Origin: Acidobacteriota bacterium | GTDB lineage: Bacteria; Acidobacteriota; Terriglobia; Acidiferrales; UBA7541 | DNA: 64,000 nucleotides | NCBI GenBank assembly: GCA_003223215.1 | Contig: QHYH01000083.1 | Location: forward strand, 20,651 to 84,650 | Reading direction: 5' to 3' | In this document: positions 1-64,000 of the stretch, one piece after another | Numbering within the stretch: position 1 is the first letter of the stretch | How the letters are laid out: each line of letters starts with the position of its first letter | Program-made: the position numbers and the translations under genes | Notes under the pieces: generated by a model | Told to the model about the DNA's origin: nothing | What the model saw: the letters and a program-made list of their open reading frames with translations, nothing else | Databases searched by the model: none

Positions 1-945
1 TACGGAGAAAGAGTTCACAACCAAAGCTACGGTCACAGACTTGATGAGGCTTCCGCTGGTTCCGTTGATCGTGAGCGTATAGCTTCCGGCCGGCGTGCTA
101 GAACTTGTGGTAATGCTTAGGGTGCTGGTCCCTGAGCCGCCGCTGATGGGATTTGTGCTGAACGTGGCGTTGGCGCCCGAGGGGAGTCCGCTCACGCTCA
201 AACTCACACTGCCGGTAAAACCTCCCGATGGAGTCACCGTTGCAGTGTAACTAGTTCGGTTGCCCGCCGTGACCGTTTGCGAAGACGGAGACGTCGAAAT
301 GGAAAAACTCTGCGAACCCGCGGAGTTCACGAGCAAAGTAACCGTCGTCGTGTGCGAGAGGCTCGGGCTGGTGCTGCTGGCGGCTATGGTGATCGTGTAC
401 GTTCCGGTCGGCGTGGATGTTGACGTCGTCAAAGTCATGGTCGAAGTTCCTGAGCCGGTCACCGCAGTCGGATTGAAAGTGGCGCCGGCACCGGACGGCA
501 CACCGGATGCGGCAAAGCTAACTGTTCCCGCGAAGCCGTTCTGAGCGGTGATGGTGATACCGCTTGTAGCGCTGGTTCCCTGCGTGACGGTCACGTTGGA
601 TGGAGAGGCCGAGACGTTGAAGTTCGGCTGGGACGTGGCATTCACGGTTAGCGTGACGGCGGTCGTTTTGGTGGTGTTGCCGGAGGTTCCTCTCACCGTA
701 ATGCTGTACGTGCCGGCAGCAACGGACGCAGCGACCGTAAACGTCATAGTCGAGGTCCCAGCACCCGTAATCGAGGTTGGACTGAAGCCTACCATCACGC
801 CGGTCGGCTGTCCCGTCGCGCTCAAGGAAATGCCAGAGTTAAATCCGCCCGTGACCGAACTGGTAATGGTGGACGTTCCCGAACTGCCTTGCGTCACGGT
901 AACCGAAGACGGCGAGGCGGATAAGCCGAAGCTGGGATTCGACGA
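1..945 (-). repeat. Tandem Ig-like repeat modules of about 100 residues in the S53 protein
   Basis: Reading the minus strand, the phrase [FN]-x-[VLI]-S-x-SPSS-x-TVT-x-G recurs at about 945, 630 and 315. Each copy is followed by PSGA/PTGV...F and SGTSTMT...PAGTYT-like segments. A fourth copy begins at the window edge. The period is about 315 bp. These are beta-sandwich modules typical of secreted bacterial proteins, probably spacers or surface-binding units. Long open frames on the plus strand here are antisense by-products of the repeats. Confidence 0.8.
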
Positions 946-2583
946 GCTTCCGGCGAGCGCATTAATCAGGCCAGCACCGTTCGGGCTGCCCCAACCGGTT
1001 GCCAAGTCGTACCCGTTTGTTGCCGAATAGCCGTTGCTCCCGCCGTTAATGTCATGAAAACTGCTGCTGTAGCTTGATCCGCCACCAATGGCATAAAGAC
1101 TGGGGTTGATGAAGCCCGCCGTTTTATTGCCGTTGGCAACTGACTGCTGATTGACAAGAGCGAGGTAGCCGGCCCACATCGGCGCAGCGAAACTCGTTCC
1201 GCCATAGTAGTTAGCCGTGCAGCCGGACTGGTCGGCGCAGACATAAAACGTAAAATTCGCGTTTGCCGATACGTCCGGACCGTTTCGATAGGCCATTGAA
1301 CAGCCCGAGCAACTGCTCGCCGCGGTTGTCTGCCAGGAAGGAATCGCATAGCGATCCGGAGAAATGCCTCCTCCCCCATCCACCCAGGCGGTCTCCGAAC
1401 TCCGCGCTCCGCCAGCCCCATTGGTCGTTAAGTCTGTTCCGCCGACCGACGTGACGTACGGGTCATCCGCCGGGTAAATCGCCGAACCGGACCCCCACGC
1501 CCCGCTGTCGCCAGACGCTTGAAACAAACTCTGCCCCTGCGCCGCAAACTCTTGGAAGTACGGGTTGTCAACATTGGGATCGGGCGGAGTCCAGGTCCAT
1601 GAAGAGCTCAACTGTGCGTCGAGCGGGCTCGCCGTAGCCATGGCGTTAAAAATGGCGGCATCGCTCGAGCCCACATACACCACCAGGTTGGACAGGCCCG
1701 GGGCCATCCCGAGCGCCTGAGTCATGTCGAGAGTCTGCTCGGTATCGTCACAGACGGGATAGAAGCAGCTTGTGCTGGTCCGGTCCGTGGATAACAGGGT
1801 GACCGGGACGCGGTTCGTTTGGCCGATGTTGCTGAAGTACGTGTTTAAATCCGCCAGATCGGTTCCATAATATTCCACCAGTCCGAGCGACTGGCCGCTG
1901 CCAGTGAGAGATGTTCCACCGTAGTAGGCTGCCCTCATGTCACTGCCCAAAAAGGAACTCGCCGGGCCGGAGCCCGTGGTAGCGTTCGCGATGGCACTCT
2001 GCTTTCGGTGATGCAGCCCTGCCGGATGCGGGATCGCATAGTTGTCGAGCCCCGCGATGCGCCATAACTGGAACGGCAGGTCTAGTGCAGGTTCTCTGTC
2101 CGGTGCGTAAAAGATGCGATTTTCGCTAGGGTGCAGATAGGTCCCCATGGTCAGGTGCAAGGCTTTCTCAATGTTCGCTACCGACCCGGTTACGTCCACG
2201 TTCATCCGATTGCGCGACGTGCCAACCACGGTAAGACCGTGCGCTTCCGCGAAACGAATTACGGCGTCATAGTCTTCCTGAGTGGGTCCATATTTCGCTG
2301 TGAACTCTTCCACGGTCAGATACTGCCGGTAAGACGCGCTTGACGGATTGTAGAGTTCCTTGAGAAAGTTCTCGAGCGCGGTCTGGTCACGCAGCGGCAG
2401 AACCAGTACAAGACGGATGGTCTCGATTTGGGAGAGGCGCCCAAGAGGCCGCGCCTGCCCATTCCGAGTAACTTGCCGCACATGACGAGTTAACGAGGAT
2501 TGGGATTGCGCCTGGCAAACCGTATTCACCACCGACAAAAGCGCCACGATTCTCAGCAAAGACGTACTTAACCTTCGAATCAT
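1..2583 (-). CDS. Secreted S53-family (sedolisin/kumamolisin) peptidase with C-terminal Ig-like repeats; C-terminus cut by window edge
   Basis: I translated the reverse strand from the ATG at 2583 and found it open to base 1, at least 861 residues. A signal peptide (MIRRLSTSLLRIVALLSVV...) is followed by a pro-kumamolisin activation domain (roughly residues 35-190). The S53 catalytic domain follows, containing the Glu/Asp pair in DDTEQTLDMTQA and the serine in YYGGTSFAAPMWAG. S53 enzymes are serine-carboxyl endopeptidases, usually active at acid pH and self-processed. After the catalytic domain come tandem Ig-like modules, as in large secreted acidobacterial proteases. The product should act outside the cell on protein substrates. 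The gene stands alone, with a 451-bp gap to the hcr genes. The true C-terminus lies outside the window. Confidence 0.9.
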   Translation of the reverse strand, partial: MIRRLSTSLLRIVALLSVVNTVCQAQSQSSLTRHVRQVTRNGQARPLGRLSQIETIRLVLVLPLRDQTALENFLKELYNPSSASYRQYLTVEEFTAKYGPTQEDYDAVIRFAEAHGLTVVGTSRNRMNVDVTGSVANIEKALHLTMGTYLHPSENRIFYAPDREPALDLPFQLWRIAGLDNYAIPHPAGLHHRKQSAIANATTGSGPASSFLGSDMRAAYYGGTSLTGSGQSLGLVEYYGTDLADLNTYFSNIGQTNRVPVTLLSTDRTSTSCFYPVCDDTEQTLDMTQALGMAPGLSNLVVYVGSSDAAIFNAMATASPLDAQLSSSWTWTPPDPNVDNPYFQEFAAQGQSLFQASGDSGAWGSGSAIYPADDPYVTSVGGTDLTTNGAGGARSSETAWVDGGGGISPDRYAIPSWQTTAASSCSGCSMAYRNGPDVSANANFTFYVCADQSGCTANYYGGTSFAAPMWAGYLALVNQQSVANGNKTAGFINPSLYAIGGGSSYSSSFHDINGGSNGYSATNGYDLATGWGSPNGAGLINALAGSSSNPSFGLSASPSSVTVTQGSSGTSTITSSVTGGFNSGISLSATGQPTGVMVGFSPTSITGAGTSTMTFTVAASVAAGTYSITVRGTSGNTTKTTAVTLTVNATSQPNFNVSASPSNVTVTQGTSATSGITITAQNGFAGTVSFAASGVPSGAGATFNPTAVTGSGTSTMTLTTSTSTPTGTYTITIAASSTSPSLSHTTTVTLLVNSAGSQSFSISTSPSSQTVTAGNRTSYTATVTPSGGFTGSVSLSVSGLPSGANATFSTNPISGGSGTSTLSITTSSSTPAGSYTLTINGTSGSLIKSVTVALVVNSFSV

Positions 2584-3034
2584 GAATTCTCCTTTTGTCT
2601 CGGGAATTTGCGCTAAAGCCCCCCCCTTCTTTGCGCCGCTATGGGTTTTTGGGCAGAGAAATGGACTTGGGCTTGAAGGGTGGGCTGATTGTACATCCAA
2701 TTCGCCTACCGGCAAGCTGAAATGCTCCCTCAAGAAGTCGCAACAGTTACGATCATGTCTTCCGCCTGACCGCTCAGGGGACCGCCAGCTTATTTCCTTT
2801 GCGTTTCGTGCCCAAGTCTTCAGCGCTAGTCAAAAAGCAATCATTGAATGAGGAACTCCCTCTGCTATTTTTCGCTTTGCTCACGAAAGGCGCAGCTGTG
2901 GTAGTAGGCGGGTTACTGACGGGATCTGTACAGGCCATCATCAACCTATACGGACCACTATGAGTTGAAGACGAGGAAAGGAGTTTGTTCGCAGCAGAAC
3001 TAGCTTTTGCGTTTCCATCCATCCCAAACAGCGG
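2584..3034. other. Intergenic region between the S53 peptidase and hcrB; no convincing gene
   Basis: This 451-bp stretch has no supported gene. One plus-strand frame from a GTG at 2808 to TGA at 2963 encodes 51 residues with a hydrophobic stretch (ELPLLFFALLTKGAAVVVGG). It has no ribosome-binding site, so I do not call it. The leader and promoter of the S53 gene must lie at the left end. Confidence 0.4.
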
Positions 3035-4066
3035 TCAGAGACTCGAAGAATGGCGCGTGAGGAGCAATCGCTCGGGGCGCATGTCATCGCCGCGGAGTTC
3101 GCGCAGCGCATAAGTCACGAATTCCGCGGTCACCCGCTTTCTCCAGGTCATGTCGAAATCGGTGTTGTCCAGAGGTTTGGCCATGCGCGCGGCGAGAGTC
3201 GCCGCCTTGGCGATAGACTCCTCGTCGAGCGGCCCGCCCACGAGCGATCTCGCGGCTTCGGCGGCGAGGAGCGGGCGGCACGCCACCGAGCCCACCACAA
3301 TGCGGGCTTCGCGGACGATGTCTTTCGAAGATAACAGCAGGGCTGCCGCAACCGATAAGACCGGGAAATCGAAAGAGCCCCGGCGGCGCAGCTTCCAATA
3401 CGTGCTCTTCCAGCCATCGCAGGAGTCCAGGAGCACTTCGGTCAAAAGCTCATTGGGCTGGCGTTTGCTGTAGTGGATGCCATCGTTTTGGTAAAGCTCG
3501 GTGAGGGGCACTTCACGTTCACCGGCGCGTGAAACCAAGCGAACCCGCGCCCCGAGGGCCATCAACGCGGGCGCGGTATCGGAGGAAGAAACCGCCAGGC
3601 ATTTTCTGCTGCCCGGAGCAACCCAGCAGATGTCCCCATCCTTTTTCAGGCAGAACCCGATGGACTTTCGCCATTCGTAATTCTGATCGTAATAATTGCA
3701 GCGCGTGTCGAGGCAGAGATTTCCGCCAAGCGTGGCCATGTTGCGGATTTGCGGAGTGGCGACAAAGGAGGCTGCCTGTGCCAGGGCCGTCATACCATTA
3801 CGAAAGCGCGGATCCGCGGCAATCTGAGACAGTGTCAGGCAGGCGCCGAGCCGCGATCCCGAATCGCTCCATTCCACGTGATGTAATTCTTGAATGTGCC
3901 CGAGACTCATCAGAGTCTTTGGAACTTGTTGCCGCCGCTTCATGTTCGGCAGCAAGTCCGTGCCACCTGCGAGTGGCATGGCCTTGGGCCCCTCACCGTC
4001 GAGAATGCGCACGGCTTCCGCCACCGTCTCGGGTGCGCGAAATGCAAACAGTGGCAGACGCATCAT
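3035..4066 (-). CDS. hcrB: 4-hydroxybenzoyl-CoA reductase, FAD/[4Fe-4S] (beta) subunit
   Basis: This 343-residue protein is a CO-dehydrogenase-type FAD-binding subunit (AGGTDLLP near 33-40, ATLGGNLC near 111-118). It carries the insertion that distinguishes the 4-hydroxybenzoyl-CoA reductase beta subunit from xanthine dehydrogenases. Cysteines 123, 139, 147 and 156 have spacing 16/8/9, as I recall for the extra [4Fe-4S] cluster of the Thauera enzyme (C122/138/146/155). The subunit passes low-potential electrons from ferredoxin through FAD to the molybdenum site for reductive removal of the 4-hydroxyl group. The start is placed at the ATG at 4066, which overlaps the hcrA stop as ATGATG. A longer open frame upstream lies antisense-like inside hcrA. 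It is the last gene of the hcrC-hcrA-hcrB run. Confidence 0.93.
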   Translation of the reverse strand: MMRLPLFAFRAPETVAEAVRILDGEGPKAMPLAGGTDLLPNMKRRQQVPKTLMSLGHIQELHHVEWSDSGSRLGACLTLSQIAADPRFRNGMTALAQAASFVATPQIRNMATLGGNLCLDTRCNYYDQNYEWRKSIGFCLKKDGDICWVAPGSRKCLAVSSSDTAPALMALGARVRLVSRAGEREVPLTELYQNDGIHYSKRQPNELLTEVLLDSCDGWKSTYWKLRRRGSFDFPVLSVAAALLLSSKDIVREARIVVGSVACRPLLAAEAARSLVGGPLDEESIAKAATLAARMAKPLDNTDFDMTWRKRVTAEFVTYALRELRGDDMRPERLLLTRHSSSL

Positions 4067-6576
4067 GGCGCGAGCACCTTCTCTTTCGCGGCGCGCGGTT
4101 TCTCGCGTTGGACCTCGTTCACGGCGTTGCCGTCGCCGCCCTCCCACGGCGGAGGAACCCGCAGCGCTTCCGGCCAATGGACCTGCGGGAAATGGTCCGG
4201 GCCGAAGCGTGGCTCGCGGCCCGCTCTCTTCTCGGCGAGCGCCTTCATGACCTTTTCCGGGGTGATGGGGACTTCGTCAATGCGCACGCCCACCGCGTCG
4301 TAAACCGCGTTGGCGACCGCAGGCATGATTGGCAGCAGCGGCCCTTGCCCGACTTCCTTGGCCCCAAAGGGACCGCGAGGATCGGGATCCTCAATGAGCT
4401 CGGTCAGCACTTCCGGCATGTCCAGCGAAGTCGGGCTTTTGTATTCGAGCATGGAGGGAAATTTGTGCACCAGCGCATGGGAAAGCCGCTTTGGTAGCCG
4501 GCGGAACTCCTGCTCTTCCATCAGCGCTTCGCCGAGCCCCATGTAGACGCTGCCTTCCACCTGCCCGCGCACCAGCGTCGGGTTGAGGGCCCGCCCGATG
4601 TCATGGGCCATCCAGACTTTCCTCACATGCACCCAGCCCGTCAGAGGGTTCACTTCCACTTCGACGACCGCGGCGGAATAGGAATAGGTTGGCGACGGCC
4701 CGACGCCCCCGCCTTTGTAAAGGGCCGGCGATTTTGGCGGAGTGTACGAGCCCACCGTGCCAATCGTTCCGAAGCGCGCCTCCGCGAGACAAATCGCTTC
4801 TGCGAAACTGACGCCTTCGTCGGGCGCGGCGGAATCAAAGACGCGCTTGCCCGCGAAACGCAAGCGCTCTTTCGGCACTTCGAATTTCAGCGCGACCGCT
4901 TCGGCGAGGAGCGCCTTCCCGCGCTCGGCCGCCTGTAACGCAGCATTTCCAGCCATTAAGGTCACACGGCTCGAATACGAACCCAAATCCACGGGGCCTA
5001 AGTCCGTGTCGCCGGTGAACAGGCGCACATCAAACGGGTCGATGCCAAGAACTTCCGCCACGATGCCCGCAAGAACATCATCGGATCCCTGCCCGATTTC
5101 CGTCGCCCCGCAGAAAACACTGACGCCGCCGCCGCGGTCGAATTTCAATTGCACGCCGGAGTGCGGCATCTTGTTCCAATAAATGGGCAAGCCCGCTCCG
5201 GTTAAATACGCGGAGCACGCCATGCCCACCCCGCGGCCTTCGGGGAGCTTGCGGAACTTGGTTTTCCAATCGGAAGCCTCCACGACTCGCCGAATGCACT
5301 CGCCGAGATTCACGGTGCCCAAGCTCAAGAAATTTGCGGTCACCGTGTTTGGCGTTTCCACGATACGCAAACGCAAATCCGCCGGATCGATGCGAAGTCT
5401 CTCCGCGATCTTGTCGAGCTGCACTTCCTGGCCGAAACGCGGCTGCGGCGTGCCGTGTCCCCGCTTGGGCCCGCAAGGGGGTTTGTTGGTAAACGTCCGG
5501 CAGCCTTCGTAACGGTAGCGCGGAATATGATAGGTAGTTGTTTGCAGCGCGCCCGCGTAATAAGTGCTGGCGACCCCATAGGAACCATACGCGCCGCCGT
5601 CGATGAGCGTCCGCAGGTGCAGGCCGGTGATCGTGCCGTCCTTTTTCACGCCGGTCTTGAATTTCATCAGCACCGGGTGGCGTCCTCGGTGGCAGTAGAA
5701 AACTTCTTCGCGCGTGAGGCAGATTTTGACCGGACGATCGAGCAGCAGCGCGGCCTTGGCAACAACGATTTCATGATGAAAAGGATCGCTTTTGCCTCCA
5801 AACCCGCCGCCATTCGGCGTGGCCACCACGCGAATGTGCGCGGGCGGCATTGCAAGCACTTTTGCCAGAGCGCGATGCAGGTAATGCGGCGTTTGCGTGC
5901 TGGACCAGATCGTCAGTTTCCCATCGGGATCCTTGATGGCCACCGAAGCGTGCTGCTCTATCGGAAGATGCGTGTTTCCCTGATAGAAGAAAGTGTCCTC
6001 GAAGATTTCATCCGCCTCGGCAAATCCTTGTTCCACGTCTCCGAATTCGAGCGCCACCAATTTGTGGATGTTTCCTTCCTCGCCGTATTCGTGGATGCGC
6101 GGCTCGGGCGTGGCCAGCGCTTCCTCAGGATCGCAGATAGTCGGAAGAATCTCGTAATCCACATCGATGAGATCCAGAGCTTCAAACGCCGTCAGTTCTT
6201 CGCGGGCGACAACCGCCGCAACCGGATCACCCACATGCCGGACGTGGTCGAGGCAGAGCGCCTGCTCGTCCTGGCTCACCGGCAAAATCCCGTACTGGAC
6301 GGGAAGATCTTTCCCGGTGAGAACCAAATAGACGCCCGGATGCGCCAGTGCCCGCGACACATCCATCCTGCGGATGCGCGCGTGAGGATGCGGAGAGCGC
6401 AGGAGTTTGCAGTGCGCCATGCGGGGCAAACAAATGTCGTCGGCGAAGCGAGTCTGCCCGGTCACCTTGGCGCGGCCGTCCACTCGGCGCCGGGGCACGC
6501 CAATGACGCGAAACCCTTCGCCAGGCGAGCCGGAACCCGCGACCGGCGAGCTGGATTTTTCGTTTTGCTCCGACAT
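4063..6576 (-). CDS. hcrA: 4-hydroxybenzoyl-CoA reductase, molybdopterin (alpha) subunit
   Basis: This 837-residue member of the xanthine oxidase large-subunit family opens with GVPRRRVDGRAKVTGQTRFADD and continues with the aldehyde-oxidase a/b hammerhead. The molybdenum-cofactor domains follow (GGGFGGKSDPFHHE, CGPKRGHGTPQPRFGQE, GATEIGQGSDDVLAGIVAE, GPFGAKEVGQGPLLP). The subunit binds Mo-pterin and removes the para-hydroxyl of 4-hydroxybenzoyl-CoA, giving benzoyl-CoA. The family alone would allow other hydroxylases. Its pairing with an FAD subunit carrying the extra [4Fe-4S] insert makes the HBCR call strong. The start at 6576 is preceded by AGAGGAT. It overlaps hcrB by four bases and follows hcrC after 42 bp, consistent with one transcript. 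Confidence 0.9.
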   Translation of the reverse strand: MSEQNEKSSSPVAGSGSPGEGFRVIGVPRRRVDGRAKVTGQTRFADDICLPRMAHCKLLRSPHPHARIRRMDVSRALAHPGVYLVLTGKDLPVQYGILPVSQDEQALCLDHVRHVGDPVAAVVAREELTAFEALDLIDVDYEILPTICDPEEALATPEPRIHEYGEEGNIHKLVALEFGDVEQGFAEADEIFEDTFFYQGNTHLPIEQHASVAIKDPDGKLTIWSSTQTPHYLHRALAKVLAMPPAHIRVVATPNGGGFGGKSDPFHHEIVVAKAALLLDRPVKICLTREEVFYCHRGRHPVLMKFKTGVKKDGTITGLHLRTLIDGGAYGSYGVASTYYAGALQTTTYHIPRYRYEGCRTFTNKPPCGPKRGHGTPQPRFGQEVQLDKIAERLRIDPADLRLRIVETPNTVTANFLSLGTVNLGECIRRVVEASDWKTKFRKLPEGRGVGMACSAYLTGAGLPIYWNKMPHSGVQLKFDRGGGVSVFCGATEIGQGSDDVLAGIVAEVLGIDPFDVRLFTGDTDLGPVDLGSYSSRVTLMAGNAALQAAERGKALLAEAVALKFEVPKERLRFAGKRVFDSAAPDEGVSFAEAICLAEARFGTIGTVGSYTPPKSPALYKGGGVGPSPTYSYSAAVVEVEVNPLTGWVHVRKVWMAHDIGRALNPTLVRGQVEGSVYMGLGEALMEEQEFRRLPKRLSHALVHKFPSMLEYKSPTSLDMPEVLTELIEDPDPRGPFGAKEVGQGPLLPIMPAVANAVYDAVGVRIDEVPITPEKVMKALAEKRAGREPRFGPDHFPQVHWPEALRVPPPWEGGDGNAVNEVQREKPRAAKEKVLAP

Positions 6577-6618
6577 CTATCCTCTGGAGGGCACGCCCTT
6601 AGGCGTGCCGCTCGATCT

Positions 6619-7134
6619 TTAATGGGTTTCTTTTTCCTCTTCTGAAGTCTTGACGATCGCAGCCTCCACGGCCTCAAAAATCTGGAGATAGCCGGTGCAC
6701 CGGCAGAGATTTCCCGAAAGCGCTTCGCGGATCTGATCGCGGTCCGGATGCGGATTCCGATCGAGCAGCGCTTTTGCCGTTACCAGAATCCCCGGCGTGC
6801 AATAGCCGCATTGCGCCGCGCCGAGGTCGGCAAAGGCATCCTGCAGGGGGTGCAGCCTTCCATCGGCGCTGAGCCCTTCGATCGTCAAGACTCGTCTTCC
6901 CGCGCACTCGAGCGCAAGAACGAGGCAAGAAAGCACCGCCTTGCCATCCAAGAGAACCGCGCAGGCGCCGCATTCTCCCAGCTCGCAGCCATGTTTCGTC
7001 CCGGTGTGGAGGAGATCTTCGCGCAGGACCTCCAGCAGGGTTTTGTACGGAGCGAACAAGACGTCGACTTCTTCGCCATTCAGCGTGAACCGGATCTGCG
7101 CGGTCTTCTGTGATTCAAGAGGGAGCGTCGCCAT
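6619..7134 (-). CDS. hcrC: 4-hydroxybenzoyl-CoA reductase, 2x[2Fe-2S] (gamma) subunit
   Basis: A 171-residue small iron-sulfur subunit. The plant-type ferredoxin cluster is seen as C50, C55, C58 and C70 (KHGCELGECGACAV...LSC). The second, alpha-helical cluster is C109, C112, C144 and C146 (QCGYCTPG...NLCRCTGY). Length and motif order match the CoxS/HcrC family. It relays electrons between the FAD subunit and the molybdenum site. The gene start overlaps the end of the upstream TetR gene by 20 bp, so the regulator and the enzyme are probably co-transcribed. Confidence 0.92.
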   Translation of the reverse strand: MATLPLESQKTAQIRFTLNGEEVDVLFAPYKTLLEVLREDLLHTGTKHGCELGECGACAVLLDGKAVLSCLVLALECAGRRVLTIEGLSADGRLHPLQDAFADLGAAQCGYCTPGILVTAKALLDRNPHPDRDQIREALSGNLCRCTGYLQIFEAVEAAIVKTSEEEKETH

Positions 7135-7894
7135 TGACCTTCACCTTTCCCTGCCCTACCGTGCCGCTAATCTCATCCGCGTATCTTGCGGAAATCTGCT
7201 TCGCCCGGATCCGCTTCATTTCTCCTTCGGGCGCAAATCGTCTGAGCGAGTCGGGCTTTGCGAGCAAGCCGCGAAGGAGATAGTCCGCCAATTGTTCCGC
7301 GATTTCCTCAGCGGTCAGTGGCCCATCCGGGCGAAACCATTGCACGCTCCAATTCAAAGCGCCTAGCATCGCGCGGGCCACGAGCGCCGCGTCGCCAGAG
7401 ACAAATTCCCCGGCCCGCATGCCGGAGGCAATCAGGCTGCGCACGCCCAGTTCGTAGCGGTCGCGTTTCGCAACCAGATAACGTAGCTGGCGCGGCGGCA
7501 GAGCGTTGGTCAACAAATGTGCCGCGGAGCCTTCGACTTCGTCGAGCAGGCAGCGTAGATGGGAAACAATGACCAGCCGCACTCGTGCCGCCGCGCTGGT
7601 CTTGGCGCGCCGCGCCCTTTCGAGCGCCGCGAGCATGCGATCGAGCGAACTGTCCTGACAGAAAAACAGAATTTCGTGTTTGCCCTGAAAGTAGTTGTAG
7701 AGATTCGCCGGGGACAGCTCGGCGGCTTTGGCAATGTCGCGCATCCCCGTTTCCACAAACCCGCGAGAGCGGAACTGGCGTCCGGCCGCGCGCAGAATCT
7801 CCAGGCTCCGCGCTTGGTATCGCCGCTGTTGGCGGCCATTCCGGGAAACCTTGGTTCGCTGATCGAGCGGCACGGTTGTTCGCTCCGCGGCCAA
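7115..7894 (-). CDS. TetR-family transcriptional regulator heading the hcr operon
   Basis: This 259-residue protein has an N-terminal TetR helix-turn-helix (about 28-75; EILRAAGRQFRSRGFVETGMRDIAKAAELSPANLYNYFQGKHEILF) and a helical ligand domain with ALNWSVQWFRPDGPLTAEEIA, reminiscent of the KstR2/acyl-CoA-binding branch. It overlaps hcrC by 20 bp, so it probably autoregulates and controls hcrCAB. The likely effector is an aromatic CoA thioester such as 4-hydroxybenzoyl-CoA (inference). Two tandem palindromes with identical half-site spacing lie 68-100 bp upstream and are likely operators. The start at 7894 is the first reasonable ATG; a start a few codons downstream is possible. Confidence 0.85.
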   Translation of the reverse strand: MAAERTTVPLDQRTKVSRNGRQQRRYQARSLEILRAAGRQFRSRGFVETGMRDIAKAAELSPANLYNYFQGKHEILFFCQDSSLDRMLAALERARRAKTSAAARVRLVIVSHLRCLLDEVEGSAAHLLTNALPPRQLRYLVAKRDRYELGVRSLIASGMRAGEFVSGDAALVARAMLGALNWSVQWFRPDGPLTAEEIAEQLADYLLRGLLAKPDSLRRFAPEGEMKRIRAKQISARYADEISGTVGQGKVKVNGDAPS

Positions 7895-7961
7895 AAAGCA
7901 GGCACCCTTGGGGGCCCTTGCTCAAAGTGTCTTCCCTTCCTGGGCCTGTGTCAAGGACTCC

Positions 7962-7994
7962 TGAACAGATGTTCATAAAACGAACCAGTGTTCA
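7962..7994. promoter_or_regulatory. Two tandem palindromes, probable operators of the adjacent TetR regulator
   Basis: TGAACAGATGTTCA at 7962-7975 is a perfect 6+6 inverted repeat with a 2-bp centre. CGAACCAGTGTTCA at 7981-7994 repeats the GAAC....GTTC half-site geometry exactly 19 bp further on. A lone third GAAC half-site lies at 8002-8005. They sit in the 176-bp gap between the ligase stop and the TetR start, where the tetR-hcrCAB promoter must be. Binding by this TetR protein is inferred from position and symmetry. Confidence 0.65.
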
Positions 7995-8070
7995 CTCTCA
8001 GGAACGCCGGCCATAGCAACACGCATTCTTGGCAAGGTGGTCGTGAAATACGCGAGCGCGCCGCGGCTTT

Positions 8071-9372
8071 CTAGCCCTGGTCCAGCCGCGCGAAGCGGCG
8101 AGCCTTCATCTCAAACCGGGCCAGGCTGCCAGCCGGCGCCACCGTCACCGCGGGACGCACAGAGAGCGCGCTATAGATGGCCTGCTCGACACGCGCGCGC
8201 ACATCCTCGGCATCGTTGCCGGAATGGACTTCGATTTGCACTTCGAGGTGTCCCATTTCTTGCCGCGTCTTGACCCTAACTTGGAATTCGTCAACGGCAG
8301 AAAACTGGCGGATGAGGTTTTCAATGGCCGTGGGATAGACATTCACACCGCGAATCGTAAACATGTCATCGGCGCGCCCGAGCAAGCCGCCATCAAAGCG
8401 CGCAAACGTCCGTCCGCAAGCACACGGGCTGAGATTCAGCCGTACCAGATCGCCGGTGCGATAACGAATCACCGGGAATCCCGGGCGTCCCAGATTGGTG
8501 ATGACCAACTCCCCAGTTTCACCAGGCTGGACTTCTTTGCCGGTCTGCGGATCGATCACTTCGGGGATAAACTCGCTCTCGATGACGTGAATTCCCTTGG
8601 GCTGAAGTTCGCATTCGAAGCTATGCGCGCCTACTTCCGAAGCGCCCGCGTGGTCGAAGCACTTCGCATGCCACGCCACTTCAATGCGCGCCTTCGTTTG
8701 CGCCACGTTCGCGCCCGGCTCTCCCGCGTGGATCAGCGCTCGCACCGGGATGGAACGCAAATCAAAGTTTTGTTCGCGGGCAACTTCCGCCAGCCGCAGC
8801 GCATAAGTGGGCGTGCAACAAACCACGGTGGCCCCGAGATCGCGCATCATGTGAAGCCGTTCGAGCGAACCCCATCCGCCACCCGGAATCATCATCGCGC
8901 CGAGCTGCCTGACTCCTTCCACCGCCGCCCAGAATCCAATGAAGGGACCAAACGAGAAGGGCAAAAACACGCGATCGCTCCGGGTTACGCCCGCGCCCCG
9001 CAAAACGAACCTCCAGCATTGCCCCCACCATGCCCAGCTCTCGGGAGTGTCCACGACGCGCAAGGGCATGCCGGTAGTTCCGGAAGTCTGATGCACGCGC
9101 GAGTAAGCTTCGGGAGGAAAAGTCGCATTCGTCCCGAAGGGAGGTGCCTCGTCCTGCGCACGCACGAGCTCGGATTTGTAGGTGAACGGGAGCTTGCGAA
9201 GGTCCGCGAGCGAGCGCAGCTCGTCGGGGGCCACGCCCGCTTCACGCCACTTCCCGGTGTAAAAGCGGTTGCGCGCAAAAAGGAGGCGAAGCAACTCCCG
9301 GAGCTTTTTCGCCTGCACATCGCGCAGTTTTTCCCTCGGCGCGTTCTCCACGCTCTGTTGTTCGAGGGGCAT
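8071..9372 (-). CDS. PaaK-type aryl-CoA ligase (AMP-forming), probably (hydroxy)benzoate-CoA ligase
   Basis: From the ATG at 9372 this is a 433-residue phenylacetate-CoA ligase-family enzyme. Visible motifs are HQTSGTTGMPLRV (P-loop-like, around 100), IHAGEPGAN, GASEVGAHSFEC, YRTGDLVRL and the C-terminal lid DGGLLGRADDMFTIRGVNVYP. The family forms acyl-CoA from an aryl acid, ATP and CoA through an acyl-adenylate. Between hcr and box genes, the natural substrate is benzoate or 4-hydroxybenzoate (inference); phenylacetate cannot be excluded from sequence. Canonical box clusters use a different ligase type (BclA/BadA-like). The open frame extends to a GTG at 9420, but the ATG at 9372 fits the family N-terminus better. 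Confidence 0.82.
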   Translation of the reverse strand: MPLEQQSVENAPREKLRDVQAKKLRELLRLLFARNRFYTGKWREAGVAPDELRSLADLRKLPFTYKSELVRAQDEAPPFGTNATFPPEAYSRVHQTSGTTGMPLRVVDTPESWAWWGQCWRFVLRGAGVTRSDRVFLPFSFGPFIGFWAAVEGVRQLGAMMIPGGGWGSLERLHMMRDLGATVVCCTPTYALRLAEVAREQNFDLRSIPVRALIHAGEPGANVAQTKARIEVAWHAKCFDHAGASEVGAHSFECELQPKGIHVIESEFIPEVIDPQTGKEVQPGETGELVITNLGRPGFPVIRYRTGDLVRLNLSPCACGRTFARFDGGLLGRADDMFTIRGVNVYPTAIENLIRQFSAVDEFQVRVKTRQEMGHLEVQIEVHSGNDAEDVRARVEQAIYSALSVRPAVTVAPAGSLARFEMKARRFARLDQG

Positions 9373-9488
9373 CACGGCGTGTTCCGATTCTCGCGATCTT
9401 CGCGCTCGTCGAAACGGCACGTCTAACCTAACCTACACTCGTTTCCAGTTGTTCGAACGGCGCGAGCGAAATCCGGAGGAAATCCGCT

Positions 9489-10337
9489 TCACTTCGGGAA
9501 CAGCCGCGTGGCATTGTCATAAAGAATTTTCCTCTTGGCGGCTTCCGCTATCGGCAGCGCCTTGAATTTCTCGATGTTCCCTTTGATCTCGGGAACCCCG
9601 GGGCCCGGCCAGTCGGTGCCCCACAAAACCTTGTCGGCGATCTCCTCGATCCGCGGAAAATATGCCAGCAATTTTTGCGGCGGGATGCCGGAAATGTCCA
9701 TGTACATGTTTTTGTGACGGCGCACGAGAAAAAACGCCTCGTTCATCCACAGCGGCCTGCCACCGTGCGCCAGAATAACCACCAAATTCGGGTAATCGAC
9801 CGAGACGTCGTCGCACAGCATCGGCTGCGCATGCAGATTTCGCGCTCCCGGGAAGATCGAAGTTCCGGTGTGGATCATGATCGGCAAGCCATGCGCTTGC
9901 GCGCGCTCGTAGACCGCGGCCAACCCGCGATTTCCGTCCAGGTAGTCGTTTGGCGAGAGCGCCTGGTGAGAAGGGTGCATCTTGATGGCGCGAATTCCGA
10001 GCTTGGCAAGACGGTCGACTTCGGCCCCGGGATCCCGAACCGTTCCGGGGAGAACTCCGCCGAACGCGATGAGGCGGTCCGGCGCCGCGCTGCAGTATTG
10101 CGCGCTCCAGTCGTTCACCTCGGGCGTGAAGCCGATAATTCGCGGAGCGACGTAGTTGATGAGCCCGGCGCGTTCCACACCAAGCGTGTCCAGAAATGCG
10201 AGGAAGGCTTTGGGATCGGCGCAATAGCGCTCGACGTCCGCGTAGTCCCTGCGCCCCTTCTTCATCAACTCCATCGCGGAGGGCTTCATCATGCTATACG
10301 GCATGATATGAACGTGAATGTCGATGATCGGCTGCAC
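9489..10337 (-). CDS. Amidohydrolase-2 (ACMSD-like) family metal-dependent hydrolase or decarboxylase
   Basis: A 282-residue TIM-barrel protein with the HxH pair near the N-terminus (DIHVHIMP), a barrel lysine region (IRAIKMHPSHQAL), a histidine in MIHTGTSIFPG, a second in ILAHGGRPLW and the closing aspartate in LWGTDWPGPG. These are the metal ligands of the amidohydrolase-2/ACMSD family, which hydrolyses lactones or decarboxylates aromatic acids. It follows boxB by 44 bp on the same strand, so a role in the box pathway or in delivering an aromatic acid to it is likely. The substrate is unknown. The start is a GTG at 10337 with GGCGGA upstream. Confidence 0.8.
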   Translation of the reverse strand: MQPIIDIHVHIMPYSMMKPSAMELMKKGRRDYADVERYCADPKAFLAFLDTLGVERAGLINYVAPRIIGFTPEVNDWSAQYCSAAPDRLIAFGGVLPGTVRDPGAEVDRLAKLGIRAIKMHPSHQALSPNDYLDGNRGLAAVYERAQAHGLPIMIHTGTSIFPGARNLHAQPMLCDDVSVDYPNLVVILAHGGRPLWMNEAFFLVRRHKNMYMDISGIPPQKLLAYFPRIEEIADKVLWGTDWPGPGVPEIKGNIEKFKALPIAEAAKRKILYDNATRLFPK

Positions 10338-10381
10338 AAAATTCCGCCTTTACCGGGAGACCGCGCGAGCTTTGCTGGCCA

Positions 10382-11806
10382 TCAGTTGAAACGGACGTAT
10401 TCGAAATGCAGGGGCTGGTTGTTGATGCCGCGGAGCGGCGGCGCAATCCAGTTCGCAAACTTTCCCGGCTCGGTCACCCGGCCGCTCATCAGCGACTGCA
10501 CGAAGGCGTAGTCTTGCGGACTTGGCAGCCATTCGAATTCATGCTTTTTCCACGCCTCTTCGGTCAGTGCTTCGCCTTCGGGGCTGATGAACAGGCCGGC
10601 AAAGTTTCCAATTTCGCGATGAAAGCCTTTGTGCGGCAGGGTCAGGCGGAAGGGAATGCCGGCTTGATCGATCACTCGTTGCCAGCGGCGGACGCCGTCG
10701 GCAATCTCGTCGATGTAGTCGTCGCGCAGCCGCTCGTTCAGTGCCGTCAGCGCCGGAACCGTCTTGGTCACGATCTTGCCGCCCACGACCTCCGAGACGG
10801 GATAAACAGCACCGCTAAGCACGTGATCGTCCTCGAGCTTCGTCTCGCGGAAGCGTCCTTTCAGGCCGCTGGTGAAGTAATTCGCCGCGTTGGAGGAAAC
10901 ATCGGAGCCGTAAAGGTCCAGCGTGACGCTATAGTGGAAGTTCAGGTATTTCTGGATGGTCTCTAGGTCGATCACTCCCAGCGCGCGCAGGTCGGCAGGA
11001 TCTTCGACCTTATTCTCCTTCATCACTTCGCAGGTTCGTTGAATAATGCGGCTTACGCCGGTTTCACCCACGAACATGTGATGGGCTTCCTCGGTCAGCA
11101 TGAAGCGGCAGGTGCGCGCAAGCGGATCGAAGCCCGATTCCGCCAAAGCACAAAGCTGGAATTTTCCGTCGCGGTCGGTAAAAAACGTGAACATGTAAAA
11201 CGCCAGCCAGTCAGGCGTCGGTTCATTGAAGGCGCCGAGGATGCGCGGATTGTCGGTATCGCCGGAGCGCCGCGCGAGCAACGCTTCCGCTTCTTCGCGC
11301 CCGTCGCGCCCGAAGTAGCGATGCAGCAGATAGACCATGGCCCACAAATGGCGCCCTTCTTCGACGTTCACCTGAAAAATGTTCCGCAGGTCATAGAGAG
11401 ACGGACAGGACAACCCCAGCATTTTCTGCTGTTCGACCGAAGCGGGCTCCGTGTCGCCTTGCGTCACGATGATGCGCCGCAGCGTCGAGCGATATTCCCC
11501 GGGCACCTCTTGCCATGCGGGCTGACCCTTGTGCGTCCCGAAATTCACCTGCCGGTTTTCATCGCGCGGCTGCAAGAAAACTCCCCAGCGGTATTCCGGC
11601 ATTTTCACATAATCGAATTGCGCCCACCCGTCCGGCTCCACGCTTATCGCCGTGCGCAGGTAGACGTCGTAGTTGCGGCTTTCGGCGGGCCCCATGTCGT
11701 ACCACCAGCCGAGAAACGCCGGCTGCCAATGCTCCAGCGCGCGTTGCAACACGCGGTCTCTTCCCAAATCGACGTTGTTTGGAATTTTTTCCGTGTAATT
11801 GATCAT
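10382..11806 (-). CDS. boxB: Benzoyl-CoA 2,3-epoxidase, diiron component
   Basis: From the ATG at 11806, preceded by GAGGGAAG, the protein is 474 residues, close to the known BoxB length. It is a class I diiron enzyme: E120, E150-x2-H153 (VEEGRHLW), D211 and E240-x2-H243 (TEEAHHMF) fit the ferritin-like ligand layout as I recall it for BoxB. The enzyme uses O2 and electrons to epoxidise benzoyl-CoA at C2-C3. It lies 32 bp downstream of boxC and 44 bp upstream of the amidohydrolase. The open frame runs up to 11854 inside boxC, but that extension lacks a ribosome-binding site. The partner reductase BoxA is not encoded in this window. Confidence 0.95.
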   Translation of the reverse strand: MINYTEKIPNNVDLGRDRVLQRALEHWQPAFLGWWYDMGPAESRNYDVYLRTAISVEPDGWAQFDYVKMPEYRWGVFLQPRDENRQVNFGTHKGQPAWQEVPGEYRSTLRRIIVTQGDTEPASVEQQKMLGLSCPSLYDLRNIFQVNVEEGRHLWAMVYLLHRYFGRDGREEAEALLARRSGDTDNPRILGAFNEPTPDWLAFYMFTFFTDRDGKFQLCALAESGFDPLARTCRFMLTEEAHHMFVGETGVSRIIQRTCEVMKENKVEDPADLRALGVIDLETIQKYLNFHYSVTLDLYGSDVSSNAANYFTSGLKGRFRETKLEDDHVLSGAVYPVSEVVGGKIVTKTVPALTALNERLRDDYIDEIADGVRRWQRVIDQAGIPFRLTLPHKGFHREIGNFAGLFISPEGEALTEEAWKKHEFEWLPSPQDYAFVQSLMSGRVTEPGKFANWIAPPLRGINNQPLHFEYVRFN

Positions 11807-11838
11807 GACTTCCCTCAGTCTTTTCCGGAATCTTTCCG

Positions 11839-13521
11839 TTAGACTTTTTCCCAATCGAATTTCACTGGCGCGCCCGTGCCATAGACCTTCAACGCGCCGC
11901 TGGGTCCGACGGCGTTCGGCCGGATGAAGATCCAGTTCTGCCAGGCCGACAAACGGCCAAAAATCCGAGTTTCCGGTGTTTCCTTTGGGCCAAACCGCAA
12001 GTTGGCCTCAAGACCCGTCAGCGCATCGGGAGATTGCGCCGCGCGCGATTCCATCGCTTGGCGAATTTCATCTTCCCAGTCGAGATCATCGGGCGCAGCG
12101 GTGACCAGACCGGCTTCCAGGGCCTCGCGCGGGGAAAGTTTCTTTGCGATTTGCCCGCGTAACCATGCGATATGCGCCTGATCCTCGTAGAAGCGCGCCG
12201 CCAGCCGCGATAGGTGATTGGCCATCGGCAGCGGTCCGAAGTTCATCTCCGAAAGCGTGATGGTGGTCCCGCTCGCGCTTTCTTCGCTATCCCGCATATA
12301 GATGCGGTCCGCCGCCAGAGCCAGTTCGAGCAGCGAGCCCGCGAAACAGGAACCCGGCTCGGCGATGGCATAAAGGGAGCGCGACGCCACTTCCAGCCGC
12401 GCGAAGGTGCGCCTCATCCTTCCCAGGACTTCGCGCACGAACCAGTTGTCCTGCCGGCTCAAGAGCAATTTGTCGATCGCCAGGACCGCCTCCGGGCTCC
12501 CGGCCGTCTTCATGACCCACAGCCCCAATTCGAGTTCGTTGGTGCGCAGGCTCAAGATGGCGTCGTCGAGCTCGCGCGCCATTTGCAGCGGCCACCAGTG
12601 GGCACCTGCCTCGAGGGCCGTTTCGACCGTCTGCTCGCTCGACCCTTCCGGCGCACGCACGGTAATCGTCGCGGTGCGCCCCGACCGGTTGCACTGCACG
12701 TCCACGTATTCGTAATGCAGGCCCGCGTGGTCCGCGATTTTCTTTAGCGGCGCGAGCGGCACGCCTTTTGCATCCACGGGTCGATCGGAGGATTCGGCAA
12801 GCTTCAGCGCCCGCTGCTTGACATGTTCGGCAAACTGTTGCGGCTTGACGATCTCATCCACCAAGCCCCAATCTTTGGCTCGCTGCCCGCGTACGCCGTC
12901 CTGATTGGTGCAGAACATGTCGGCAAGGTCTTTGCGCACTTTTCTCTTGTCGGTCAGACGCGTCAGCCCGCCCGTTCCCGGAAGAACTCCCAGCAGGGGC
13001 AGCTCCGGCAGGCTCACGGCGGATGAACGGTCGTCGACAAGGATGATTTCGTCGCAGGCCAGAGCCAGCTCATACCCGCCGCCCGCAGTGGTTCCATTGC
13101 ACGCGGCGAGAAACTTCAGTCCCGAGTATCGGCTCGCATCTTCGATGCCTATCCGCGTTTCATTGGTGAACTTGCAGAAATTTACCTTCCAGGCGTGCGA
13201 GGAAAGGCCCAGCATGTAGATGTTGGCACCCGAGCAAAAAATGCGGTTCTTGGCACTCGAAAAAACCACCGAGCGGATTTCCGGATGCTCAAACCGGATT
13301 CTTTCGAGCGCGTCGTGAAGTTCGATATCCACTCCGAGGTCATAGGAATTCAGCTTCAGCTTGTAGCCGGGACGAATCCCGCCGTCTTCGGCGACGTCCA
13401 TCGTGAGCGTCGCCACCGGAGGATCGAAGGAAAGCCGCCAGTGCTTGTAGCGCGAAGGCTCGGTCTGATAATCCACTGCGGCTGGTTTGGTCTTTGCCTC
13501 TTGACTAACCGCTACGTCCAC
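11839..13521 (-). CDS. boxC: 2,3-epoxybenzoyl-CoA dihydrolase (ring opening), BoxC
   Basis: This 560-residue protein has two crotonase-type halves. The first contains IFCSGANIYMLGLSSHAWKVNFCKFTNE and the oxyanion-hole segment ACNGTTAGGGYELALACDEI; the second contains FAGSLLELALAADRIYM. This doubled architecture and length are characteristic of BoxC, which hydrolyses the ring of 2,3-epoxybenzoyl-CoA to 3,4-dehydroadipyl-CoA semialdehyde and formate. The gene starts 9 bp after the boxR stop and ends 32 bp before boxB, so boxR-boxC-boxB form one operon. Confidence 0.95.
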   Translation of the reverse strand: MDVAVSQEAKTKPAAVDYQTEPSRYKHWRLSFDPPVATLTMDVAEDGGIRPGYKLKLNSYDLGVDIELHDALERIRFEHPEIRSVVFSSAKNRIFCSGANIYMLGLSSHAWKVNFCKFTNETRIGIEDASRYSGLKFLAACNGTTAGGGYELALACDEIILVDDRSSAVSLPELPLLGVLPGTGGLTRLTDKRKVRKDLADMFCTNQDGVRGQRAKDWGLVDEIVKPQQFAEHVKQRALKLAESSDRPVDAKGVPLAPLKKIADHAGLHYEYVDVQCNRSGRTATITVRAPEGSSEQTVETALEAGAHWWPLQMARELDDAILSLRTNELELGLWVMKTAGSPEAVLAIDKLLLSRQDNWFVREVLGRMRRTFARLEVASRSLYAIAEPGSCFAGSLLELALAADRIYMRDSEESASGTTITLSEMNFGPLPMANHLSRLAARFYEDQAHIAWLRGQIAKKLSPREALEAGLVTAAPDDLDWEDEIRQAMESRAAQSPDALTGLEANLRFGPKETPETRIFGRLSAWQNWIFIRPNAVGPSGALKVYGTGAPVKFDWEKV

Positions 13522-13530
13522 ACCGTCCTC

Positions 13531-14442
13531 CTATTGCAAATTCGCTTGCAACGTCGCTTTTAGTTTTGCAAAACTCTCTTCCACGGACGCTCCCGAAGTA
13601 TCCAGCACCACGTCGGCTTTCCGGTAGCGCGGTTCGCGGGCCTCCAAGATACGGCGCAAATCTTCCATGGCCTGATCGTTCGCCGCCATGGGACGAACAT
13701 CGCCCTGCGCCACGACCCGCGACATGTGTTCTTCCGGCCGCGCCTTGATCCACACGGTGAAGCAGTGGGAAAGGAGATAATCAAAAGTCTCTTTTTCCGA
13801 GACGATCCCGCCTCCCGTGGACACCACCGCGCGCTCGTTCTCTTTCAGCACCTTTTCCAGTGTCCGCTTCTCCATCGCGCGAAAACCGGCTTGCCCGTAG
13901 AGAGAGAAAATCTCGCCGAGGGGCATTCCCGTATCTCTCTCGATTTCGCTATCGAGTTCGACGAAGCGCTGGTTTGATTCCGCGGCCAGCCTTGCTCCGA
14001 GCGTAGATTTGCCCGCCCCGCGCATCCCAATCAGGGCGATGCGCATCCGGCGCATCTTCTCTTCGTGGCCAAAGTCGCGCATCAGCCGAAAGACCACATC
14101 CTCGAGGCGGTGCTGAGGCAGGCGCTCGAGAAATCTTTGGATCAATCTCTTTTCCGCCGGCTCGTCGGTTTGCGGCAGAAACAAGCTGGCCATGGGCACC
14201 TGGAGCGCCCCGGCGATCCTCTCGAGCAACACGACCGAGATGTTTCCTTCGCCGGCCTCCAGTTGCGCGAGGTGGCGTTCGGAAACGTCGGCTTGTTGTG
14301 ACACCTGCTTGCGGGTCAGGCCGCGGCGGTTCCTCGATTCGCGCACACGCCGGCCAAGAGAGAGGAGAAAATCGCCGTTCTCAGACGTTCCTGTCGGAGG
14401 TAAAGTAGGACCCTTGGATGGCGTGGTTGTCGGAGGCGCCAT
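13531..14442 (-). CDS. boxR: XRE/shikimate-kinase-like fusion regulator of benzoyl-CoA metabolism (BoxR/BzdR type)
   Basis: A 303-residue protein from the ATG at 14442. Residues about 27-83 form a Cro/C1-type helix-turn-helix (RRVRESRNRRGLTRKQVSQQ, then VSERHLAQLEAG). After a linker, a shikimate-kinase-like domain begins at about 133, with Walker A GMRGAGKS (139-146). This fusion is diagnostic of BzdR/BoxR, repressors that bind benzoyl-CoA through the kinase-like domain. The frame is open to 14511, but that extension overlaps the putative operator and promoter, and the shorter form matches BzdR length. It heads the boxR-boxC-boxB run and diverges from boxD, so it probably represses both sides until benzoyl-CoA accumulates. 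Confidence 0.92.
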   Translation of the reverse strand: MAPPTTTPSKGPTLPPTGTSENGDFLLSLGRRVRESRNRRGLTRKQVSQQADVSERHLAQLEAGEGNISVVLLERIAGALQVPMASLFLPQTDEPAEKRLIQRFLERLPQHRLEDVVFRLMRDFGHEEKMRRMRIALIGMRGAGKSTLGARLAAESNQRFVELDSEIERDTGMPLGEIFSLYGQAGFRAMEKRTLEKVLKENERAVVSTGGGIVSEKETFDYLLSHCFTVWIKARPEEHMSRVVAQGDVRPMAANDQAMEDLRRILEAREPRYRKADVVLDTSGASVEESFAKLKATLQANLQ

Positions 14443-14514
14443 AATGCAGAAGCACTGTACCGCATGCATTATAATACAAGGTAGGCGATGCTTGTCAATC
14501 TTAATATGCATTAT
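14441..14514. promoter_or_regulatory. Divergent boxR/boxD control region with three TGCATTAT boxes and a sigma-70-type promoter
   Basis: TGCATTAT occurs at 14465-14472 and 14507-14514, starts 42 bp apart, and inverted at 14441-14448. On the minus strand TTGACA (14498-14493) is followed after 16 bp by TATTAT (14476-14471), a good boxR promoter; TATAAT with a 19-bp spacer also exists (14473-14468). The middle box overlaps the -10 element. BzdR/BoxR regulators are known to recognise TGCA-containing repeats, so these are probable operators giving autoregulation and control of boxD. The boxD promoter itself is not clear. Confidence 0.7.
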
Positions 14515-14555
14515 TGTGCCGACAACCTCACCACCCTCCCAGGAAGGGACTCGTT

Positions 14556-16133
14556 ATGAAACTCGCTAATTATCTCGCCGGCGAATGGGTCGAAGGCTCC
14601 GGCCCCGGCATCGAGCTCGTGGACCCGGTAACGGGCGAGGAACTGGCTCGCATTTCCTCGCAAGGCGCGGACCTTGAAGCTGCGCTCGATTTTGCCCGGA
14701 GGGAAGGCGGACCACGCTTGCAGCAGCTCACTTACCGAGAGCGGGCGGAAATGCTGGCCAAAGTCGGCGAACTGCTTTCCGCGAACCGGCCCGAGTACTT
14801 TCGTCTTTCCCTGCTGAACCTCGGGGCCACCGAGGCGGATGCCTCTTTCGACGTCGACGGCGCGCTTTATACCATGAAGTATTACGCCAAAATTGGGCGC
14901 GCCCTGGGGGAAGGGAAGATGCTCAAGGAAGGCGCGTCCTTGCCTCTTTCCAAGACCGGTGTGTTCGGCGCCCAGCACTTTCTCATGCCTGGCAAAGGCG
15001 TGGCGGTGTTCATCAATGCTTTTAATTTTCCCGCCTGGGGCTTTTGCGAAAAGGCCGCACCTGCGCTTCTCTCGGGTGTTCCTATCTGCGTGAAGCCTGC
15101 TTCCCCGACGGCATGGCTCGCCCACAGGATGGTGGAGGACGTTGTGAAGGCCGGCATTCTGCCCGTGGGCGCCATTTCCCTGGTTTGCGGTTCGGCTCGC
15201 GAACTGCTCGATCATGTTCGCGAAGAAGACATCATTTCCTTCACCGGCTCCGCGGACACCGCCGCGCGCGTGCGCTCTCATGCCCATGTCCTCAAACGTT
15301 CGGTACGCGTGAACATCGAAGCCGATAGCATCAATTCCGCCATCCTCGGGCGGGATGGCGCTCCGGGGACAGAACTGTTCGACCTTCTGGTGAAGGAAGT
15401 GGTAAAAGAAATGACGCTCAAGGCGGGGCAGAAATGCACGACGATCCGGCGCGTCTTTGCGCCAAGCGAAACTCTCAGAGCCTTCGGCGAAGCCGTTTCG
15501 TCCCGCCTGAGCACCATGAAAGTGGGGAACCCCCGCAATGCCGAGGTGAAAGTTGGCCCGGTGGTGAACAAGGCGCAGCAATCCGCCTGCCTGGAAGGGC
15601 TCAAGAAACTCGAATCGGAATGCTCGGTCGTATTTGGCGGCGACGCCCACTTCCAGCCGGTCGACGCCGATAGGCAAAAGTCCGCGTTCGTTCAGCCCAC
15701 CCTTCTCGCAAGCAACAACGGGCTCGCGTCGAAATATGTGCATGACCTCGAAGTATTCGGACCGGTAGCGACTCTGATCGCTTACGATAACGCGAACGAT
15801 CTCATCCCCATGGTTCGTCGCGGGAACGGTTCGCTCGTGGCCTCCATCTTTTCCAACGATCCCGCCTTGCTGCGGGAAGTTGTGCTCGGCGTCGGCGATC
15901 TTCACGGAAGGATCATGGCGGTGGATTCTTCGGTTGGCGGTCAGTACACGGGCCACGGCAACGTGGTTCCCAGTTGCCTGCATGGCGGGCCGGGGAGAGC
16001 GGGAGGGGGCGAGGAACTCGCCGGTTTGCGTGCGCTTCTGCTCTACCATCGACGCTTTGTAGTGCAAGGCCCGGTCAACTCGATCAAGGATTTGTCGGGA
16101 TGGTGTGCGGACGCGAATCTGCTCTATTCCTAG
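14556..16133 (+). CDS. boxD: 3,4-dehydroadipyl-CoA semialdehyde dehydrogenase (NADP+)
   Basis: A 525-residue aldehyde dehydrogenase of the BoxD/PaaZ-N type. Visible motifs are AFNFPAWGFCEKAAPAL, the nucleotide-binding SFTGSADTAARV (228-239), the general base region NIEADSIN with E255, and nucleophile C294 in KAGQKCTTIRR. It oxidises the semialdehyde released by BoxC to 3,4-dehydroadipyl-CoA, which then enters beta-oxidation. The start is the ATG at 14556 with AGGAAGGGA upstream; the frame also opens from a TTG at 14514 inside the operator. It is transcribed away from boxR and is separated from the HtrA-like gene, which converges on it, by 49 bp. Confidence 0.92.
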   Translation: MKLANYLAGEWVEGSGPGIELVDPVTGEELARISSQGADLEAALDFARREGGPRLQQLTYRERAEMLAKVGELLSANRPEYFRLSLLNLGATEADASFDVDGALYTMKYYAKIGRALGEGKMLKEGASLPLSKTGVFGAQHFLMPGKGVAVFINAFNFPAWGFCEKAAPALLSGVPICVKPASPTAWLAHRMVEDVVKAGILPVGAISLVCGSARELLDHVREEDIISFTGSADTAARVRSHAHVLKRSVRVNIEADSINSAILGRDGAPGTELFDLLVKEVVKEMTLKAGQKCTTIRRVFAPSETLRAFGEAVSSRLSTMKVGNPRNAEVKVGPVVNKAQQSACLEGLKKLESECSVVFGGDAHFQPVDADRQKSAFVQPTLLASNNGLASKYVHDLEVFGPVATLIAYDNANDLIPMVRRGNGSLVASIFSNDPALLREVVLGVGDLHGRIMAVDSSVGGQYTGHGNVVPSCLHGGPGRAGGGEELAGLRALLLYHRRFVVQGPVNSIKDLSGWCADANLLYS

Positions 16134-16182
16134 AGGAACGGCGCATCTTCGAGTCTCTTCGGTCGGAGCCCGATCGCGACGC

Positions 16183-17646
16183 TCAATCCAGGGTAAAGGC
16201 GACGAAGAGCAACTTCTGATCACGTTGAATCTGCAGGGCCGCAGGCGCCCCCGGCGGCAGGGATTTGAGCGCGCTGCGAAGCCGCTCGAGCGTGGTCATC
16301 GGTTGTCCGTTCAGAGTTCGAATCACGTCGCCGGTAAGCAAGGGCACTTCCACGCTTGCCCCGGTCGAGCGCGCGGCTACAAAAATTCCAAACGGATCGC
16401 GCAGATCCGGGACCATGGCGGCAATCCTTTGATCAATTTCCACGCCAAGGATTCCGAGCGTCTTAACCAGGCTTTTCTCCGGGTCCACCAGCGCGGCGAC
16501 TTGGTCCATGTCACGCGGTGGCTCGGCCACAGGCACATCAAACGACAGGCGATCCTTCCCGCGCAGAACCTCCAGATGGACTCTTTGACCGTATTCGAGA
16601 GAATAAAAGTGAAAGGCGACGAACGGAAGATTGTCGGCGGGTCTCCCATCTATCGAGGCCAGCGCGTCGCCAATCTGCAATCCGGAAGCTGCCGCCGGGC
16701 TGTCTGGCGATACGTCAGAGATAACCACTCCATAATTCCTCGGCAGGTGCAAGGCAGCGGCCAATGTCGGCGTGATGGTCTGCAGCCCGATGCCAATCTG
16801 CGCCCGATGCAAGTGGCCGAACTTGCGCAACTGCCGGCAGGCCAGGCCGACCACTCCGCTCGGGATGGCAAAGCCAAGCCCTTCATTTCCTCCCGACTGC
16901 GAGAGGATGAAGGTGCTTACTCCGACCACTTGGCCATCGACGTTGACCAGCGGGCCTCCGGAGTTTCCCGGGTTGATGGCGGCGTCTGTCTGGATGTACA
17001 CCAGCGGCGAGTCGGGATCGGTCTGCCGCGCGACGGCGGAAACCACGCCCATGGTGACCGAATTTCGCAGTCCCTCCGGGCTCCCAAAGGCAAAGACCAT
17101 CTCGCCCTGTCCCAGCTTGCGGTAGTCCGCCAGAGAAAGAGCGGGCAGCTTCCCCGCGTCGACTTTGATTACCGCCAGATCGAGTTCTTTCGATACGCCA
17201 ACAATCTGAGCGGGGGCAACACGGGTACGCGTGGAAAGCGCCGCCTCGAGCGAGCTCCCGACCTCGGGATTCGGCAAAACGACTTCGACGCGCTGCGCCC
17301 CGCCGACCACATGCGCATTCGTCACGATGTATCCGCTCTGGTCGATCACAAAACCGGATCCGATCGCCCGCTGCCTCCCGATAATCGAGTTGGTGTTGCC
17401 GTGGTCGGTTTCCTCGAGGGGGCCGTAGCCCGTGACCAGAATCTGCACCACGCTAGGGGAAACTCTCTTGACGAGCGCGTCGACCGACTGGTTTAGCCTG
17501 CGCAGATCGTCGGACGGGCGCTCCTGCGCTCGCGCAAGCCGAGCGCGGTGGCCGAAGAAGACCAGGATCACGACTGCCAGAAGGGGGCGGAAGCGTCGCG
17601 AAGTTAGAGAACTGTTCGCGCTCAGCTCGTTTGGGCATTGCCGCAT
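16183..17646 (-). CDS. HtrA/DegP-like periplasmic serine protease with two PDZ-type domains
   Basis: A 487-residue protein from the ATG at 17646 (GAGGAGG upstream). An N-terminal hydrophobic segment (PLLAVVILVFF, 21-31) suggests export. The trypsin-like domain shows the triad H112 (TNAHVV), D156 (ELDLAVIKV) and S229 (GNSGGPL). Two PDZ-like domains follow, about 265-360 and 395-487. HtrA proteins degrade or refold damaged envelope proteins. The frame continues far upstream, antisense to the glucosidase gene; this extension is not real, because the ribosome-binding site and signal sequence fix the start. It converges with boxD and has no obvious operon partner. Confidence 0.9.
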   Translation of the reverse strand: MRQCPNELSANSSLTSRRFRPLLAVVILVFFGHRARLARAQERPSDDLRRLNQSVDALVKRVSPSVVQILVTGYGPLEETDHGNTNSIIGRQRAIGSGFVIDQSGYIVTNAHVVGGAQRVEVVLPNPEVGSSLEAALSTRTRVAPAQIVGVSKELDLAVIKVDAGKLPALSLADYRKLGQGEMVFAFGSPEGLRNSVTMGVVSAVARQTDPDSPLVYIQTDAAINPGNSGGPLVNVDGQVVGVSTFILSQSGGNEGLGFAIPSGVVGLACRQLRKFGHLHRAQIGIGLQTITPTLAAALHLPRNYGVVISDVSPDSPAAASGLQIGDALASIDGRPADNLPFVAFHFYSLEYGQRVHLEVLRGKDRLSFDVPVAEPPRDMDQVAALVDPEKSLVKTLGILGVEIDQRIAAMVPDLRDPFGIFVAARSTGASVEVPLLTGDVIRTLNGQPMTTLERLRSALKSLPPGAPAALQIQRDQKLLFVAFTLD

Positions 17647-17913
17647 GGCCGTGGCCTCCTCGGGTGTCGACTCTGATGGATGCCTTAGAGATGCACTAGA
17701 GTACAACGCCTGACGTTCACCGGCGGTTTCTTTGTCCGAAACGCCGGCCTGCGCATCAAAAAATCCGGAACTCTCGCGTGAAGTCAGATCGCCGGAACGA
17801 AGGGCTGCGGCGGCCGCCCCGGCGCTCGAGCACGCGCTCGTTTTGAAGGCACTGCGTTTTCCGCAGGAAAATGCGACCATAGCAATTGCTTTTCGCTTAA
17901 GGCACATCGCTCT

Positions 17914-20649
17914 ATGCCAAGAACCCCAACGACGGAAGATCGCCGGCTCGAAGAAGGGCGCACGCACAAGAAGTATTGGAAGCGCTGGGGACCTTACCTT
18001 TCCGAGCGCCAGTGGGGCACGGTTCGCGAAGATTACAGCCGGGACGGCGCCGCGTGGGAACATATCCCGCACGACCATGCGCGCTCGCGCGCGAATCGCT
18101 GGGGCGAAGACGGCATCGGCGGAATCAGCGACCGCCATCAGATGATGTGTTTCTCTCTCGCGCTCTGGAACGGGCGCGATCCCATCCTCAAGGAACGCCT
18201 GTTTGGCCTGACCGGGAATCAGGGCAATCACGGCGAGGATGTGAAGGAGTGCTATTTCTATCTCGATTCGACTCCCACGCACAGCTACATGCGCATGCTG
18301 TACAAGTATCCGCAAGCCCGATTTCCCTACGAACAATTGGTTGAGGAAAACGCGCGGCGCGGCCGCGGCCAGCCGGAATTTGAATTGCTCGACACGGGAG
18401 TTTTTTCCGGCGACCGCTATTTCGATGTCTTTGTCGAATATGCCAAAGCGGACGTGGAAGACATCCTGATTCGCATCACCGCGTTCAATCGCGGCCCGGA
18501 AGCCGCCGCGCTCCATGTCCTGCCACAATTCTGGTTTCGCAATACCTGGTCTTGGGGAAAAGATCTCCGCCGCCCGATCGCGCGAAGGGCTGCCAGCTTT
18601 CCCGGCACCGCTTGCGTCGAACTGGAGCACTGGCAGTATGGCAAGCGCTGGCTGCTCGGCGCCGGCAATCCCGACCTGCTCTTCACGGAAAACGAAACCA
18701 ATTGCGCCCGGCTCTTCAACGGCCCGAATCGCGGCCCTTACGTCAAAGACGCGTTTCACGAATACCTCGTCCACGGCAACAAAGCCGCGGTCAATCGCGA
18801 TCTAGCGGGAACAAAGATGGCCGCGCTTTATCCCCTGTATCTTGAGTCCGGCGCCTCCGCCACACTGAAGCTTCGCCTCACCGACATCGAGCCGCTCGCG
18901 GGCTTGGATACGGATTCGCCCCGAAGCGGCATCATCACCTCACCCGCCCATGCCGAGCGCGCCGCAGGTGTTCCTGGCACCGACGATTTTGCTGCCGGAT
19001 TTGACGCGCTCTTCACCACGCGTCAAAAAGAAGCCGAGGAGTTTTACGAATCGCGCATCCCGAAAACCCTGTCCGCCGACGCGAAAGCGGTCATGCGCCA
19101 GTCCTTCGCCGGTATGTTCTGGTCCAAGCAGTTTTATCACTACGATGTTCGTGCCTGGCTCGAAGGCGATCCTGCCGGGCCCAAACCTCCCGACGAGCGC
19201 TGGCACGGCCGCAACAAAGATTGGACGCACCTTTACAACGAAGACGTCATCTCCATGCCTGACAAGTGGGAATACCCCTGGTACGCCGCCTGGGACCTCG
19301 CGTTCCATTGCATTCCGATAGCGCTCGCAGATCCCGACTTCGCCAAGGAGCAGCTCATTCTGCTCCTCCGCGAATGGTATATGCATCCCAACGGGCAATT
19401 GCCCGCCTACGAATGGGCTTTTGGCGACGTAAACCCTCCCGTGCACGCCTGGGCCGCCTGGCGCGTTTACAAGATCGAGCGTCGCGTCCGTGGCGTCTCG
19501 GACCGCGCCTTTCTCGAAAGAGTCTTTCACAAGCTGCTTCTCAACTTCACCTGGTGGGTCAATCGCAAGGATCCTGACGGCGCCAACATTTTCCAGGGCG
19601 GCTTCCTTGGCCTCGACAACATCGGTGTTTTCGACCGTTCCGCGCCACTTCCCACCGGCGGGCATCTCGAGCAATCCGACGGCACCAGTTGGATGGGCAT
19701 GTATTGCCTGAATATGCTGGCCATCGCCCTGGAACTCGCGAAAGAAGACATGGCCTACGAAGACGTCGCGAGCAAATTCTTCGAGCACTTCGTTTACATC
19801 GCGCACGCCATGAACGACATCGGCATTGACGGCATGGCTTTGTGGGACAACGAAGATGGCTTCTACTACGACGTCCTGCGTTTACCCGACGGAAGCCAGC
19901 ATTTCCTCAAGATCCGCTCGATGGTTGGCCTTATTCCGCTTTTCGCGGTGGAAACGCTCGAGCCGGAAATCGTGGATCGCCTGCCGGGCTTCAAGCGCCG
20001 CATGCAATGGTTCGTCGACAATCATCCGGACATTCCCGAGCACATCGAAATGACCCAGCGGTCCGCGCGCGGCGTGCGCCGCCTGCTGTCGCTGGTGAAC
20101 CGCAAGCAACTGCGGCGCGTGCTCGCGCGCATGCTGGACGAAAACGAATTTCTCTCGCCCTACGGTGTGCGCGCCTTGTCGCGGTTCCATCAAGACCATC
20201 CGTATGAAGTGCAGGTCAACGGAAATATCAGCCGTGTGCAGTACGAACCTGCAGAGTCCGTCGCCGGCCTGTTCGGAGGCAATTCGAATTGGCGCGGTCC
20301 CATCTGGTTTCCCGTCAACTATCTGCTTGTTGAATCATTGCAGAAGTTTCACCACTATTACGGCGAAGACTTCAAGGTCGAATTCCCCACGCATGCCAAA
20401 CGCGAATGCGACCTATGGACGGTTGCCGCGGAGATTTCACGCCGCCTGGTCCGCATCTTTTTGCGCGACCGCACCGGCCGCCGTCCCGTCGCGGGCGGAG
20501 CCGAAATCCTGCAAAACGATCCTCATTGGCGCGACCTGGTTCTGTTTTACGAATACTTTCACGGCGACAGCGGAGCGGGCCTGGGCGCCAGCCATCAAAC
20601 CGGGTGGACCGGCCTGGTCGCGAAACTCCTCGAGCAAAGCGGAGAATAA
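17914..20649 (+). CDS. Large glucosidase of the GH63 / MGH1-like family
   Basis: A 911-residue protein without a signal peptide, starting [42 protein letters not shown], the usual opening of this bacterial glucosidase family. The (alpha/alpha)6-barrel part includes [45 protein letters not shown] and [18 protein letters not shown], segments that hold the catalytic acids in GH63 relatives. It probably hydrolyses alpha-glucosidic bonds in the cytoplasm, for example in glycogen- or trehalose-like sugars; the substrate cannot be read from sequence. It diverges from the HtrA gene and is followed by an acetyltransferase remnant. Confidence 0.85.
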
Positions 20650-20650
20650 C

Positions 20651-20883
20651 GTGCCGCCTTTGGAGTTTCGTGAAGCCATTCCCGGCGACGAGACGGTGCT
20701 CTTGCCACGACACCTTTATCGACGAGTCGTACATCGTTCCCAGCCCGGGAAATGGGTGTCCATGCCATTCATCTCGAAGTCGACCGCGGCAACAATCCGG
20801 CGCTGGAACTTTATCGCCGCACCGGCTATAAAGATCACGACCGCTTATTGATGGCCAAATGGCTGAACCGTGCTATCCAATGA
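20651..20883 (+). pseudogene. GNAT acetyltransferase remnant, frameshifted and internally deleted
   Basis: Three short pieces of a GNAT protein follow each other in three different frames: a GTG-started N-terminus (PPLEFREAIPGDETVLL, from 20651), a core strand (DTFIDESYIVPSP, from about 20709) and a C-terminus (GVHAIHLEVDRGNNPALELY, then RRTGYKDHDRLLMAKWL to TGA at 20883). Intact relatives are about 150 residues and carry an acetyl-CoA loop between the last two pieces; here most of the middle is missing. The piece is therefore a decayed gene, inactive as an acetyltransferase. It abuts the glucosidase stop. Confidence 0.75.
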
Positions 20884-20899
20884 GCCGCGAGGTGTGCTT

Positions 20900-21619
20900 A
20901 TGAGCGCGAGATTCGAGGGCCGCGTCGTTCTGGTTGCCGGCGGCACCGGCGGCTTGGGCCGCGCGGCCAGCTCCGCATTTCTCGACGAAGGCGCCGATGT
21001 TGCTGTTACGTATCGCAATCAGCCGGAATGGGAAGCGTTCCAAAACTCGGCCTCAGCAAACGCGGTCCGGCTGCAAGGTCACGAAGTCGACGTTACCGAT
21101 GAGGCGGCCGTGACCCGGGTCGTTGAGAAAATTCTCCTCAAGCACGACCGCTTGGATGCCATGGTCAACGCCGTTGGCGCGTATGCGGGCGGCCTCAAAT
21201 TGTGGGAAATGGAAACGAAGGTGTTCGAGCAGATGTTGCACTTGAATCTTCGCTCGGGTTATGTGTTGTCGCGTGCCGCGGTGCGCGCGATGTTGCGGCA
21301 AGGGCGCGGCGCGATCGTAAACGTCGCCGCCAAAGCGGCCTTCGACCACGCCGCCGGAGCCTCCGCTTACGCCGCATCCAAAGCCGCGGCCGTGGCGATG
21401 CTGGATGCTCTCGCCGCGGACGTAAAAGGCAGCGGCGTGCGCGTGAACACCATTCTTCCCAGCATCATCGACACGGAAGCCAACCGCAAGGCTATGCCAA
21501 AAGCGGACTTCTCGAAGTGGCCGAAACCCCAGGACATCGCGCGCGTCATCTTGTTCTTGTGCAGCGACGACGCCAAAGTCATTCATGGGGCGGCCATCCC
21601 GGTCTATGGGGACAGTTGA
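20900..21619 (+). CDS. Short-chain dehydrogenase/reductase (SDR family)
   Basis: A 239-residue classical SDR from the ATG at 20900 (GAGGTG upstream). The N-terminal dinucleotide motif is a G-rich turn (VAGGTGGLGRAA, about 13-24), the central motif is NAVGAYAGG, and the active site is S-x12-YAASK (ASAYAASKAAA). The C-terminus IHGAAIPVYGDS is normal for the family. It catalyses NAD(P)-dependent oxidation or reduction of an unknown carbonyl or alcohol. The typical TGxxxGxG is altered to AGGTGGLG, still glycine-rich. It sits after the GNAT remnant and shows no clear pathway link. Confidence 0.85.
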   Translation: MSARFEGRVVLVAGGTGGLGRAASSAFLDEGADVAVTYRNQPEWEAFQNSASANAVRLQGHEVDVTDEAAVTRVVEKILLKHDRLDAMVNAVGAYAGGLKLWEMETKVFEQMLHLNLRSGYVLSRAAVRAMLRQGRGAIVNVAAKAAFDHAAGASAYAASKAAAVAMLDALAADVKGSGVRVNTILPSIIDTEANRKAMPKADFSKWPKPQDIARVILFLCSDDAKVIHGAAIPVYGDS

Positions 21620-21661
21620 CCTGTAGAGAGCGATTTCGGCGGTCCACTGGCACTGGTCTCT

Positions 21662-22246
21662 TCAGGACGGAGCCTTGGATGCCGCCTGGTAAAGTTCGAT
21701 CAACACCTTGCCGCCGTCGGGCGAGGCCACCAAAAAGAAGTTAACGCGGGTGCCGTCCGTTCCCGAGCGCGACGCGGGATAGATCGGCGCCATCTTAAAT
21801 TTTTCCTTCAAGATTTCCGTGGCGCGGTCCACATCTGCGCACAGAAACTCCACCTGCTGCAAGCCCTCGCCAAATTTGGCGAGGTATTTTGCAATGGCGC
21901 CCGAGCCGCCTGGCTCGCGCGTGGTGAGAATGTCGAGAAGAATGTCAGGAGAAAAATGAAGCTCGAACTCCTCGGCGTCTTGATCCGGCGGAACTTCCGC
22001 GAGCCTGGGCGTGCCGTTGGCAATACGGATCCGGTTGAAGGTCTCGCGTTGTACCGCCACCCCCGGGGTAATCGTCGGTTGGGGCCCCTGCAACAGGGCC
22101 GACAGTTCTTCGTCGGCCCACCACGCGGAAACCGCAATCCCCGCGGTCGCACGTCCCAACCGATACACCTCTTCCGCCGCGGCCTGCCTGACGGACGGCA
22201 CCGCGGAGGAAAGCCCGGCGATCGCTGCAGCGAGAGGACTGGACAT
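21662..22246 (-). CDS. VOC/glyoxalase-like protein of unknown substrate
   Basis: A 194-residue protein from the ATG at 22246. The second half (LQQVEFLCADVDRATEILKEKFKMAPIYPASRSGTDGTRVNFFLV, then GGKVLIELYQ) has the beta-alpha-beta-beta-beta pattern of a vicinal-oxygen-chelate domain, and its conserved glutamate lies in VLIELYQ. The first half is a degenerate partner domain (MSSPLAAAIAGLSSAVPSVRQAAAEEVYRLGRATAGIAVSAWW). VOC proteins include glyoxalases, epimerases and dioxygenases; nothing here fixes the reaction. It diverges from the receiver/flavoprotein gene, so a shared control region (22247-22352) is possible. A start upstream at 22312 is open but less likely. Confidence 0.65.
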   Translation of the reverse strand: MSSPLAAAIAGLSSAVPSVRQAAAEEVYRLGRATAGIAVSAWWADEELSALLQGPQPTITPGVAVQRETFNRIRIANGTPRLAEVPPDQDAEEFELHFSPDILLDILTTREPGGSGAIAKYLAKFGEGLQQVEFLCADVDRATEILKEKFKMAPIYPASRSGTDGTRVNFFLVASPDGGKVLIELYQAASKAPS

Positions 22247-22352
22247 GGCCGCGCTAGGAATTGTAGCGTGAGGGTCGGCGCAATTGAAGCGGTCCCGGCA
22301 GGCCCGGGCCAATCGGACGCAACGAAACCTGTTTTCGATTCATCTGAGGGGT

Positions 22353-24026
22353 ATGCCGAAACCAGTTTTGCTCACGGTCGACGACGACCCGGAAGTCCTT
22401 CGTGCCATCGAGCGCGATTTGCGCAGCCGCTATGCGGACCGCTACCGGGTCATGCGCGCGAACTCCGGCAGTGCTGCCATAACCACGCTGCGCGAACTAA
22501 AAGCCCGCAACAATCCGGTCGCCCTCCTTCTTGCCGACCAACGCATGCCGCAAATGGACGGCGTCGGCTTTCTCTCCGAAGCCATGGAACTTCATCCGCT
22601 CGCCAAGCGCGCCCTGCTTACCGCCTATGCGGACACCAGCGCGGCCATCGACGCCATCAACGAAGCCCGCGTCCACTACTACTTCATGAAGCCCTGGGAC
22701 CCCCCTGAAGAAAAGCTGTATCCCGCCCTGGACGACCTGCTTCAGGAATGGATCTCGACCTATCGTCAGCCGTATGAGGGTATCCGCGTACTCGGCACGC
22801 GCTGGTCCAATCGCTCTTACGAACTGCGCGATTTTCTCGCCCGCAACCAGGTCCCCTATCAATGGATCGACGTGGAGCTGGCCGAGAGCGATCCGGAAGT
22901 GCGGGGTCTGGTTAGCTCGCTTGGCCCTGAAGTGCAATCCCTTCCGCTCGTGTTGTTCCCCGACGGGGCGCGCCTCGCCGAGGCCCTGCTGCCCGCCGTC
23001 GCGGACAAAATTGGCCTCCGCACCCGCGCGCAAACCAATTTTTACGATCTCGTCATCGTAGGAGGCGGTCCCGCCGGACTTGCCGCCGCCGTGTACGGCG
23101 CGAGCGAAGGCTTGCGTACCGTGATCATCGAGCGCGAAGCTCCTGGCGGCCAAGCGGGCCTGAGCTCGCGCATCGAAAATTATCTCGGCTTTCCGTCCGG
23201 CCTTACGGGCAGCGATTTGGCCCGTCGCGCGGTGGCTCAAGCGAAACGTTTTGGAGTGGAAATTCTTTCTCCGCAAGAAGCCATCGATGTGCGAGTCGAA
23301 GGCCCGTATCGCTACTTGAAACTGGCCGATGGCTCGGAGATTTCCTGCCACGTCCTTCTTCTCGCGATGGGCGTTCAGTGGCGCACCCTCGACGTTCCCG
23401 GGATCGATCGCCTGCGAGGCGCCGGGGTTTATTATGGCGGGGGAACATCGGAAGCCATTTCCTGCAAAGGCGAAACCGTGTATGTCATCGGCGGAGCGAA
23501 TTCCGCAGGCCAGGCGGCGATGCATTTCTCCAAGTTCGCCGAGAAGGTGGTCATGCTGGTTCGCGGCAACTCCCTCGCCAGCACCATGTCTCACTACCTG
23601 ATCGAGCAGATCGAAAAGACTCCCAAGATCGAGGTGTGGACGCGGTCGAGCATCGTGGGCGTTCACGGCGACGCGCGCCTCAGCGGCATCACCGTTCTGT
23701 GCTGCCCTACCGGCGAAACCAAACAGTTGCCCGCCAGCAGTCTTTTCATCTTCATCGGCGCCCAGCCTCGCACGGAATGGCTCGGCAACGTCGTCGCGCG
23801 CGACGACCGTGGCTTCATCCTTTCCGGCCCGGATCTTATCCGCGATGGCAAAAGGCCCGCGTCGTGGACGCTCAGCCGCGATCCCAGCTTGCTCGAAACC
23901 AGTGTTCCCGGAATTTTCGTCGTTGGCGACGTGCGCCACGGGTCGGTCAAGCGGGTCGCTTCCGGCGTGGGCGAAGGCGCAGTCGTCGTACAATTCATGC
24001 ACCAGTATCTGGCCAAGGTGCAGTGA
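22353..24026 (+). CDS. Response-regulator receiver fused to a thioredoxin/glutaredoxin-like domain and a thioredoxin-reductase-like flavoprotein
   Basis: A 557-residue fusion from the ATG at 22353 (GAGGGG upstream). Residues 3-125 are a receiver with acidic pocket D10-D12, phospho-acceptor D62 (LLLADQRMPQMDG), T90 and K113. Residues about 143-215 resemble a thioredoxin/glutaredoxin fold, but WSNRSY stands where a CxxC would be. Residues about 230-550 are a FAD/NAD(P) two-dinucleotide-fold domain (DLVIVGGGPAGLAAAVYG, VYVIGGANSAGQAAMHFS, GIFVVGDVRHGSVKRVASGVGEG). The CATC of true thioredoxin reductases is replaced by a GVYYGGGTSEA segment. So it probably oxidises or reduces something other than a thioredoxin disulfide, under phosphorylation control. 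The kinase gene follows after 140 bp. Confidence 0.88.
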   Translation: MPKPVLLTVDDDPEVLRAIERDLRSRYADRYRVMRANSGSAAITTLRELKARNNPVALLLADQRMPQMDGVGFLSEAMELHPLAKRALLTAYADTSAAIDAINEARVHYYFMKPWDPPEEKLYPALDDLLQEWISTYRQPYEGIRVLGTRWSNRSYELRDFLARNQVPYQWIDVELAESDPEVRGLVSSLGPEVQSLPLVLFPDGARLAEALLPAVADKIGLRTRAQTNFYDLVIVGGGPAGLAAAVYGASEGLRTVIIEREAPGGQAGLSSRIENYLGFPSGLTGSDLARRAVAQAKRFGVEILSPQEAIDVRVEGPYRYLKLADGSEISCHVLLLAMGVQWRTLDVPGIDRLRGAGVYYGGGTSEAISCKGETVYVIGGANSAGQAAMHFSKFAEKVVMLVRGNSLASTMSHYLIEQIEKTPKIEVWTRSSIVGVHGDARLSGITVLCCPTGETKQLPASSLFIFIGAQPRTEWLGNVVARDDRGFILSGPDLIRDGKRPASWTLSRDPSLLETSVPGIFVVGDVRHGSVKRVASGVGEGAVVVQFMHQYLAKVQ

Positions 24027-24166
24027 GGAGCACGCCCGGGCCTCGCATGGAGGAGTTGCAAAATGCAGGAATTTCACAGAAGGGTTTGCGAAGCGACAAA
24101 AAATGCCGCCATTGAATTTTGCCGTTTTTCTGATTTGAGACTTAGAGCTCAGGACCTACAACGTTA

Positions 24167-25576
24167 ATGAGCGCGCCGGCCGAGCAAGCCCGCATCGAAG
24201 CCCTGGTAGCCGACTTGCGCAAAGTCGCGGCATTCGCCGATCAGCACCAGGATGACCTGGAATGGTTTGTCTCGCAGTCCGGGGAGCTCCGAACACCGGT
24301 TGGCGAAATCACGGTCAAGGAAGGATCCCCGGCTGAGGCCATGTTCGTCATCCTGGAAGGAGAATTGCGTGCTCGCCGCGAAATGGGGCCAGCCGGCAGC
24401 CCTGTCTATACCGCGCATGCCGGGGACGTTACCGGCGTCCTGCCGTTTTCCCGAATGAAGACCTACTCGGTGACCGTGCGCGCGGTGCTCCCCATGCGCA
24501 CGCTGGCCTTTCCCGCCAGCAAATTCCCCGAGCTTTTCCAGCGCATGCCCGAGCTTTCCCGGCGCTTGGTGGGATTGCTGACCGATCGCGTTCGCAACGT
24601 CACGCGCGACGAGCAGCAACGCGAAAAATTGGCCGCGCTTGGCAAACTGTCGGCCGGTCTGGCCCACGAATTGAACAATCCGTCCGCGGCCGCCCGGCGC
24701 ACCGCAGCCGCGCTCCACGACTGCCTCGAGCGCCTCCGCTCCGCCAGCCGCAACTCCGCGCTCCGGGCCGAAGACTGTGGATTGCTTGCCCAGCGCGAGG
24801 ATGAAATTCGCGCTTCCCTGAAGCCCGCGGATTACCACGACGAATTCGCCCGCGCCGATCGCCAGGATGCCATCCAGTCGTGGCTTGAGGGACGCGGCGT
24901 CGCCGAGGCTTGGAAGCTCGCTCCGCTCCTTGCCGATGCGAATCTTACCGACGAGCATCTCGAGAGATTTGCGGGAACGGCCGGCGCTGCGCTCGGACCG
25001 GAACTGATCCGCTTTGCCACGCTCCTTGAAATGGAACGCATCGCTTCGGAACTTGACAACAGCACCGCTCGCATCTCCGGACTGATCAAGGCCATCAAGG
25101 AATACTCCTTCATGGACCAGGCTCCGCTCCAGGAAGTGGACATCAAGTCGAGCCTCGAAACCACATTGACCATCATGCATCACAAACTGAAGCGCGGCAT
25201 CACCGTGACCCGCGAGTATGCTCCGGACCTGCCAAAAGTTATGGCTTATGGCAGCGAACTGAATCAGGTCTGGACCAATCTCATTGACAATGCCGCCGAC
25301 GCCATGGGCGACACGGGAAAGCTTCTCGTGCGCGCCGTCCGCGAAAATGAATACGTGCTCGTAGAAATCGCGGACAACGGTCCGGGCATTCCTTCCGAAG
25401 TGCAGTCCCGCATCTTCGAGCCGTTCTTCACCACCAAAGAGGTGGGCGAAGGCACCGGGCTCGGCCTGGACGTGGTGCACCGCATCGTCCAGAAAATGCG
25501 CGGTCTCGTCACCGTCAAGTCCGTCCCGGGCGACACTCGTTTCCAGGTGCGTATTCCGATGCAAGCCACGATGTGA
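24167..25576 (+). CDS. Histidine kinase with N-terminal cyclic-nucleotide-binding-like domain
   Basis: A 469-residue soluble kinase. Residues about 20-130 look like a cNMP-binding/Crp-type beta roll (GEITVKEGSPAEAMFVILEGELRAR). A HisKA-type segment follows with phospho-acceptor H167 (LGKLSAGLAHELNNPSAAARR), then a helical insert (about 180-300) and a HATPase_c domain with N box NQVWTNLIDNAADAM, G1 DNGPGIP, F box FEPFFTTK and G2 GEGTGLGLDVV. There are no membrane segments, so the stimulus is cytoplasmic, probably a nucleotide or partner protein. The natural partner is the receiver fusion 140 bp upstream; the zinc-finger gene begins 30 bp downstream. Confidence 0.9.
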   Translation: MSAPAEQARIEALVADLRKVAAFADQHQDDLEWFVSQSGELRTPVGEITVKEGSPAEAMFVILEGELRARREMGPAGSPVYTAHAGDVTGVLPFSRMKTYSVTVRAVLPMRTLAFPASKFPELFQRMPELSRRLVGLLTDRVRNVTRDEQQREKLAALGKLSAGLAHELNNPSAAARRTAAALHDCLERLRSASRNSALRAEDCGLLAQREDEIRASLKPADYHDEFARADRQDAIQSWLEGRGVAEAWKLAPLLADANLTDEHLERFAGTAGAALGPELIRFATLLEMERIASELDNSTARISGLIKAIKEYSFMDQAPLQEVDIKSSLETTLTIMHHKLKRGITVTREYAPDLPKVMAYGSELNQVWTNLIDNAADAMGDTGKLLVRAVRENEYVLVEIADNGPGIPSEVQSRIFEPFFTTKEVGEGTGLGLDVVHRIVQKMRGLVTVKSVPGDTRFQVRIPMQATM

Positions 25577-25606
25577 TTCACCCGGTGTAAAGCAAAGGAG
25601 ACCTCG

Positions 25607-25873
25607 ATGGCCGATACCTGCACGCATGTTGACCAGATTCGCAAAATTAAACCGAAGAGCGAGGGCTGCGAAGAGTGCCTCAAGATGGGAGACAGTTGGG
25701 TGCATCTGCGCCTGTGCTTGACTTGCGGCCATGTCGGCTGTTGCGATTCCTCGAAGAACAGGCACGCCACGAAGCATTTTCACACTACCAAGCATCCCGT
25801 AGTCCGCTCGCAAGAGCCGGGCGAAAACTGGATGTGGTGCTACGTCGACGAAGTTATGCTGGAAGCAGACTGA
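25607..25873 (+). CDS. Small UBP-type zinc-finger protein
   Basis: An 88-residue protein made almost entirely of a ZnF-UBP (BUZ) fold: C5/H7, C21/C24, C37/C40, H42, C45, H53, H57, H59 and H63 are spaced as in that domain (CEECLKMGDSWVHLRLCLTC, GHVGCCDSSKNRHATKHFHTTKHPV). In eukaryotes this domain binds the free C-terminal Gly-Gly of ubiquitin; in bacteria its ligand is not established to my knowledge. The start has AAGGAGA upstream. It lies 30 bp after the kinase gene, in the same direction, so it is probably part of the signalling module, perhaps as an adaptor that binds a protein C-terminus. Confidence 0.9.
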   Translation: MADTCTHVDQIRKIKPKSEGCEECLKMGDSWVHLRLCLTCGHVGCCDSSKNRHATKHFHTTKHPVVRSQEPGENWMWCYVDEVMLEAD

Positions 25874-25969
25874 ACTTCGGCTATTCTTCGCCATGCACCG
25901 CTTTTTCGAGCTCTCCTGTAGGGGGCGCAGCTTTGTCCCGGGCGCAGCAAGGCGAATGCCGCGCCTCCC

Positions 25970-26911
25970 TCACTCGGGCGTTTGCTTGGCTGCCTCTTTA
26001 CGCTTACTCCTTGCCGGCACCAGCACCGAAGCCAGCAGTGCGATCGAGAGCACTCCTCCCACCACGGCGAGCGACGTATCCACGGGAACGCGCACCCACT
26101 TTTCGCCGATCATTTTCCCGCCGATAAACACCAGCACCACCGCCAGTCCTTCATCCAAAAATCGCAGCCGGTCGATGATTCCTGCCAGCAGAAAATAGAG
26201 CGCGCGCAATCCGAGAATGGCCAGCACGTTTGAGGTATACACGATGAAGGGATCCCGTGTGATTCCAAACACCGCGGGAATCGAGTCAATCGCCAGGGTC
26301 ACGTCGGTGATTTCCACGACCAGCAGCACGACAAACAAAGGGGTAGCAAACAGCCTTCCCGCGTCGCGCACAAAAAAATCTGCGCCGCGATACTCCCGCG
26401 TCACGCGCAAGTGCCGGCTGAGGAAACGAACCATCCTGCTTTTCTCCGGATGCACCTCGTCTTTCTTGAAAAACAAGCGAATGCCCGCGTAGACCAGGAA
26501 TGCGCCGAGCGCATACAGCACCCAGGAAAAGTGCTCGATCAGCTCCGCCCCGACTCCGATCAAGATTCCGCGCATCACCAGCGCGCCCACCACACCATAT
26601 GCGAGCAAGCGGTGCTGGAAGCGGTCTTCCACGCCGAATGCGCGAAAGATCACCAGGAAAAGAAATAGATTGTCGACGCTCAAGGCTTTCTCGATCACAT
26701 AGCCGGCGAAGAACTCGAGGGCGGGCTGCTTTCCGCCGAAATAGAACACTCCCAGCCCGAAGAGCACGGAAACTCCGATCCAGCAAAAACTCGCGATTGC
26801 CGCTTCGCGGAATCCGACCTTATGCGCGTGCCGGTGAAAGACGCGCAGATCCAGCACGATCGCGACGAGTACAACGGCATTGAAGACGATCCACTCGAGT
26901 GGAGTGCCCAT
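25970..26911 (-). CDS. TerC/Alx-family integral membrane protein
   Basis: A 313-residue protein with about eight hydrophobic segments. Family signatures are EKALSVDNLFLFLVIFRAF (near 74), the second acidic membrane segment VVEITDVTLAIDSIPAVFGITRDPFIVYTSN, and a final segment near residue 285. TerC/Alx proteins are linked to manganese export and tellurite or pH stress; the paired acidic motifs probably bind the metal. The start at 26911 has GGAAGG upstream. The gene lies 18 bp after a secreted unknown protein on the same strand. I saw no Mn-riboswitch sequence upstream. Confidence 0.9.
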   Translation of the reverse strand: MGTPLEWIVFNAVVLVAIVLDLRVFHRHAHKVGFREAAIASFCWIGVSVLFGLGVFYFGGKQPALEFFAGYVIEKALSVDNLFLFLVIFRAFGVEDRFQHRLLAYGVVGALVMRGILIGVGAELIEHFSWVLYALGAFLVYAGIRLFFKKDEVHPEKSRMVRFLSRHLRVTREYRGADFFVRDAGRLFATPLFVVLLVVEITDVTLAIDSIPAVFGITRDPFIVYTSNVLAILGLRALYFLLAGIIDRLRFLDEGLAVVLVFIGGKMIGEKWVRVPVDTSLAVVGGVLSIALLASVLVPARSKRKEAAKQTPE

Positions 26912-26929
26912 GACGGCAGCCTTCCCGCG

Positions 26930-27784
26930 TCAGGGATTGGAGCCGTTTGCTTCCGTGCTGTTCAGGTTCGACAGTTCCACGCGCGTCGTCTGCCCCGCCT
27001 CGACGGTTACGGGAACGTCCCAATGCACGCGGATGTCGCCCGCCTCGGCCTCCAGATTGAGCGAGGAAATCCAATAATCGCCCGGAGCCAGTCCGGAAAC
27101 CGACCCGTGGCCTTCCAAATCCGTGTCCGCCTTGGCGGCGAGGAACTTGATTTGCGCCAGGTCCGGTGCGGTGCGCTGCACCTTCCTGCGGCGTTCGTTC
27201 AGCAGGGCCGCCCATTTCTTCTGCGGATTGACGGCGTCGAGCTCCAGTTCGACTCCGGATACCGTCTCCGGATGCGTGCGAATGAATTTCATAAGGGCGT
27301 TGAGATATTCCTGGTGCAACTTTTCATACTTCTCGGGATGTTCGGTGCGATCCGCCTCTCGGTATTTCGGCCGGGGCAGGCCGCTGGTGACGCCGCCACG
27401 GTTAGACCGCTGGTAGGCCTCCAGAAATTCCTTCACTTTGATGAGGTCATCCGGGGTGAGCAGTTTGTCGAGTTCCGGCGAGGTCAGGTCGAGCGTATCG
27501 TGGCCTTTGAGCCAGGCACGCAATTCGGGAGAGACCGTGAGGCTGTCGATGAACGCGTCACGCGCCGGCGGCGGGTCTTTTTCTTCCACTTCCTTGACGA
27601 TCGCGGTGTAACTCTTGGTGAGAATATAAAAGGTGAACTGGCGCACCGGCTCCGGCCGCGCGGCCGTGGGTGTAATTCGCGCGACGAACTCCAGCGATCC
27701 GGTGGCGGTTTGCGCGGAAGCGGCGCCGGCGGAGGAAAAGCTCGCCACGAGAAGACCGCAAGCAAAGTGCGCTGTTTTGCTCAT
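26930..27784 (-). CDS. Secreted protein of unknown function
   Basis: A 284-residue protein with a signal peptide (MSKTAHFACGLLVASFSSAGAASAQ). The body is mixed helical and charged, followed by a C-terminal part (GSVSGLAPGDYWISSLNLEAEAGDIRVHWDVPVTVEAGQTTRVELSNLNS) that looks like a carboxypeptidase-regulatory or transthyretin-like beta-sandwich. No catalytic motif is visible. Proteins of this shape are common in Acidobacteriota, but I do not recognise a named family. It is upstream of terC by 18 bp on the same strand and may share its transcript. Confidence 0.65.
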   Translation of the reverse strand: MSKTAHFACGLLVASFSSAGAASAQTATGSLEFVARITPTAARPEPVRQFTFYILTKSYTAIVKEVEEKDPPPARDAFIDSLTVSPELRAWLKGHDTLDLTSPELDKLLTPDDLIKVKEFLEAYQRSNRGGVTSGLPRPKYREADRTEHPEKYEKLHQEYLNALMKFIRTHPETVSGVELELDAVNPQKKWAALLNERRRKVQRTAPDLAQIKFLAAKADTDLEGHGSVSGLAPGDYWISSLNLEAEAGDIRVHWDVPVTVEAGQTTRVELSNLNSTEANGSNP

Positions 27785-27952
27785 CCCGGAATCGTAGCAG
27801 ATTGCCGCGGCGCGAGGAAAAGGAACTGCCGCAGCTCGAGCGATTGGCGAACCGCCGCTCGAGTCGACCAGCGCCCTTGACTACTGTGTTAGGCTTGCGC
27901 GGTTGGTGGAGGGCGCTCAATCGATTAAGCATGTTCGCAAAGGGACAGGGAT

Positions 27953-30169
27953 ATGAAGAGGCTTGCTGTGGTCTTTATTCTTGCCGCGTTGCCGGTCGTC
28001 GCGGCGCCATCGTCTGCATCGCGGGCAGCGAAGACTCCGCATGCGAAACAAGCGGCCAACCCTCCCGATGCGGCGCGATGGGAGCAACATTCGCGCAACG
28101 TGACGATCATGCGCGATGATTGGGGTATCGCGCACGTTTACGGAAAAACCGACGCCGACGCCGTCTTCGGCATGATCTACGCGCAGGCCGAGGACGACTT
28201 CAACCGCGTCGAGACCAATTACATCAACGCCATGGGCTGTCTCGCGGAAGCCGAGGGCGAATCCAAGATTTATCGGGACCTGCGGATGAAACTTTTCATT
28301 GATCCCGAAGCCATCAAAAAAGATTACGCGGCAAGCCCGGAGTGGCTGAAAAAATTAATGAACGCCTGGGCCGACGGCTTGAATTACTACCTCGCAAAGC
28401 ATCCCGAGGTCCAACCGCGCGTAATCCGCAGGTTCGACCCTTGGATGGCTCTCACCTTTACCGAAGGCAGCATCGGAGGCGACATTGAGCGCGTGAATCT
28501 CAGCCAGCTTGAGGCTTTTTACGGCAAGGTTCACGTGACGCAAAACGCTCCGGCGTTTGACGAGGACATCGAGGAGCCGGGCGGCTCGAACGGCATGGCC
28601 ATCGCGCCCTCGAACACCGTGGATCATCACGCGCTGCTGCTCATCAATCCCCACACCTCGTTTTTCTTTCGTTCCGAATTGCAAATGGCCAGCGAAGACG
28701 GCCTCGACGCCTACGGAGCAGTGACCTGGGGCCAGTTTTTCGTCTACCAAGGGTTCAACGACCGCGCCGGTTGGATGCATACCTCGAGCGGCGCGAGCCA
28801 GCTTAGCTTTTATCTGGAAACCGTCGATAAAAAGGGCGACCGCTTTTACTACAAGTACGGCAACCAAGAACTTCCGGTCGCGACCGGCGAAATCACCGTG
28901 CCGTACAAAACCGACAAAGGGATGGCCGAAAAAAAGTTCACCGTGTTCCGCACGCGGCATGGGCCGGTCGTCGGCGAGACCGAGGGCAAGTGGCTGACCA
29001 TCCGAGTGATGAACGAGCCGGTCAAGGCGCTGACACAATCGTATTTGCGCACGAAGGCGAAAGACTACCAAACGTTTCGCGAGAAGATGGAGCTCCATAC
29101 GAATTCGTCCAACAACACCGTCTTCGCAGATGCCGACGGCGAGATCGCCTACTTCCACGGCAACTTCATTCCCCGGCGCGATCTCAGCTTCGATTGGAGC
29201 AAGCCGGTCGACGGCAGCAATCCGGCGACGGACTGGCACGGCCTCCTTTCCGTCGATGAAACGCCCCACCTGCTGAATCCCAAAAACGGCTGGCTCTACA
29301 ACTCCAACAATTGGCCGTGGTCCGCGGCGGGACCATCGAGCCCGAAGAAGGAAGATTTTCCCCCGTACGTCGAAACCGGCGGAGAGACCGCGCGCGGACG
29401 GCACGCCATCCGTGTGCTCGAAGGCAAAAAGGATTTCACACTCGACTCGCTCATCTCCGCGGCCTACGACAGCTATTTGACGTGGTTCGAGAAGCCCATC
29501 GCGGCGCTCGTCAAGGGCTGGGAGGAAACGCCGAACGACGATCCCCGGAAAGCCAAGACCGCGGAACCGGTTGCCGAGCTGCGTAACTGGGATTTGCGCT
29601 GGGGCGTAGCGTCCGTGCCCACTTCGCTGGCGGTCTTCTGGGGCGAAGTCCTCGAGCGCCGCGTCGGCCCGGACGCGCGCAAGGCCGGCATCTACCTCAG
29701 CGACTACGTTTCGACAAAGTTGCCGCCCGACATTCTGCTTCGAGCGCTGGCCGAAGCTGCGGACAAACTTTCCGAGGATTTCGGCACCTGGAAGACCCCT
29801 TGGGGTGACATCAACCGCTTCCAGCGCCTGACCGGGGAAATCGTCCAGCCTTTCAGCGACTCCGCGCCGAGCATTCCCGTCGGCTTCACTTCGTCATTCT
29901 GGGGTTCGCTCGCTGCTTTCAGCGCCCGCGATTATCCCGGAACCAAGAAGCGGTATGGCGCGAGCGGCAACAGCTTCGTGGCGGTCGTCGAATTTGGCGA
30001 CAAAGTGCGCGCCCGCGCCGTGACCGCCGGAGGCGAGAGCGGCCATCCCGCTTCGCCGCATTTCAACGATGAGGCCGAGCGGTACAGCACGGGAAACTTG
30101 CGCGAGGTTTACTTTTATCGTTCCGAGCTAGAAGGCCACACCGAGCGCCAATACCATCCCGGCAGTTGA
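27953..30169 (+). CDS. Penicillin-acylase family (S45) N-terminal-nucleophile amidohydrolase
   Basis: A 738-residue exported proenzyme. A signal peptide (MKRLAVVFILAALPVVAAPSSAS) is followed by the alpha-chain (RDDWGIAHVYGKTDADAVFGMIYAQAEDDFNRVE), a spacer and the autocleavage site EEPGGSNGMAIAPS. S212 would become the N-terminal nucleophile of the beta-chain. Downstream conserved pieces include NPHTSFFF, GASQLSFYLETVD and an SGNSFVAVVEFGD-like C-terminal segment. Family members hydrolyse amides such as penicillins, acyl-homoserine lactones or lipopeptides; the substrate is undefined here. It diverges from the secreted unknown gene and converges with a small Tat-type gene. Confidence 0.9.
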   Translation: MKRLAVVFILAALPVVAAPSSASRAAKTPHAKQAANPPDAARWEQHSRNVTIMRDDWGIAHVYGKTDADAVFGMIYAQAEDDFNRVETNYINAMGCLAEAEGESKIYRDLRMKLFIDPEAIKKDYAASPEWLKKLMNAWADGLNYYLAKHPEVQPRVIRRFDPWMALTFTEGSIGGDIERVNLSQLEAFYGKVHVTQNAPAFDEDIEEPGGSNGMAIAPSNTVDHHALLLINPHTSFFFRSELQMASEDGLDAYGAVTWGQFFVYQGFNDRAGWMHTSSGASQLSFYLETVDKKGDRFYYKYGNQELPVATGEITVPYKTDKGMAEKKFTVFRTRHGPVVGETEGKWLTIRVMNEPVKALTQSYLRTKAKDYQTFREKMELHTNSSNNTVFADADGEIAYFHGNFIPRRDLSFDWSKPVDGSNPATDWHGLLSVDETPHLLNPKNGWLYNSNNWPWSAAGPSSPKKEDFPPYVETGGETARGRHAIRVLEGKKDFTLDSLISAAYDSYLTWFEKPIAALVKGWEETPNDDPRKAKTAEPVAELRNWDLRWGVASVPTSLAVFWGEVLERRVGPDARKAGIYLSDYVSTKLPPDILLRALAEAADKLSEDFGTWKTPWGDINRFQRLTGEIVQPFSDSAPSIPVGFTSSFWGSLAAFSARDYPGTKKRYGASGNSFVAVVEFGDKVRARAVTAGGESGHPASPHFNDEAERYSTGNLREVYFYRSELEGHTERQYHPGS

Positions 30170-30190
30170 AAAAGAGAAATCGGGCCGGAC

Positions 30191-30562
30191 CTAGGCGGAC
30201 CTGGCTTTGGATTTGAGGGACTTCGCCAGTTTTTCGATTTCTCCGGTTTCTTTGACGATGCGGAGAGAAAAGACGTCGGCCGTCGGAGTCTTCTCAAGTT
30301 CGTTGCGCAAATCGGAGGTGAGTTGATAGAGGCGCTCGACGCCCTGGCGGAATTCCTTTTCGTTTTCCAAAAGGCGGGCTCGCTTTGCGGCCGCGGCTCC
30401 GGCAGGATGGGAATCAATCTCGGCGGGGTTCGGCGTGTAACCGGGCTGGGGCTTAGGGGGTGGGGTTGGCGCATTTTGCCCGGCGAAGATGCCCCTGGGC
30501 AATGCGAGAGAGCCGGGCAGCAGGGCGGCGCTCAGGAAAAAGTTTCGGCGGGTTTGGCGCAT
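30191..30562 (-). CDS. Small exported protein with Tat-like signal, unknown function
   Basis: From the ATG at 30562 (GGGAGG upstream) this is a 123-residue protein. The start MRQTRRNFFLSAALLPGSLALP resembles a twin-arginine signal. A proline-rich linker and a helical, charged C-terminal part follow (AKRARLLENEKEFRQGVERLYQLTSDLRNELEKTPTADVFS). The open frame continues upstream through the neighbouring membrane-protein gene, but the ribosome-binding site and signal fix this start. No enzyme motif is visible; it may be a small periplasmic helical protein. Confidence 0.65.
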   Translation of the reverse strand: MRQTRRNFFLSAALLPGSLALPRGIFAGQNAPTPPPKPQPGYTPNPAEIDSHPAGAAAAKRARLLENEKEFRQGVERLYQLTSDLRNELEKTPTADVFSLRIVKETGEIEKLAKSLKSKARSA

Positions 30563-30587
30563 GGCAGCCTCCCTAGCAGGTGTCGAC

Positions 30588-30828
30588 TTAACGTCGGGCG
30601 AAGAGCAGGAACAAAACCGCGGAGGCGAGGCCCAATAGAAGCAGGCCGCCAAGGATGCGAAGGAATAAGGAGGCTGGCGCGGCAGGGATAGGTCCCGGCG
30701 GGCGCCCGGGAGGAACGGGAGGGACAAGAACGCCGATGCCCGTAAGCTTGCTTGGCGGGCCGCCGGAGTGCGCCGGACGAAGCTTCGGGCTCGAGTTCAA
30801 ATTCGTATTCGGCGAATTCGTAGGGCAT
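30588..30828 (-). pseudogene. Small single-pass membrane protein interrupted by a frameshift
   Basis: The ATG at 30828 gives MPYEFAEYEFELEPEASS, a plausible acidic N-terminus. The reading then fits better in another frame: SGGPPSKLTGIGVLVPPVPP, a proline-rich linker, and one hydrophobic helix (SLFLRILGGLLLLGLASAVLFLLFARR) ending at TAA (30588-30590). A single-base shift at about 30775-30785 joins the two. An independent start at 30800 exists in the second frame but lacks a ribosome-binding site. The protein would be about 80 residues, with unknown function. Either a real mutation or a sequence error explains the shift. Confidence 0.5.
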
Positions 30829-30911
30829 GGGAAAAGGCTACTCCCCCGGTGGGAACGTGTCTAGAATAACCCGGAAAAAGGCCGGATAAACTCGCCGCCA
30901 CACAGGCGTGG

Positions 30912-31815
30912 CTAGATGAGGCGGAAGACAACTTCGATGGTGACCCATGATGCGAGGGCGCGGCGGGCGGCGTCGTGCGCGGGAATAAATTTCCAGGCGC
31001 GTACGGATTCTCGGGCGCGTTCGTCGAGCCCAAGCCGACTCCTTGGACGATCTGAACTTGCCAAGCGCGGCCGTCCGTGCCAACCAGAACGCGCAGCGTG
31101 ACTCTTCCTTGCAGCTCGGCCTCGCGCGCTTGGTCGGTGTATTGCGGCTCGGGACAATACGCGCAAAGGGGAAGCGTGACACCGTTGCCGTAGGCGCCTT
31201 GGTAGGAATCGCCTTGGCCGCCACCAGGTCCCTCGTCGTCTCCCATGGCGCCATTCCTTCCGGCACCAAAGCCGTGGTCTTTGCCGGGCCCTGCCGAGTT
31301 CGTATCCTCTTTCATCCACGGCAAACCGAGCGGATGCGGGAACGGGAGGCTCCGGAACCGGGTTCACCATCAGACGTGGTGGCAAGAGCGGCCTGGAAGA
31401 GCCGGGCGCCAGGTCGCCGTGTCTTGCCGGCCTCGCCTCGTTTTCACCTCCCCCGCTCTTGATTCCAATAGATGGCTGACCGAAGAGGCTTTGGCCCGGA
31501 ACGGGAAAGAAAGTGTGTGGCCCGTGAAGCGGAGCCTCCGGCCCGGGATTGCCGGCTCTCGGTCGCCCCCCACTGCAAATGCAGAAACAGCATCCCTGAA
31601 ATCAGCAGAACGTGAGCGAGAAAGGAGATGGTTCGCGACCGATTGGCAAGTGAAGGAGGGCGCGAAGGCAGGAGCTCGAGCGGCGCGCCGTTGGCAGAGG
31701 AAGGAAAAATGCGCGCGGGGGCAAACAGTTGCTGGAGATTCTCGCGAATGCGTTGAACCCAGCAATCCCGCGAGGAAGAGAGTAAGGCCAAGGACCGCAG
31801 AAAGGGATCGCGCAC
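30912..31815 (-). pseudogene. TonB-like energy-transducer gene broken by several frameshifts
   Basis: Reading the minus strand, pieces of one TonB-type protein appear in changing frames. They are a cytoplasmic/membrane part (ENLQQLFAPARIFPSSANGA and LANRSRTISFLAHVLLISG, about 31750-31570), a proline part (PRLMVNPVPEPPVPASAR, about 31380-31330), a glycine-rich part with the C-terminal domain start (LPWMKEDTNSAGPGK ... CAYCPEPQYTDQAREAELQG), and the end (LDERARESVRAWKFIPAHDA ... VTIEVVFRLI, stop at 30912). The shift near 31328 fits one extra T in a T-run, and the one near 31032 fits one lost G in a G-run. The same domain end (VEVVFRLL-like) closes the intact paralogue upstream. A TonB-type role is inferred from that C-terminal domain. 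Confidence 0.65.
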
Positions 31816-32043
31816 GGACAGGCCTCCACGGACGCCTCGGAATCAGGGCGGTGGACCTTTCGACCAAGCCGCAAACCGGTAATGAGAATACAACGCCGGG
31901 AGATGGGTTGCCTGAAGCTCGGCCATTTCGCGACAGAACCAAGAACTCACGCGGAGTTCCGAGAGCTTCCTGACCGGGTGGAGCCAAGCTCCCGCCGAAA
32001 GGAAAGCGGAGCAAAGCATGCAAGAATGGTGAAGCGGAAAAGG

Positions 32044-33282
32044 TTAAAGCAAGCGGAAAACGACTTCGATGTTGACGCGGCAAGCCACCGGTTTGCCGTT
32101 CGGTCCGCTAGCGGGACGCATTCTCCAGTTCTTCACTGCGGAGATGGCCTTTTCCTCCAGGCCGAGTCCCGGCCCCTTGAGAACGCGCGGCTCGATCACG
32201 CGCCCGTCTGCGGTGACGATCACGTCCAGCAGCACGCTGCCCTGATATTTGGCCTTGCGCGCTTCGTCGGAATAGTCCGGGTTCGGGCAGTAGATGCAAC
32301 CGGGCTGGCCGACGCCATTCACGCCGGCGCGGAACATTCCGCCACCGGTCCCGCCGCCTTCTCCTGGTCCAAGACCGCCCCCGGAACCGCTGCCAATCCC
32401 GCCGCCGTCTCCTGTCCCAATGCCGCCGCCACCGCCCGGCCCGGCCGAATAGTTCACCGACGCGGCCAAAGGATCACCCATGTTGCTCAGCGCCGGATTG
32501 CTGACTTTCAAATCCGGCGGGCCGAGGAGCGAGGGATCCATCGGCAGCTTGGGATTCGGATTGCGAATGACCGGCGCGGGCGGAGTGAACTGCGTGTACT
32601 GAAACTTCGGCGCTCTGCCCTTGGTCGGAGGCAACTGTTCGTGCGCGCCGCCGCCACCGCCGCCGCCCGCCTTGTTCGCACCCGCAGGAAGCTTGGCGAG
32701 GTACGGCGAAATATCCAGTGGCGTGACGTCGACTTTGGTGTTTGCCTGAGTCGTTGAAATCACGTGCGTAAAAACAGGTACCGTGAGCAGCGCGATGACG
32801 GCCGCATGCGCTGCCACCGCGAGCACCTGGCTGGTGCTGAAGTTCTCGTCTTTGGTCCAAATGTCTTTGACCTTGACCGGCTTGATCCCTGGCGGCAAAG
32901 GCGCCTGTTTCGGCGGCGAAAAGAACTCCTTGACGCGCGTGCCAAAAGTGCCGAAACTCCCTCCCCAGGAAACCGCCAGGCGGCTGTTAACCGGACGATT
33001 CTTTAGCGGGTCGGGACGGAAATATTCCGCGAGATTGCCGAACAGCCCAGCGCCGAAAGAGGTTCGTATGAAGGGCGCATCCTTGCGCTCGCGAACCTTG
33101 ACGGGACGCTCGGTCAGAAATTGCTTGAGGTTCGACCAGAAGTCATCGGGAACGAGGATCGCCGGCCTGCCGAACCGCGGGACATAGGAAGGCCGTGTTG
33201 AAGGGGAAGGTTGTGAGGCCGTCTGAGACACCTTCGGCCTCGGGGGAGGAGGTGGTACAAGCTTGTTGTAGTTTCCCGGCAC
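32044..33282 (-). CDS. TonB-like energy-transducer protein with glycine-rich linker
   Basis: A 412-residue protein from a GTG at 33282 with AGGGGG upstream. The first part is proline-rich and cytoplasmic (VPGNYNKLVPPPPPRPK). One membrane helix (AAHAAVIALLTVPVFTHVI, about 185-205) follows, then a glycine-rich periplasmic linker with GGGGIGTGDGGGIGSGSGG-type runs. The TonB C-terminal domain comes last (CIYCPNPDYSDEARKAKYQG, LDVIVTADGRVIEPRVLKG, VNIEVVFRLL). It would link the proton-motive-force machinery to outer-membrane receptors or act in related trafficking. The frame is open to 33531, across the ileS start region, but no ribosome-binding site supports that. A decayed paralogue lies directly downstream. 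Confidence 0.78.
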   Translation of the reverse strand: MPGNYNKLVPPPPPRPKVSQTASQPSPSTRPSYVPRFGRPAILVPDDFWSNLKQFLTERPVKVRERKDAPFIRTSFGAGLFGNLAEYFRPDPLKNRPVNSRLAVSWGGSFGTFGTRVKEFFSPPKQAPLPPGIKPVKVKDIWTKDENFSTSQVLAVAAHAAVIALLTVPVFTHVISTTQANTKVDVTPLDISPYLAKLPAGANKAGGGGGGGAHEQLPPTKGRAPKFQYTQFTPPAPVIRNPNPKLPMDPSLLGPPDLKVSNPALSNMGDPLAASVNYSAGPGGGGGIGTGDGGGIGSGSGGGLGPGEGGGTGGGMFRAGVNGVGQPGCIYCPNPDYSDEARKAKYQGSVLLDVIVTADGRVIEPRVLKGPGLGLEEKAISAVKNWRMRPASGPNGKPVACRVNIEVVFRLL

Positions 33283-33518
33283 CGTTTGACCCCCTACTAT
33301 AGACGCACTAGCCCCGCTTTGGATATGCCCTAGCGATAGGATTCGCCAAGCCTGGGAAAGGTTGTGCGCCCTGGAGCGGCTGACACCTATCTGCAATTCA
33401 TTGTAACATAGATGGTTCGACTGGTTTCCGAGGTTTCCCGCCGTGTACCTGGTCGAACGGACAGCAACCGAGGCGGTAGAAAACACGGCAAAAGAAGGGA
33501 TTTCCGGCGCTCCAACCC

Positions 33519-36392
33519 ATGGCCGAACCACTCGAACTCAAGAAGACGCTCAACCTGCCCAAGACCAACTTTCCGATGAAGGCCAGCTTGCCCGAGAACG
33601 AGCCGAAACAGCTCGCAGCCTGGTACGGGGCACACCTTTACGAGCGTATTCTCGAAGCGCGCAAAGGCCAGCCGCTCTTCGTGCTGCACGATGGGCCGCC
33701 GTATCCCACTGGAGAAATTCATCTCGGCACCGGCCTGAACAAAATCCTTAAAGACTTGATCGTAAAAACAAAAAGCATGGCCGGTTACTACGCGCCGTAC
33801 GTGCCCGGATGGGATTGCCACGGCCTGCCCATCGAGACGCAGGTCGAAAAGGAACTGGGCGGTAAAGGCAAAGTTCCGCCCGCGGAGTTCCGCAAGCTGT
33901 GCCGCGAATTCGCAACGCGCTATGTGGAGCAGCACAAGCGCGATTTCAAGCGGCTCGGAATTTTCGGCCAGTGGAACGATCCGTATTTGACCATGAGCTT
34001 TGACTATGAAGCCACGATTGCCGGAGCTTTTCTGGACTTTATGGAGAAAGGCTACGTCTACCGCGGGCGCAAGCCGGTGTACTGGTGCATTTACGATTCG
34101 ACCGCGCTGGCGGAAGCGGAAGTGGAGTATGAGGATCACAGCAGCCCGTCCATCTACGTGCGATACAAGCTTGTTCAGGATGGCGCGCCCGCGCAGAAAA
34201 TCCCCGCCGAGCTGAAAGGCAAGAATGTTTATGCCATCATCTGGACGACCACCCCGTGGACCATTCCCGCGAGCATGGCCTTGGCCTTTAATCCAGCCTT
34301 TCCCTATGCGGCTGTCGAAACCGACGGTGAGGTGGAAATCGTCGCCGCGCAGCTCGAGCACGCCGTCTGGGAGACCCTAGGAAGGAAAGGGTCGGGAAAG
34401 ACGCTTAAGACGTACTCCGGCCAGCAACTTGCGGAGGCCGGTCTAAAGTTCCAGCACCCCTTTCTCAACCGCACGGTGCCAGCGGTGCTTGCTGATTATG
34501 TGGAACTCGATCAGGGTACGGGCATTGTGCACACCGCTCCCGGCCATGGCGCTGACGACTTTCTGACGGGGCAGAAATACGGCCTGGAAACCTACGCACC
34601 GATTGATGACAAGGGGGTTTATCTCGAAGGCTTGCCGGAGTACAAAGGCAAGGATGTTTTTGCCGCGAATCCCATCATCGTCAAACTTCTAGCCGATCGG
34701 GGCGCGCTTCTCGCCAATCATCCCTACAAGCACAGCTACCCGCATTGCTGGCGCTGCCACAACCCGGTGATTTTCCGCGCCACCGAGCAGTGGTTCATCA
34801 AAATGGACCAGACTGGCAAGGGGCGCCAGAAAACGCTGCGGCAGGAAGCGCTCGAAGAAATTCACCAGGTGAAGTGGATTCCCGCCTGGGGCGAAGACCG
34901 CATGCACGAGATGATCGAGAAGCGGCCGGACTGGACCGTTTCGCGGCAGCGCTTCTGGGGCGTGCCGATCATCGTTTTTTATTGCCAGGGTTGCGGGAAG
35001 CGGCTCGAGGATTACACGGCACTACGCCATGTTGTGAAATGGTTCGAGAAGGAAGGAGCCGACGCGTGGTACCAGCATTCGCCGGAGGAGCTGCTTCCGC
35101 GGGGAACGAAGTGTGCCTGCGGCGCTTCGCACTGGCGCAAGGAAAACGACATTCTGGACGTGTGGTTCGATTCTGGCTCGTCGCATTTGGCGGTGCTGAA
35201 AGGCCCTGAATGGCCCGCGGATGTTTATCTCGAAGGCCCGGACCAATATCGCGGCTGGTTTCATAGCTCGCTGCTCGTGGCCACGGGTACGCGCGACGCG
35301 GCGCCGTATCGCAGCGTGGTCACCCACGGCTGGACGCTTGACGAGCAGGGCCGCCCGATGTCCAAATCGCTCGGCAACGCGCTTTACCCGATTGAAATCT
35401 GCGAGCGCTGGGGCGCGGATTTGCTGCGGCTCTGGGTGGCGTCGGTCGAATATCAGGCCGACGTAAAAATGAGCGAGCGCGTGATGACGCAGCTCAGCGA
35501 AGCCTACCGCAAGATCCGTAACACCTTCCGGTTCGCGCTGAGCAATCTTGGCGACTTCGATCCAACGCGAGATGCGCTAGCCAATGCCGAGCTCGAAGAA
35601 ATCGATCAGTGGATGCTCGATCGCACCGCGGATCTGGTAAAGAAGTGCCGCGAATGGTACGCGAATTACGAATTCCACCGTGTTTACCACGCCATCCACG
35701 ACTACTGCGTCGTGGACCTCAGCGCCCTTTATTTTGACGTTTTGAAAGATCGCCTGTACACCAAAGCGAGGAAAAACAAGTCGCGGCGATCGGCGCAAAC
35801 CGCGGTTTGGAAGATCGCCGACGCGTTGGTACGGCTTGCCGCACCGGTGCTGGTCTTCACCGCGGAAGAAATCTGGAAGCATCTGCCGAAAACCGCGGGC
35901 GCACCGGAAAGCGTGCACCAGGCGGTGTTCCCCGAAGCGGTGGCGTTGGCTTGCGGCATTGCCGCAAGAGAGGCGGAAAGGTGGGAGCGTCTTGCCCAGG
36001 TTCGCTCCGCTGTTCTCCTGGCGCTCGAACAAGCCCGAGCGAGCAAAGCCATCGGCGGCGGTCTGGAAGCCAAGGTTCGTTTGCACGCCAATGCGAAAGC
36101 GCCCGGATTGCAAGAACTTCTTAGGGAAAAAGGTTCACTGCTTCCTGCACTCTTTATCGTATCGCAAGTCGTGGTCGATCCCCGGGAAAGCGACGGACTT
36201 GTGCCGAGCGAAACCCTCCCGGGCTTAGCCGTCAAAATCGAGCGCGCGGACGGCAAAAAATGCGAGCGCTGCTGGAATTACTCCAGCCACGTCGGCGAGA
36301 ACGCGCGCTATCCGACGGTTTGCGAACGCTGCAGCGAAGCCCTAGAGGAAATCGAATCCGACGGGACGGCAGGCGTGGCGGCGAACGGATAA
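33519..36392 (+). CDS. ileS: Isoleucyl-tRNA synthetase
   Basis: A 957-residue class I synthetase. The HIGH-type motif is in PPYPTGEIHLGTGLNKIL, the editing CP1 region includes IIWTTTPWTIPASMA and GIVHTAPGHGADD, and the KMSKS-type motif is GRPMSKSLGNALYP. The C-terminal zinc site is CERCWNYS...CERCSEAL. It charges tRNA-Ile with isoleucine and edits valine. The zinc-binding tail marks the bacterial type usually sensitive to mupirocin. It is followed after 208 bp by lspA, the order seen in many bacteria. Confidence 0.97.
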   Translation: MAEPLELKKTLNLPKTNFPMKASLPENEPKQLAAWYGAHLYERILEARKGQPLFVLHDGPPYPTGEIHLGTGLNKILKDLIVKTKSMAGYYAPYVPGWDCHGLPIETQVEKELGGKGKVPPAEFRKLCREFATRYVEQHKRDFKRLGIFGQWNDPYLTMSFDYEATIAGAFLDFMEKGYVYRGRKPVYWCIYDSTALAEAEVEYEDHSSPSIYVRYKLVQDGAPAQKIPAELKGKNVYAIIWTTTPWTIPASMALAFNPAFPYAAVETDGEVEIVAAQLEHAVWETLGRKGSGKTLKTYSGQQLAEAGLKFQHPFLNRTVPAVLADYVELDQGTGIVHTAPGHGADDFLTGQKYGLETYAPIDDKGVYLEGLPEYKGKDVFAANPIIVKLLADRGALLANHPYKHSYPHCWRCHNPVIFRATEQWFIKMDQTGKGRQKTLRQEALEEIHQVKWIPAWGEDRMHEMIEKRPDWTVSRQRFWGVPIIVFYCQGCGKRLEDYTALRHVVKWFEKEGADAWYQHSPEELLPRGTKCACGASHWRKENDILDVWFDSGSSHLAVLKGPEWPADVYLEGPDQYRGWFHSSLLVATGTRDAAPYRSVVTHGWTLDEQGRPMSKSLGNALYPIEICERWGADLLRLWVASVEYQADVKMSERVMTQLSEAYRKIRNTFRFALSNLGDFDPTRDALANAELEEIDQWMLDRTADLVKKCREWYANYEFHRVYHAIHDYCVVDLSALYFDVLKDRLYTKARKNKSRRSAQTAVWKIADALVRLAAPVLVFTAEEIWKHLPKTAGAPESVHQAVFPEAVALACGIAAREAERWERLAQVRSAVLLALEQARASKAIGGGLEAKVRLHANAKAPGLQELLREKGSLLPALFIVSQVVVDPRESDGLVPSETLPGLAVKIERADGKKCERCWNYSSHVGENARYPTVCERCSEALEEIESDGTAGVAANG

Positions 36393-36600
36393 TGTTGACT
36401 CGTCTTATTCAGGAATCGCGCGGCTTTTCTGAAGCGCGGCAGGTTGCTGCCGCTCTTTCCGGCCGGAGCCTGTTCCGGCAAAGCGCGGCCGCCCTTCTCC
36501 TCTCGCCGCCCGTTTACCCCGAGTTTCGAGGGGGCAACGGTTTACGCCGAGCTCGTTCGGCGAAGGGTCACTCGCGACTGTCTTTATTCTCCTTGACCTC

Positions 36601-37104
36601 ATGAGCACCTCCTCCCGCCTGCGCTGGCTGTGGCTCACACTGGCCGTGGTGCTGCTCGACCGCGCTAGCAAAGCATGGTTCGAGGCGCGAACCATCGAAG
36701 GCTGGCGCCACGAAGTCCTTCACAATTTCATCTATCTGGTGCACAGCCGGAATCCCGGCATCGCCTTCGGCGTGTTGGCGGACTCTGCTTCCACCACCAC
36801 GCGGGTCATGCTAATCGCCGGTTCCCTTCTGGTGATCGGCGTACTTGCTTGGCTGCTGGTCGCGGGCAAAGTTGGCACTCCCTTGGGGAATGCGGGCCTC
36901 GCGCTACTGCTCGGCGGCGCCGCGGGCAACCTCGCCGACCGCATCTTCCATGGAGCGGTGACCGACTTTTTTGAACTGTGGCTCGGCACCTATCATTATC
37001 CCGCCTTCAACGTCGCCGATTCCGCCATCACCATTGGTGCCGTGTTCCTCCTTTCCGACATCTTATTTGGCCGCAAACAGCAAACGCCCGATCAAGTTTC
37101 CTGA
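36601..37104 (+). CDS. lspA: Lipoprotein signal peptidase (signal peptidase II)
   Basis: A 167-residue membrane protein with four hydrophobic segments. The N-terminal LDRASKAWFE, the catalytic aspartates in GGAAGNLADRIFHGAVTDFF and YPAFNVADSAITIG, and the length are those of LspA. It cleaves diacylated prolipoproteins before the lipobox cysteine. It follows ileS, the usual neighbour; the 208-bp gap between them holds no convincing gene. Confidence 0.96.
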   Translation: MSTSSRLRWLWLTLAVVLLDRASKAWFEARTIEGWRHEVLHNFIYLVHSRNPGIAFGVLADSASTTTRVMLIAGSLLVIGVLAWLLVAGKVGTPLGNAGLALLLGGAAGNLADRIFHGAVTDFFELWLGTYHYPAFNVADSAITIGAVFLLSDILFGRKQQTPDQVS

Positions 37105-37213
37105 AGTGTCGAACAGGAAGACGGCAACCGATTGTTCAGCCAAACCGAGTAGGTGTGACGCGCATCCTTGACCGTCGCGGCGCCTAAGCCATACTGGTTT
37201 TAAGAGGTGTCTT

Positions 37214-37912
37214 ATGCCAGCTCTAGTCGAAGCGACCGATTCCCCGTTTATTGCCGAGGCTTTAAGCGCGCCTGCTCCCCATCTGCAAGCTTTAGCAAAG
37301 CAGCTGGCCGGCGACCCCGAACTGGTCCTGGCGGCGGTAGACGCGCTCGGTTCGCTATCCCCGCGCATCCGCTTTGCGGCCAGCAGACTCTTGCACATCG
37401 TAAGCAAGAGATCTCCGGAAGCGCTGTACCCGCACTTTGCTTGCTTGGCACGGCTGCTCAAAGATAAGAACAGCATTCTGCGGTGGAACGCCATGCTTGC
37501 GCTGGGCAATCTCGCTCCGGCTGATCGTGAAAACAAGCTCGACGCGATTCTCGAGGCCTATCTGGCCCCGATCTCAGGCGGGAAGCTTGTTGATGCCGCC
37601 AACGCCATGCGTGGGGCCGCCGCGATTGCGTGTGGCAAGACTTATCTCGCGGACGAGATTCGGAAGTCCATCCTTGCCGTGGAGCAGGCTCGTTATGCGA
37701 CGCGGGAATGCCGCAATGTAGCGATCGGCCATGCGATCCGGGCGCTTGATGTATTATTCCCGGCACTGCAAAACCGGCAGGGGGTGCTCTCCTTCGTGCG
37801 GCGCCAGAGAACGAATCCCAGGCGTGCGACCAGGAACAAGGCGCGTAAATTCCTGGCAAAGTGGCCGGCGGCCAGTGGTCAGACCGGCGCTTGCGCCGAA
37901 TGCGATTACTAG
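37214..37912 (+). CDS. HEAT-repeat-like helical protein
   Basis: A 232-residue all-helical protein. Repeated helix pairs such as PELVLAAVDALGSLSPRIRFAASRLLHIVSKRSPEALYPHFACLARLLKDKNSILRWNAMLALGNLAP resemble HEAT/Armadillo repeats, which usually bind proteins. The C-terminus is basic (RRQRTNPRRATRNKARKFLAKW), perhaps for nucleic acid contact. No signal peptide. It lies between lspA and the pseudouridine synthase, all on the plus strand, with no clear functional link. Confidence 0.6.
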   Translation: MPALVEATDSPFIAEALSAPAPHLQALAKQLAGDPELVLAAVDALGSLSPRIRFAASRLLHIVSKRSPEALYPHFACLARLLKDKNSILRWNAMLALGNLAPADRENKLDAILEAYLAPISGGKLVDAANAMRGAAAIACGKTYLADEIRKSILAVEQARYATRECRNVAIGHAIRALDVLFPALQNRQGVLSFVRRQRTNPRRATRNKARKFLAKWPAASGQTGACAECDY

Positions 37913-37982
37913 GCCCAGCAAGGCGGGCGATGAGGGAGTCGCAGGCGCTCTCGTTTCGACGCGTACTGCTAGAATCACTCGC

Positions 37983-39011
37983 GTGAGTTCCGATTCCGCG
38001 CAGATGCTTCGCGAGTTCTCGGCTGCGCCGGCCGACGCGGGGATGCGTCTCGACCGCTTCGTTGCGGTGCAATGCCCGGAGCTGAGCCGCACACGCGTGC
38101 AAGAGTTGATCACCGCGGACCACGTGCGCGTCAACGGTAAACCCGCGAGCAAAGGATCGCTGCATCTTCGCGGAGGCGAGAAAATCACCGTCGAGATTTT
38201 CGAGCGCCCGGCGATCGCTGCGCGACCCGAAGCCATCCCGCTCGAAGTGCTCTACGAAGATGAAGACGTCATCGCCATCAACAAACCCGCGGGAATGACC
38301 GTCCACGCCGGCGCCGGAAACGTCTCGGGCACTCTGGTGAACGCGCTGCTTGGACGGGGGCTCAAGCTGTCCCAAGGCGGCGATCGGCTGCGCCCCGGAA
38401 TCGTGCATCGTCTCGATAAACAGACTTCGGGAGTCATCCTGGTCGCCAAGAACGACGCCGCACACGCCAAGCTCGGGGAAGCGTTCCAGCAGCGCGAAGT
38501 GAAAAAAACCTACCTTGCTCTGGTACAGGGCATTTTGCAGGAAAGCATCGGCAGCATTGAGCTGGCCATTGGGCGCGATCCCATCCATCGCACGCGCATG
38601 GCCACGACTCGAAAATCCTGGCGCGGAGCGCCGATCGCGAATCCCCGCGCGGCGCGCACGGACTGGCGCGCCCTCGCAAACATCGCCAACACTACGCTGG
38701 TCGAGGTCCAACTCCACACCGGACGGACACATCAAATACGTGTGCACTTCTCCGCCCTAAAGCATCCCGTGGTTGGCGATACGCTCTATGGAGCAGCGGC
38801 CGAATGGCGCGTCGGCAAGGTCACACTGCCAAAGTTGCAGCGCCATTTTCTCCACGCCGCCAGGCTCGGCTTCGCCCAGCCACGAACCGGCGCGTGGACC
38901 GAGGTTCTCTCGGCTCTGCCCCAGGAACTCAGCGATTTTTTGCACCAACTTTCAGTTGCTGCCGGCCAACCGCAAAGCCGAATTGACTCTGCGCTCCGAG
39001 CGTACCTATAA
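37983..39011 (+). CDS. rluD: RluD-type 23S rRNA pseudouridine synthase
   Basis: A 342-residue protein from a GTG at 37983 (an ATG at 38004 is an alternative). The N-terminal S4 RNA-binding domain (MRLDRFVAVQCPELSRTRVQELITADHVRVNG) precedes the synthase domain with the catalytic aspartate in IVHRLDKQTSGVILVAKN, plus LHTGRTHQIRVH and GDTLYG. RluD-type enzymes isomerise uridines in helix 69 of 23S rRNA; RluC/RluA-like specificity cannot be excluded. The frame extends upstream to 37731, overlapping the HEAT gene, but without support. Confidence 0.88.
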   Translation: MSSDSAQMLREFSAAPADAGMRLDRFVAVQCPELSRTRVQELITADHVRVNGKPASKGSLHLRGGEKITVEIFERPAIAARPEAIPLEVLYEDEDVIAINKPAGMTVHAGAGNVSGTLVNALLGRGLKLSQGGDRLRPGIVHRLDKQTSGVILVAKNDAAHAKLGEAFQQREVKKTYLALVQGILQESIGSIELAIGRDPIHRTRMATTRKSWRGAPIANPRAARTDWRALANIANTTLVEVQLHTGRTHQIRVHFSALKHPVVGDTLYGAAAEWRVGKVTLPKLQRHFLHAARLGFAQPRTGAWTEVLSALPQELSDFLHQLSVAAGQPQSRIDSALRAYL

Positions 39012-39022
39012 TTCTTACATCC

Positions 39023-40150
39023 ATGAAGCGTCGAAACACCCTCATCGCGGCTGTTCTGGCGGCGGCAGTCTTGCTTGCAGCCTCCGCCATCCGGGCGCAG
39101 CAACCCCCCCCGAGTAGCAAGCCACAACAAGCGCCGCCCGCCGCTCCGCCTCCCGGCCAGCAGGGCAACCCGCAAAGCGGCCAAACGTTTGTGAGAGAAG
39201 TCAACCTCGTCGACGTGCTCTTCACCGTCCTGAATCGCCGCCATAAATTGGTGCCGGACCTGCAAGAGGGCGATTTCAAAGTTTTCGACGAAGGCAAGGC
39301 CCAGGAAATCCGCTATTTTAGCAAGCAAACCGATTTGCCCTTGCGCATCGGCATGCTGCTTGACACTTCGAACAGCATTCGCGACCGCATCAAGTTTGAA
39401 CAGGAGGCTTCCGTAAGTTTCCTTTTCAGCGTGCTGCGCCACAATAAGGACCAAGCGTTTGTCATGACCTTCGATGACGAACCGCAAATCCTTCAGCCCT
39501 TCACGAGCGACACCGGGGCGCTGCGCGACCAGGTCATGGGCACGCGCGCCGGCGGTGGCACGGCCATTTACGACGCCATCTACCATGCTTGCTCCACACA
39601 GCTGAATCATCCGCCGCGCCCCGAGGGGGACCAGCCGGATGTTGTTCGGCGCGTGATGATTCTCATCAGTGACGGCGAAGACAATTTGTCCACACACACG
39701 CGTGCCGAAGCCATCGAACTGGCCCAGCGTACCAGCGTGGTGATCTACACGATCAGCACCAGCACGCAATGGGTTTCGCTCGAAGAAACCGACCCGAACA
39801 AAACCAGCGACCGGAAATACCATCTCACCGAAGGCGACAAGATTCTTCAGGACCTCGCGGAAGAAACCGGCGGGCGCGCGTTCTTCCCCTATCACGTCGA
39901 CGATCTCGACCAATCCTTCCAGGACATCGGCGACGAACTGCGCAACCAGTATTCCATCGCCTATCAACCCGCCAACTACGTGTTGGACGGGCGCTATCAC
40001 AAGATCCGTGTCGAAGTCCCGGACCACAAGGGTTACCAGGTGCGTGCGCGCCGCGGATACTATGCACGGGCGAATCGGGACGTGCATGCCCCGTCGGAAC
40101 CCGGCTCGGGGGCCCCCCAGGGAACCCCGCAAGCGAACTCGAGGCCTTGA
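39023..40150 (+). CDS. Secreted VWFA-domain protein (acidobacterial type)
   Basis: A 375-residue protein with a signal peptide (MKRRNTLIAAVLAAAVLLAASAIRAQ) and a Pro/Gln-rich linker. The von Willebrand A domain has the conserved entry VREVNLVDVLFTVLNRRHKLVPDLQEGDFKVFDEGK, MIDAS motif DTSNS and GGGTAIYDAIYHA, and ends at YHKIRVEVPDHKGYQVRARRGYYA. The intact DxSxS suggests metal-dependent ligand binding. Such proteins are very numerous in Acidobacteriota; the role is unknown, probably cell-surface adhesion. It follows rluD by 11 bp, and two more copies lie downstream. Confidence 0.85.
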   Translation: MKRRNTLIAAVLAAAVLLAASAIRAQQPPPSSKPQQAPPAAPPPGQQGNPQSGQTFVREVNLVDVLFTVLNRRHKLVPDLQEGDFKVFDEGKAQEIRYFSKQTDLPLRIGMLLDTSNSIRDRIKFEQEASVSFLFSVLRHNKDQAFVMTFDDEPQILQPFTSDTGALRDQVMGTRAGGGTAIYDAIYHACSTQLNHPPRPEGDQPDVVRRVMILISDGEDNLSTHTRAEAIELAQRTSVVIYTISTSTQWVSLEETDPNKTSDRKYHLTEGDKILQDLAEETGGRAFFPYHVDDLDQSFQDIGDELRNQYSIAYQPANYVLDGRYHKIRVEVPDHKGYQVRARRGYYARANRDVHAPSEPGSGAPQGTPQANSRP

Positions 40151-40267
40151 TTTTCGATTTGGCCTTTCGCAGGCTGCTCCAGAAAGTGTTTGGTTGGCCT
40201 TCAACGGCTTGCACCCCGGCCTCCTGAAATTTCAGCGTTTTTCCGAGCACCATCGTGGCGGGACACC

Positions 40268-40307
40268 CGGCAAGTTAGAAAGCTTGCGCCTGAAACGCAA
40301 CTTGCCG
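40268..40307. repeat. Perfect 9-bp inverted repeat between VWFA gene and M28 peptidase gene
   Basis: CGGCAAGTT at 40268-40276 is matched by AACTTGCCG at 40299-40307, with a 22-nt loop that can itself pair weakly. No U-run follows, so it is not a standard terminator. It may form an mRNA hairpin or a protein site in the 252-bp gap. Confidence 0.4.
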
Positions 40308-40402
40308 TTCCGGCGTCTCACATTTTAGTCTTAGGTTTCTGAGCGGTCGGTTCATTTCCATTTCAAGTAAAGCTTGGCGGGACAAAAAGTCTGGAGGCGG
40401 AT

Positions 40403-41986
40403 GTGCGAAAGCATAGGAAAGCCTTGCTGATTCTCCTGTTGATCGTGGCCGCGATTCCGCTGCGCGCGCAAGCGCCCAGTGCGGCGGATCTGAACGCCAT
40501 TTATCAGATCAAAGACGAAGGCTTCAATCACTCGCAGGTCATGGACCTCATGAGCTATCTCACGGACGTCTACGGCCCGCGGCTGACGAATTCGCCCAAC
40601 GTCAAACAGGCCGCCGACTGGACCATGGGCAAAATGAAAGAATGGCAGCTTGCCAACGTACACCTCGAGCAGTGGGGACCTTTCGGCAGAGGCTGGTCGA
40701 ACGAGCGTTTCTCGCTGCAGGTGATCTCGCCGCGGCCATTCCCGCTCGTCGCCTATGCCAAGGCGTGGACGCCGGGCACGACCGGCGTGGTTACCGGGGA
40801 GGCAGCGTGGGCGCCGATTCAAAAAGAAGAGGACATGGAGAAGTATCGCGGAAAGCTCAAGGGAAAATTCGTCTTGACGGCGCAGCAGCCAGAAATTCCA
40901 CTGCGCACCGAAGCGCAATTCCATCGCTACACCGATGCCGAACTCGTGGAGGAGTCCGCCGAACCGGTGCCAACCGCGCGCGCCGAGGACCGGTTTGCCC
41001 GGTTTCGCGCGCAGCGTGAGTTAAACGAAAAGATTCAGAAGTTTTTGGTGGACGAAGGAGTTGCCGTTTGGCTTGAGCCTTCGCCGGGAGACGACGGAAC
41101 GGTATTTGTGTCGGGCGGGGGAGGACGCGACCCCAAGGATCCGCCGGCGCCTCCGCGCGTGGCGGTGGCCAATGAAAACTATGGCCGGCTCGTGCGCATG
41201 CTCGAAAAGAAGGTTCCTGTCACATTGCAAGCCGACATTCAGAACAAGTTTTATGACGACGACCTCAACTCCTTCAACATCATCGGCGAAATTCCCGCCT
41301 CCGAAAAAGCCAAGGCCGACGAAATCGTGATGATCGGCGCGCACTTTGATTCCTGGCACTCCGGAACGGGGGCCACCGACAATGGAGCCGGCTCCGGCGT
41401 GATGCTGGAAGCCATGCGCATCCTCAAATCGACCGGGGTGAGGCTCCGCCGCACGGTGCGCCTCGGGCTGTGGACCGGCGAAGAGCAGGGCTTGCTCGGC
41501 TCGCGAGCCTACGTGAAGCAGCATTTTGCCGACTGGGAGCCGGAAGGGACGGACAGGGAAAAAATCAAAGTTCTGCCCGAGCAAGCCAAGCTCGACGCGT
41601 ATTACAACGTGGACAACGGCTCAGGGAAAATCCGCGGTATCTATCTCCAGGGCAACGAGGCCATCGCGCCGCTGTTCGCCGGGTGGATGGAGCCGTTCCA
41701 CAATTTGGGCATGAATCGACTGACGATTCGCAACACCGGCGGCACCGATCACCTGTCTTTCGATGCCGTGGGTCTGCCGGGCTTTCAATTCATTCAGGAT
41801 CCCCTGGATTACGACACGCGCACGCACCACTCCAACATGGACGTCTACGAACGCATCCAGGAACCGGACATGAAGCAGATGGCGGTGATTGTGGCTTCCT
41901 TCGTGTATTTGACTGCCAACCGCGACGAAATGGTTCCGCGCAAGCCGCTCCCCAAAACACGGGCGAAGCGCACGAGTCCGTTCTAG
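40403..41986 (+). CDS. Secreted M28-family zinc aminopeptidase
   Basis: A 527-residue protein from a GTG at 40403 with GGAGG upstream. A signal peptide (VRKHRKALLILLLIVAAIPLRAQ) is followed by a prodomain and PA-like insert (about 120-250), then the dinuclear zinc peptidase core. The core includes MIGAHFDSWHSGTGATDNGAGSGVM, the catalytic glutamate region LWTGEEQGLLGSRAY, the metal ligand region YYNVDNGSG, and RTHHSNMDVYERI. M28 enzymes release amino acids from peptides. It probably works in the periplasm or outside, in peptide scavenging. Confidence 0.9.
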   Translation: MRKHRKALLILLLIVAAIPLRAQAPSAADLNAIYQIKDEGFNHSQVMDLMSYLTDVYGPRLTNSPNVKQAADWTMGKMKEWQLANVHLEQWGPFGRGWSNERFSLQVISPRPFPLVAYAKAWTPGTTGVVTGEAAWAPIQKEEDMEKYRGKLKGKFVLTAQQPEIPLRTEAQFHRYTDAELVEESAEPVPTARAEDRFARFRAQRELNEKIQKFLVDEGVAVWLEPSPGDDGTVFVSGGGGRDPKDPPAPPRVAVANENYGRLVRMLEKKVPVTLQADIQNKFYDDDLNSFNIIGEIPASEKAKADEIVMIGAHFDSWHSGTGATDNGAGSGVMLEAMRILKSTGVRLRRTVRLGLWTGEEQGLLGSRAYVKQHFADWEPEGTDREKIKVLPEQAKLDAYYNVDNGSGKIRGIYLQGNEAIAPLFAGWMEPFHNLGMNRLTIRNTGGTDHLSFDAVGLPGFQFIQDPLDYDTRTHHSNMDVYERIQEPDMKQMAVIVASFVYLTANRDEMVPRKPLPKTRAKRTSPF

Positions 41987-42056
41987 GCGTTTAAAGAACC
42001 ATTCGACTAACGACACCGCATTCCCTGAAACCTTTTAGGAGATGGCTTGCTGCCTT

Positions 42057-43049
42057 CTAGCCTTTCGGCGCGTAGTATCCTTTGCGTGCTAGCGCCTTCA
42101 AGTCCTTTTCCGTCATTTCCACTTTGATTTTGCGGAAGGTGCCATCCCGCGCGGCGTTGCTCGGGTAGTACCCGATAGTGTATTCGCTACGCAATTCTTC
42201 GGAGATCTGGTCGAAGGCCTCCTGAAGATGTTTTTCCGAGGAAACTTCGATGACCCGGCCTCCCGTTTGATCCGCGATCTTGTGGGCGATGTCCGGCCGC
42301 CAGCCCTGCCCGGGGTCGTGCACCAGCAGGAAGTGCACGACGGTATTCGTGCGCTGCGCGGCTTCGATGGCTTCCTCGACGGTCACCTTGCTTCCAAAAT
42401 CCTCCGCGTCGGTAATAAGCACAAGCGCCTTGCGCCCGGCCTCGGAGGCCAGTCTGTCTCCGCAGGTCACCCAGATCGCATCGTACATATGGGTTCCATT
42501 GGGGCCGGAAGGAAGGGTGCCCGGCGTCACCATGGGCCCGCCGGCGTTGACCTGCGCGTGATGGATGGCGCGCTGCAATTGCGCGCGGTCCTCGGTAAAA
42601 TCGGAGAGAAGGTCTACGTCAAGATCGAACGAGACCACCATGGCCTCGTCGCCTTTGCGTAGGACCTGGCTCAAAAAACGGGAAGCCGCATCTTGCTCCG
42701 CGGGCAGCCGATTCTGTTCGCTGCCGCTCGTGTCAATCAGCAACGCCAGGGTGATCGGAAGAGTTTTTTCCGCGGTAAAAAAGGCGATCTTCTGCTCCTG
42801 GTCGTTTTCGAAGACGCGGAAGTCTTCCTTCTTGAGATCGGGGACGATATGCTTTTTCCTGTCTCGCACGGTGGCGAAAACATTGACGAGGCTGACCTCG
42901 CTCTTAATGGTCGGCGCCTGCTGGTCACTCTGTTGCGCGGCCTGCTGGGCGGGTTCCCGCGTCCACGCCTGCCCGGCCAGCGCCCATACAACCAGCGCCG
43001 CCGCGCAGGGCGTCAAAACTTTGGTCTTCGAACGCATGTATACTTTCAT
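42057..43049 (-). CDS. Secreted VWFA-domain protein
   Basis: A 330-residue protein from the ATG at 43049 (an ATG at 43037 is equally possible). Signal peptide (KTKVLTPCAAALVVWALAGQAW), linker, then the domain entry SEVSLVNVFATVRDRKKHIVPDLKKEDFRVFEN, MIDAS motif DTSGSE, and the closing ERARKGYYAPKG-like end. The intact DxSxS suggests ligand binding. It diverges from the third VWFA gene, with the 136-bp region between them possibly shared for control. The function is unknown. Confidence 0.83.
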   Translation of the reverse strand: MKVYMRSKTKVLTPCAAALVVWALAGQAWTREPAQQAAQQSDQQAPTIKSEVSLVNVFATVRDRKKHIVPDLKKEDFRVFENDQEQKIAFFTAEKTLPITLALLIDTSGSEQNRLPAEQDAASRFLSQVLRKGDEAMVVSFDLDVDLLSDFTEDRAQLQRAIHHAQVNAGGPMVTPGTLPSGPNGTHMYDAIWVTCGDRLASEAGRKALVLITDAEDFGSKVTVEEAIEAAQRTNTVVHFLLVHDPGQGWRPDIAHKIADQTGGRVIEVSSEKHLQEAFDQISEELRSEYTIGYYPSNAARDGTFRKIKVEMTEKDLKALARKGYYAPKG

Positions 43050-43185
43050 AGATACACAGATGCCCGCCAAACGCGCCATGCGGGTCATCTCCGCCCAATT
43101 AGGATGCCGCTGAGCGCCTCATGGGATGTGCCTGATTGAATCTAACCGAGCGGACGCTTCCAACACGAAGTTTGGCCTGAGGACC

Positions 43186-44280
43186 ATGAAAAGTCTACGA
43201 AAAACCATTCTTTTGCTTGGCTTGGCACCCCTGGCCCTCGTTTCCGCGCCGCTCCTCGCGCAACAGGACCGACAAAGCTCGGCGCCTCCCGCCCCGGCGC
43301 AAACTCCCGCTCCCGCGGCTCAGCAACCCCAGCAACCGCCCGGGGTGCGCGTCCAGGTGAATCAGGTGCTCGTGCCGGTTACGGTGAAAGACGGCTCCGG
43401 CCGCCTCGTTCCGGACTTGAACCGGACGGATTTCCGCATCTTCGAAGACAGCGTCGAGCAGAAAATCGTTTACTTCAGCGCGGACCCTGTTCCTCTATCT
43501 TTGGTTTTGCTCATCGACAACGATCTGAAGCGCAATGACGCCCGCCAGGTAGCGGCAAGCCTGGATGCCATCGTGGCTGGCTTGAGCACGAGCGATGAAG
43601 CCTTTGTCTGCCGCTTCGACCAGTTTTTCCACGAAGGAAAAGGATTTGTGAGCGATCAGGACAGGCTGCTAACCGAACTAAAGCGCACGCGCCTTGATGA
43701 CCGACCTTCCGCCGGGCCCACCAGCGCGGCCATCGCCGAGAGCCCCACGATCAACGGCCACTCGGCGACCGGCGACGCTCCCAAAACACCGGAAACCACC
43801 ATGATCCTCAAAAGCCAGTCCACCAAGGCGCTCGACGACGCCGTCTATGACGCGGCGCAGCTGCTCAAGGACCGCGACCCGGAGCGCAAGCGCCGCAAAA
43901 TCATTTTGCTCATCTCCGACGGGGAGAATAACCCCAAGCTTAACACCAACAAGTACGAGGTCGTCCGGAGGGACCTCCTTCGCTATGACATCGCGGTGTA
44001 TGGGGTGGGCGTGGGCAGCGCCTTTTTCAACCGCAGGTTCGAGCGCTTGTCCAAGTACGCTCACGACTCCGGCGGCGATGTGTACTACGGACTAAAGAGC
44101 GAAGATATGGAAGAGTTCTACTCCCGCGTCACCGAAGAGGCGCGCAACCAGTACACGCTCGCTTACAACCCGACAGGCACGGACCGCGCGGCGGAATACC
44201 ATTCCATTGAAGTGCGGGTCAAGCGCCCGAATCTGACCATCCTTACGCGCGAAGGCTATTACTCCGGCTTCGCGCGCTAG
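43186..44280 (+). CDS. Secreted VWFA-domain protein with degenerate MIDAS
   Basis: A 364-residue protein from the ATG at 43186 (GAGG upstream). Signal peptide (MKSLRKTILLLGLAPLALVSAPLLA), Pro/Gln-rich linker, and the domain entry QVNQVLVPVTVKDGSGRLVPDLNRTDFRIFED. The MIDAS position reads LIDNDLKRND instead of DxSxS, so metal-dependent binding at this site is doubtful. Later parts (KIILLISDGENNPKLNTNKYE, ARNQYTLAYNPTG, LTREGYYSG) match its paralogues. It starts divergently from the second VWFA gene. Confidence 0.83.
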   Translation: MKSLRKTILLLGLAPLALVSAPLLAQQDRQSSAPPAPAQTPAPAAQQPQQPPGVRVQVNQVLVPVTVKDGSGRLVPDLNRTDFRIFEDSVEQKIVYFSADPVPLSLVLLIDNDLKRNDARQVAASLDAIVAGLSTSDEAFVCRFDQFFHEGKGFVSDQDRLLTELKRTRLDDRPSAGPTSAAIAESPTINGHSATGDAPKTPETTMILKSQSTKALDDAVYDAAQLLKDRDPERKRRKIILLISDGENNPKLNTNKYEVVRRDLLRYDIAVYGVGVGSAFFNRRFERLSKYAHDSGGDVYYGLKSEDMEEFYSRVTEEARNQYTLAYNPTGTDRAAEYHSIEVRVKRPNLTILTREGYYSGFAR

Positions 44281-44309
44281 CCCTCTCGAATTTTTTGCGC
44301 TCTCCCGGG

Positions 44310-47285
44310 TCACCGGCCGAGCTCTTCCTCATGCGCCGGGCAGATCGGCTTGTACGCGCAACTCCGGCAAACGGAGGGCGACGGCCTGGGAGGAAATTGT
44401 CCGGCGCGGATGTCCGCCGCCACTTCCTGCGCGGTCGATTGCGCCTCCGCGAGCTGCTTCGCGTCGCGCGTGGTCACCTGCACCTGGTTGTTCTGCAGGT
44501 AGTGAAAGACCAGCCGAACCGGATTCCACTCAAAAACCTCTCTTGCCGCCAGGGCGTACAAACTGAGCTGCAAATCCTTTTTGGCCAGCGATTCCTTCTT
44601 GGGCCGACCGGTTTTGTAGTCCACGATTTCCACGTCGTTCGCTCCCAGCGAATTGACCTGGTCCATGCGGCCCGCGATGATGACGTTGTTTTCCAGGGGC
44701 AATTCGAACCGCTTCTCCTGCTCGCAAACCTGAGGCGGCGCGGCCATCGTCGCCTCATGAAAGACGCGCAACTGCTCGATGCCGTCTTTCTTGAATTCCT
44801 CTTCCTGGTATTCGTCTTCGAAGCCCACCGAGCGCCATTCCATTTCGAAAATCCGCTGCACTTCTTCAAACGGCAGTCTGTTGCCCTTGCGCAGTTCGCC
44901 GAGGAACCGCTTGATGGTGTTGTGCATGATGCTGCCGAAACTGAGCGCCGCCCGAGGTCCTTCTTTCAGTGACCATAAATAGCCAAACAAATACTGCTGC
45001 GGGCAGGTCCGGTATCCGTTCACCGCCGAGGGGCTGAGCTGCAACGGCTCCGGCGACGGCGGATGAAACGTTTCCGCCCAATCCGCGATCCGCGAGAAAA
45101 TCTTTGCCGGCCCGGGACAAGCGGCGAAAAGATTCCCGTTCGTCGGCGCAGAGCCGGCCCTTGCTGCGGCCCTCTGCCGGACCGGAGGCAGCTTCGTCAT
45201 CAGCCGCACGTCCCGGCGCCGCACCGCCGGATCCAGCAAAATATCCTCGACAAAGACGGGCACCTTGCCTCTTGCTTCGGTCACCGTAGTTAGCGTCAAC
45301 CGCTCTTGGGCTCGCGTCAGCGCCACATAAAAAAGCCGCCGCTCTTCCTGGATGTGAAAGTGCTCGGCCGGCTCGCCCTCCTTCATCAGCCGCGCGGGAA
45401 ATTCGAAAACGCGCGGCCGCTCTGGCGCGGGAAATTTCCTGTTGTTCACGCGCAGCACGAAAACGTTCGGAAACTCGAGTCCCTTTGCGCCGTGCACGGT
45501 CATCAATTTCACCGCATCCGCCGGCGCGTCTTCTTCCAGGGCCACGACTCCTCCTGCCTGCTCGTAATAGTCCAGATACTCGAGCAACTCGGGCAAGCCG
45601 CGCGTGTCACTCTTGGGTTCCCATTCCTTGGCAAACTCCGTTAATCGCGCGACATACTTGTAGTCCTGCTCGTTTGCGCGTTGCCGGATTTCCAACCATT
45701 CGAGCAAAACCGCCAAAATCTCGCGCGCCGTGCGCCGCTTCATGGTTTTGCGCTGCGCGGAGAGGAAATCGAGCAGTTCCCTGACCGGCAGAGGAGATCC
45801 GTCAAACGGCAGTTCCGATTGCGGCGCCTGCAACGCGTCGTATAGCGCCGTGCCGCGCTTCTTGGCCGTGCGTTCCGCCAGCCGCAGCAGATCTTTCGGT
45901 TGCAGCTTCCACGCCGGCGCCGAAAGCACCCGCGCGCAGGAAAGGTCATCGAAGGGCCGAGCGAGCAATCGCAGATACGCCAGCACGTCCTTCACCAGCG
46001 GATGGTCCAGGATGGAAAGGCGGCTGATGACAAAAGGAATCTTTCGCGTCGCAAGCTCGCGCACCAGTTCGTCGCGGTGCGCGTGTTGCCGGTACAGCAC
46101 CGCAAAGTCCGTCCAGAGACGGCCAGCAGCATGCATGCGCTCGAGCTCGTCCGCGACCCAGCGCGCCTCTTCCTCCTCGTTGGCGAGCTCAACGATGCGA
46201 ACCTTCTCGCCTTCCGCGCGCTTGGCGCTCAGCAGTTTTTTGGGAAAATCGGCGCTCACGGTGTTCTGCCCGATGACCTGCGTGGCCACGCGCAGAATGT
46301 TCGGCGTCGAGCGGTAATTCTCCGTCAGGCTGACGCGGAATTCTCCCGAGTCGCTCCCGGGTTTCCACCCCGCGAATTTCTGGAGAAAAAGTTGAAAACT
46401 TGCGAACGAAGCGCCGCGAAAGCGGTAGATGGCCTGGTCGTTGTCGCCGACCGCAAAAATATCTCGCGATTCGCCCGTCAGCAGCTCCAGCAGCCGCAGT
46501 TGTGCGATGTTGGTGTCTTGAAACTCATCCACCAAAATGTACCGATAGCGCTGCCGCAGCGATTCGCAGAGCGCCGCATCGGTTTCCAGCAACGCCACCG
46601 CCCCGGTAATCAACGACCCGAGAGAGACTCGCTTCTTTTCGCGCAACAGTTCCTCGCTGGAGCGATAGGCGCGCGCAATTTCTTGTTGCCGCGCCACCGT
46701 CTCTTCGCGTTCGGCAAGCGTGTCGGCATCCAACACGGCCCGCTCGGACTCCAGTTCGCGCTCGAGCAGGTTGGCATACTGCTGGTAGTCTTCCGCGGAA
46801 ACCAGTTCGTCCTGGCAGCGCGAAAAGAACTCCACGAAATCATTCAGGAATTCTCCCGGCTCCGCCAGCTGTCGGTATTTGTCGAGCTTCATCCGCCCGA
46901 GATTACGCCTGAGCAAGATCCAGTGGTCCTCTTTGCCCAGCAACACGCGCTGCGGGTCGGTATCTTTCAACAGCGTTTCGCAAAAAGAATGAAACGTAGC
47001 GAGCGTCACTGCTTTTCCGCGCTCGCCCGAGGTTTTCACTACGCGGCCTTTCATTTCGCCCGCGGCCTTCTTTGTGAACGTCAGTCCCAGGATGTTTTCG
47101 CCGGACAGTTCCGGATTCGAATGCAATAGATGGCGGATCCGCTCGGTGATAACCCGCGTCTTCCCGGTTCCCGCGCCCGCGATCACGAGCAGCGGCCCTT
47201 CGCCGTGCCGGACCGCGCGCCGCTGCGCCTCGTTCAGCTTCAGCCCGCTCTCTTCGAGCGGCTCCATCTCAAACAAAGTCTGCAT
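44310..47285 (-). CDS. UvrD/Rep-like helicase fused to a PD-(D/E)XK nuclease with iron-sulfur-type cysteines
   Basis: A 991-residue protein. The superfamily 1 helicase motors occupy about residues 15-720: Q motif and Walker A (NEAQRRAVRHGEGPLLVIAGAGTGKTRVITERI), Walker B (YILVDEFQDTNIAQL), VGDNDQAIYRFRGA, SLTENYRST, MTVHGAKGLEFPNVFVLRV and YVALTRAQERLTLT. The C-terminal part is a RecB-like nuclease (VEIVDYKTGRPKKES). Cysteines in RTCPQQYLFGYLW and CRSCAYKPIC could hold a [4Fe-4S] cluster, as in AddB/Cas4. It should unwind and trim DNA ends in repair. No AddB-like partner is adjacent. Confidence 0.88.
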   Translation of the reverse strand: MQTLFEMEPLEESGLKLNEAQRRAVRHGEGPLLVIAGAGTGKTRVITERIRHLLHSNPELSGENILGLTFTKKAAGEMKGRVVKTSGERGKAVTLATFHSFCETLLKDTDPQRVLLGKEDHWILLRRNLGRMKLDKYRQLAEPGEFLNDFVEFFSRCQDELVSAEDYQQYANLLERELESERAVLDADTLAEREETVARQQEIARAYRSSEELLREKKRVSLGSLITGAVALLETDAALCESLRQRYRYILVDEFQDTNIAQLRLLELLTGESRDIFAVGDNDQAIYRFRGASFASFQLFLQKFAGWKPGSDSGEFRVSLTENYRSTPNILRVATQVIGQNTVSADFPKKLLSAKRAEGEKVRIVELANEEEEARWVADELERMHAAGRLWTDFAVLYRQHAHRDELVRELATRKIPFVISRLSILDHPLVKDVLAYLRLLARPFDDLSCARVLSAPAWKLQPKDLLRLAERTAKKRGTALYDALQAPQSELPFDGSPLPVRELLDFLSAQRKTMKRRTAREILAVLLEWLEIRQRANEQDYKYVARLTEFAKEWEPKSDTRGLPELLEYLDYYEQAGGVVALEEDAPADAVKLMTVHGAKGLEFPNVFVLRVNNRKFPAPERPRVFEFPARLMKEGEPAEHFHIQEERRLFYVALTRAQERLTLTTVTEARGKVPVFVEDILLDPAVRRRDVRLMTKLPPVRQRAAARAGSAPTNGNLFAACPGPAKIFSRIADWAETFHPPSPEPLQLSPSAVNGYRTCPQQYLFGYLWSLKEGPRAALSFGSIMHNTIKRFLGELRKGNRLPFEEVQRIFEMEWRSVGFEDEYQEEEFKKDGIEQLRVFHEATMAAPPQVCEQEKRFELPLENNVIIAGRMDQVNSLGANDVEIVDYKTGRPKKESLAKKDLQLSLYALAAREVFEWNPVRLVFHYLQNNQVQVTTRDAKQLAEAQSTAQEVAADIRAGQFPPRPSPSVCRSCAYKPICPAHEEELGR

Positions 47286-47364
47286 GAGTCAAAAGGGTAG
47301 CCGAATTTCCGGTGAACGCGAAATGATACCGGCGATTCCAGAGATGGTGGTTAGGACCAGGGAT

Positions 47365-47922
47365 CTAGCGCTGCGACTTGCGGCCGGCAGCGACGTCGGC
47401 GGTGAATGCCTGCGATTTGCCGCGCGGAACGCTCAGCGAATCCCATTTGCCGGTGCCCTGCGCCGTGAGATGTTTGGCCAAAAATACGATCTGCCCAACG
47501 TGATGCGCGTAGTGTGCCATTTGGCGGTGGATGGCCTGCATCACCGAGTGCGGTTCGCTTCGAATCGTCACCGTCCGCGTCAAATCCGCGTCCGTCAGCG
47601 GTTCCAGCGCGTCGAAAAGGTATTTCCAGCCGCGCTCCCATAATTCCACGAGCGCCGCTCGCGTTTTAGGGGCATCCTCGAATTCCGTGTCGCGGTTGCG
47701 GTCGGGCTTCTCGCCATCCGAGGTCAGAAAATCCATCCAGCGCGAACGCATATTCCCCGCCATGTGCTTCACAATGACGGCGATGGAGTTCGATTCCGCA
47801 TCGATCGTCGCCGCGAGACCTTCGTCGGAACATTGCGCCATGGCACGCTCGCCTAGCTTTTTGTAATAGCGAAACAAGTCGATGGAATCTTTCACATACG
47901 AAGTTGTAAATTGGTGTGGCAT
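47365..47922 (-). CDS. DinB-fold metal-binding protein (DUF1572-like)
   Basis: A 185-residue four-helix-bundle protein. Candidate metal ligands are H53 in IVKHMAGNMRSRW and the paired histidines in HRQMAHYAHHVGQIVFLAKHL near 135. The family includes nickel- or zinc-binding thiol transferases of the DinB/YfiT superfamily; the actual reaction is unknown. It lies downstream of the helicase start in opposite order and is transcribed away from the second DinB-type gene. Confidence 0.8.
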   Translation of the reverse strand: MPHQFTTSYVKDSIDLFRYYKKLGERAMAQCSDEGLAATIDAESNSIAVIVKHMAGNMRSRWMDFLTSDGEKPDRNRDTEFEDAPKTRAALVELWERGWKYLFDALEPLTDADLTRTVTIRSEPHSVMQAIHRQMAHYAHHVGQIVFLAKHLTAQGTGKWDSLSVPRGKSQAFTADVAAGRKSQR

Positions 47923-48129
47923 GACGCCATTTTGTTCTTTTGCGCCCCGCTGTCAACTCCATTCAGATGATGCCGTGGCGGATGGCGGAGTTTGCGGCCG
48001 GAGACGTGCAAACCCTTCCCCCCTTTCCGGCAACCGCCCGGCTCATGCGCGCAACGAAGCGCAAAAGGTGGCCATCGTGCGGTTCGAAGTGGTGCGAAAG
48101 GGTTCAAAGATTTTCGCAGCAAAATGTTC

Positions 48130-48163
48130 TTGACAATTCGCTGTTTATTCGCCTAGGTAGGAT
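48130..48163 (+). promoter_or_regulatory. Promoter region of the second DinB gene with an ATTCGC direct repeat
   Basis: TTGACA at 48130-48135 is a good -35 element. Directly behind it ATTCGC occurs twice (48136-48141 and 48147-48152), 11 bp apart, within the 18-mer ATTCGCTGTTTATTCGCC. A weak -10 (TAGGTA or TAGGAT) lies at 48154-48163. An 18-mer with 16 of 18 identical bases occurs upstream of recA (59777-59794). The position between -35 and -10 suits a repressor site; this is inference. Confidence 0.45.
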
Positions 48164-48206
48164 AGTTGCCGCGCGAGGGTCACACTTGACGACGGGAGGT
48201 AAGGTT

Positions 48207-48731
48207 ATGACGATTGGGCAATCGCTGCTGTCGGAATTTGATCAGGAAATGCAAAACACCCGCAAAGTGCTGGAGCGCTGTCCGGAAGAAAAATGGAACT
48301 GGAAGCCGCACGACAAGTCCGGCACGCTTGGCTGGCTCGCAGGCCATGTGGCCACCATGGTGGACTGGCTGCCGACGACGATTAGGACCGCAGAACTCGA
48401 CTACGCTCCCGTGGGCGGTCCCAGCTTCACGCCGCCGAAGATCGACAACCGCCAACAGTTGCTCGCCGAGTTCGACAAGAACGTCTCCGCGGCGCGCGCT
48501 GCACTCGCCGGCGTCAGCGACGCTGAAATGATGAAGAATTGGAGGCTGCTCGCCGGAGGCCGGGAAATTTTCAGCCTGCCTCGCGCCGCCTGCATTCGCG
48601 GCATGGTGCTCAACCATCACATCCATCACCGCGCGCAGCTCACCGTCTATCTTCGCCTTCTGAATGTCGCCGTCCCGGGCCTCTACGGCCCCAGCGCCGA
48701 CGAAATCGAGCCCAACGCCGCCGCAAATTAA
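48207..48731 (+). CDS. DinB-fold protein
   Basis: A 174-residue protein from the ATG at 48207 with GGGAGG upstream. Helical bundle with possible metal histidines in LGWLAGHVATMVDWLP and MVLNHHIHHRAQLTVYLRLLNV, typical of the DinB/DfsB branch. Founding DinB proteins are damage-inducible in Bacillus; the enzymatic role of most members is unknown. The frame extends upstream to 47940, but the ribosome-binding site fixes this start. The promoter carries the ATTCGC direct repeat noted separately. Confidence 0.85.
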   Translation: MTIGQSLLSEFDQEMQNTRKVLERCPEEKWNWKPHDKSGTLGWLAGHVATMVDWLPTTIRTAELDYAPVGGPSFTPPKIDNRQQLLAEFDKNVSAARAALAGVSDAEMMKNWRLLAGGREIFSLPRAACIRGMVLNHHIHHRAQLTVYLRLLNVAVPGLYGPSADEIEPNAAAN

Positions 48732-48940
48732 GGAGAGTTCTCCACAGGGGCGCTCCGCTTTATCCTGCGCGGCAAAGGAATGCTGCGCCCCGGCCCCGCC
48801 GCCAGCGTGACCTGCGCACGCGGGGCGGCAGCCCCTTTTTTTCCTTCCGCGCCGTCTTCTCATGCCCCTTCGTTAGCCTCCGGCGCGACGCGCTATAATG
48901 AAGTCCTTCGCTCCTCTGTCGTCCGATTTGGAGGTCCGCC

Positions 48941-50131
48941 ATGAACACCGAAACTCCCGTGATTGTTTCCGCCGTCCGCACGCCCATCGGCAAATTTCAG
49001 GGTGGCCTTGCCGGATTCTCCGCCCCCGAACTCGGAGCCAAAGTCGTGGCCGAAGCCATTCGCCGCGCCGATCTCGAAGCGAGGCAAGTCGACGAAGTCA
49101 TCATGGGCAACGTCGTCCAAGCCGGCCTCGGCCAGAATCCCGCGCGCCAGGCCGCGCTGAAGGGAGGTTGCCAGCCGCGTGTCGCTGCGATGACCATCAA
49201 CAAAGTCTGCGGCTCCGGCCTGAAAGCCGTCGCGCTTGCGGCACAAGCGGTCGAGCTGGGCGAATCGGAAATCGTAGTGGCCGGCGGCATGGAATCGATG
49301 TCCAACTGCCCCTATCTTTTGTTGCAAGCGCGAACCGGCTACCGCCTCGGCGATGGAAAGCTTGTCGACTCCATGATCAACGACGGCCTGTGGGACGGGT
49401 ATGAGAACTTTCACATGGGCATGACCGGCGAAGTCGTCGCCGAAAAGTACCGCATCACACGCGAGGAGCAGGACCGCTTCGCCGTTGAAAGCCATCAGAA
49501 GGCGGTTCGCGCGCGCAAGTCCTGCTTCTTCGAAGCGCAGATTCTTCCCATCGCAGCGCCGCAGAAGAAGGGCGTTCCTCTGGTCATCAAATACGACGAA
49601 TCGCCGCGCGAGGATACTTCGATCGAAACGCTAGCGAAGCTGAAGCCCGCGTTCAAGAAAGATGGAACCGTCACGGCGGGAAACGCGCCGGGCACCAACG
49701 ACGGCGCTGCTGCCCTGATGGTCACGAGCGAGCGCACCGCGTTGCGTCTTGGCAAGCAACCGATCGCGCGCATCGTCGCGCAGGCCGTCAGCGGCGTCGA
49801 GCCCAAGTGGGTGATGATGGCGCCGGTCGATGCCGTCGAAAAGCTGCTCGCAAAAGCCGGCTGGGACCGCGACAAAGACGTGGACCTCGTCGAGCTGAAC
49901 GAAGCCTTTGCCGTCGCGGCGATTGCCGTGACACGCCAGCTCAAGCTCAATCCTGAGAAAGTCAACGTGAACGGCGGCGCGGTGGCCCTTGGCCATCCCA
50001 TCGGCGCGAGCGGCGCGCGCATCCTCGTCACCCTGCTCTACGAACTGCAGCGCCGCAATCTGAAGCGCGGCGTCGCCGCGCTCTGCCTTGGGGGCGGAAA
50101 CGCCGTGGCATTGGCGGTGGAGCGCTTCTGA
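48941..50131 (+). CDS. Acetyl-CoA C-acetyltransferase (thiolase)
   Basis: A 396-residue thiolase. The acyl-accepting cysteine is in [19 protein letters not shown] (about C90), the histidine in [17 protein letters not shown] and the second cysteine in [12 protein letters not shown]. Length and motifs match degradative or biosynthetic acetoacetyl-CoA thiolases. It joins or cleaves acetyl-CoA units and could serve in the lower part of benzoyl-CoA degradation, though it is 33 kb away from the box genes. The start has TTTGGAGGTC upstream. Confidence 0.92.
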
Positions 50132-50270
50132 ACTCCTGGCGATGGGACGCCGCGAGAGTTTTCGTCTGGCTGGTGGGTTGGCTTAAATCTCCACAAATCG
50201 CTAAAATCTCGAGGCTGATTGTCCAACCCCGCCTGTTCCGGGACCGGGAGTGCGGGAGGCCGGCACGGTA

Positions 50271-51284
50271 ATGTCGTCGCAACATTCGGGAGGAGCCCTC
50301 GTCGTGCAAAAGCCCAACCGGCGCACTTTTCTTCAAACTACCGCGGGGACGCTGGCCTTCGGGTGGAACGCCATCCCGGCCGCAACACAAGCAAGCACAA
50401 CTGCCGCGGATAAAGCACCCGCCTTTCCGCCCAACCAAACGGCGCCCGTGCTGGCCTCGAACGAAGGCAAAAAGCCTCTGCGCCTCGGACTCATCATCGC
50501 CATTGGCAGAGATCCCGGCGCTGCCATCGCCAAGGTCCGCGACCTCGGCCTAGTGTCCTGCCAGGTTTTCGTCAGCGATTTTGATCCGCAAGATGCCGCG
50601 CCTCTTCGCCGGGCGCTCGACCAGAATAAGATCGAAGCCACTTCTTTGGTTGTCGGCGGGCCGGGCCGCGAAGTCTGGGATTTCTACGACGGCCCGCTCA
50701 CCATCGGCCTCGTTCCCCGCGACACCCGCGCCGCACGCATCGCGCACCTCAAAAAAACTTCCGACTTCGCCAAGCAATGCGGCATTCCTGCCGTGCAAAC
50801 GCACTGCGGCTTTATCCCGGAAAACCCCAACGATCCGCTTTACAAAGAAGTCGTGACCGCCATGCGCGAAGTCGCCGAGTACTGCAAGCGTAATGGGCAG
50901 AATTTTCGCTACGAAACCGGCCAGGAAACGCCGATCACGCTGGTCCGCGCGATTCGCGACGTCGGGCTCGACAATCAGGGCGTCAACTTCGACCTCGCCA
51001 ATCTCATTCTCTACGGCAAAGCGAATCCCGTCGACGCCATCGAAACCCTCGCACCCTATGTTCAGGGGATTCACGCCAAGGACGGTCTATTTCCGACGAA
51101 TGCGCATCAACTCGGTGAAGAAGTTCCCATCGGCAAAGGAAAAGTGGATTTTCCGCTGATCATCGCGCGGCTCAAACAGCTGCAATACGGCGGCGCGGTA
51201 ACCATCGAGCGCGAAATTTCCGGCCCACGGCAAATCGAGGACGTCCGCGCGGCAAAGGAATATTTGGAGGCGCTTATCGGGTAG
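50271..51284 (+). CDS. Tat-exported sugar phosphate isomerase/epimerase-like TIM-barrel protein
   Basis: A 337-residue protein from the ATG at 50271 (GGAGG upstream). The Tat signal has NRRTFLQTTAGTLAFGW. The xylose-isomerase-like barrel follows with PAVQTHCGFIPENPN, FRYETGQETPITLV, VNFDLANLILYG, IHAKDGLFPTNAH and VTIEREIS, which contain the usual Glu/His/Asp metal ligands. Such exported isomerases often work with Gfo/Idh/MocA oxidoreductases on modified sugars; such a gene follows after 129 bp. The substrate is unknown. Confidence 0.83.
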   Translation: MSSQHSGGALVVQKPNRRTFLQTTAGTLAFGWNAIPAATQASTTAADKAPAFPPNQTAPVLASNEGKKPLRLGLIIAIGRDPGAAIAKVRDLGLVSCQVFVSDFDPQDAAPLRRALDQNKIEATSLVVGGPGREVWDFYDGPLTIGLVPRDTRAARIAHLKKTSDFAKQCGIPAVQTHCGFIPENPNDPLYKEVVTAMREVAEYCKRNGQNFRYETGQETPITLVRAIRDVGLDNQGVNFDLANLILYGKANPVDAIETLAPYVQGIHAKDGLFPTNAHQLGEEVPIGKGKVDFPLIIARLKQLQYGGAVTIEREISGPRQIEDVRAAKEYLEALIG

Positions 51285-51413
51285 CACCCTCTTCCTTGGA
51301 GCGCGTCGAGGCCGATCTGGCGCGACCGCTCGTGTCTTTTCTTGGCTACCCGTCGCGGCGAAAATCCTAGTAGGATTCTCACGAAACGTACTGACGCAAG
51401 CAGGGGGAACACC

Positions 51414-52724
51414 ATGGCAGGCAACACAAATCAACAACAAAACTCCAGCGACAAACTCGACCGCCGCAGATTCATCGGCAGCACCGCGGCCGCCACCGCT
51501 CTGATGTTTATCAAGCCCGAGCTCGTCCGCGGCACGGACGCTAATTCCGCCGTTCGCGTTGGCCTGCTCGGCTGCGGCGGGCGCGGCACCGTAGACGCCA
51601 CCAATCTGGTGGACACCGGCGGAGCGCGTGTTGTGGCGCTCGCCGACATGTTTCAGGATCAGCTCGACACCGCGCGCGCCAACTTCGACAAGCTTCAGCA
51701 AGCGAAAGGCTTCGCCGCCATCGATTCCTCGCAGCTCTTTGTCGGTCCAAACGCTTTCCACGAAATCGCCGCTTCCAGGGAAGTCGACGCCATTGTCGTC
51801 GCCACGCCTCCGTATTTTCATCCGCAGCACCTGGAAGCTGTCGTGGCCGCAGGCAAGCACGTCTATCTCGAAAAGCCCGTCGCCGTCGACGTGCCCGGCG
51901 CGAAAAGAGTCATCGAAATTGGCCAGCGCGCCGAAGGCCGCCTGAGTCTCGACGTGGGCTTCCAAATCCGCGACTGCCCTCCCTTCGTCGAAATGGTGCG
52001 CCGCATTCATGCCGGCGCCGTCGGCAAAATTGCTTGCGGCGAAGCCTACTACCTGACCGGCTACATCGACCGGCCCGCCTGGCCCACAGCCAGCCCCGCC
52101 GAGCGCCGCCTCCGCAACTGGATTTACGACCGCGCGCTCTCTGGCGACATCATCGTCGAGCAAAACATTCACGTGATCGACATCTGCAACTGGGTTCTTC
52201 AGGCGCATCCACTGAGGGCCTCCGCCACCGGCAGCCGCCTCGGCCGTCCCGCCAACGACGGCGACTGCTATGGAAACTACAACGCGGTTTTTCACTATCC
52301 GGACGGCGTGGACGTCACTTTCAGCTCGACGCAATTCGCGAAAGGCTGGTGGGACGTGTCCGAACGGTTTTTCGGCACCCAGGGCACGTCGTTGTCTCCC
52401 TATCGCGGCCCGCTTGGAATCTGGGGCGATGAACCCTGGCAGTGGGAAGCTTCCGCGGCGAAGGACGCGACCAACCAGGGATTTTCGGTCACCGGAAAAT
52501 TCACTTCCAATCTCGAGCTTGCCGATCCCGAGAAAAAGAAAGCCTTCGTTTCGAGCATCACCACCGGCCATTTCCATAATCAAGCCGCCAAAGGCGCCGA
52601 GTCCGCGCTTTCCTGCATGATGGCACGCTCCGCAGCCTACACGGGACGCGAGGTCAGCTGGGAGGAACTGCTGAAATCGAAGGAAGTCCTCGATCCCAAG
52701 CTCGACCTGAACCGTTTAACTTGA
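51414..52724 (+). CDS. Tat-exported Gfo/Idh/MocA-family oxidoreductase
   Basis: A 436-residue protein from the ATG at 51414 (AGGGGG upstream). Tat signal LDRRRFIGSTAAATALMF, then a Rossmann NAD-binding domain (VRVGLLGCGGRGTVDATNLV), the EKP motif in KHVYLEKPVAVDVPGAK, and a catalytic His region (IIVEQNIHVIDICNWVL). The family oxidises or epimerises sugars with tightly bound NAD(P). Export as a folded protein fits a cofactor-bound enzyme. It lies between two Tat-exported isomerases, implying a shared pathway. Confidence 0.87.
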   Translation: MAGNTNQQQNSSDKLDRRRFIGSTAAATALMFIKPELVRGTDANSAVRVGLLGCGGRGTVDATNLVDTGGARVVALADMFQDQLDTARANFDKLQQAKGFAAIDSSQLFVGPNAFHEIAASREVDAIVVATPPYFHPQHLEAVVAAGKHVYLEKPVAVDVPGAKRVIEIGQRAEGRLSLDVGFQIRDCPPFVEMVRRIHAGAVGKIACGEAYYLTGYIDRPAWPTASPAERRLRNWIYDRALSGDIIVEQNIHVIDICNWVLQAHPLRASATGSRLGRPANDGDCYGNYNAVFHYPDGVDVTFSSTQFAKGWWDVSERFFGTQGTSLSPYRGPLGIWGDEPWQWEASAAKDATNQGFSVTGKFTSNLELADPEKKKAFVSSITTGHFHNQAAKGAESALSCMMARSAAYTGREVSWEELLKSKEVLDPKLDLNRLT

Positions 52725-52814
52725 TCCTTTCTAGGGGCGCGGCCCGCCGCTCCCCATCTTGGCAGACCCATCGGAGCAAGCACATCGAGGAACGAGAACC
52801 TATCGAGGTGAGCA

Positions 52815-53750
52815 ATGCGCAACTCATCCCGTCGCCAATTCGTAAAATCCTCCATCGCTGCCACGTTCGCCGCCGGCCTCGAAACGAGCCTTTCGCGATC
52901 CATGCTTCGAGAATCCGCCTTGCTGGGCGAAACGGCAGCGACTGTCCCCGCGGATTCCGCCGCCATCAAAAAAGGCGTCCTCCTCGAAATGCTACCCGAC
53001 AAACTCAGCTACGCCGATCGCTTCAAGATGGCGCGCGAGGTTGGCTTCGAGGTCGTCCAGGCCCCCACTACCCCGGACGAGCAAATCGCTGAAGAAATCA
53101 AAAAAGCTACCGACGCTGCTTCCATTCGAATCGACTCGGTGATGAACATGGACCACTGGAAGTATCCGCTCTCTTCGAGCGATCCCGCGGTCGTGGACAG
53201 AAGTCTCGCCGGCATGCGCACCTCCCTCCACAACGCCAAGCTCTGGGGCGCAGACGCCGTGCTGCTTGTTCCCGCGGTCGTCGATCCGCAAACCTCCTAC
53301 CGCGACGCCTGGACGCGCTCCCAGGCACAAATCCGCAGACTGATTCCGCTTGCAGAAGAACTGAAAGTCGTCATCGCCATCGAGGAAGTCTGGAACAAAT
53401 TCCTGCTTAGTCCACTCGAAATGGCCGCCTACATAGACGAGTTTCACAGCCAATGGATCAAGTCCTGGTTCGACGTGGGCAACGTCGTGCTTTATGGCTA
53501 TCCCCAGGATTGGATTCGCACGCTCGGCAAGCGCATCATCAAGGTCCATCTGAAAGATTTCAAGCGCAAGGAAAACGGTTACGCGTGGGTGAACCTCGGC
53601 GAGGGCGACGTGGACTGGCGCGCCGTGCGCCAGGCCTTCGGTGAGATCGGTTTCGCCGGCAGCGCCACCGTCGAGCTCGAGCGCGGCGATGAAGCCTATC
53701 TCCGCGACGTCAGCAATCGCGTTGACCGCCTGCTCCTCGCCCGCCCCTGA
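52815..53750 (+). CDS. Second Tat-exported sugar isomerase/epimerase-like TIM-barrel protein
   Basis: A 311-residue protein. Tat-type signal SSRRQFVKSSIAATFAAG, then a xylose-isomerase-like barrel with VIAIEEVWNKFLLSP, SWFDVGNVVLYGYP, IIKVHLKDFKRKENG and ATVELERGDEAYL, which supply the Glu/Asp/His metal site. It is distantly related to the isomerase at 50271-51284 and probably acts in the same periplasmic sugar pathway. The gene follows the oxidoreductase by 90 bp. Confidence 0.84.
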   Translation: MRNSSRRQFVKSSIAATFAAGLETSLSRSMLRESALLGETAATVPADSAAIKKGVLLEMLPDKLSYADRFKMAREVGFEVVQAPTTPDEQIAEEIKKATDAASIRIDSVMNMDHWKYPLSSSDPAVVDRSLAGMRTSLHNAKLWGADAVLLVPAVVDPQTSYRDAWTRSQAQIRRLIPLAEELKVVIAIEEVWNKFLLSPLEMAAYIDEFHSQWIKSWFDVGNVVLYGYPQDWIRTLGKRIIKVHLKDFKRKENGYAWVNLGEGDVDWRAVRQAFGEIGFAGSATVELERGDEAYLRDVSNRVDRLLLARP

Positions 53751-53797
53751 CGACAGAGTGCCTTTTTGGCATTGCGCCAAAGCAAGGAAGGCGTAAC

Positions 53798-54625
53798 ATG
53801 CCGGGAATGCCCATCGTTGAAAAGCACGCGCCCGGCGATTTTTGCTGGATGGAGCTGGCCACGACGGACCATGCCGGTGCCAAAAAATTCTACTCGGAAC
53901 TGTTCGCCTGGAGCTTCACCGAATCTCCCATCGGCCCAAATGAGTTCTACACCATGTTCAAGGTGGACGGCCGCGATGTAGGAGCCGCGTGCAGGCTGGA
54001 CGCCGAGCAGCAAAAGCAAGGCGTTCCGGCGCACTGGAATCTCTACGTCGCCGTGGAGAATGCGGACGCCGCTGTAGGCCGCGCGGCGGAGCTAGGCGGG
54101 AAAGTGCTGGCCCCGCCGCTAGATGTGTTCGACGCTGGGCGAATGGCTGTTCTCGAGGACCCCACCGGTGCGGCTTTCAGGGTGTGGCAGGCCAAGCGGC
54201 ACAGGGGGTTCGGCATCAAGGGAGTTCCAGGCTCGTTTTGCGTGGCGGACCTCAGCACCCCCGAGCAAGAAGCCGCCAGCCGCTTCTACGAGCGGCTTTT
54301 TGGATGGCGCATCGGGAAAGAAGACGAAACAGCGGGGCACAACTACTACCATCTCTTCAACCACGATGAATTCATTGGCGGCATTCTTCCGCCCGCGTTT
54401 CGCGATCCGGCGGCACCGCCCTACTGGCAGATTTATTTGCAGGTGTCCGATTGCGATACGAGCGCCGCTAAAGCCAAAAATCTTGGCGCGCAACTCTTTA
54501 TGCCGCCCATGCCGATTGAAGGTATCGGACGCATGGCCGCGCTGGCGGATCCGCAAGGCGCCGCGTTCGCGATCTTCGAAGCCTTCAGCCGTGCCGCCGA
54601 AACGGCAAACGGGAAAGGCCCTTAG
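53798..54625 (+). CDS. Two-domain VOC (glyoxalase-like) protein
   Basis: A 275-residue protein with two VOC domains. The first is PGDFCWMELATTDHAGAKKFYSELFAW...GRMAVLEDPTGAAFRVWQ; the second is GSFCVADLSTPEQEAASRFYERLFGW...GIGRMAALADPQGAAFAIFE. It belongs to the CFP30B-like group of soluble VOC proteins, often annotated as hydroxylase or glyoxalase without proof. GGAAGG lies before the ATG at 53798; the internal ATG at 53807 is possible. It is a separate gene, with no operon partner. Confidence 0.82.
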   Translation: MPGMPIVEKHAPGDFCWMELATTDHAGAKKFYSELFAWSFTESPIGPNEFYTMFKVDGRDVGAACRLDAEQQKQGVPAHWNLYVAVENADAAVGRAAELGGKVLAPPLDVFDAGRMAVLEDPTGAAFRVWQAKRHRGFGIKGVPGSFCVADLSTPEQEAASRFYERLFGWRIGKEDETAGHNYYHLFNHDEFIGGILPPAFRDPAAPPYWQIYLQVSDCDTSAAKAKNLGAQLFMPPMPIEGIGRMAALADPQGAAFAIFEAFSRAAETANGKGP

Positions 54626-54688
54626 CCGCTAGCGTGCCGTTTTCTGCGGTGAATAGCTGGTGACCCACATTTCTAGGGCCGTTCATGC

Positions 54689-55336
54689 CTAGCTCGCCGG
54701 CGCCGGAACCTGCGGCCTTTCGCTCGGCGCGCTGGCCGCCAGATCCGTCCCGCAGTACGGACAGAACTTGTCGAGTTCCGCCACCTCGCGCTTGCACTGG
54801 GGGCAGGACGGTTGCAGGTTGCATTTGCAGTTGGGGCAGAAATTGAACCGCGCGCTGACCGACGCGCCGCACTGCGGACACGCGTAGGGCAGCGGCTCGC
54901 GCATCAGAAAATAGATAACCAGGCCGATGAGCCCCCAGGTGGGCAGAAAAATGAGGATCAAAATAGTCCAGATAAAGGAGTTCATTCCGCGGCGGGCCGC
55001 ATCGCGATTGACGTATGCCGTCAGGAAGATGAAGGCCGCGAAGAAGATGCTGATCAGCGTGATGGTGCCGGCAAGGGCAAGCGAAGCCAGCACCAGGTGA
55101 CCGTGCTCGCTGAGTTCCGGTGGAAAAATCTGGTCGCCGCGCTCCGGGGCGGTCAGGTTCACCAAAAGCGCGATGCCCTGTGTCACGACAAAGAGCACAA
55201 TGACTAGAACGATCAGCCAGCGGGGAATGATGCGAAACTCATCGGCAAAACGCAGCTTCTCCTTTTTCCGGCGAACGCGCATCAGCCGCATTCGTTCATT
55301 GAAGGAACTGGTCACTTTTTGCGAGTAATCCGCCAT
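54689..55336 (-). CDS. Zinc-ribbon membrane protein
   Basis: A 215-residue protein. The N-terminal half is basic, followed by three hydrophobic helices (WLIVLVIVLFVVTQGIALLV, ITLISIFFAAFIFLTAYV and FIWTILILIFLPTWGLIGLVIYFL). The C-terminus holds two zinc ribbons (CPQCGASVSARFNFCPNC, CPQCKREVAELDKFCPYC). The last membrane segment resembles the phospholipase D N-terminal (PLDc_N) type. The role is unknown, possibly in envelope sensing. It stands before the anti-sigma gene on the same strand, 117 bp away. Confidence 0.75.
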   Translation of the reverse strand: MADYSQKVTSSFNERMRLMRVRRKKEKLRFADEFRIIPRWLIVLVIVLFVVTQGIALLVNLTAPERGDQIFPPELSEHGHLVLASLALAGTITLISIFFAAFIFLTAYVNRDAARRGMNSFIWTILILIFLPTWGLIGLVIYFLMREPLPYACPQCGASVSARFNFCPNCKCNLQPSCPQCKREVAELDKFCPYCGTDLAASAPSERPQVPAPAS

Positions 55337-55453
55337 CTTCTTTCCTGTTCTGCCACGCGCGTAATCTAGGGAAGCCTGCGAAACATTGCGACTTTCCCAA
55401 CTGCTATCCTCCCGGGCGGTAGAAGGCAGTTGCTCCCCGCGGCGAACCCTCTC

Positions 55454-55945
55454 TCAACGGCCCGGTTTCATCCAATCGGGCTCGCCCGGGTGCCGCGCGG
55501 CTTCTAGCAGCAACACCATCACGGCGAACAGCGCCGGAATCGTCCACCAAAGGCCGAAACCGATTTCGAGGACCAGCTTGGGTGCGCCGGTAAGCTTGCC
55601 AAACCACTCGAACACCCGCCAGACGAAGGGCGCGCTGGCAATGCCAAAAACCCAGGAAGCCGAACACGCGAGCCAAAGCATTCGTCGCTTAGGTTCGCGC
55701 TCGCGCAGTTCCATGGCGCGCAGCCGCACGCGGAATTGTGTCCGGCTGGCAAGATCGGCCGGCAGCGGGATCGCAGCCGCGCGCAGCGAGCGCAACGCGC
55801 GATCCATCTGGCGCGCGTGTTCACTGCAAAAGGCGCAGTCCTCGCAATGGGTGCTGAGCCACTCGCGCTCGGCATCGGCAAGGCCCCCCTCCACTCTGGC
55901 TTTGGCAACGAGTTCGAAGGCGCGCTCGTGTAGGTTCCCGCTCAT
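55454..55945 (-). CDS. Membrane anti-sigma factor with zinc-binding ZAS-type motif
   Basis: A 163-residue protein from the ATG at 55945, overlapping the sigma stop as ATGA. The N-terminal zinc motif H-x3-C-x2-C (WLSTHCEDCAFC) is that of ZAS anti-sigma factors. Two hydrophobic segments follow (MLWLACSASWVFGIASAPFVW and GFGLWWTIPALFAVMVLLL). It should hold the adjacent ECF sigma factor at the membrane until a signal arrives. A longer open frame to 56293 lies over the sigma gene and is not real. Confidence 0.85.
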   Translation of the reverse strand: MSGNLHERAFELVAKARVEGGLADAEREWLSTHCEDCAFCSEHARQMDRALRSLRAAAIPLPADLASRTQFRVRLRAMELREREPKRRMLWLACSASWVFGIASAPFVWRVFEWFGKLTGAPKLVLEIGFGLWWTIPALFAVMVLLLEAARHPGEPDWMKPGR

Positions 55946-56628
55946 GCACCACCTTGTTGGAAGGCCCCGCGCAACGCATCCAGCCCGCGATACAGCCGCG
56001 ACTTCACCGTTGATACCGGAATGCTCAGCACTCCCGCCATCTCTTCGATTTGCAATTCTTCCTGGAAACGCAAAACCAGTACCTCGCGGTAAATCGCGGG
56101 AATTTTCTTGAGCGAAGCCTGCAGGTCCTCCTGACTCTCCTGGGCCAGCACTTGATCGAACGGCGAAGGCTCGTTTCGATCGGCAACCTGCAACGGCTTC
56201 TCCTGCTCGGGAGCGATGAGCGCGTCCAGGCTGTGCGCCTTTTTCGTGCGCTGCCAGTCGATCACCAGGTGCCGAGCGATGGCGAAAAGCCACCCTTCGA
56301 ACTTCGATTTTCCGTCATACTGGTGGCCGCGCTCGAGCACGCGGATCCAAGTCTCCTGAAAAAAGTCCTCCGCCCGCGCTTTGTCTCCGGTAATGTACAT
56401 GAGGTAGCGGAACAGCCGGTATTGATACTGCTCGATCAGCCGGTCCAGCAGGTCGGGATCGCGGCGCTGCAAGCCGCGCGCGATGCGTTTTGCTTCATCG
56501 CGCATCAGCGTGGAGAACGTGACGGCCGGCCCGAAGACCCCGAGACTCCCGAAAAGGTTCAGAGCCGCAAAGAGAGGCGTGGCCGAGCCAGCTTGCTTGG
56601 CGGTCGGACATGAGTTCGTGGCGTTCAT
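55942..56628 (-). CDS. ECF-type RNA polymerase sigma factor
   Basis: A 228-residue sigma-70 family protein with region 2 (YQYRLFRYLMYITGDKARAEDFFQETWIRVLERGHQYDGKSKFEGWLFAIARH) and region 4 (LKKIPAIYREVLVLRFQEELQIEEMAGVLSIPVSTVKSRLYRGL). The first 40 residues are less typical, so a start at the ATG at 56505 is possible. The gene ends in an ATGA overlap with its anti-sigma gene, the usual pairing. Its targets are unknown. Confidence 0.9.
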   Translation of the reverse strand: MNATNSCPTAKQAGSATPLFAALNLFGSLGVFGPAVTFSTLMRDEAKRIARGLQRRDPDLLDRLIEQYQYRLFRYLMYITGDKARAEDFFQETWIRVLERGHQYDGKSKFEGWLFAIARHLVIDWQRTKKAHSLDALIAPEQEKPLQVADRNEPSPFDQVLAQESQEDLQASLKKIPAIYREVLVLRFQEELQIEEMAGVLSIPVSTVKSRLYRGLDALRGAFQQGGA

Positions 56629-57022
56629 TCTAACTGCTATACGCGCCCGCGTTAGAAAAAGACGCAGGAAACGCTTGGAGATGCTAATCAGCGCTAAGGG
56701 CTTTAGTTTTATTGGGTTGCAAGGAACTTTGGAGCACCCGCACCTTGGTGTTACCAGGTGGGCCGCAAAGCTCGGCGTTTTTGGGCCGAGGATATAATGA
56801 GGATATAAGGCCTCTCTTTCTTTTCCTTCCGAACTGCTCTATATTTCTCCTTCTGTCCGAACGACCTATGGGCGGGCAGCCCAAACGTAAAGCCTCTTCG
56901 TGGTCCTCCGCTGAAGTAGGGCGGTTGTGGGAGGAACCCACCGAAGCCATCTCGGGACAACAAACCGAGAGGCCGTAGGAATCCTCGCCGCTTGCGGCGG
57001 GGAGGATGTCAAACTGCCGGTT
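56629..57022. promoter_or_regulatory. Divergent intergenic region with hairpins and a TATAAT element
   Basis: 394 bp between the sigma gene and the zinc-ribbon gene. CTCGGC/GCCGAG (56771-56776/56785-56790) forms a hairpin just before TATAAT (56793-56798). ATCCTCGCCGC at 56981-56991 can pair with the bases up to 57007, GCGGC-GG-GAGGAT, burying the GGAGG that precedes the downstream gene. No coding sequence is supported. Confidence 0.4.
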
Positions 57023-57718
57023 ATGTTTTGCCCACAGTGCCGCGTCTGCTACCGAGCCGGGTTCACGCACTGCACCGACTGCGACGTGGATCTGGTCGAC
57101 GAACTGCCGCTGGCGCAAGCGGAGGTGTTCGAATCGAATCCCGGCAACGAAGAAGATCCGTTTTGTGCGTTTTGGCAAGGTGACGACCCGCGCTTGCACG
57201 CCGAGCTTTCGACGGTCCTCGACGAAGCGGGAATTCCCCACACGACGGTCCGCCGCGAAGACCATCTTTTCAATCTAAGAAACTTTCCGGCCTTCCAGAT
57301 TGGCGTGCCGTTTTCCATGTTCGAAAAAGCAGAAACCGCGGTGAAGGACGCCTACGAAATGGACGTTTCCGGTGCCGATGCCGCCCAATCGCTCAACCCG
57401 CCGGCTCTTATGCCGGATCGTTCAAGAGTCGTTCAAAAGCTTCTCGAAACGCTCACGCCGTCCAAAGAAGAAAACATCCCAGGTCCGCCGGAAGCCGGCG
57501 ATGACGCCGAGTGGGAATCGGAAGGCGGCGGAATCGAAGTCTGGTCCGGCGAAGACACTGCACTCGGCGACATGCTTGTGGCATCTCTCCGCGAAAACAA
57601 GATTCGCGTCCGCCGCGAGACCTCACATGGCCGGCAATCCGTGCTGGCCTCCTCGGAGGAGGAAGCAAGGGCCCGGGAAATCGTAAAAGAGGTTGTGGAA
57701 GGCGTGCCGCCGGAGTGA
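57023..57718 (+). CDS. Zinc-ribbon protein with putative DUF2007-like signal-transducing domain
   Basis: A 231-residue protein from the ATG at 57023. The N-terminus is a zinc ribbon (MFCPQCRVCYRAGFTHCTDC). Two copies of a small alpha/beta domain follow: AELSTVLDEAGIPHTTVRRE...FEKAETAVKDAYE and LGDMLVASLRENKIRVRRET...SSEEEARAREIVKEVVEG. These resemble DUF2007-type folds, whose function is unknown. The true start could be further upstream; the GGAGG at 57001 is 17 bases away, an unusually long spacing. The next gene on the plus strand begins 76 bp later. Confidence 0.7.
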   Translation: MFCPQCRVCYRAGFTHCTDCDVDLVDELPLAQAEVFESNPGNEEDPFCAFWQGDDPRLHAELSTVLDEAGIPHTTVRREDHLFNLRNFPAFQIGVPFSMFEKAETAVKDAYEMDVSGADAAQSLNPPALMPDRSRVVQKLLETLTPSKEENIPGPPEAGDDAEWESEGGGIEVWSGEDTALGDMLVASLRENKIRVRRETSHGRQSVLASSEEEARAREIVKEVVEGVPPE

Positions 57719-57794
57719 GCAAAATGTTTTGCCCCGAAGATTCCACCGTCGCGCGGCCGTACCTGCGCGCAGGTAAACAGGCCCGGAGCGAAGC

Positions 57795-58415
57795 GTGAAG
57801 CAAGCCACGGTCGGCTTTCGGGCGCATTCGGGTTGGGCCGCGATGGTCGCGGTCTCGGTAGAGAAGGGCGCGCCGACCGTTCTTGCGCGGGAACGCATCG
57901 AACTCGTCGAAACGTTTACTTACCGCTTCCGGCAGCCGTACCACACCGCGGAAAAACTGCCGCTCGGCGAAGCCCGCAAATTTGTTGCGCTCGTGGAAGT
58001 TGAAGCGGCCCGGCTCGCCCATCGCGCCATTCACAAGCTGCAATCCGAGCTCGAGAGGCAGGGCATCCAGGCGACGAGCTGCAGCTTGCTGATGGCTTCC
58101 GGAAAAACGCTTCCGAACTTAGAGAAAATCCTCGCATCACACGCGCTGATTCACACCGCCGACGGAGAACTCTTCCGCGAAGCCCTTTCCTCTGCGGCGA
58201 AACGTTCCGGGCTCGCCACCGTCAAAATAAGAGAGCGGCGACTTTTGGAGATCGCCGAGCAAGCGTTGCGCACCGGGCCTGCCGCGCTGCTGCGCCGACT
58301 TGGAGAACTGGGAAGGCCTTTCGGCGCGCCGTGGTCGCAGGATGAAAAATTCGCCACGCTTGCGGCATGGCTCGCGTTGCGCGGCCTCCCGACTAGCGCC
58401 CAGGAAATTCCTTGA
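57795..58415 (+). CDS. Conserved-looking hypothetical protein
   Basis: A 206-residue protein from a GTG at 57795. The N-terminal strand-rich part (ATVGFRAHSGWAAMVAVSVEKGAPTVLARERIELVE) resembles the start of an actin/RNase H-like fold. A long helix (ARKFVALVEVEAARLAHRAIHKLQSELERQG) and the remainder (LPNLEKILASHALIHTADGELFREALSSAAKRSG) follow. I do not recognise a named family. It is probably cytoplasmic. Confidence 0.6.
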   Translation: MKQATVGFRAHSGWAAMVAVSVEKGAPTVLARERIELVETFTYRFRQPYHTAEKLPLGEARKFVALVEVEAARLAHRAIHKLQSELERQGIQATSCSLLMASGKTLPNLEKILASHALIHTADGELFREALSSAAKRSGLATVKIRERRLLEIAEQALRTGPAALLRRLGELGRPFGAPWSQDEKFATLAAWLALRGLPTSAQEIP

Positions 58416-58856
58416 GCGCCTGGCCGGTGCGGCGAGGCGCACTGAGAATCTGGCGACGTGCTTCCCCCGGGAACGCACAGAAAACACACAATTCCCTGCC
58501 TGATGGAGAACCAGCCCAGCCATTCACCCTAGGGAGCCAGGAGAAAAGTGTTGGTAGTTCTTCCTCCCTTGCGCTGTAGTAAGCTCCCGCGCGAAATCTT
58601 TTTTGCCCCTCGTGCAAGGCCGGGTTTAGGCAGGCCTTTACGACTTCGAGCTGCGGTCCTATCTCGCTTGGTGCCACAAGTGAGCTGGCAGCCACGGTTC
58701 CAGGTTGCGCGTTTGCGGATTGGACGGGCGACAACCGAAAGCGGATCGCGTATATCCTTGATGCCCTCAGCGATGCGAAATAGCGTTTCCTTCGGAGGGA
58801 TCAGCCGAAGGCAAACTTATTCCCGGAGCAAGGGTGCCCGGCAACGGAGAGGCGAA
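58416..58856. promoter_or_regulatory. Leader region of the 3-hydroxyacyl-CoA dehydrogenase gene with an inverted repeat
   Basis: 441 bp without a supported gene. CCTTCGG (58789-58795) and CCGAAGG (58805-58811) form a hairpin with a 9-nt loop; with a one-base bulge the stem extends to GTTT/AAAC. It ends 45 bp before the start codon and lacks a U-run. Operator or mRNA hairpin are both possible. Confidence 0.4.
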
Positions 58857-59717
58857 ATGGCCATCGATTCGATCAAGAGCGTGGCGGTGCTGGGTGCGGG
58901 AACCATGGGCAACGGCATCGCACAGGTGTTTGCACGCGCGGGATACCAGGTGATTTTGCGCGACGTGGAGCAACGCTTTCTCGATCGCGCGCTCGAGACC
59001 ATCGCAAAGAATCTCGATCGAGAAATCAAAAAAGGAAAATTGCCGGAAAGGGACAAGGGAGCGGTTTTGAAGCGTCTCGAGCCGGTAACCGACATGAGCG
59101 CAATTGCGGCGGCGGATTTTATTGTCGAGGCCGTGCCGGAAAAAATCGAAATCAAGCGCGCAGTGCTCGGCGAAGCGGATCGCCTTGCGCGGCCGGAAGT
59201 GATTCTCGCAAGCAACACGTCATCGATCTCGATGACCACGCTCGCGGCGACGACGAAGCGGCCGGACCGCTTTGTAGGCATGCACTTCATGAACCCCGTG
59301 CCGGTGATGGTGCTTGTGGAAGTGATTCGCGCGCTCGAGACGAGCGACGTGACGTTTGAAACAACCATGAAGCTCGCAGAGAAACTCGGAAAAAACCCGG
59401 TGGCGGTAAATGACGCGCCTGGCTTCGTTTCGAATCGCGTGCTGATGCCGCTGATCAACGAAGCGGTGTACTGCGTGATGGAGGGCGTCGCGAGTGTGGA
59501 AGCTGTCGACGCGGTGATGAAGACGGGCATGAACCATCCGATGGGGCCGTTGGAGCTGGCGGATTTCATTGGGCTGGATGTTTGCATGGACATCTTGCAG
59601 GTCCTGCAGGAAGGTTTGGGCGATCCCAAGTATCGCGCCTGTCCGCTGCTGAAGAAATACGTGGCCGCGGGCTGGCTCGGCCGCAAATCCGGCCGCGGGT
59701 TTTATAAGTATTCTTGA
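58857..59717 (+). CDS. 3-hydroxybutyryl-CoA (3-hydroxyacyl-CoA) dehydrogenase
   Basis: A 286-residue enzyme from the ATG at 58857 (GGAGAGG upstream). Rossmann motif [22 protein letters not shown], catalytic segment [17 protein letters not shown] with the active-site His, and the C-terminal helical domain ([41 protein letters not shown]) are all present. It oxidises 3-hydroxyacyl-CoA with NAD. It could serve in the last steps of the box pathway with the thiolase, but the gene is far from both. Confidence 0.93.
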
Positions 59718-60272
59718 GGCGAAACTCCAGGCCATTTTGCGACATGCCGCCTAGCGAACATAAAGCGAATAACAATATTTGCTTTTTATTCGCCTGTATG
59801 TTACCGTGCCCTTGCCCGTTTTCAACAGGTGTGCCATGCACGGTTTTGCGAGCAATGTTCTAAGCTGTGAGGAGCGCGAGAGGCAGGTATCTGTCCCGGC
59901 TGCGGCATCTGAGCTGTCGGGAACCGGTGGAGTTGGATGCGCGCGAAAGGAGCAAGCACGGCTCGCGAACCATGAGGTGGGGCGCACGGTTGCGGGCGGT
60001 AATCTTGATCGCGCGGCAAAAGAAACCCGCGGGCCTAAGGCCCCGAGCCAGGAGCGGGCTCCGGATGCGGCGATCAGGAGAAGAGGCGCAGGCCACAAAA
60101 CAGGCTAGCTCGGTTACAAGGGGTGGTAAATTCTCGATTTCGTGACCTCCCCGAGAACGGATCCGGAGCTTCTCCCGGCGCCGTGATTGGTTCTGGCTAG
60201 GGGCTATTGGCTCCGCTGCCCGCCACGGCGGTGCAGCTTTAAGTTTCCTACTTTCCTCGACCGAGGTGTGAA
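59718..60272 (+). other. Long non-coding region upstream of recA with repeats and a structured GC-rich core
   Basis: 555 bp without a convincing gene. At the left, GCGAATAA (59765-59772) and TTATTCGC (59786-59793) form an inverted repeat, and ATTTGCTTTTTATTCGCC (59777-59794) matches the motif before the second DinB gene at 16 of 18 bases. Between about 59905 and 60068 the RNA could form one long interrupted hairpin: GCAUC-u-GAGC (59905-59914) with GCUC-cg-GAUGC (60058-60068), and UCGGG with CCCGA inside. A small non-coding RNA, for example 6S-like, is possible but not shown. Confidence 0.35.
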
Positions 60273-61406
60273 ATGGCAGACGAGAAATACAAGTTGCTTG
60301 AAGCGGCGATCTCGCAGATCGAGAAGTCGTACGGCAAAGGCTCGATCATGCGGCTAGGCAGCCGGGACGTGCTGGTGCCCGTCAGCGTGATCCCCAGCGG
60401 ATGCCTGTCGCTGGACGCGGCGCTCGGCGTCGGCGGCTTCCCGCGCGGCCGCGTCATCGAGGTTTACGGCCCGGAGTCCGGCGGCAAAACGACGCTAACG
60501 CTGCACATCATCGCTGAGGCGCAGAAGCTCGGCGGACAGGCCGCGTTCATCGATGCGGAGCATGCGCTCGATCCGGTGTATGCGCGGAAGCTGGGCGTGG
60601 ACGTGGACAATTTGCTCGTGTCGCAACCGGACAACGGCGAGCAGGCACTGGAAATCGCGGAAACGCTGATCCGCTCGGGCGGCGTGGACGTGGTGGTGGT
60701 GGACTCGGTGGCCGCGCTTGTCCCGAAGGCGGAATTAGAAGGTGAAATGGGAGAGCCGCAGATGGGCTTGCAGGCGCGGCTGATGTCGCAAGCGCTGCGC
60801 AAACTGACGGCCATCGTCTCGAAGTCCCGCACCTGCCTGATTTTCATCAACCAGATTCGCGAAAAAATTGGCGTGATGTTCGGCAATCCTGAGACGACCA
60901 CGGGAGGGCGCGCGCTGAAGTTTTATGCGTCCATGCGCGTGGACATCCGGCGCGTGCAGTCGATCAAAGAAGGCGACAAGGTCGTGGGTTCGCGAACGCG
61001 CGGCAAAGTGGTGAAGAACAAAGTCGCAGCCCCGTTCCGCGAAGCGGAATTCGACATTCTCTATGGCGAAGGCATTTCGCGCGAAGGCGACTTGATCGAC
61101 CTCGGCGTGGACAAAGGCTTGATCGAGAAGTCGGGAACGTGGTTTAGCTTTGGCGGGGAACGCATGGGGCAGGGCCGCGAGAATGCGCGCATTTTCCTGA
61201 AGGAAAACACGGACATTCGCGAAAAGCTGGAACATGCGCTGCGCAAGAAGCTCGAAATTCCTCAGCCGGGCAATTCCAGTGCGGGTTCCGGAGCGAACGG
61301 CCACGCCTCTGCGGCTCCAGCTACGACCCATGGCGAAAAGCCACCGGTGAAAACAGCCGCAGCAGCGGCGGGAGCGGAGGCCGCGAAGGCGCGGCCCGCA
61401 CGCTAA
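60273..61406 (+). CDS. recA: RecA recombinase
   Basis: A 377-residue protein with the full RecA core: Walker A GPESGGKT (66-73, with Gly where many have Ser), [23 protein letters not shown], Walker [13 protein letters not shown], the L1/L2 region ([49 protein letters not shown]) and a C-terminal domain. The tail is long and rich in Ala and Lys. It forms filaments on single-stranded DNA for recombination and the SOS response. The start has GAGGTG upstream. No recX lies downstream; the next gene is a penicillin-binding protein. Confidence 0.98.
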
Positions 61407-62088
61407 GGGAGTCGGCTTAGAGAAGAAGTCTTTTTTCCTTCGGCACGGAAGATTTTGTTCGTTGGGAGCAATGACGTATTTGTGGATCCACGCCGAGCGC
61501 GGCAGATGGTTTACCGCGACTTTTGCCGTCATTGCACAACCGGGAATCGGTATAACCAAAGGCTAGGAAAAGTGAGACAAGCAGGACGGTGCCGCTCGGG
61601 CGGGGAGCGCACCCTGTCGCAAGGTGAGACGCGCCCAGTTTGCACCTTATATACAGAGCAGTCCAGCCGGGCGAAAGGGCAGGTGGCTGGCCCGAAGGTC
61701 AGCTATTGAAAACAAAGCACATAATGTCGTACTAGGGCTTATTCTCTATTGCGGTACCACCGGGGAACTCCCTAAAATAGATGTCGCAAGATGAGAGGGA
61801 GTGTGCCCATTTAGTGCAACGTTTGGGCTATTTTGACCCAGCTTTGTGGCGTTAAGTCGCATCGAATCAACGAAGCTGCTGATTGGCTCGCGGAGTGCAA
61901 GCCATGCGCGAGCGGGAACAAGCCGGGCGACCCGTTGCATCAACGGACCGCCATCGAGCATTTCCGGCAAAGTTTGTTGACCCTAAGTAACGGCCTGAGG
62001 TAAAAAGTCGGCCCCGCGTGATGCGCGGTGGGGTAATCCGGGGTTGCGCGCCGCGGCGCGATCGACCTTGTAATTGAGGGTGGGAACA
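61407..62088. other. Long intergenic region between recA and the penicillin-binding protein gene
   Basis: 682 bp without a supported gene. ACTCCCT (61767-61773) and AGGGAGT (61796-61802) form an inverted repeat with a 22-nt loop. Short open frames exist on both strands but none has a ribosome-binding site or a recognisable product. The segment 61600-61710 is GC-rich and could be structured. I could not match a known riboswitch; a cyclic-dinucleotide aptamer was considered and its core motif was not found. Confidence 0.35.
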
Positions 62089-63177
62089 GTGAAAGAGTCC
62101 GGAAGATCCAGTATCGCTATTTTGCTGGCGGCGCTTTTCGTGCTGCCCGCGCCGGCATGGCCGGCGGGAGCCGCGTCGACGCGCTCGCGTTTGCACCGCT
62201 ATGTGCGCTATCCCGGCGTTCCCACGTTTGCAGATTCCACGAGCACGGATGACGCGACATACGATGATCCCGAGGTGCGCGCTGCAGCTGTTGCCGCTCT
62301 GGGGCGGTACAACGGGGCCGTGGTGGCGGTGGACCCGAACACCGGGCGCATCCTGACGGTGGTGAATCAAAAGCTGGCGTTCGGCGAGGGCTACATTCCC
62401 TGCTCGACCATCAAGCCGACCATTGCGCTGGCGGCGCTCGAAGAAAACGTGATCACGCCGGACACCATGCTGAACGTGGGCCGGCGCAAATACATGAATT
62501 TAACGGAAGCCATGGCGCGCTCGAACAACGAGTTTTTCGAGCAGCTCGGCACGCGACTGGGATTCGACACGGTTTCGAGGTACGGCCGGTTGCTGGGCTT
62601 CGGCGAACTGGCCGGATACAACCTGTCCGAGGAGCACCCCGGCTCGTTTCCCACGGCGCCGCCGACACACGGCGGAGTCGCGCGGATGTCCAGTTACGGC
62701 GAAGGAATTCAAGCAACGCCGCTGCAACTGGCCGCGGTTGCCGCTGCCTTTGCAAACGGTGGAACACTCTATTATTTGCAGTATCCGCACAGCAAGGAAG
62801 AGATGGAGAGCTTCACACCGAAAGTCAAGCGCGAATTGAACATCGGCCCGATCCTCCCGGAAATCCGCGAGGGCATGCTTGCCGCAGTGCTGTATGGCAC
62901 GGGCAAGTCGAGCTACGACCGGGGCGGGGACGAGCTGCCCATCGGCAAGACGGGCACATGCGACGATCACACCACGCCTTCGAAGATCGGATGGTTCATT
63001 ACCTACGCGGATGAAACGCACCCGAAGATCGCCTTAGCGGTGCTCTTGCGCGGGAATACGCGACGCGTGAAAGGACCGACGGCCGCCCAGGTTGCCGGCA
63101 TCCTGTACCGCAGGCTGCGCGAAAAAAACTATTTCGCGGCGCATCAATCATCGCTCACGATCAACGCCGGAAACTAG
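62089..63177 (+). CDS. Transpeptidase-domain penicillin-binding protein, exported, lacking other domains
   Basis: A 362-residue protein from a GTG at 62089 with GAGGG eight bases upstream (the frame opens at a TTG at 62074). Signal peptide (SSIAILLAALFVLPAPAWPAGAAS), then a penicillin-binding transpeptidase domain with SxxK S106-TIK, SxN S145-N-N and KTG K287-TG-T. There is no glycosyltransferase or dimerisation domain, so it is a minimal class B-like or D,D-carboxypeptidase/transpeptidase protein. It should cross-link peptidoglycan or be a beta-lactam target or sensor. An M23-type peptidase gene follows. Confidence 0.88.
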   Translation: MKESGRSSIAILLAALFVLPAPAWPAGAASTRSRLHRYVRYPGVPTFADSTSTDDATYDDPEVRAAAVAALGRYNGAVVAVDPNTGRILTVVNQKLAFGEGYIPCSTIKPTIALAALEENVITPDTMLNVGRRKYMNLTEAMARSNNEFFEQLGTRLGFDTVSRYGRLLGFGELAGYNLSEEHPGSFPTAPPTHGGVARMSSYGEGIQATPLQLAAVAAAFANGGTLYYLQYPHSKEEMESFTPKVKRELNIGPILPEIREGMLAAVLYGTGKSSYDRGGDELPIGKTGTCDDHTTPSKIGWFITYADETHPKIALAVLLRGNTRRVKGPTAAQVAGILYRRLREKNYFAAHQSSLTINAGN

Positions 63178-63414
63178 CCCCACCGCAAAAGACTTCCCTT
63201 CACGAAGGCTCGCCCATCGTTTGCTGTTTGCCTCGCCTTTCGATGGAACCGGCGTATTGAAGAATTGAGCGCACCCTGGTCGATGCGGGTTTGACGCCAG
63301 CGCCCTGTTGAGACAAAACGGGTATGTGCATTACGCTGGCAACCCATCGCGGGGAGTATGGTCGAGCGAGGTCCGCGGTTTTTCTCCGGTCGACAATTGG
63401 CTCCAGGGGGAATC

Positions 63415-64000
63415 GTGAGTCGAGGCTTCGTCATACTGATTCTGTGTGTAGGTGTCGCCGGTGCGGTGTTGTTGGGGTTCGTTTTCGAACAAAGGCTCGC
63501 GACGGCGGATGAATACCATCGCCAGGTGAGGCTCGCCCTGGAAGAAGCAAAGCGTATCCGCGAACAAGTGATCCTTCCCCAGCATGAGAAACTTTCCGCA
63601 GGCCAGAACTTGAAGGCCGCACTCGAGAAGTTTGGGCTGAGCGCACAGGAAGCGGCGGGCGCTTCCGCGGCGGCGCAACACGCATTCAATCTGCGACAGC
63701 TTCGCGCCGGAAATTCTATTACGGTGGGCCGGTCGGTGGAAGGCAGGCTTCGTGAAATCGATTACAAGATCGATTCGGACCGCATGCTGAAGATCGTGCC
63801 GGAAGAGGGCGGCTTTGCGGCGCACGTCAGCGAAATCCCTTTGAAAACGGAAATCGTCGCCGTGACCGGCCGGGTGGATGACTCGCTGTTCAATGCGGTG
63901 GAGGATGCCCGAGAATCTCCGGAACTGGCGCTGCGGCTGGCGCAAATTTTCGGCTACGACCTGGATTTCTCGACCGACCCGCGGCATGGCGACACGTTCC
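63415..64000 (+). CDS. N-terminal part of an exported M23-type (OapA/Csd3-like) peptidoglycan peptidase, cut by window edge
   Basis: From a GTG at 63415 with CAGGGGG upstream, 195 residues are visible and the frame is open at base 64000. A short N-terminal membrane segment (GFVILILCVGVAGAVLLGFVF) is followed by VILPQHEKLSAGQNLKAALEKFGLS, an OapA/Csd3-like or LysM-like domain (LRAGNSITVGRSVEGRLREI) and a domain ending FSTDPRHGDTF. These are the lead-in domains of M23 metallopeptidases; the catalytic HxH part would be beyond the window. It probably cleaves peptidoglycan cross-links, complementing the penicillin-binding protein. Confidence 0.75.
   Translation, partial: MSRGFVILILCVGVAGAVLLGFVFEQRLATADEYHRQVRLALEEAKRIREQVILPQHEKLSAGQNLKAALEKFGLSAQEAAGASAAAQHAFNLRQLRAGNSITVGRSVEGRLREIDYKIDSDRMLKIVPEEGGFAAHVSEIPLKTEIVAVTGRVDDSLFNAVEDARESPELALRLAQIFGYDLDFSTDPRHGDTF

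Follow-up and report, generated by a model that had tools for sequence, protein, structure and literature searches.

Three consecutive genes on the forward strand of the window (the 64,000-nucleotide stretch of DNA analyzed here) encode a receiver-flavoprotein fusion, a histidine kinase, and a zinc-finger protein, in agreement with the original prediction. The start of the 557-residue fusion was placed at 22353, where its relatives start, and not at the TTG codon of a longer open reading frame at 22284. A scan for promoters and terminators returned no promoter-like site and one terminator-like site, which lies within the kinase gene; these counts were below those of shuffled sequence. The features of the locus are the following.

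22353..24026, + strand: REC - glutaredoxin-like - thioredoxin-reductase-like fusion, 557 aa (open reading frame; Pfam)
22353..22760, + strand: REC receiver, residues 1-136, with D10, D11, D62, T90, and K113 conserved
22536..22538, + strand: codon of D62, the predicted phospho-acceptor aspartate (alignment of fusions)
22770..23030, + strand: cysteine-free glutaredoxin/mycoredoxin-like domain, residues 140-226 (2lqo profile match; helix/strand order of the model)
23034..24023, + strand: thioredoxin-reductase-like FAD/NAD(P)H domain lacking CxxC, residues 228-557 (VIA-align; alignment)
24167..25576, + strand: histidine kinase, 469 aa, with a CRP-like sensor, a DHp hairpin with a three-helix cap, and a HATPase domain (Pfam)
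24665..24667, + strand: codon of H167 in the H-box (AHELNNP), the predicted phosphorylated histidine (alignment of kinases)
25607..25873, + strand: zf-UBP zinc-finger protein, 88 aa, of the bacterial type (CGHVGCCD) (Pfam; 2ida)

The fusion matched Pfam Response_reg (9.8e-13) and Pyr_redox_2 (2.1e-32) above the curated cut-offs, and its AlphaFold2 model had a mean pLDDT of 86.5. VIA-align superimposed this model on 4a5l with Z 33.7 over 305 residues; the rows cover mainly residues 227-557 and thus give little information about the REC and glutaredoxin-like domains. The receiver pocket is kept in the 87 aligned fusions, where D62 and T90 are found in 86 (the remaining one is a gap) and K113 in all. 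The central domain, originally called thioredoxin-like, is more precisely glutaredoxin/mycoredoxin-like, as its best solved match by profile was 2lqo (glutaredoxin Rv3198.1, a mycoredoxin; E 1.2e-8). This sequence relative carries WCxxC where the window fusion reads WSxxS (S152, S155). Across the fusions, the first position of this site is Ser in 79/87 and never Cys, and the second is Ser in 67/87 and Cys in two. No CxxC was found at the glutaredoxin-like or reductase site in any of the 87 fusions, or in the alignment to 7jyp. Hence the claim that neither part has redox cysteines holds for the dithiol motifs and fails for single cysteines, which are frequent at positions 371 (75/87) and 332 (75%). 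Every one of the 87 fusions has E367 in the reductase domain and, in its nucleotide site, G380, N383-Q387, and R404; the FAD and nucleotide sites look kept.

With both motifs gone throughout, a database "thioredoxin reductase" of this kind would be unable to reduce disulfides in the customary way. The fusion scored below the NCBIfam cut-offs for TRX_reduct (201.7 versus 343.45 bits) and AhpF (152.6 versus 502.9 bits). Identity as AhpF was rejected on the latter equivalog score and the missing CxxC pairs, and identity as a thioredoxin-disulfide reductase was rejected on the missing CxxC, although the FAD/NAD(P)H folds are present. A homologue that has both motifs (YWCPDC and CATC; L213) branches outside all motif-less forms. 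Comparison thus supports a probable origin of the flavoprotein from a glutaredoxin-thioredoxin reductase, with subsequent loss of both dithiol motifs.

The kinase matched Pfam cNMP_binding (1.1e-9; 38.5 bits versus a cut-off of 27.5) and HATPase_c (2.1e-24). Its model had a pLDDT of 86.3, and Foldseek recovered histidine-kinase cores among the 50 matches listed. Structure alignments included 45 fusions (the window protein and 44 of 80) and 40 kinases (the window protein and 39 of 53 candidates). In the alignment of 60 kinases, H167 is invariant, and N375, G405, and G431 are conserved in 57, 57, and 58, respectively. The Arg of the phosphate-binding cassette, expected at column 100 from the consensus and its register, is absent from the CRP-like sensor of the window kinase, which has Y100; the five commonest residues in this column (V, A, S, F, and Y) account for 42/60. 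The earlier description of a "cNMP-type" kinase is therefore correct for the presence of a CRP-like domain but, in a sensor that lacks this Arg, should not be taken to imply cAMP binding.

We compared gene neighborhoods in a phylum sample of 297 Acidobacteriota genomes, in named genomes, and on plasmids. In the phylum sample, a same-strand kinase lies within 1 kb of 35/36 REC-fusions compared to 0/36 relatives of other types, 30 of which carry a CRP-like domain in place of REC. The named-genome set consisted of the 80 best-scoring of at least 582 confirmed relatives and so leans towards the window; a same-strand kinase was found within 700 bp at 59 of these best 80 loci, downstream in 56, with a median gap of 39 bp. 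In the other 21, no same-strand kinase was found within 700 bp, and the receivers look intact where readable. The kinase profile was built from 7/8 rows, with one Nostoc receiver-kinase hybrid omitted. The plasmid set comprised the ten best REC-type records of 134 with a match, plus some others; a kinase adjoins 9/10 of the best REC-type records (L167 by annotation only). Among 37 REC-bearing phylum places, 34 retain D62, T90, and K113, and all 34 have the kinase; G121 was unreadable. D62 is lost in L173 (G) and L206 (I), and the kinase is absent at both (Fisher p 0.0016, from two degenerate receivers).

Exchange of the sensor pointed in the same direction. In a tree of the reductase core containing 32 of the 87 REC rows, REC-fusions form a single clade (support 99/95), whose sister group is the CRP-domain reductases. 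The sensors of these reductases nest within those of the kinases in a tree of 26 of the 60 kinases, whose outgroup is distant (CRP branch 2.8) and in which the reductase sensor domains were excised with a kinase-derived profile. In this sister branch, a kinase-type sensor is attached directly to the flavoprotein. Based on adjacency, decay of the receiver together with absence of the kinase, and sensor exchange, we infer a kinase-receiver relay and consider it well supported. The pair is widespread in bacteria, in line with the original remark on similar gene sets elsewhere. REC-fusions occur in Acidobacteria, Cyanobacteria, Chloroflexi, Actinobacteria, Deinococcota, Proteobacteria, Verrucomicrobia, and some archaeal assemblies. 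No other partner gene dominated among 94/133 upstream and 97/129 downstream open reading frames (25 families listed for each side), which were chosen by length, with some in the wrong frame and the omitted ones, mostly short, discarded by eye. The families listed included LtrA (3/97) downstream and Amylo-alpha-1,6-glucosidase (3/94) and zf-UBP (2/94) upstream.

The third protein matched Pfam zf-UBP (1.5e-14; 54.4 versus a cut-off of 22.7 bits) and the solved relative 2ida (E 5.1e-37). Of its zinc ligands, C21 is conserved in 58/59 relatives and C24, C37, C40, H53, and H57 in 59/59. The Arg that in USP5 and HDAC6 holds the ubiquitin C-terminus is absent, and D, E, or N stands there in 59/59 relatives; USP16 reads GR at this site. 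Conservation of the three-gene order was borne out only in part, at 7 of the best 80 loci, 2/36 phylum places (window included), and 3/10 plasmid records. At a third phylum place, the zinc finger forms part of an antiporter. A zf-UBP gene lies within 5 kb at 12 of the best 80 loci and 3/36 phylum places, compared to a chance expectation of ≈0.003 per locus, and none was found within 5 kb at 68 of the best 80 loci (some incomplete) and 33/36 phylum places. Linkage far above chance, yet inconstant, implies a two-gene core plus an optional zf-UBP. The zinc finger recurs as an accessory. Of the phosphorelay originally proposed, the kinase-receiver pair is well supported, whereas the zinc finger as a constant third member is not.

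It is possible, although we doubt it, that the zf-UBP gene is a mere neighbor in stress-gene clusters and lies outside the relay. Besides its absence near most REC-fusions, 19/61 UBP genomes lack a reductase-family member at the threshold applied, and no reductase gene is nearby in 4/11 plasmid UBP loci examined. However, a reductase-family member occurs in 42/61 UBP genomes compared to 10/236 others in the phylum sample; in Streptomyces and Tsukamurella, the genes share a 4-bp overlap; and zf-UBP accompanies reductases with REC, with a CRP domain, or with no sensor in 7/11 plasmid UBP loci and in L045.

We therefore favor, with a probability of roughly 0.6, a dedicated two-component system that acts through a flavoprotein and in which zf-UBP would be a docking adaptor. 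The kinase, with a CRP-like sensor other than the canonical cAMP type, would autophosphorylate at H167 and pass the phosphate to D62 of the flavoprotein's receiver. Phosphorylation of D62 may alter the position of the receiver relative to the FAD/NAD(P)H module, thereby setting activity or partner binding. Electrons would pass from NAD(P)H through FAD to an acceptor other than a protein disulfide, and the zf-UBP protein would place the flavoprotein on its target, the finger of relatives being built into Kef-type antiporters. Comparison supports the probable kinase-receiver coupling and loss of the disulfide motifs, whereas we infer gating, docking, and non-disulfide turnover.

In L171 and L060, zf-UBP is the C-terminal domain of CPA2 (Kef-type) antiporters with TrkA_N that adjoin the REC-fusion. 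KefF binds KefC and stabilizes an open hinge, according to PMC2920069. By analogy, the flavoprotein could lack real turnover, the signal being the redox state of its flavin or the NAD(P)H-bound form, so that kinase and flavin would be two inputs to one partner switch. The absence of both dithiol motifs fits this alternative, but the FAD and nucleotide sites look kept, the antiporter-UBP is linked to the pair at two loci only, and two Deinococcus plasmid antiporters with zf-UBP have no reductase annotated nearby. KefF is an FMN-binding protein of another family. The fusion matches thioredoxin reductases in its model and Pyr_redox_2 in Pfam. We consider this alternative unlikely. Quite unlikely, and offered as speculation, is a broader scheme: the phospho-gated, disulfide-dead glutaredoxin-reductase flavoprotein would use the ubiquitin-type zinc finger to dock on Kef-type K+/H+ antiporters and on other proteins tagged with a zinc finger, as a KefF counterpart under two-component control, and in one lineage the relay would have been short-circuited when the kinase's sensor replaced the receiver by direct fusion to the flavoprotein.

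The receiver could instead be a passive dimerization domain or phosphate sink, with another regulator as the true target of the kinase. Some loci have two such kinases, and the kinase family extends beyond the fusion (36/71 kinase places in the phylum sample are elsewhere). We judge this very unlikely, given that receivers without D62 have no kinase and that the kinase-type sensor is found directly on the reductase. Residual thiol reductase activity through the single cysteines at 371 and 332 or a separate thioredoxin is highly improbable: C371 also occurs in 7/9 plasmid relatives without REC, and trxA is a neighbor of the CRP-type gene in islands of Rhodococcus and Streptomyces, but C371 is absent from 12/87 fusions and is not at the CxxC position, and CxxC is found in none.

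As originally stated, we found no functional description of the kinase-flavoprotein-zf-UBP system in the open-access literature, including the available portions of PMC13376213, PMC6599016, and PMC6584798. The accessible text of Galperin et al. (2018; PMC5847659) lists the same REC-thioredoxin reductase combination as in the window fusion, under the name "Mycobacterium-like," and reports it for two Heimdallarchaeota; it gives the domain combination only and does not mention the lost CxxC, the glutaredoxin-like domain, the partner kinase, or zf-UBP. The 2ida protein, deposited as "Hypothetical protein" with no function given, belongs to the same bacterial zf-UBP family as the window protein, and PMC2602986 places zf-UBP among conserved hypothetical mini-proteins.

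The window fusion shares its FAD/NAD(P)H fold with TrxB and AhpF, and AhpF likewise carries a thioredoxin-fold part at its N-terminus. In contrast to both enzymes, the fusion lacks a catalytic CxxC in either part and has a REC input. Any likeness to KefF-KefC would be one of working principle only, a flavoprotein controlling a CPA2 antiporter, and KefF-KefC includes neither a phosphorelay nor zf-UBP. The CRP-domain proteins, which bear the annotation "cyclic nucleotide-binding domain-containing thioredoxin-disulfide reductase," have the same motif-less glutaredoxin-reductase core as the window fusion and often a zf-UBP neighbor, but carry the CRP-like sensor on the enzyme itself instead of REC and a kinase. 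The output of most two-component systems is a DNA-binding or second-messenger domain, whereas the kinase here appears to exert direct control over a redox flavoprotein, making the system a clean test case for a redox enzyme turned signaling output and for the role of zf-UBP fingers in bacteria.

The predicted row of three genes on one strand was borne out, and each product scores above the curated cut-offs of the Pfam families named:

22353-24026, + strand: REC-glutaredoxin-reductase fusion (Response_reg and Pyr_redox_2)
fusion residues 1-136, + strand: REC receiver, pocket D62, T90 and K113
fusion residues 140-226, + strand: glutaredoxin-type domain (profile match)
fusion residues 228-557, + strand: thioredoxin-reductase-like domain (structural match)
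24167-25576, + strand: histidine kinase (cNMP_binding and HATPase_c)
kinase residues ~1-140, + strand: CRP-like sensor (structure model)
kinase, + strand: long DHp hairpin, its two main helices separated by three additional ones (201-257) (structure model)
kinase, C-terminal to the hairpin, + strand: HATPase domain (structure model)
25607-25873, + strand: zinc-finger protein (zf-UBP)

The 8.8 Mb draft genome holds one full-length fusion and one zf-UBP match. It also encodes a cNMP-glutaredoxin-reductase ORF (L004; G000:C238 near 12621) that stops after 286 aa, with only the beginning of the reductase part; a contig end, truncation or frameshift are candidate causes. Elsewhere in the window (8071-14511, - strand), genes for an AMP-binding ligase, an enoyl-CoA hydratase-like protein, a protein with helix-turn-helix and shikimate-kinase-like parts and a weakly PaaA_PaaC-like protein (below that family's cut-off) are grouped, resembling an aerobic benzoyl-CoA (box) cluster.

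We found 36 REC-type places (at least 400 bits) in 297 genomes of the phylum. A same-strand kinase of this family lies within 1 kb at 35 of these, compared to 0/36 places with reductases of other types. In thirty of the latter the reductase ORF also encodes a CRP-like domain, and one (L206) has a degenerate receiver and no glutaredoxin part. The remaining five have no N-domain detected in the ORF; two of these (L189, L207) run into the end of a contig, and at L215 a separate ORF of the locus encodes a CRP-like domain. D62, T90 and K113 are intact in 34 of the 37 phylum receivers, L206 included, and all 34 have the kinase. The two receivers lacking D62, L173 (G231) and L206 (G071), showed no kinase at loose thresholds in the 20 kb and 13 kb scanned, and in G121 the receiver is not readable and the kinase is present. 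Receiver decay is thus associated with kinase absence (Fisher p 0.0016, from only two degenerate cases). Among the best 80 of 582 confirmed relatives, a same-strand kinase lies within 700 bp in 59 loci; of the other 21, some end at contig ends, some show no kinase, and others have one on the opposite strand, or on the same strand at a distance of 0.9-2.6 kb. The pairing recurs in 9 of the 10 best REC-type plasmid records examined (L167 by annotation alone); on a Nostoc edaphicum plasmid the nearest kinase, which begins with a receiver-like part, is 2.6 kb from the REC-fusion. These comparisons support the conclusion that kinase and receiver belong together.

Foldseek matched the kinase model to a histidine-kinase core, and H167 is present in 60/60 paired kinases. 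In the model, the hairpin region (window 24548-25120, and relatives) bears a three-helix cap insert over which there is no Pfam match. The cassette arginine of the CRP consensus binds the cyclic-nucleotide phosphate; the kinase sensor lacks this arginine, and the sensor in the window also lacks the glutamate. Of the 71 places where the phylum sample has a kinase of this family, 36 are apart from the fusion.

In an alignment of 87 fusions (the window, 80 genome loci and 6 plasmid loci), K113 is invariant, and D62 and T90 are each retained in 86, the remaining row having a gap. A 23-sequence profile of the middle domain matches glutaredoxin 2lqo (Rv3198.1; E 1.2e-8), and its WCxxC site reads W151-S-x-x-S155. 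In the structure model (pLDDT 86.5), residues 228-557 superpose on thioredoxin reductases of known structure (Z 33.7, 2.1 A, 305 residues). The flavin-reducing Lactococcus conformer 5mh4 is among the low-rmsd matches (2.3 A), compared to 7.2 A for the flavin-oxidising conformer 5mjk; this preference comes from a predicted structure and constitutes weak evidence. The fusion reaches no cut-off among the 25 NCBIfam families listed; its score for thioredoxin-disulfide reductase is 201.7 bits, below the cut-off of 343.45. The reductase CxxC is missing in 87/87 fusions, E367 is invariant, and nucleotide-site residues are retained. The original statement that redox cysteines are absent holds for the CxxC motifs; a lone cysteine at 371 is frequent (75/87) and not universal. 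The alignment supports loss of the disulfide motifs in the fusion family.

In a tree of 78 reductase cores, the 32 REC-fusions are monophyletic (99/95; recovered in all 200 bootstrap trees) and adjoin ten CRP-domain reductases plus L206 (94/83); further CRP-domain and sensor-less reductases fall outside. One fusion of glutaredoxin and thioredoxin reductase that retains both dithiol motifs (YWCPDC and CATC; L213, G015:C69) branches apart from every motif-less form (the other 76 group at 100/99), on a tree whose plain TrxR outgroup branch is long. This position suggests that the motif-less family had a redox-active ancestor. In a tree of 64 sensor domains, the ten sister-group reductase sensors group with all 26 kinase sensors, among which they nest; the split of this group from a CRP control and the 27 remaining reductase sensors has support of 100/99. 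Scored with the kinase-sensor profile, these ten reach 81.7-112.2 bits and the other reductase sensors 35-73.4. The simplest reading of these trees is that a kinase sensor was transferred onto the reductase, replacing the receiver. Transfer from reductase to kinase is also possible. The sensor tree has a distant outgroup, and its reductase domains were excised with a kinase-derived profile. A sensor move onto the reductase would be expected if kinase and reductase act in one path.

The zinc-finger protein is close to solved protein 2ida (E 5.1e-37). In eukaryotic zf-UBP relatives an arginine grips the ubiquitin tail; this position is D, E or N in 59/59 distinct relatives compared here, and ubiquitin-type binding is therefore unlikely. 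A zf-UBP gene lies within 5 kb of 3/36 REC-type and 8/36 other-type places in the phylum sample, and near the fusion in 12/80 loci, where chance would give ~0.003 per locus by a crude estimate that ignores relatedness. A reductase-family member occurs in 42/61 genomes with zf-UBP compared to 10/236 others. The order fusion-kinase-UBP is found in 7/80 loci (L050, L051, L052, L065, L075, L114, L119), in the window and G125 within the phylum sample, and on Streptomyces, Tsukamurella and Nocardia plasmids, but is not constant. Of 11 plasmid loci examined from the UBP search, seven include a neighbouring reductase gene of the CRP-type or sensor-less form, some within chaperone islands and some with response regulators, and four include none. 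At L171 the third gene encodes a CPA2 antiporter with TrkA_N and a C-terminal zf-UBP, and at L060 a divergent gene for a CPA2 antiporter with TrkA_N and zf-UBP adjoins the fusion. Two antiporters on Deinococcus plasmids, which match in the zinc-finger part, speak against a fixed link to the pair: their surroundings contain no annotated reductase. The proposed phosphorelay unit of three genes is thus supported by comparison for kinase and receiver, whereas zf-UBP, judged by its neighbourhoods, is accessory to the pair.

Several further neighbourhoods were recorded. At L033:1480-2487 zf-UBP is joined to a DisA-type DAC domain. Plasmid stress islands L049, L163 and L047 combine zf-UBP and a reductase gene with stress genes (dnaK/grpE-clpB-trxA; Clp, Hsp20, HdeD, PsiE). 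On three cyanobacterial plasmids (L041, L167, L181) the REC-fusion lies 3' of glgX and an AGE-family epimerase gene, and LtrA follows the fusion in L041, L181 and Deinococcus plasmid L040.

Comparison supports coupling from kinase to receiver, and phosphorylation may then gate the flavoprotein. The acceptor of the electrons would be something other than a disulfide, or the flavin state itself could be the message. The zf-UBP protein may dock the flavoprotein on a target, for which antiporters are a candidate. REC-thioredoxin reductase combinations are already listed in print (PMC5847659), and we found no functional study of the system by name in the open-access literature; we therefore call it a two-component system with an unusual, enzyme-derived output. 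By analogy only, the nearest working counterpart of the fusion would be KefF, a flavoprotein bound to KefC, where it stabilises an open hinge (PMC2920069).
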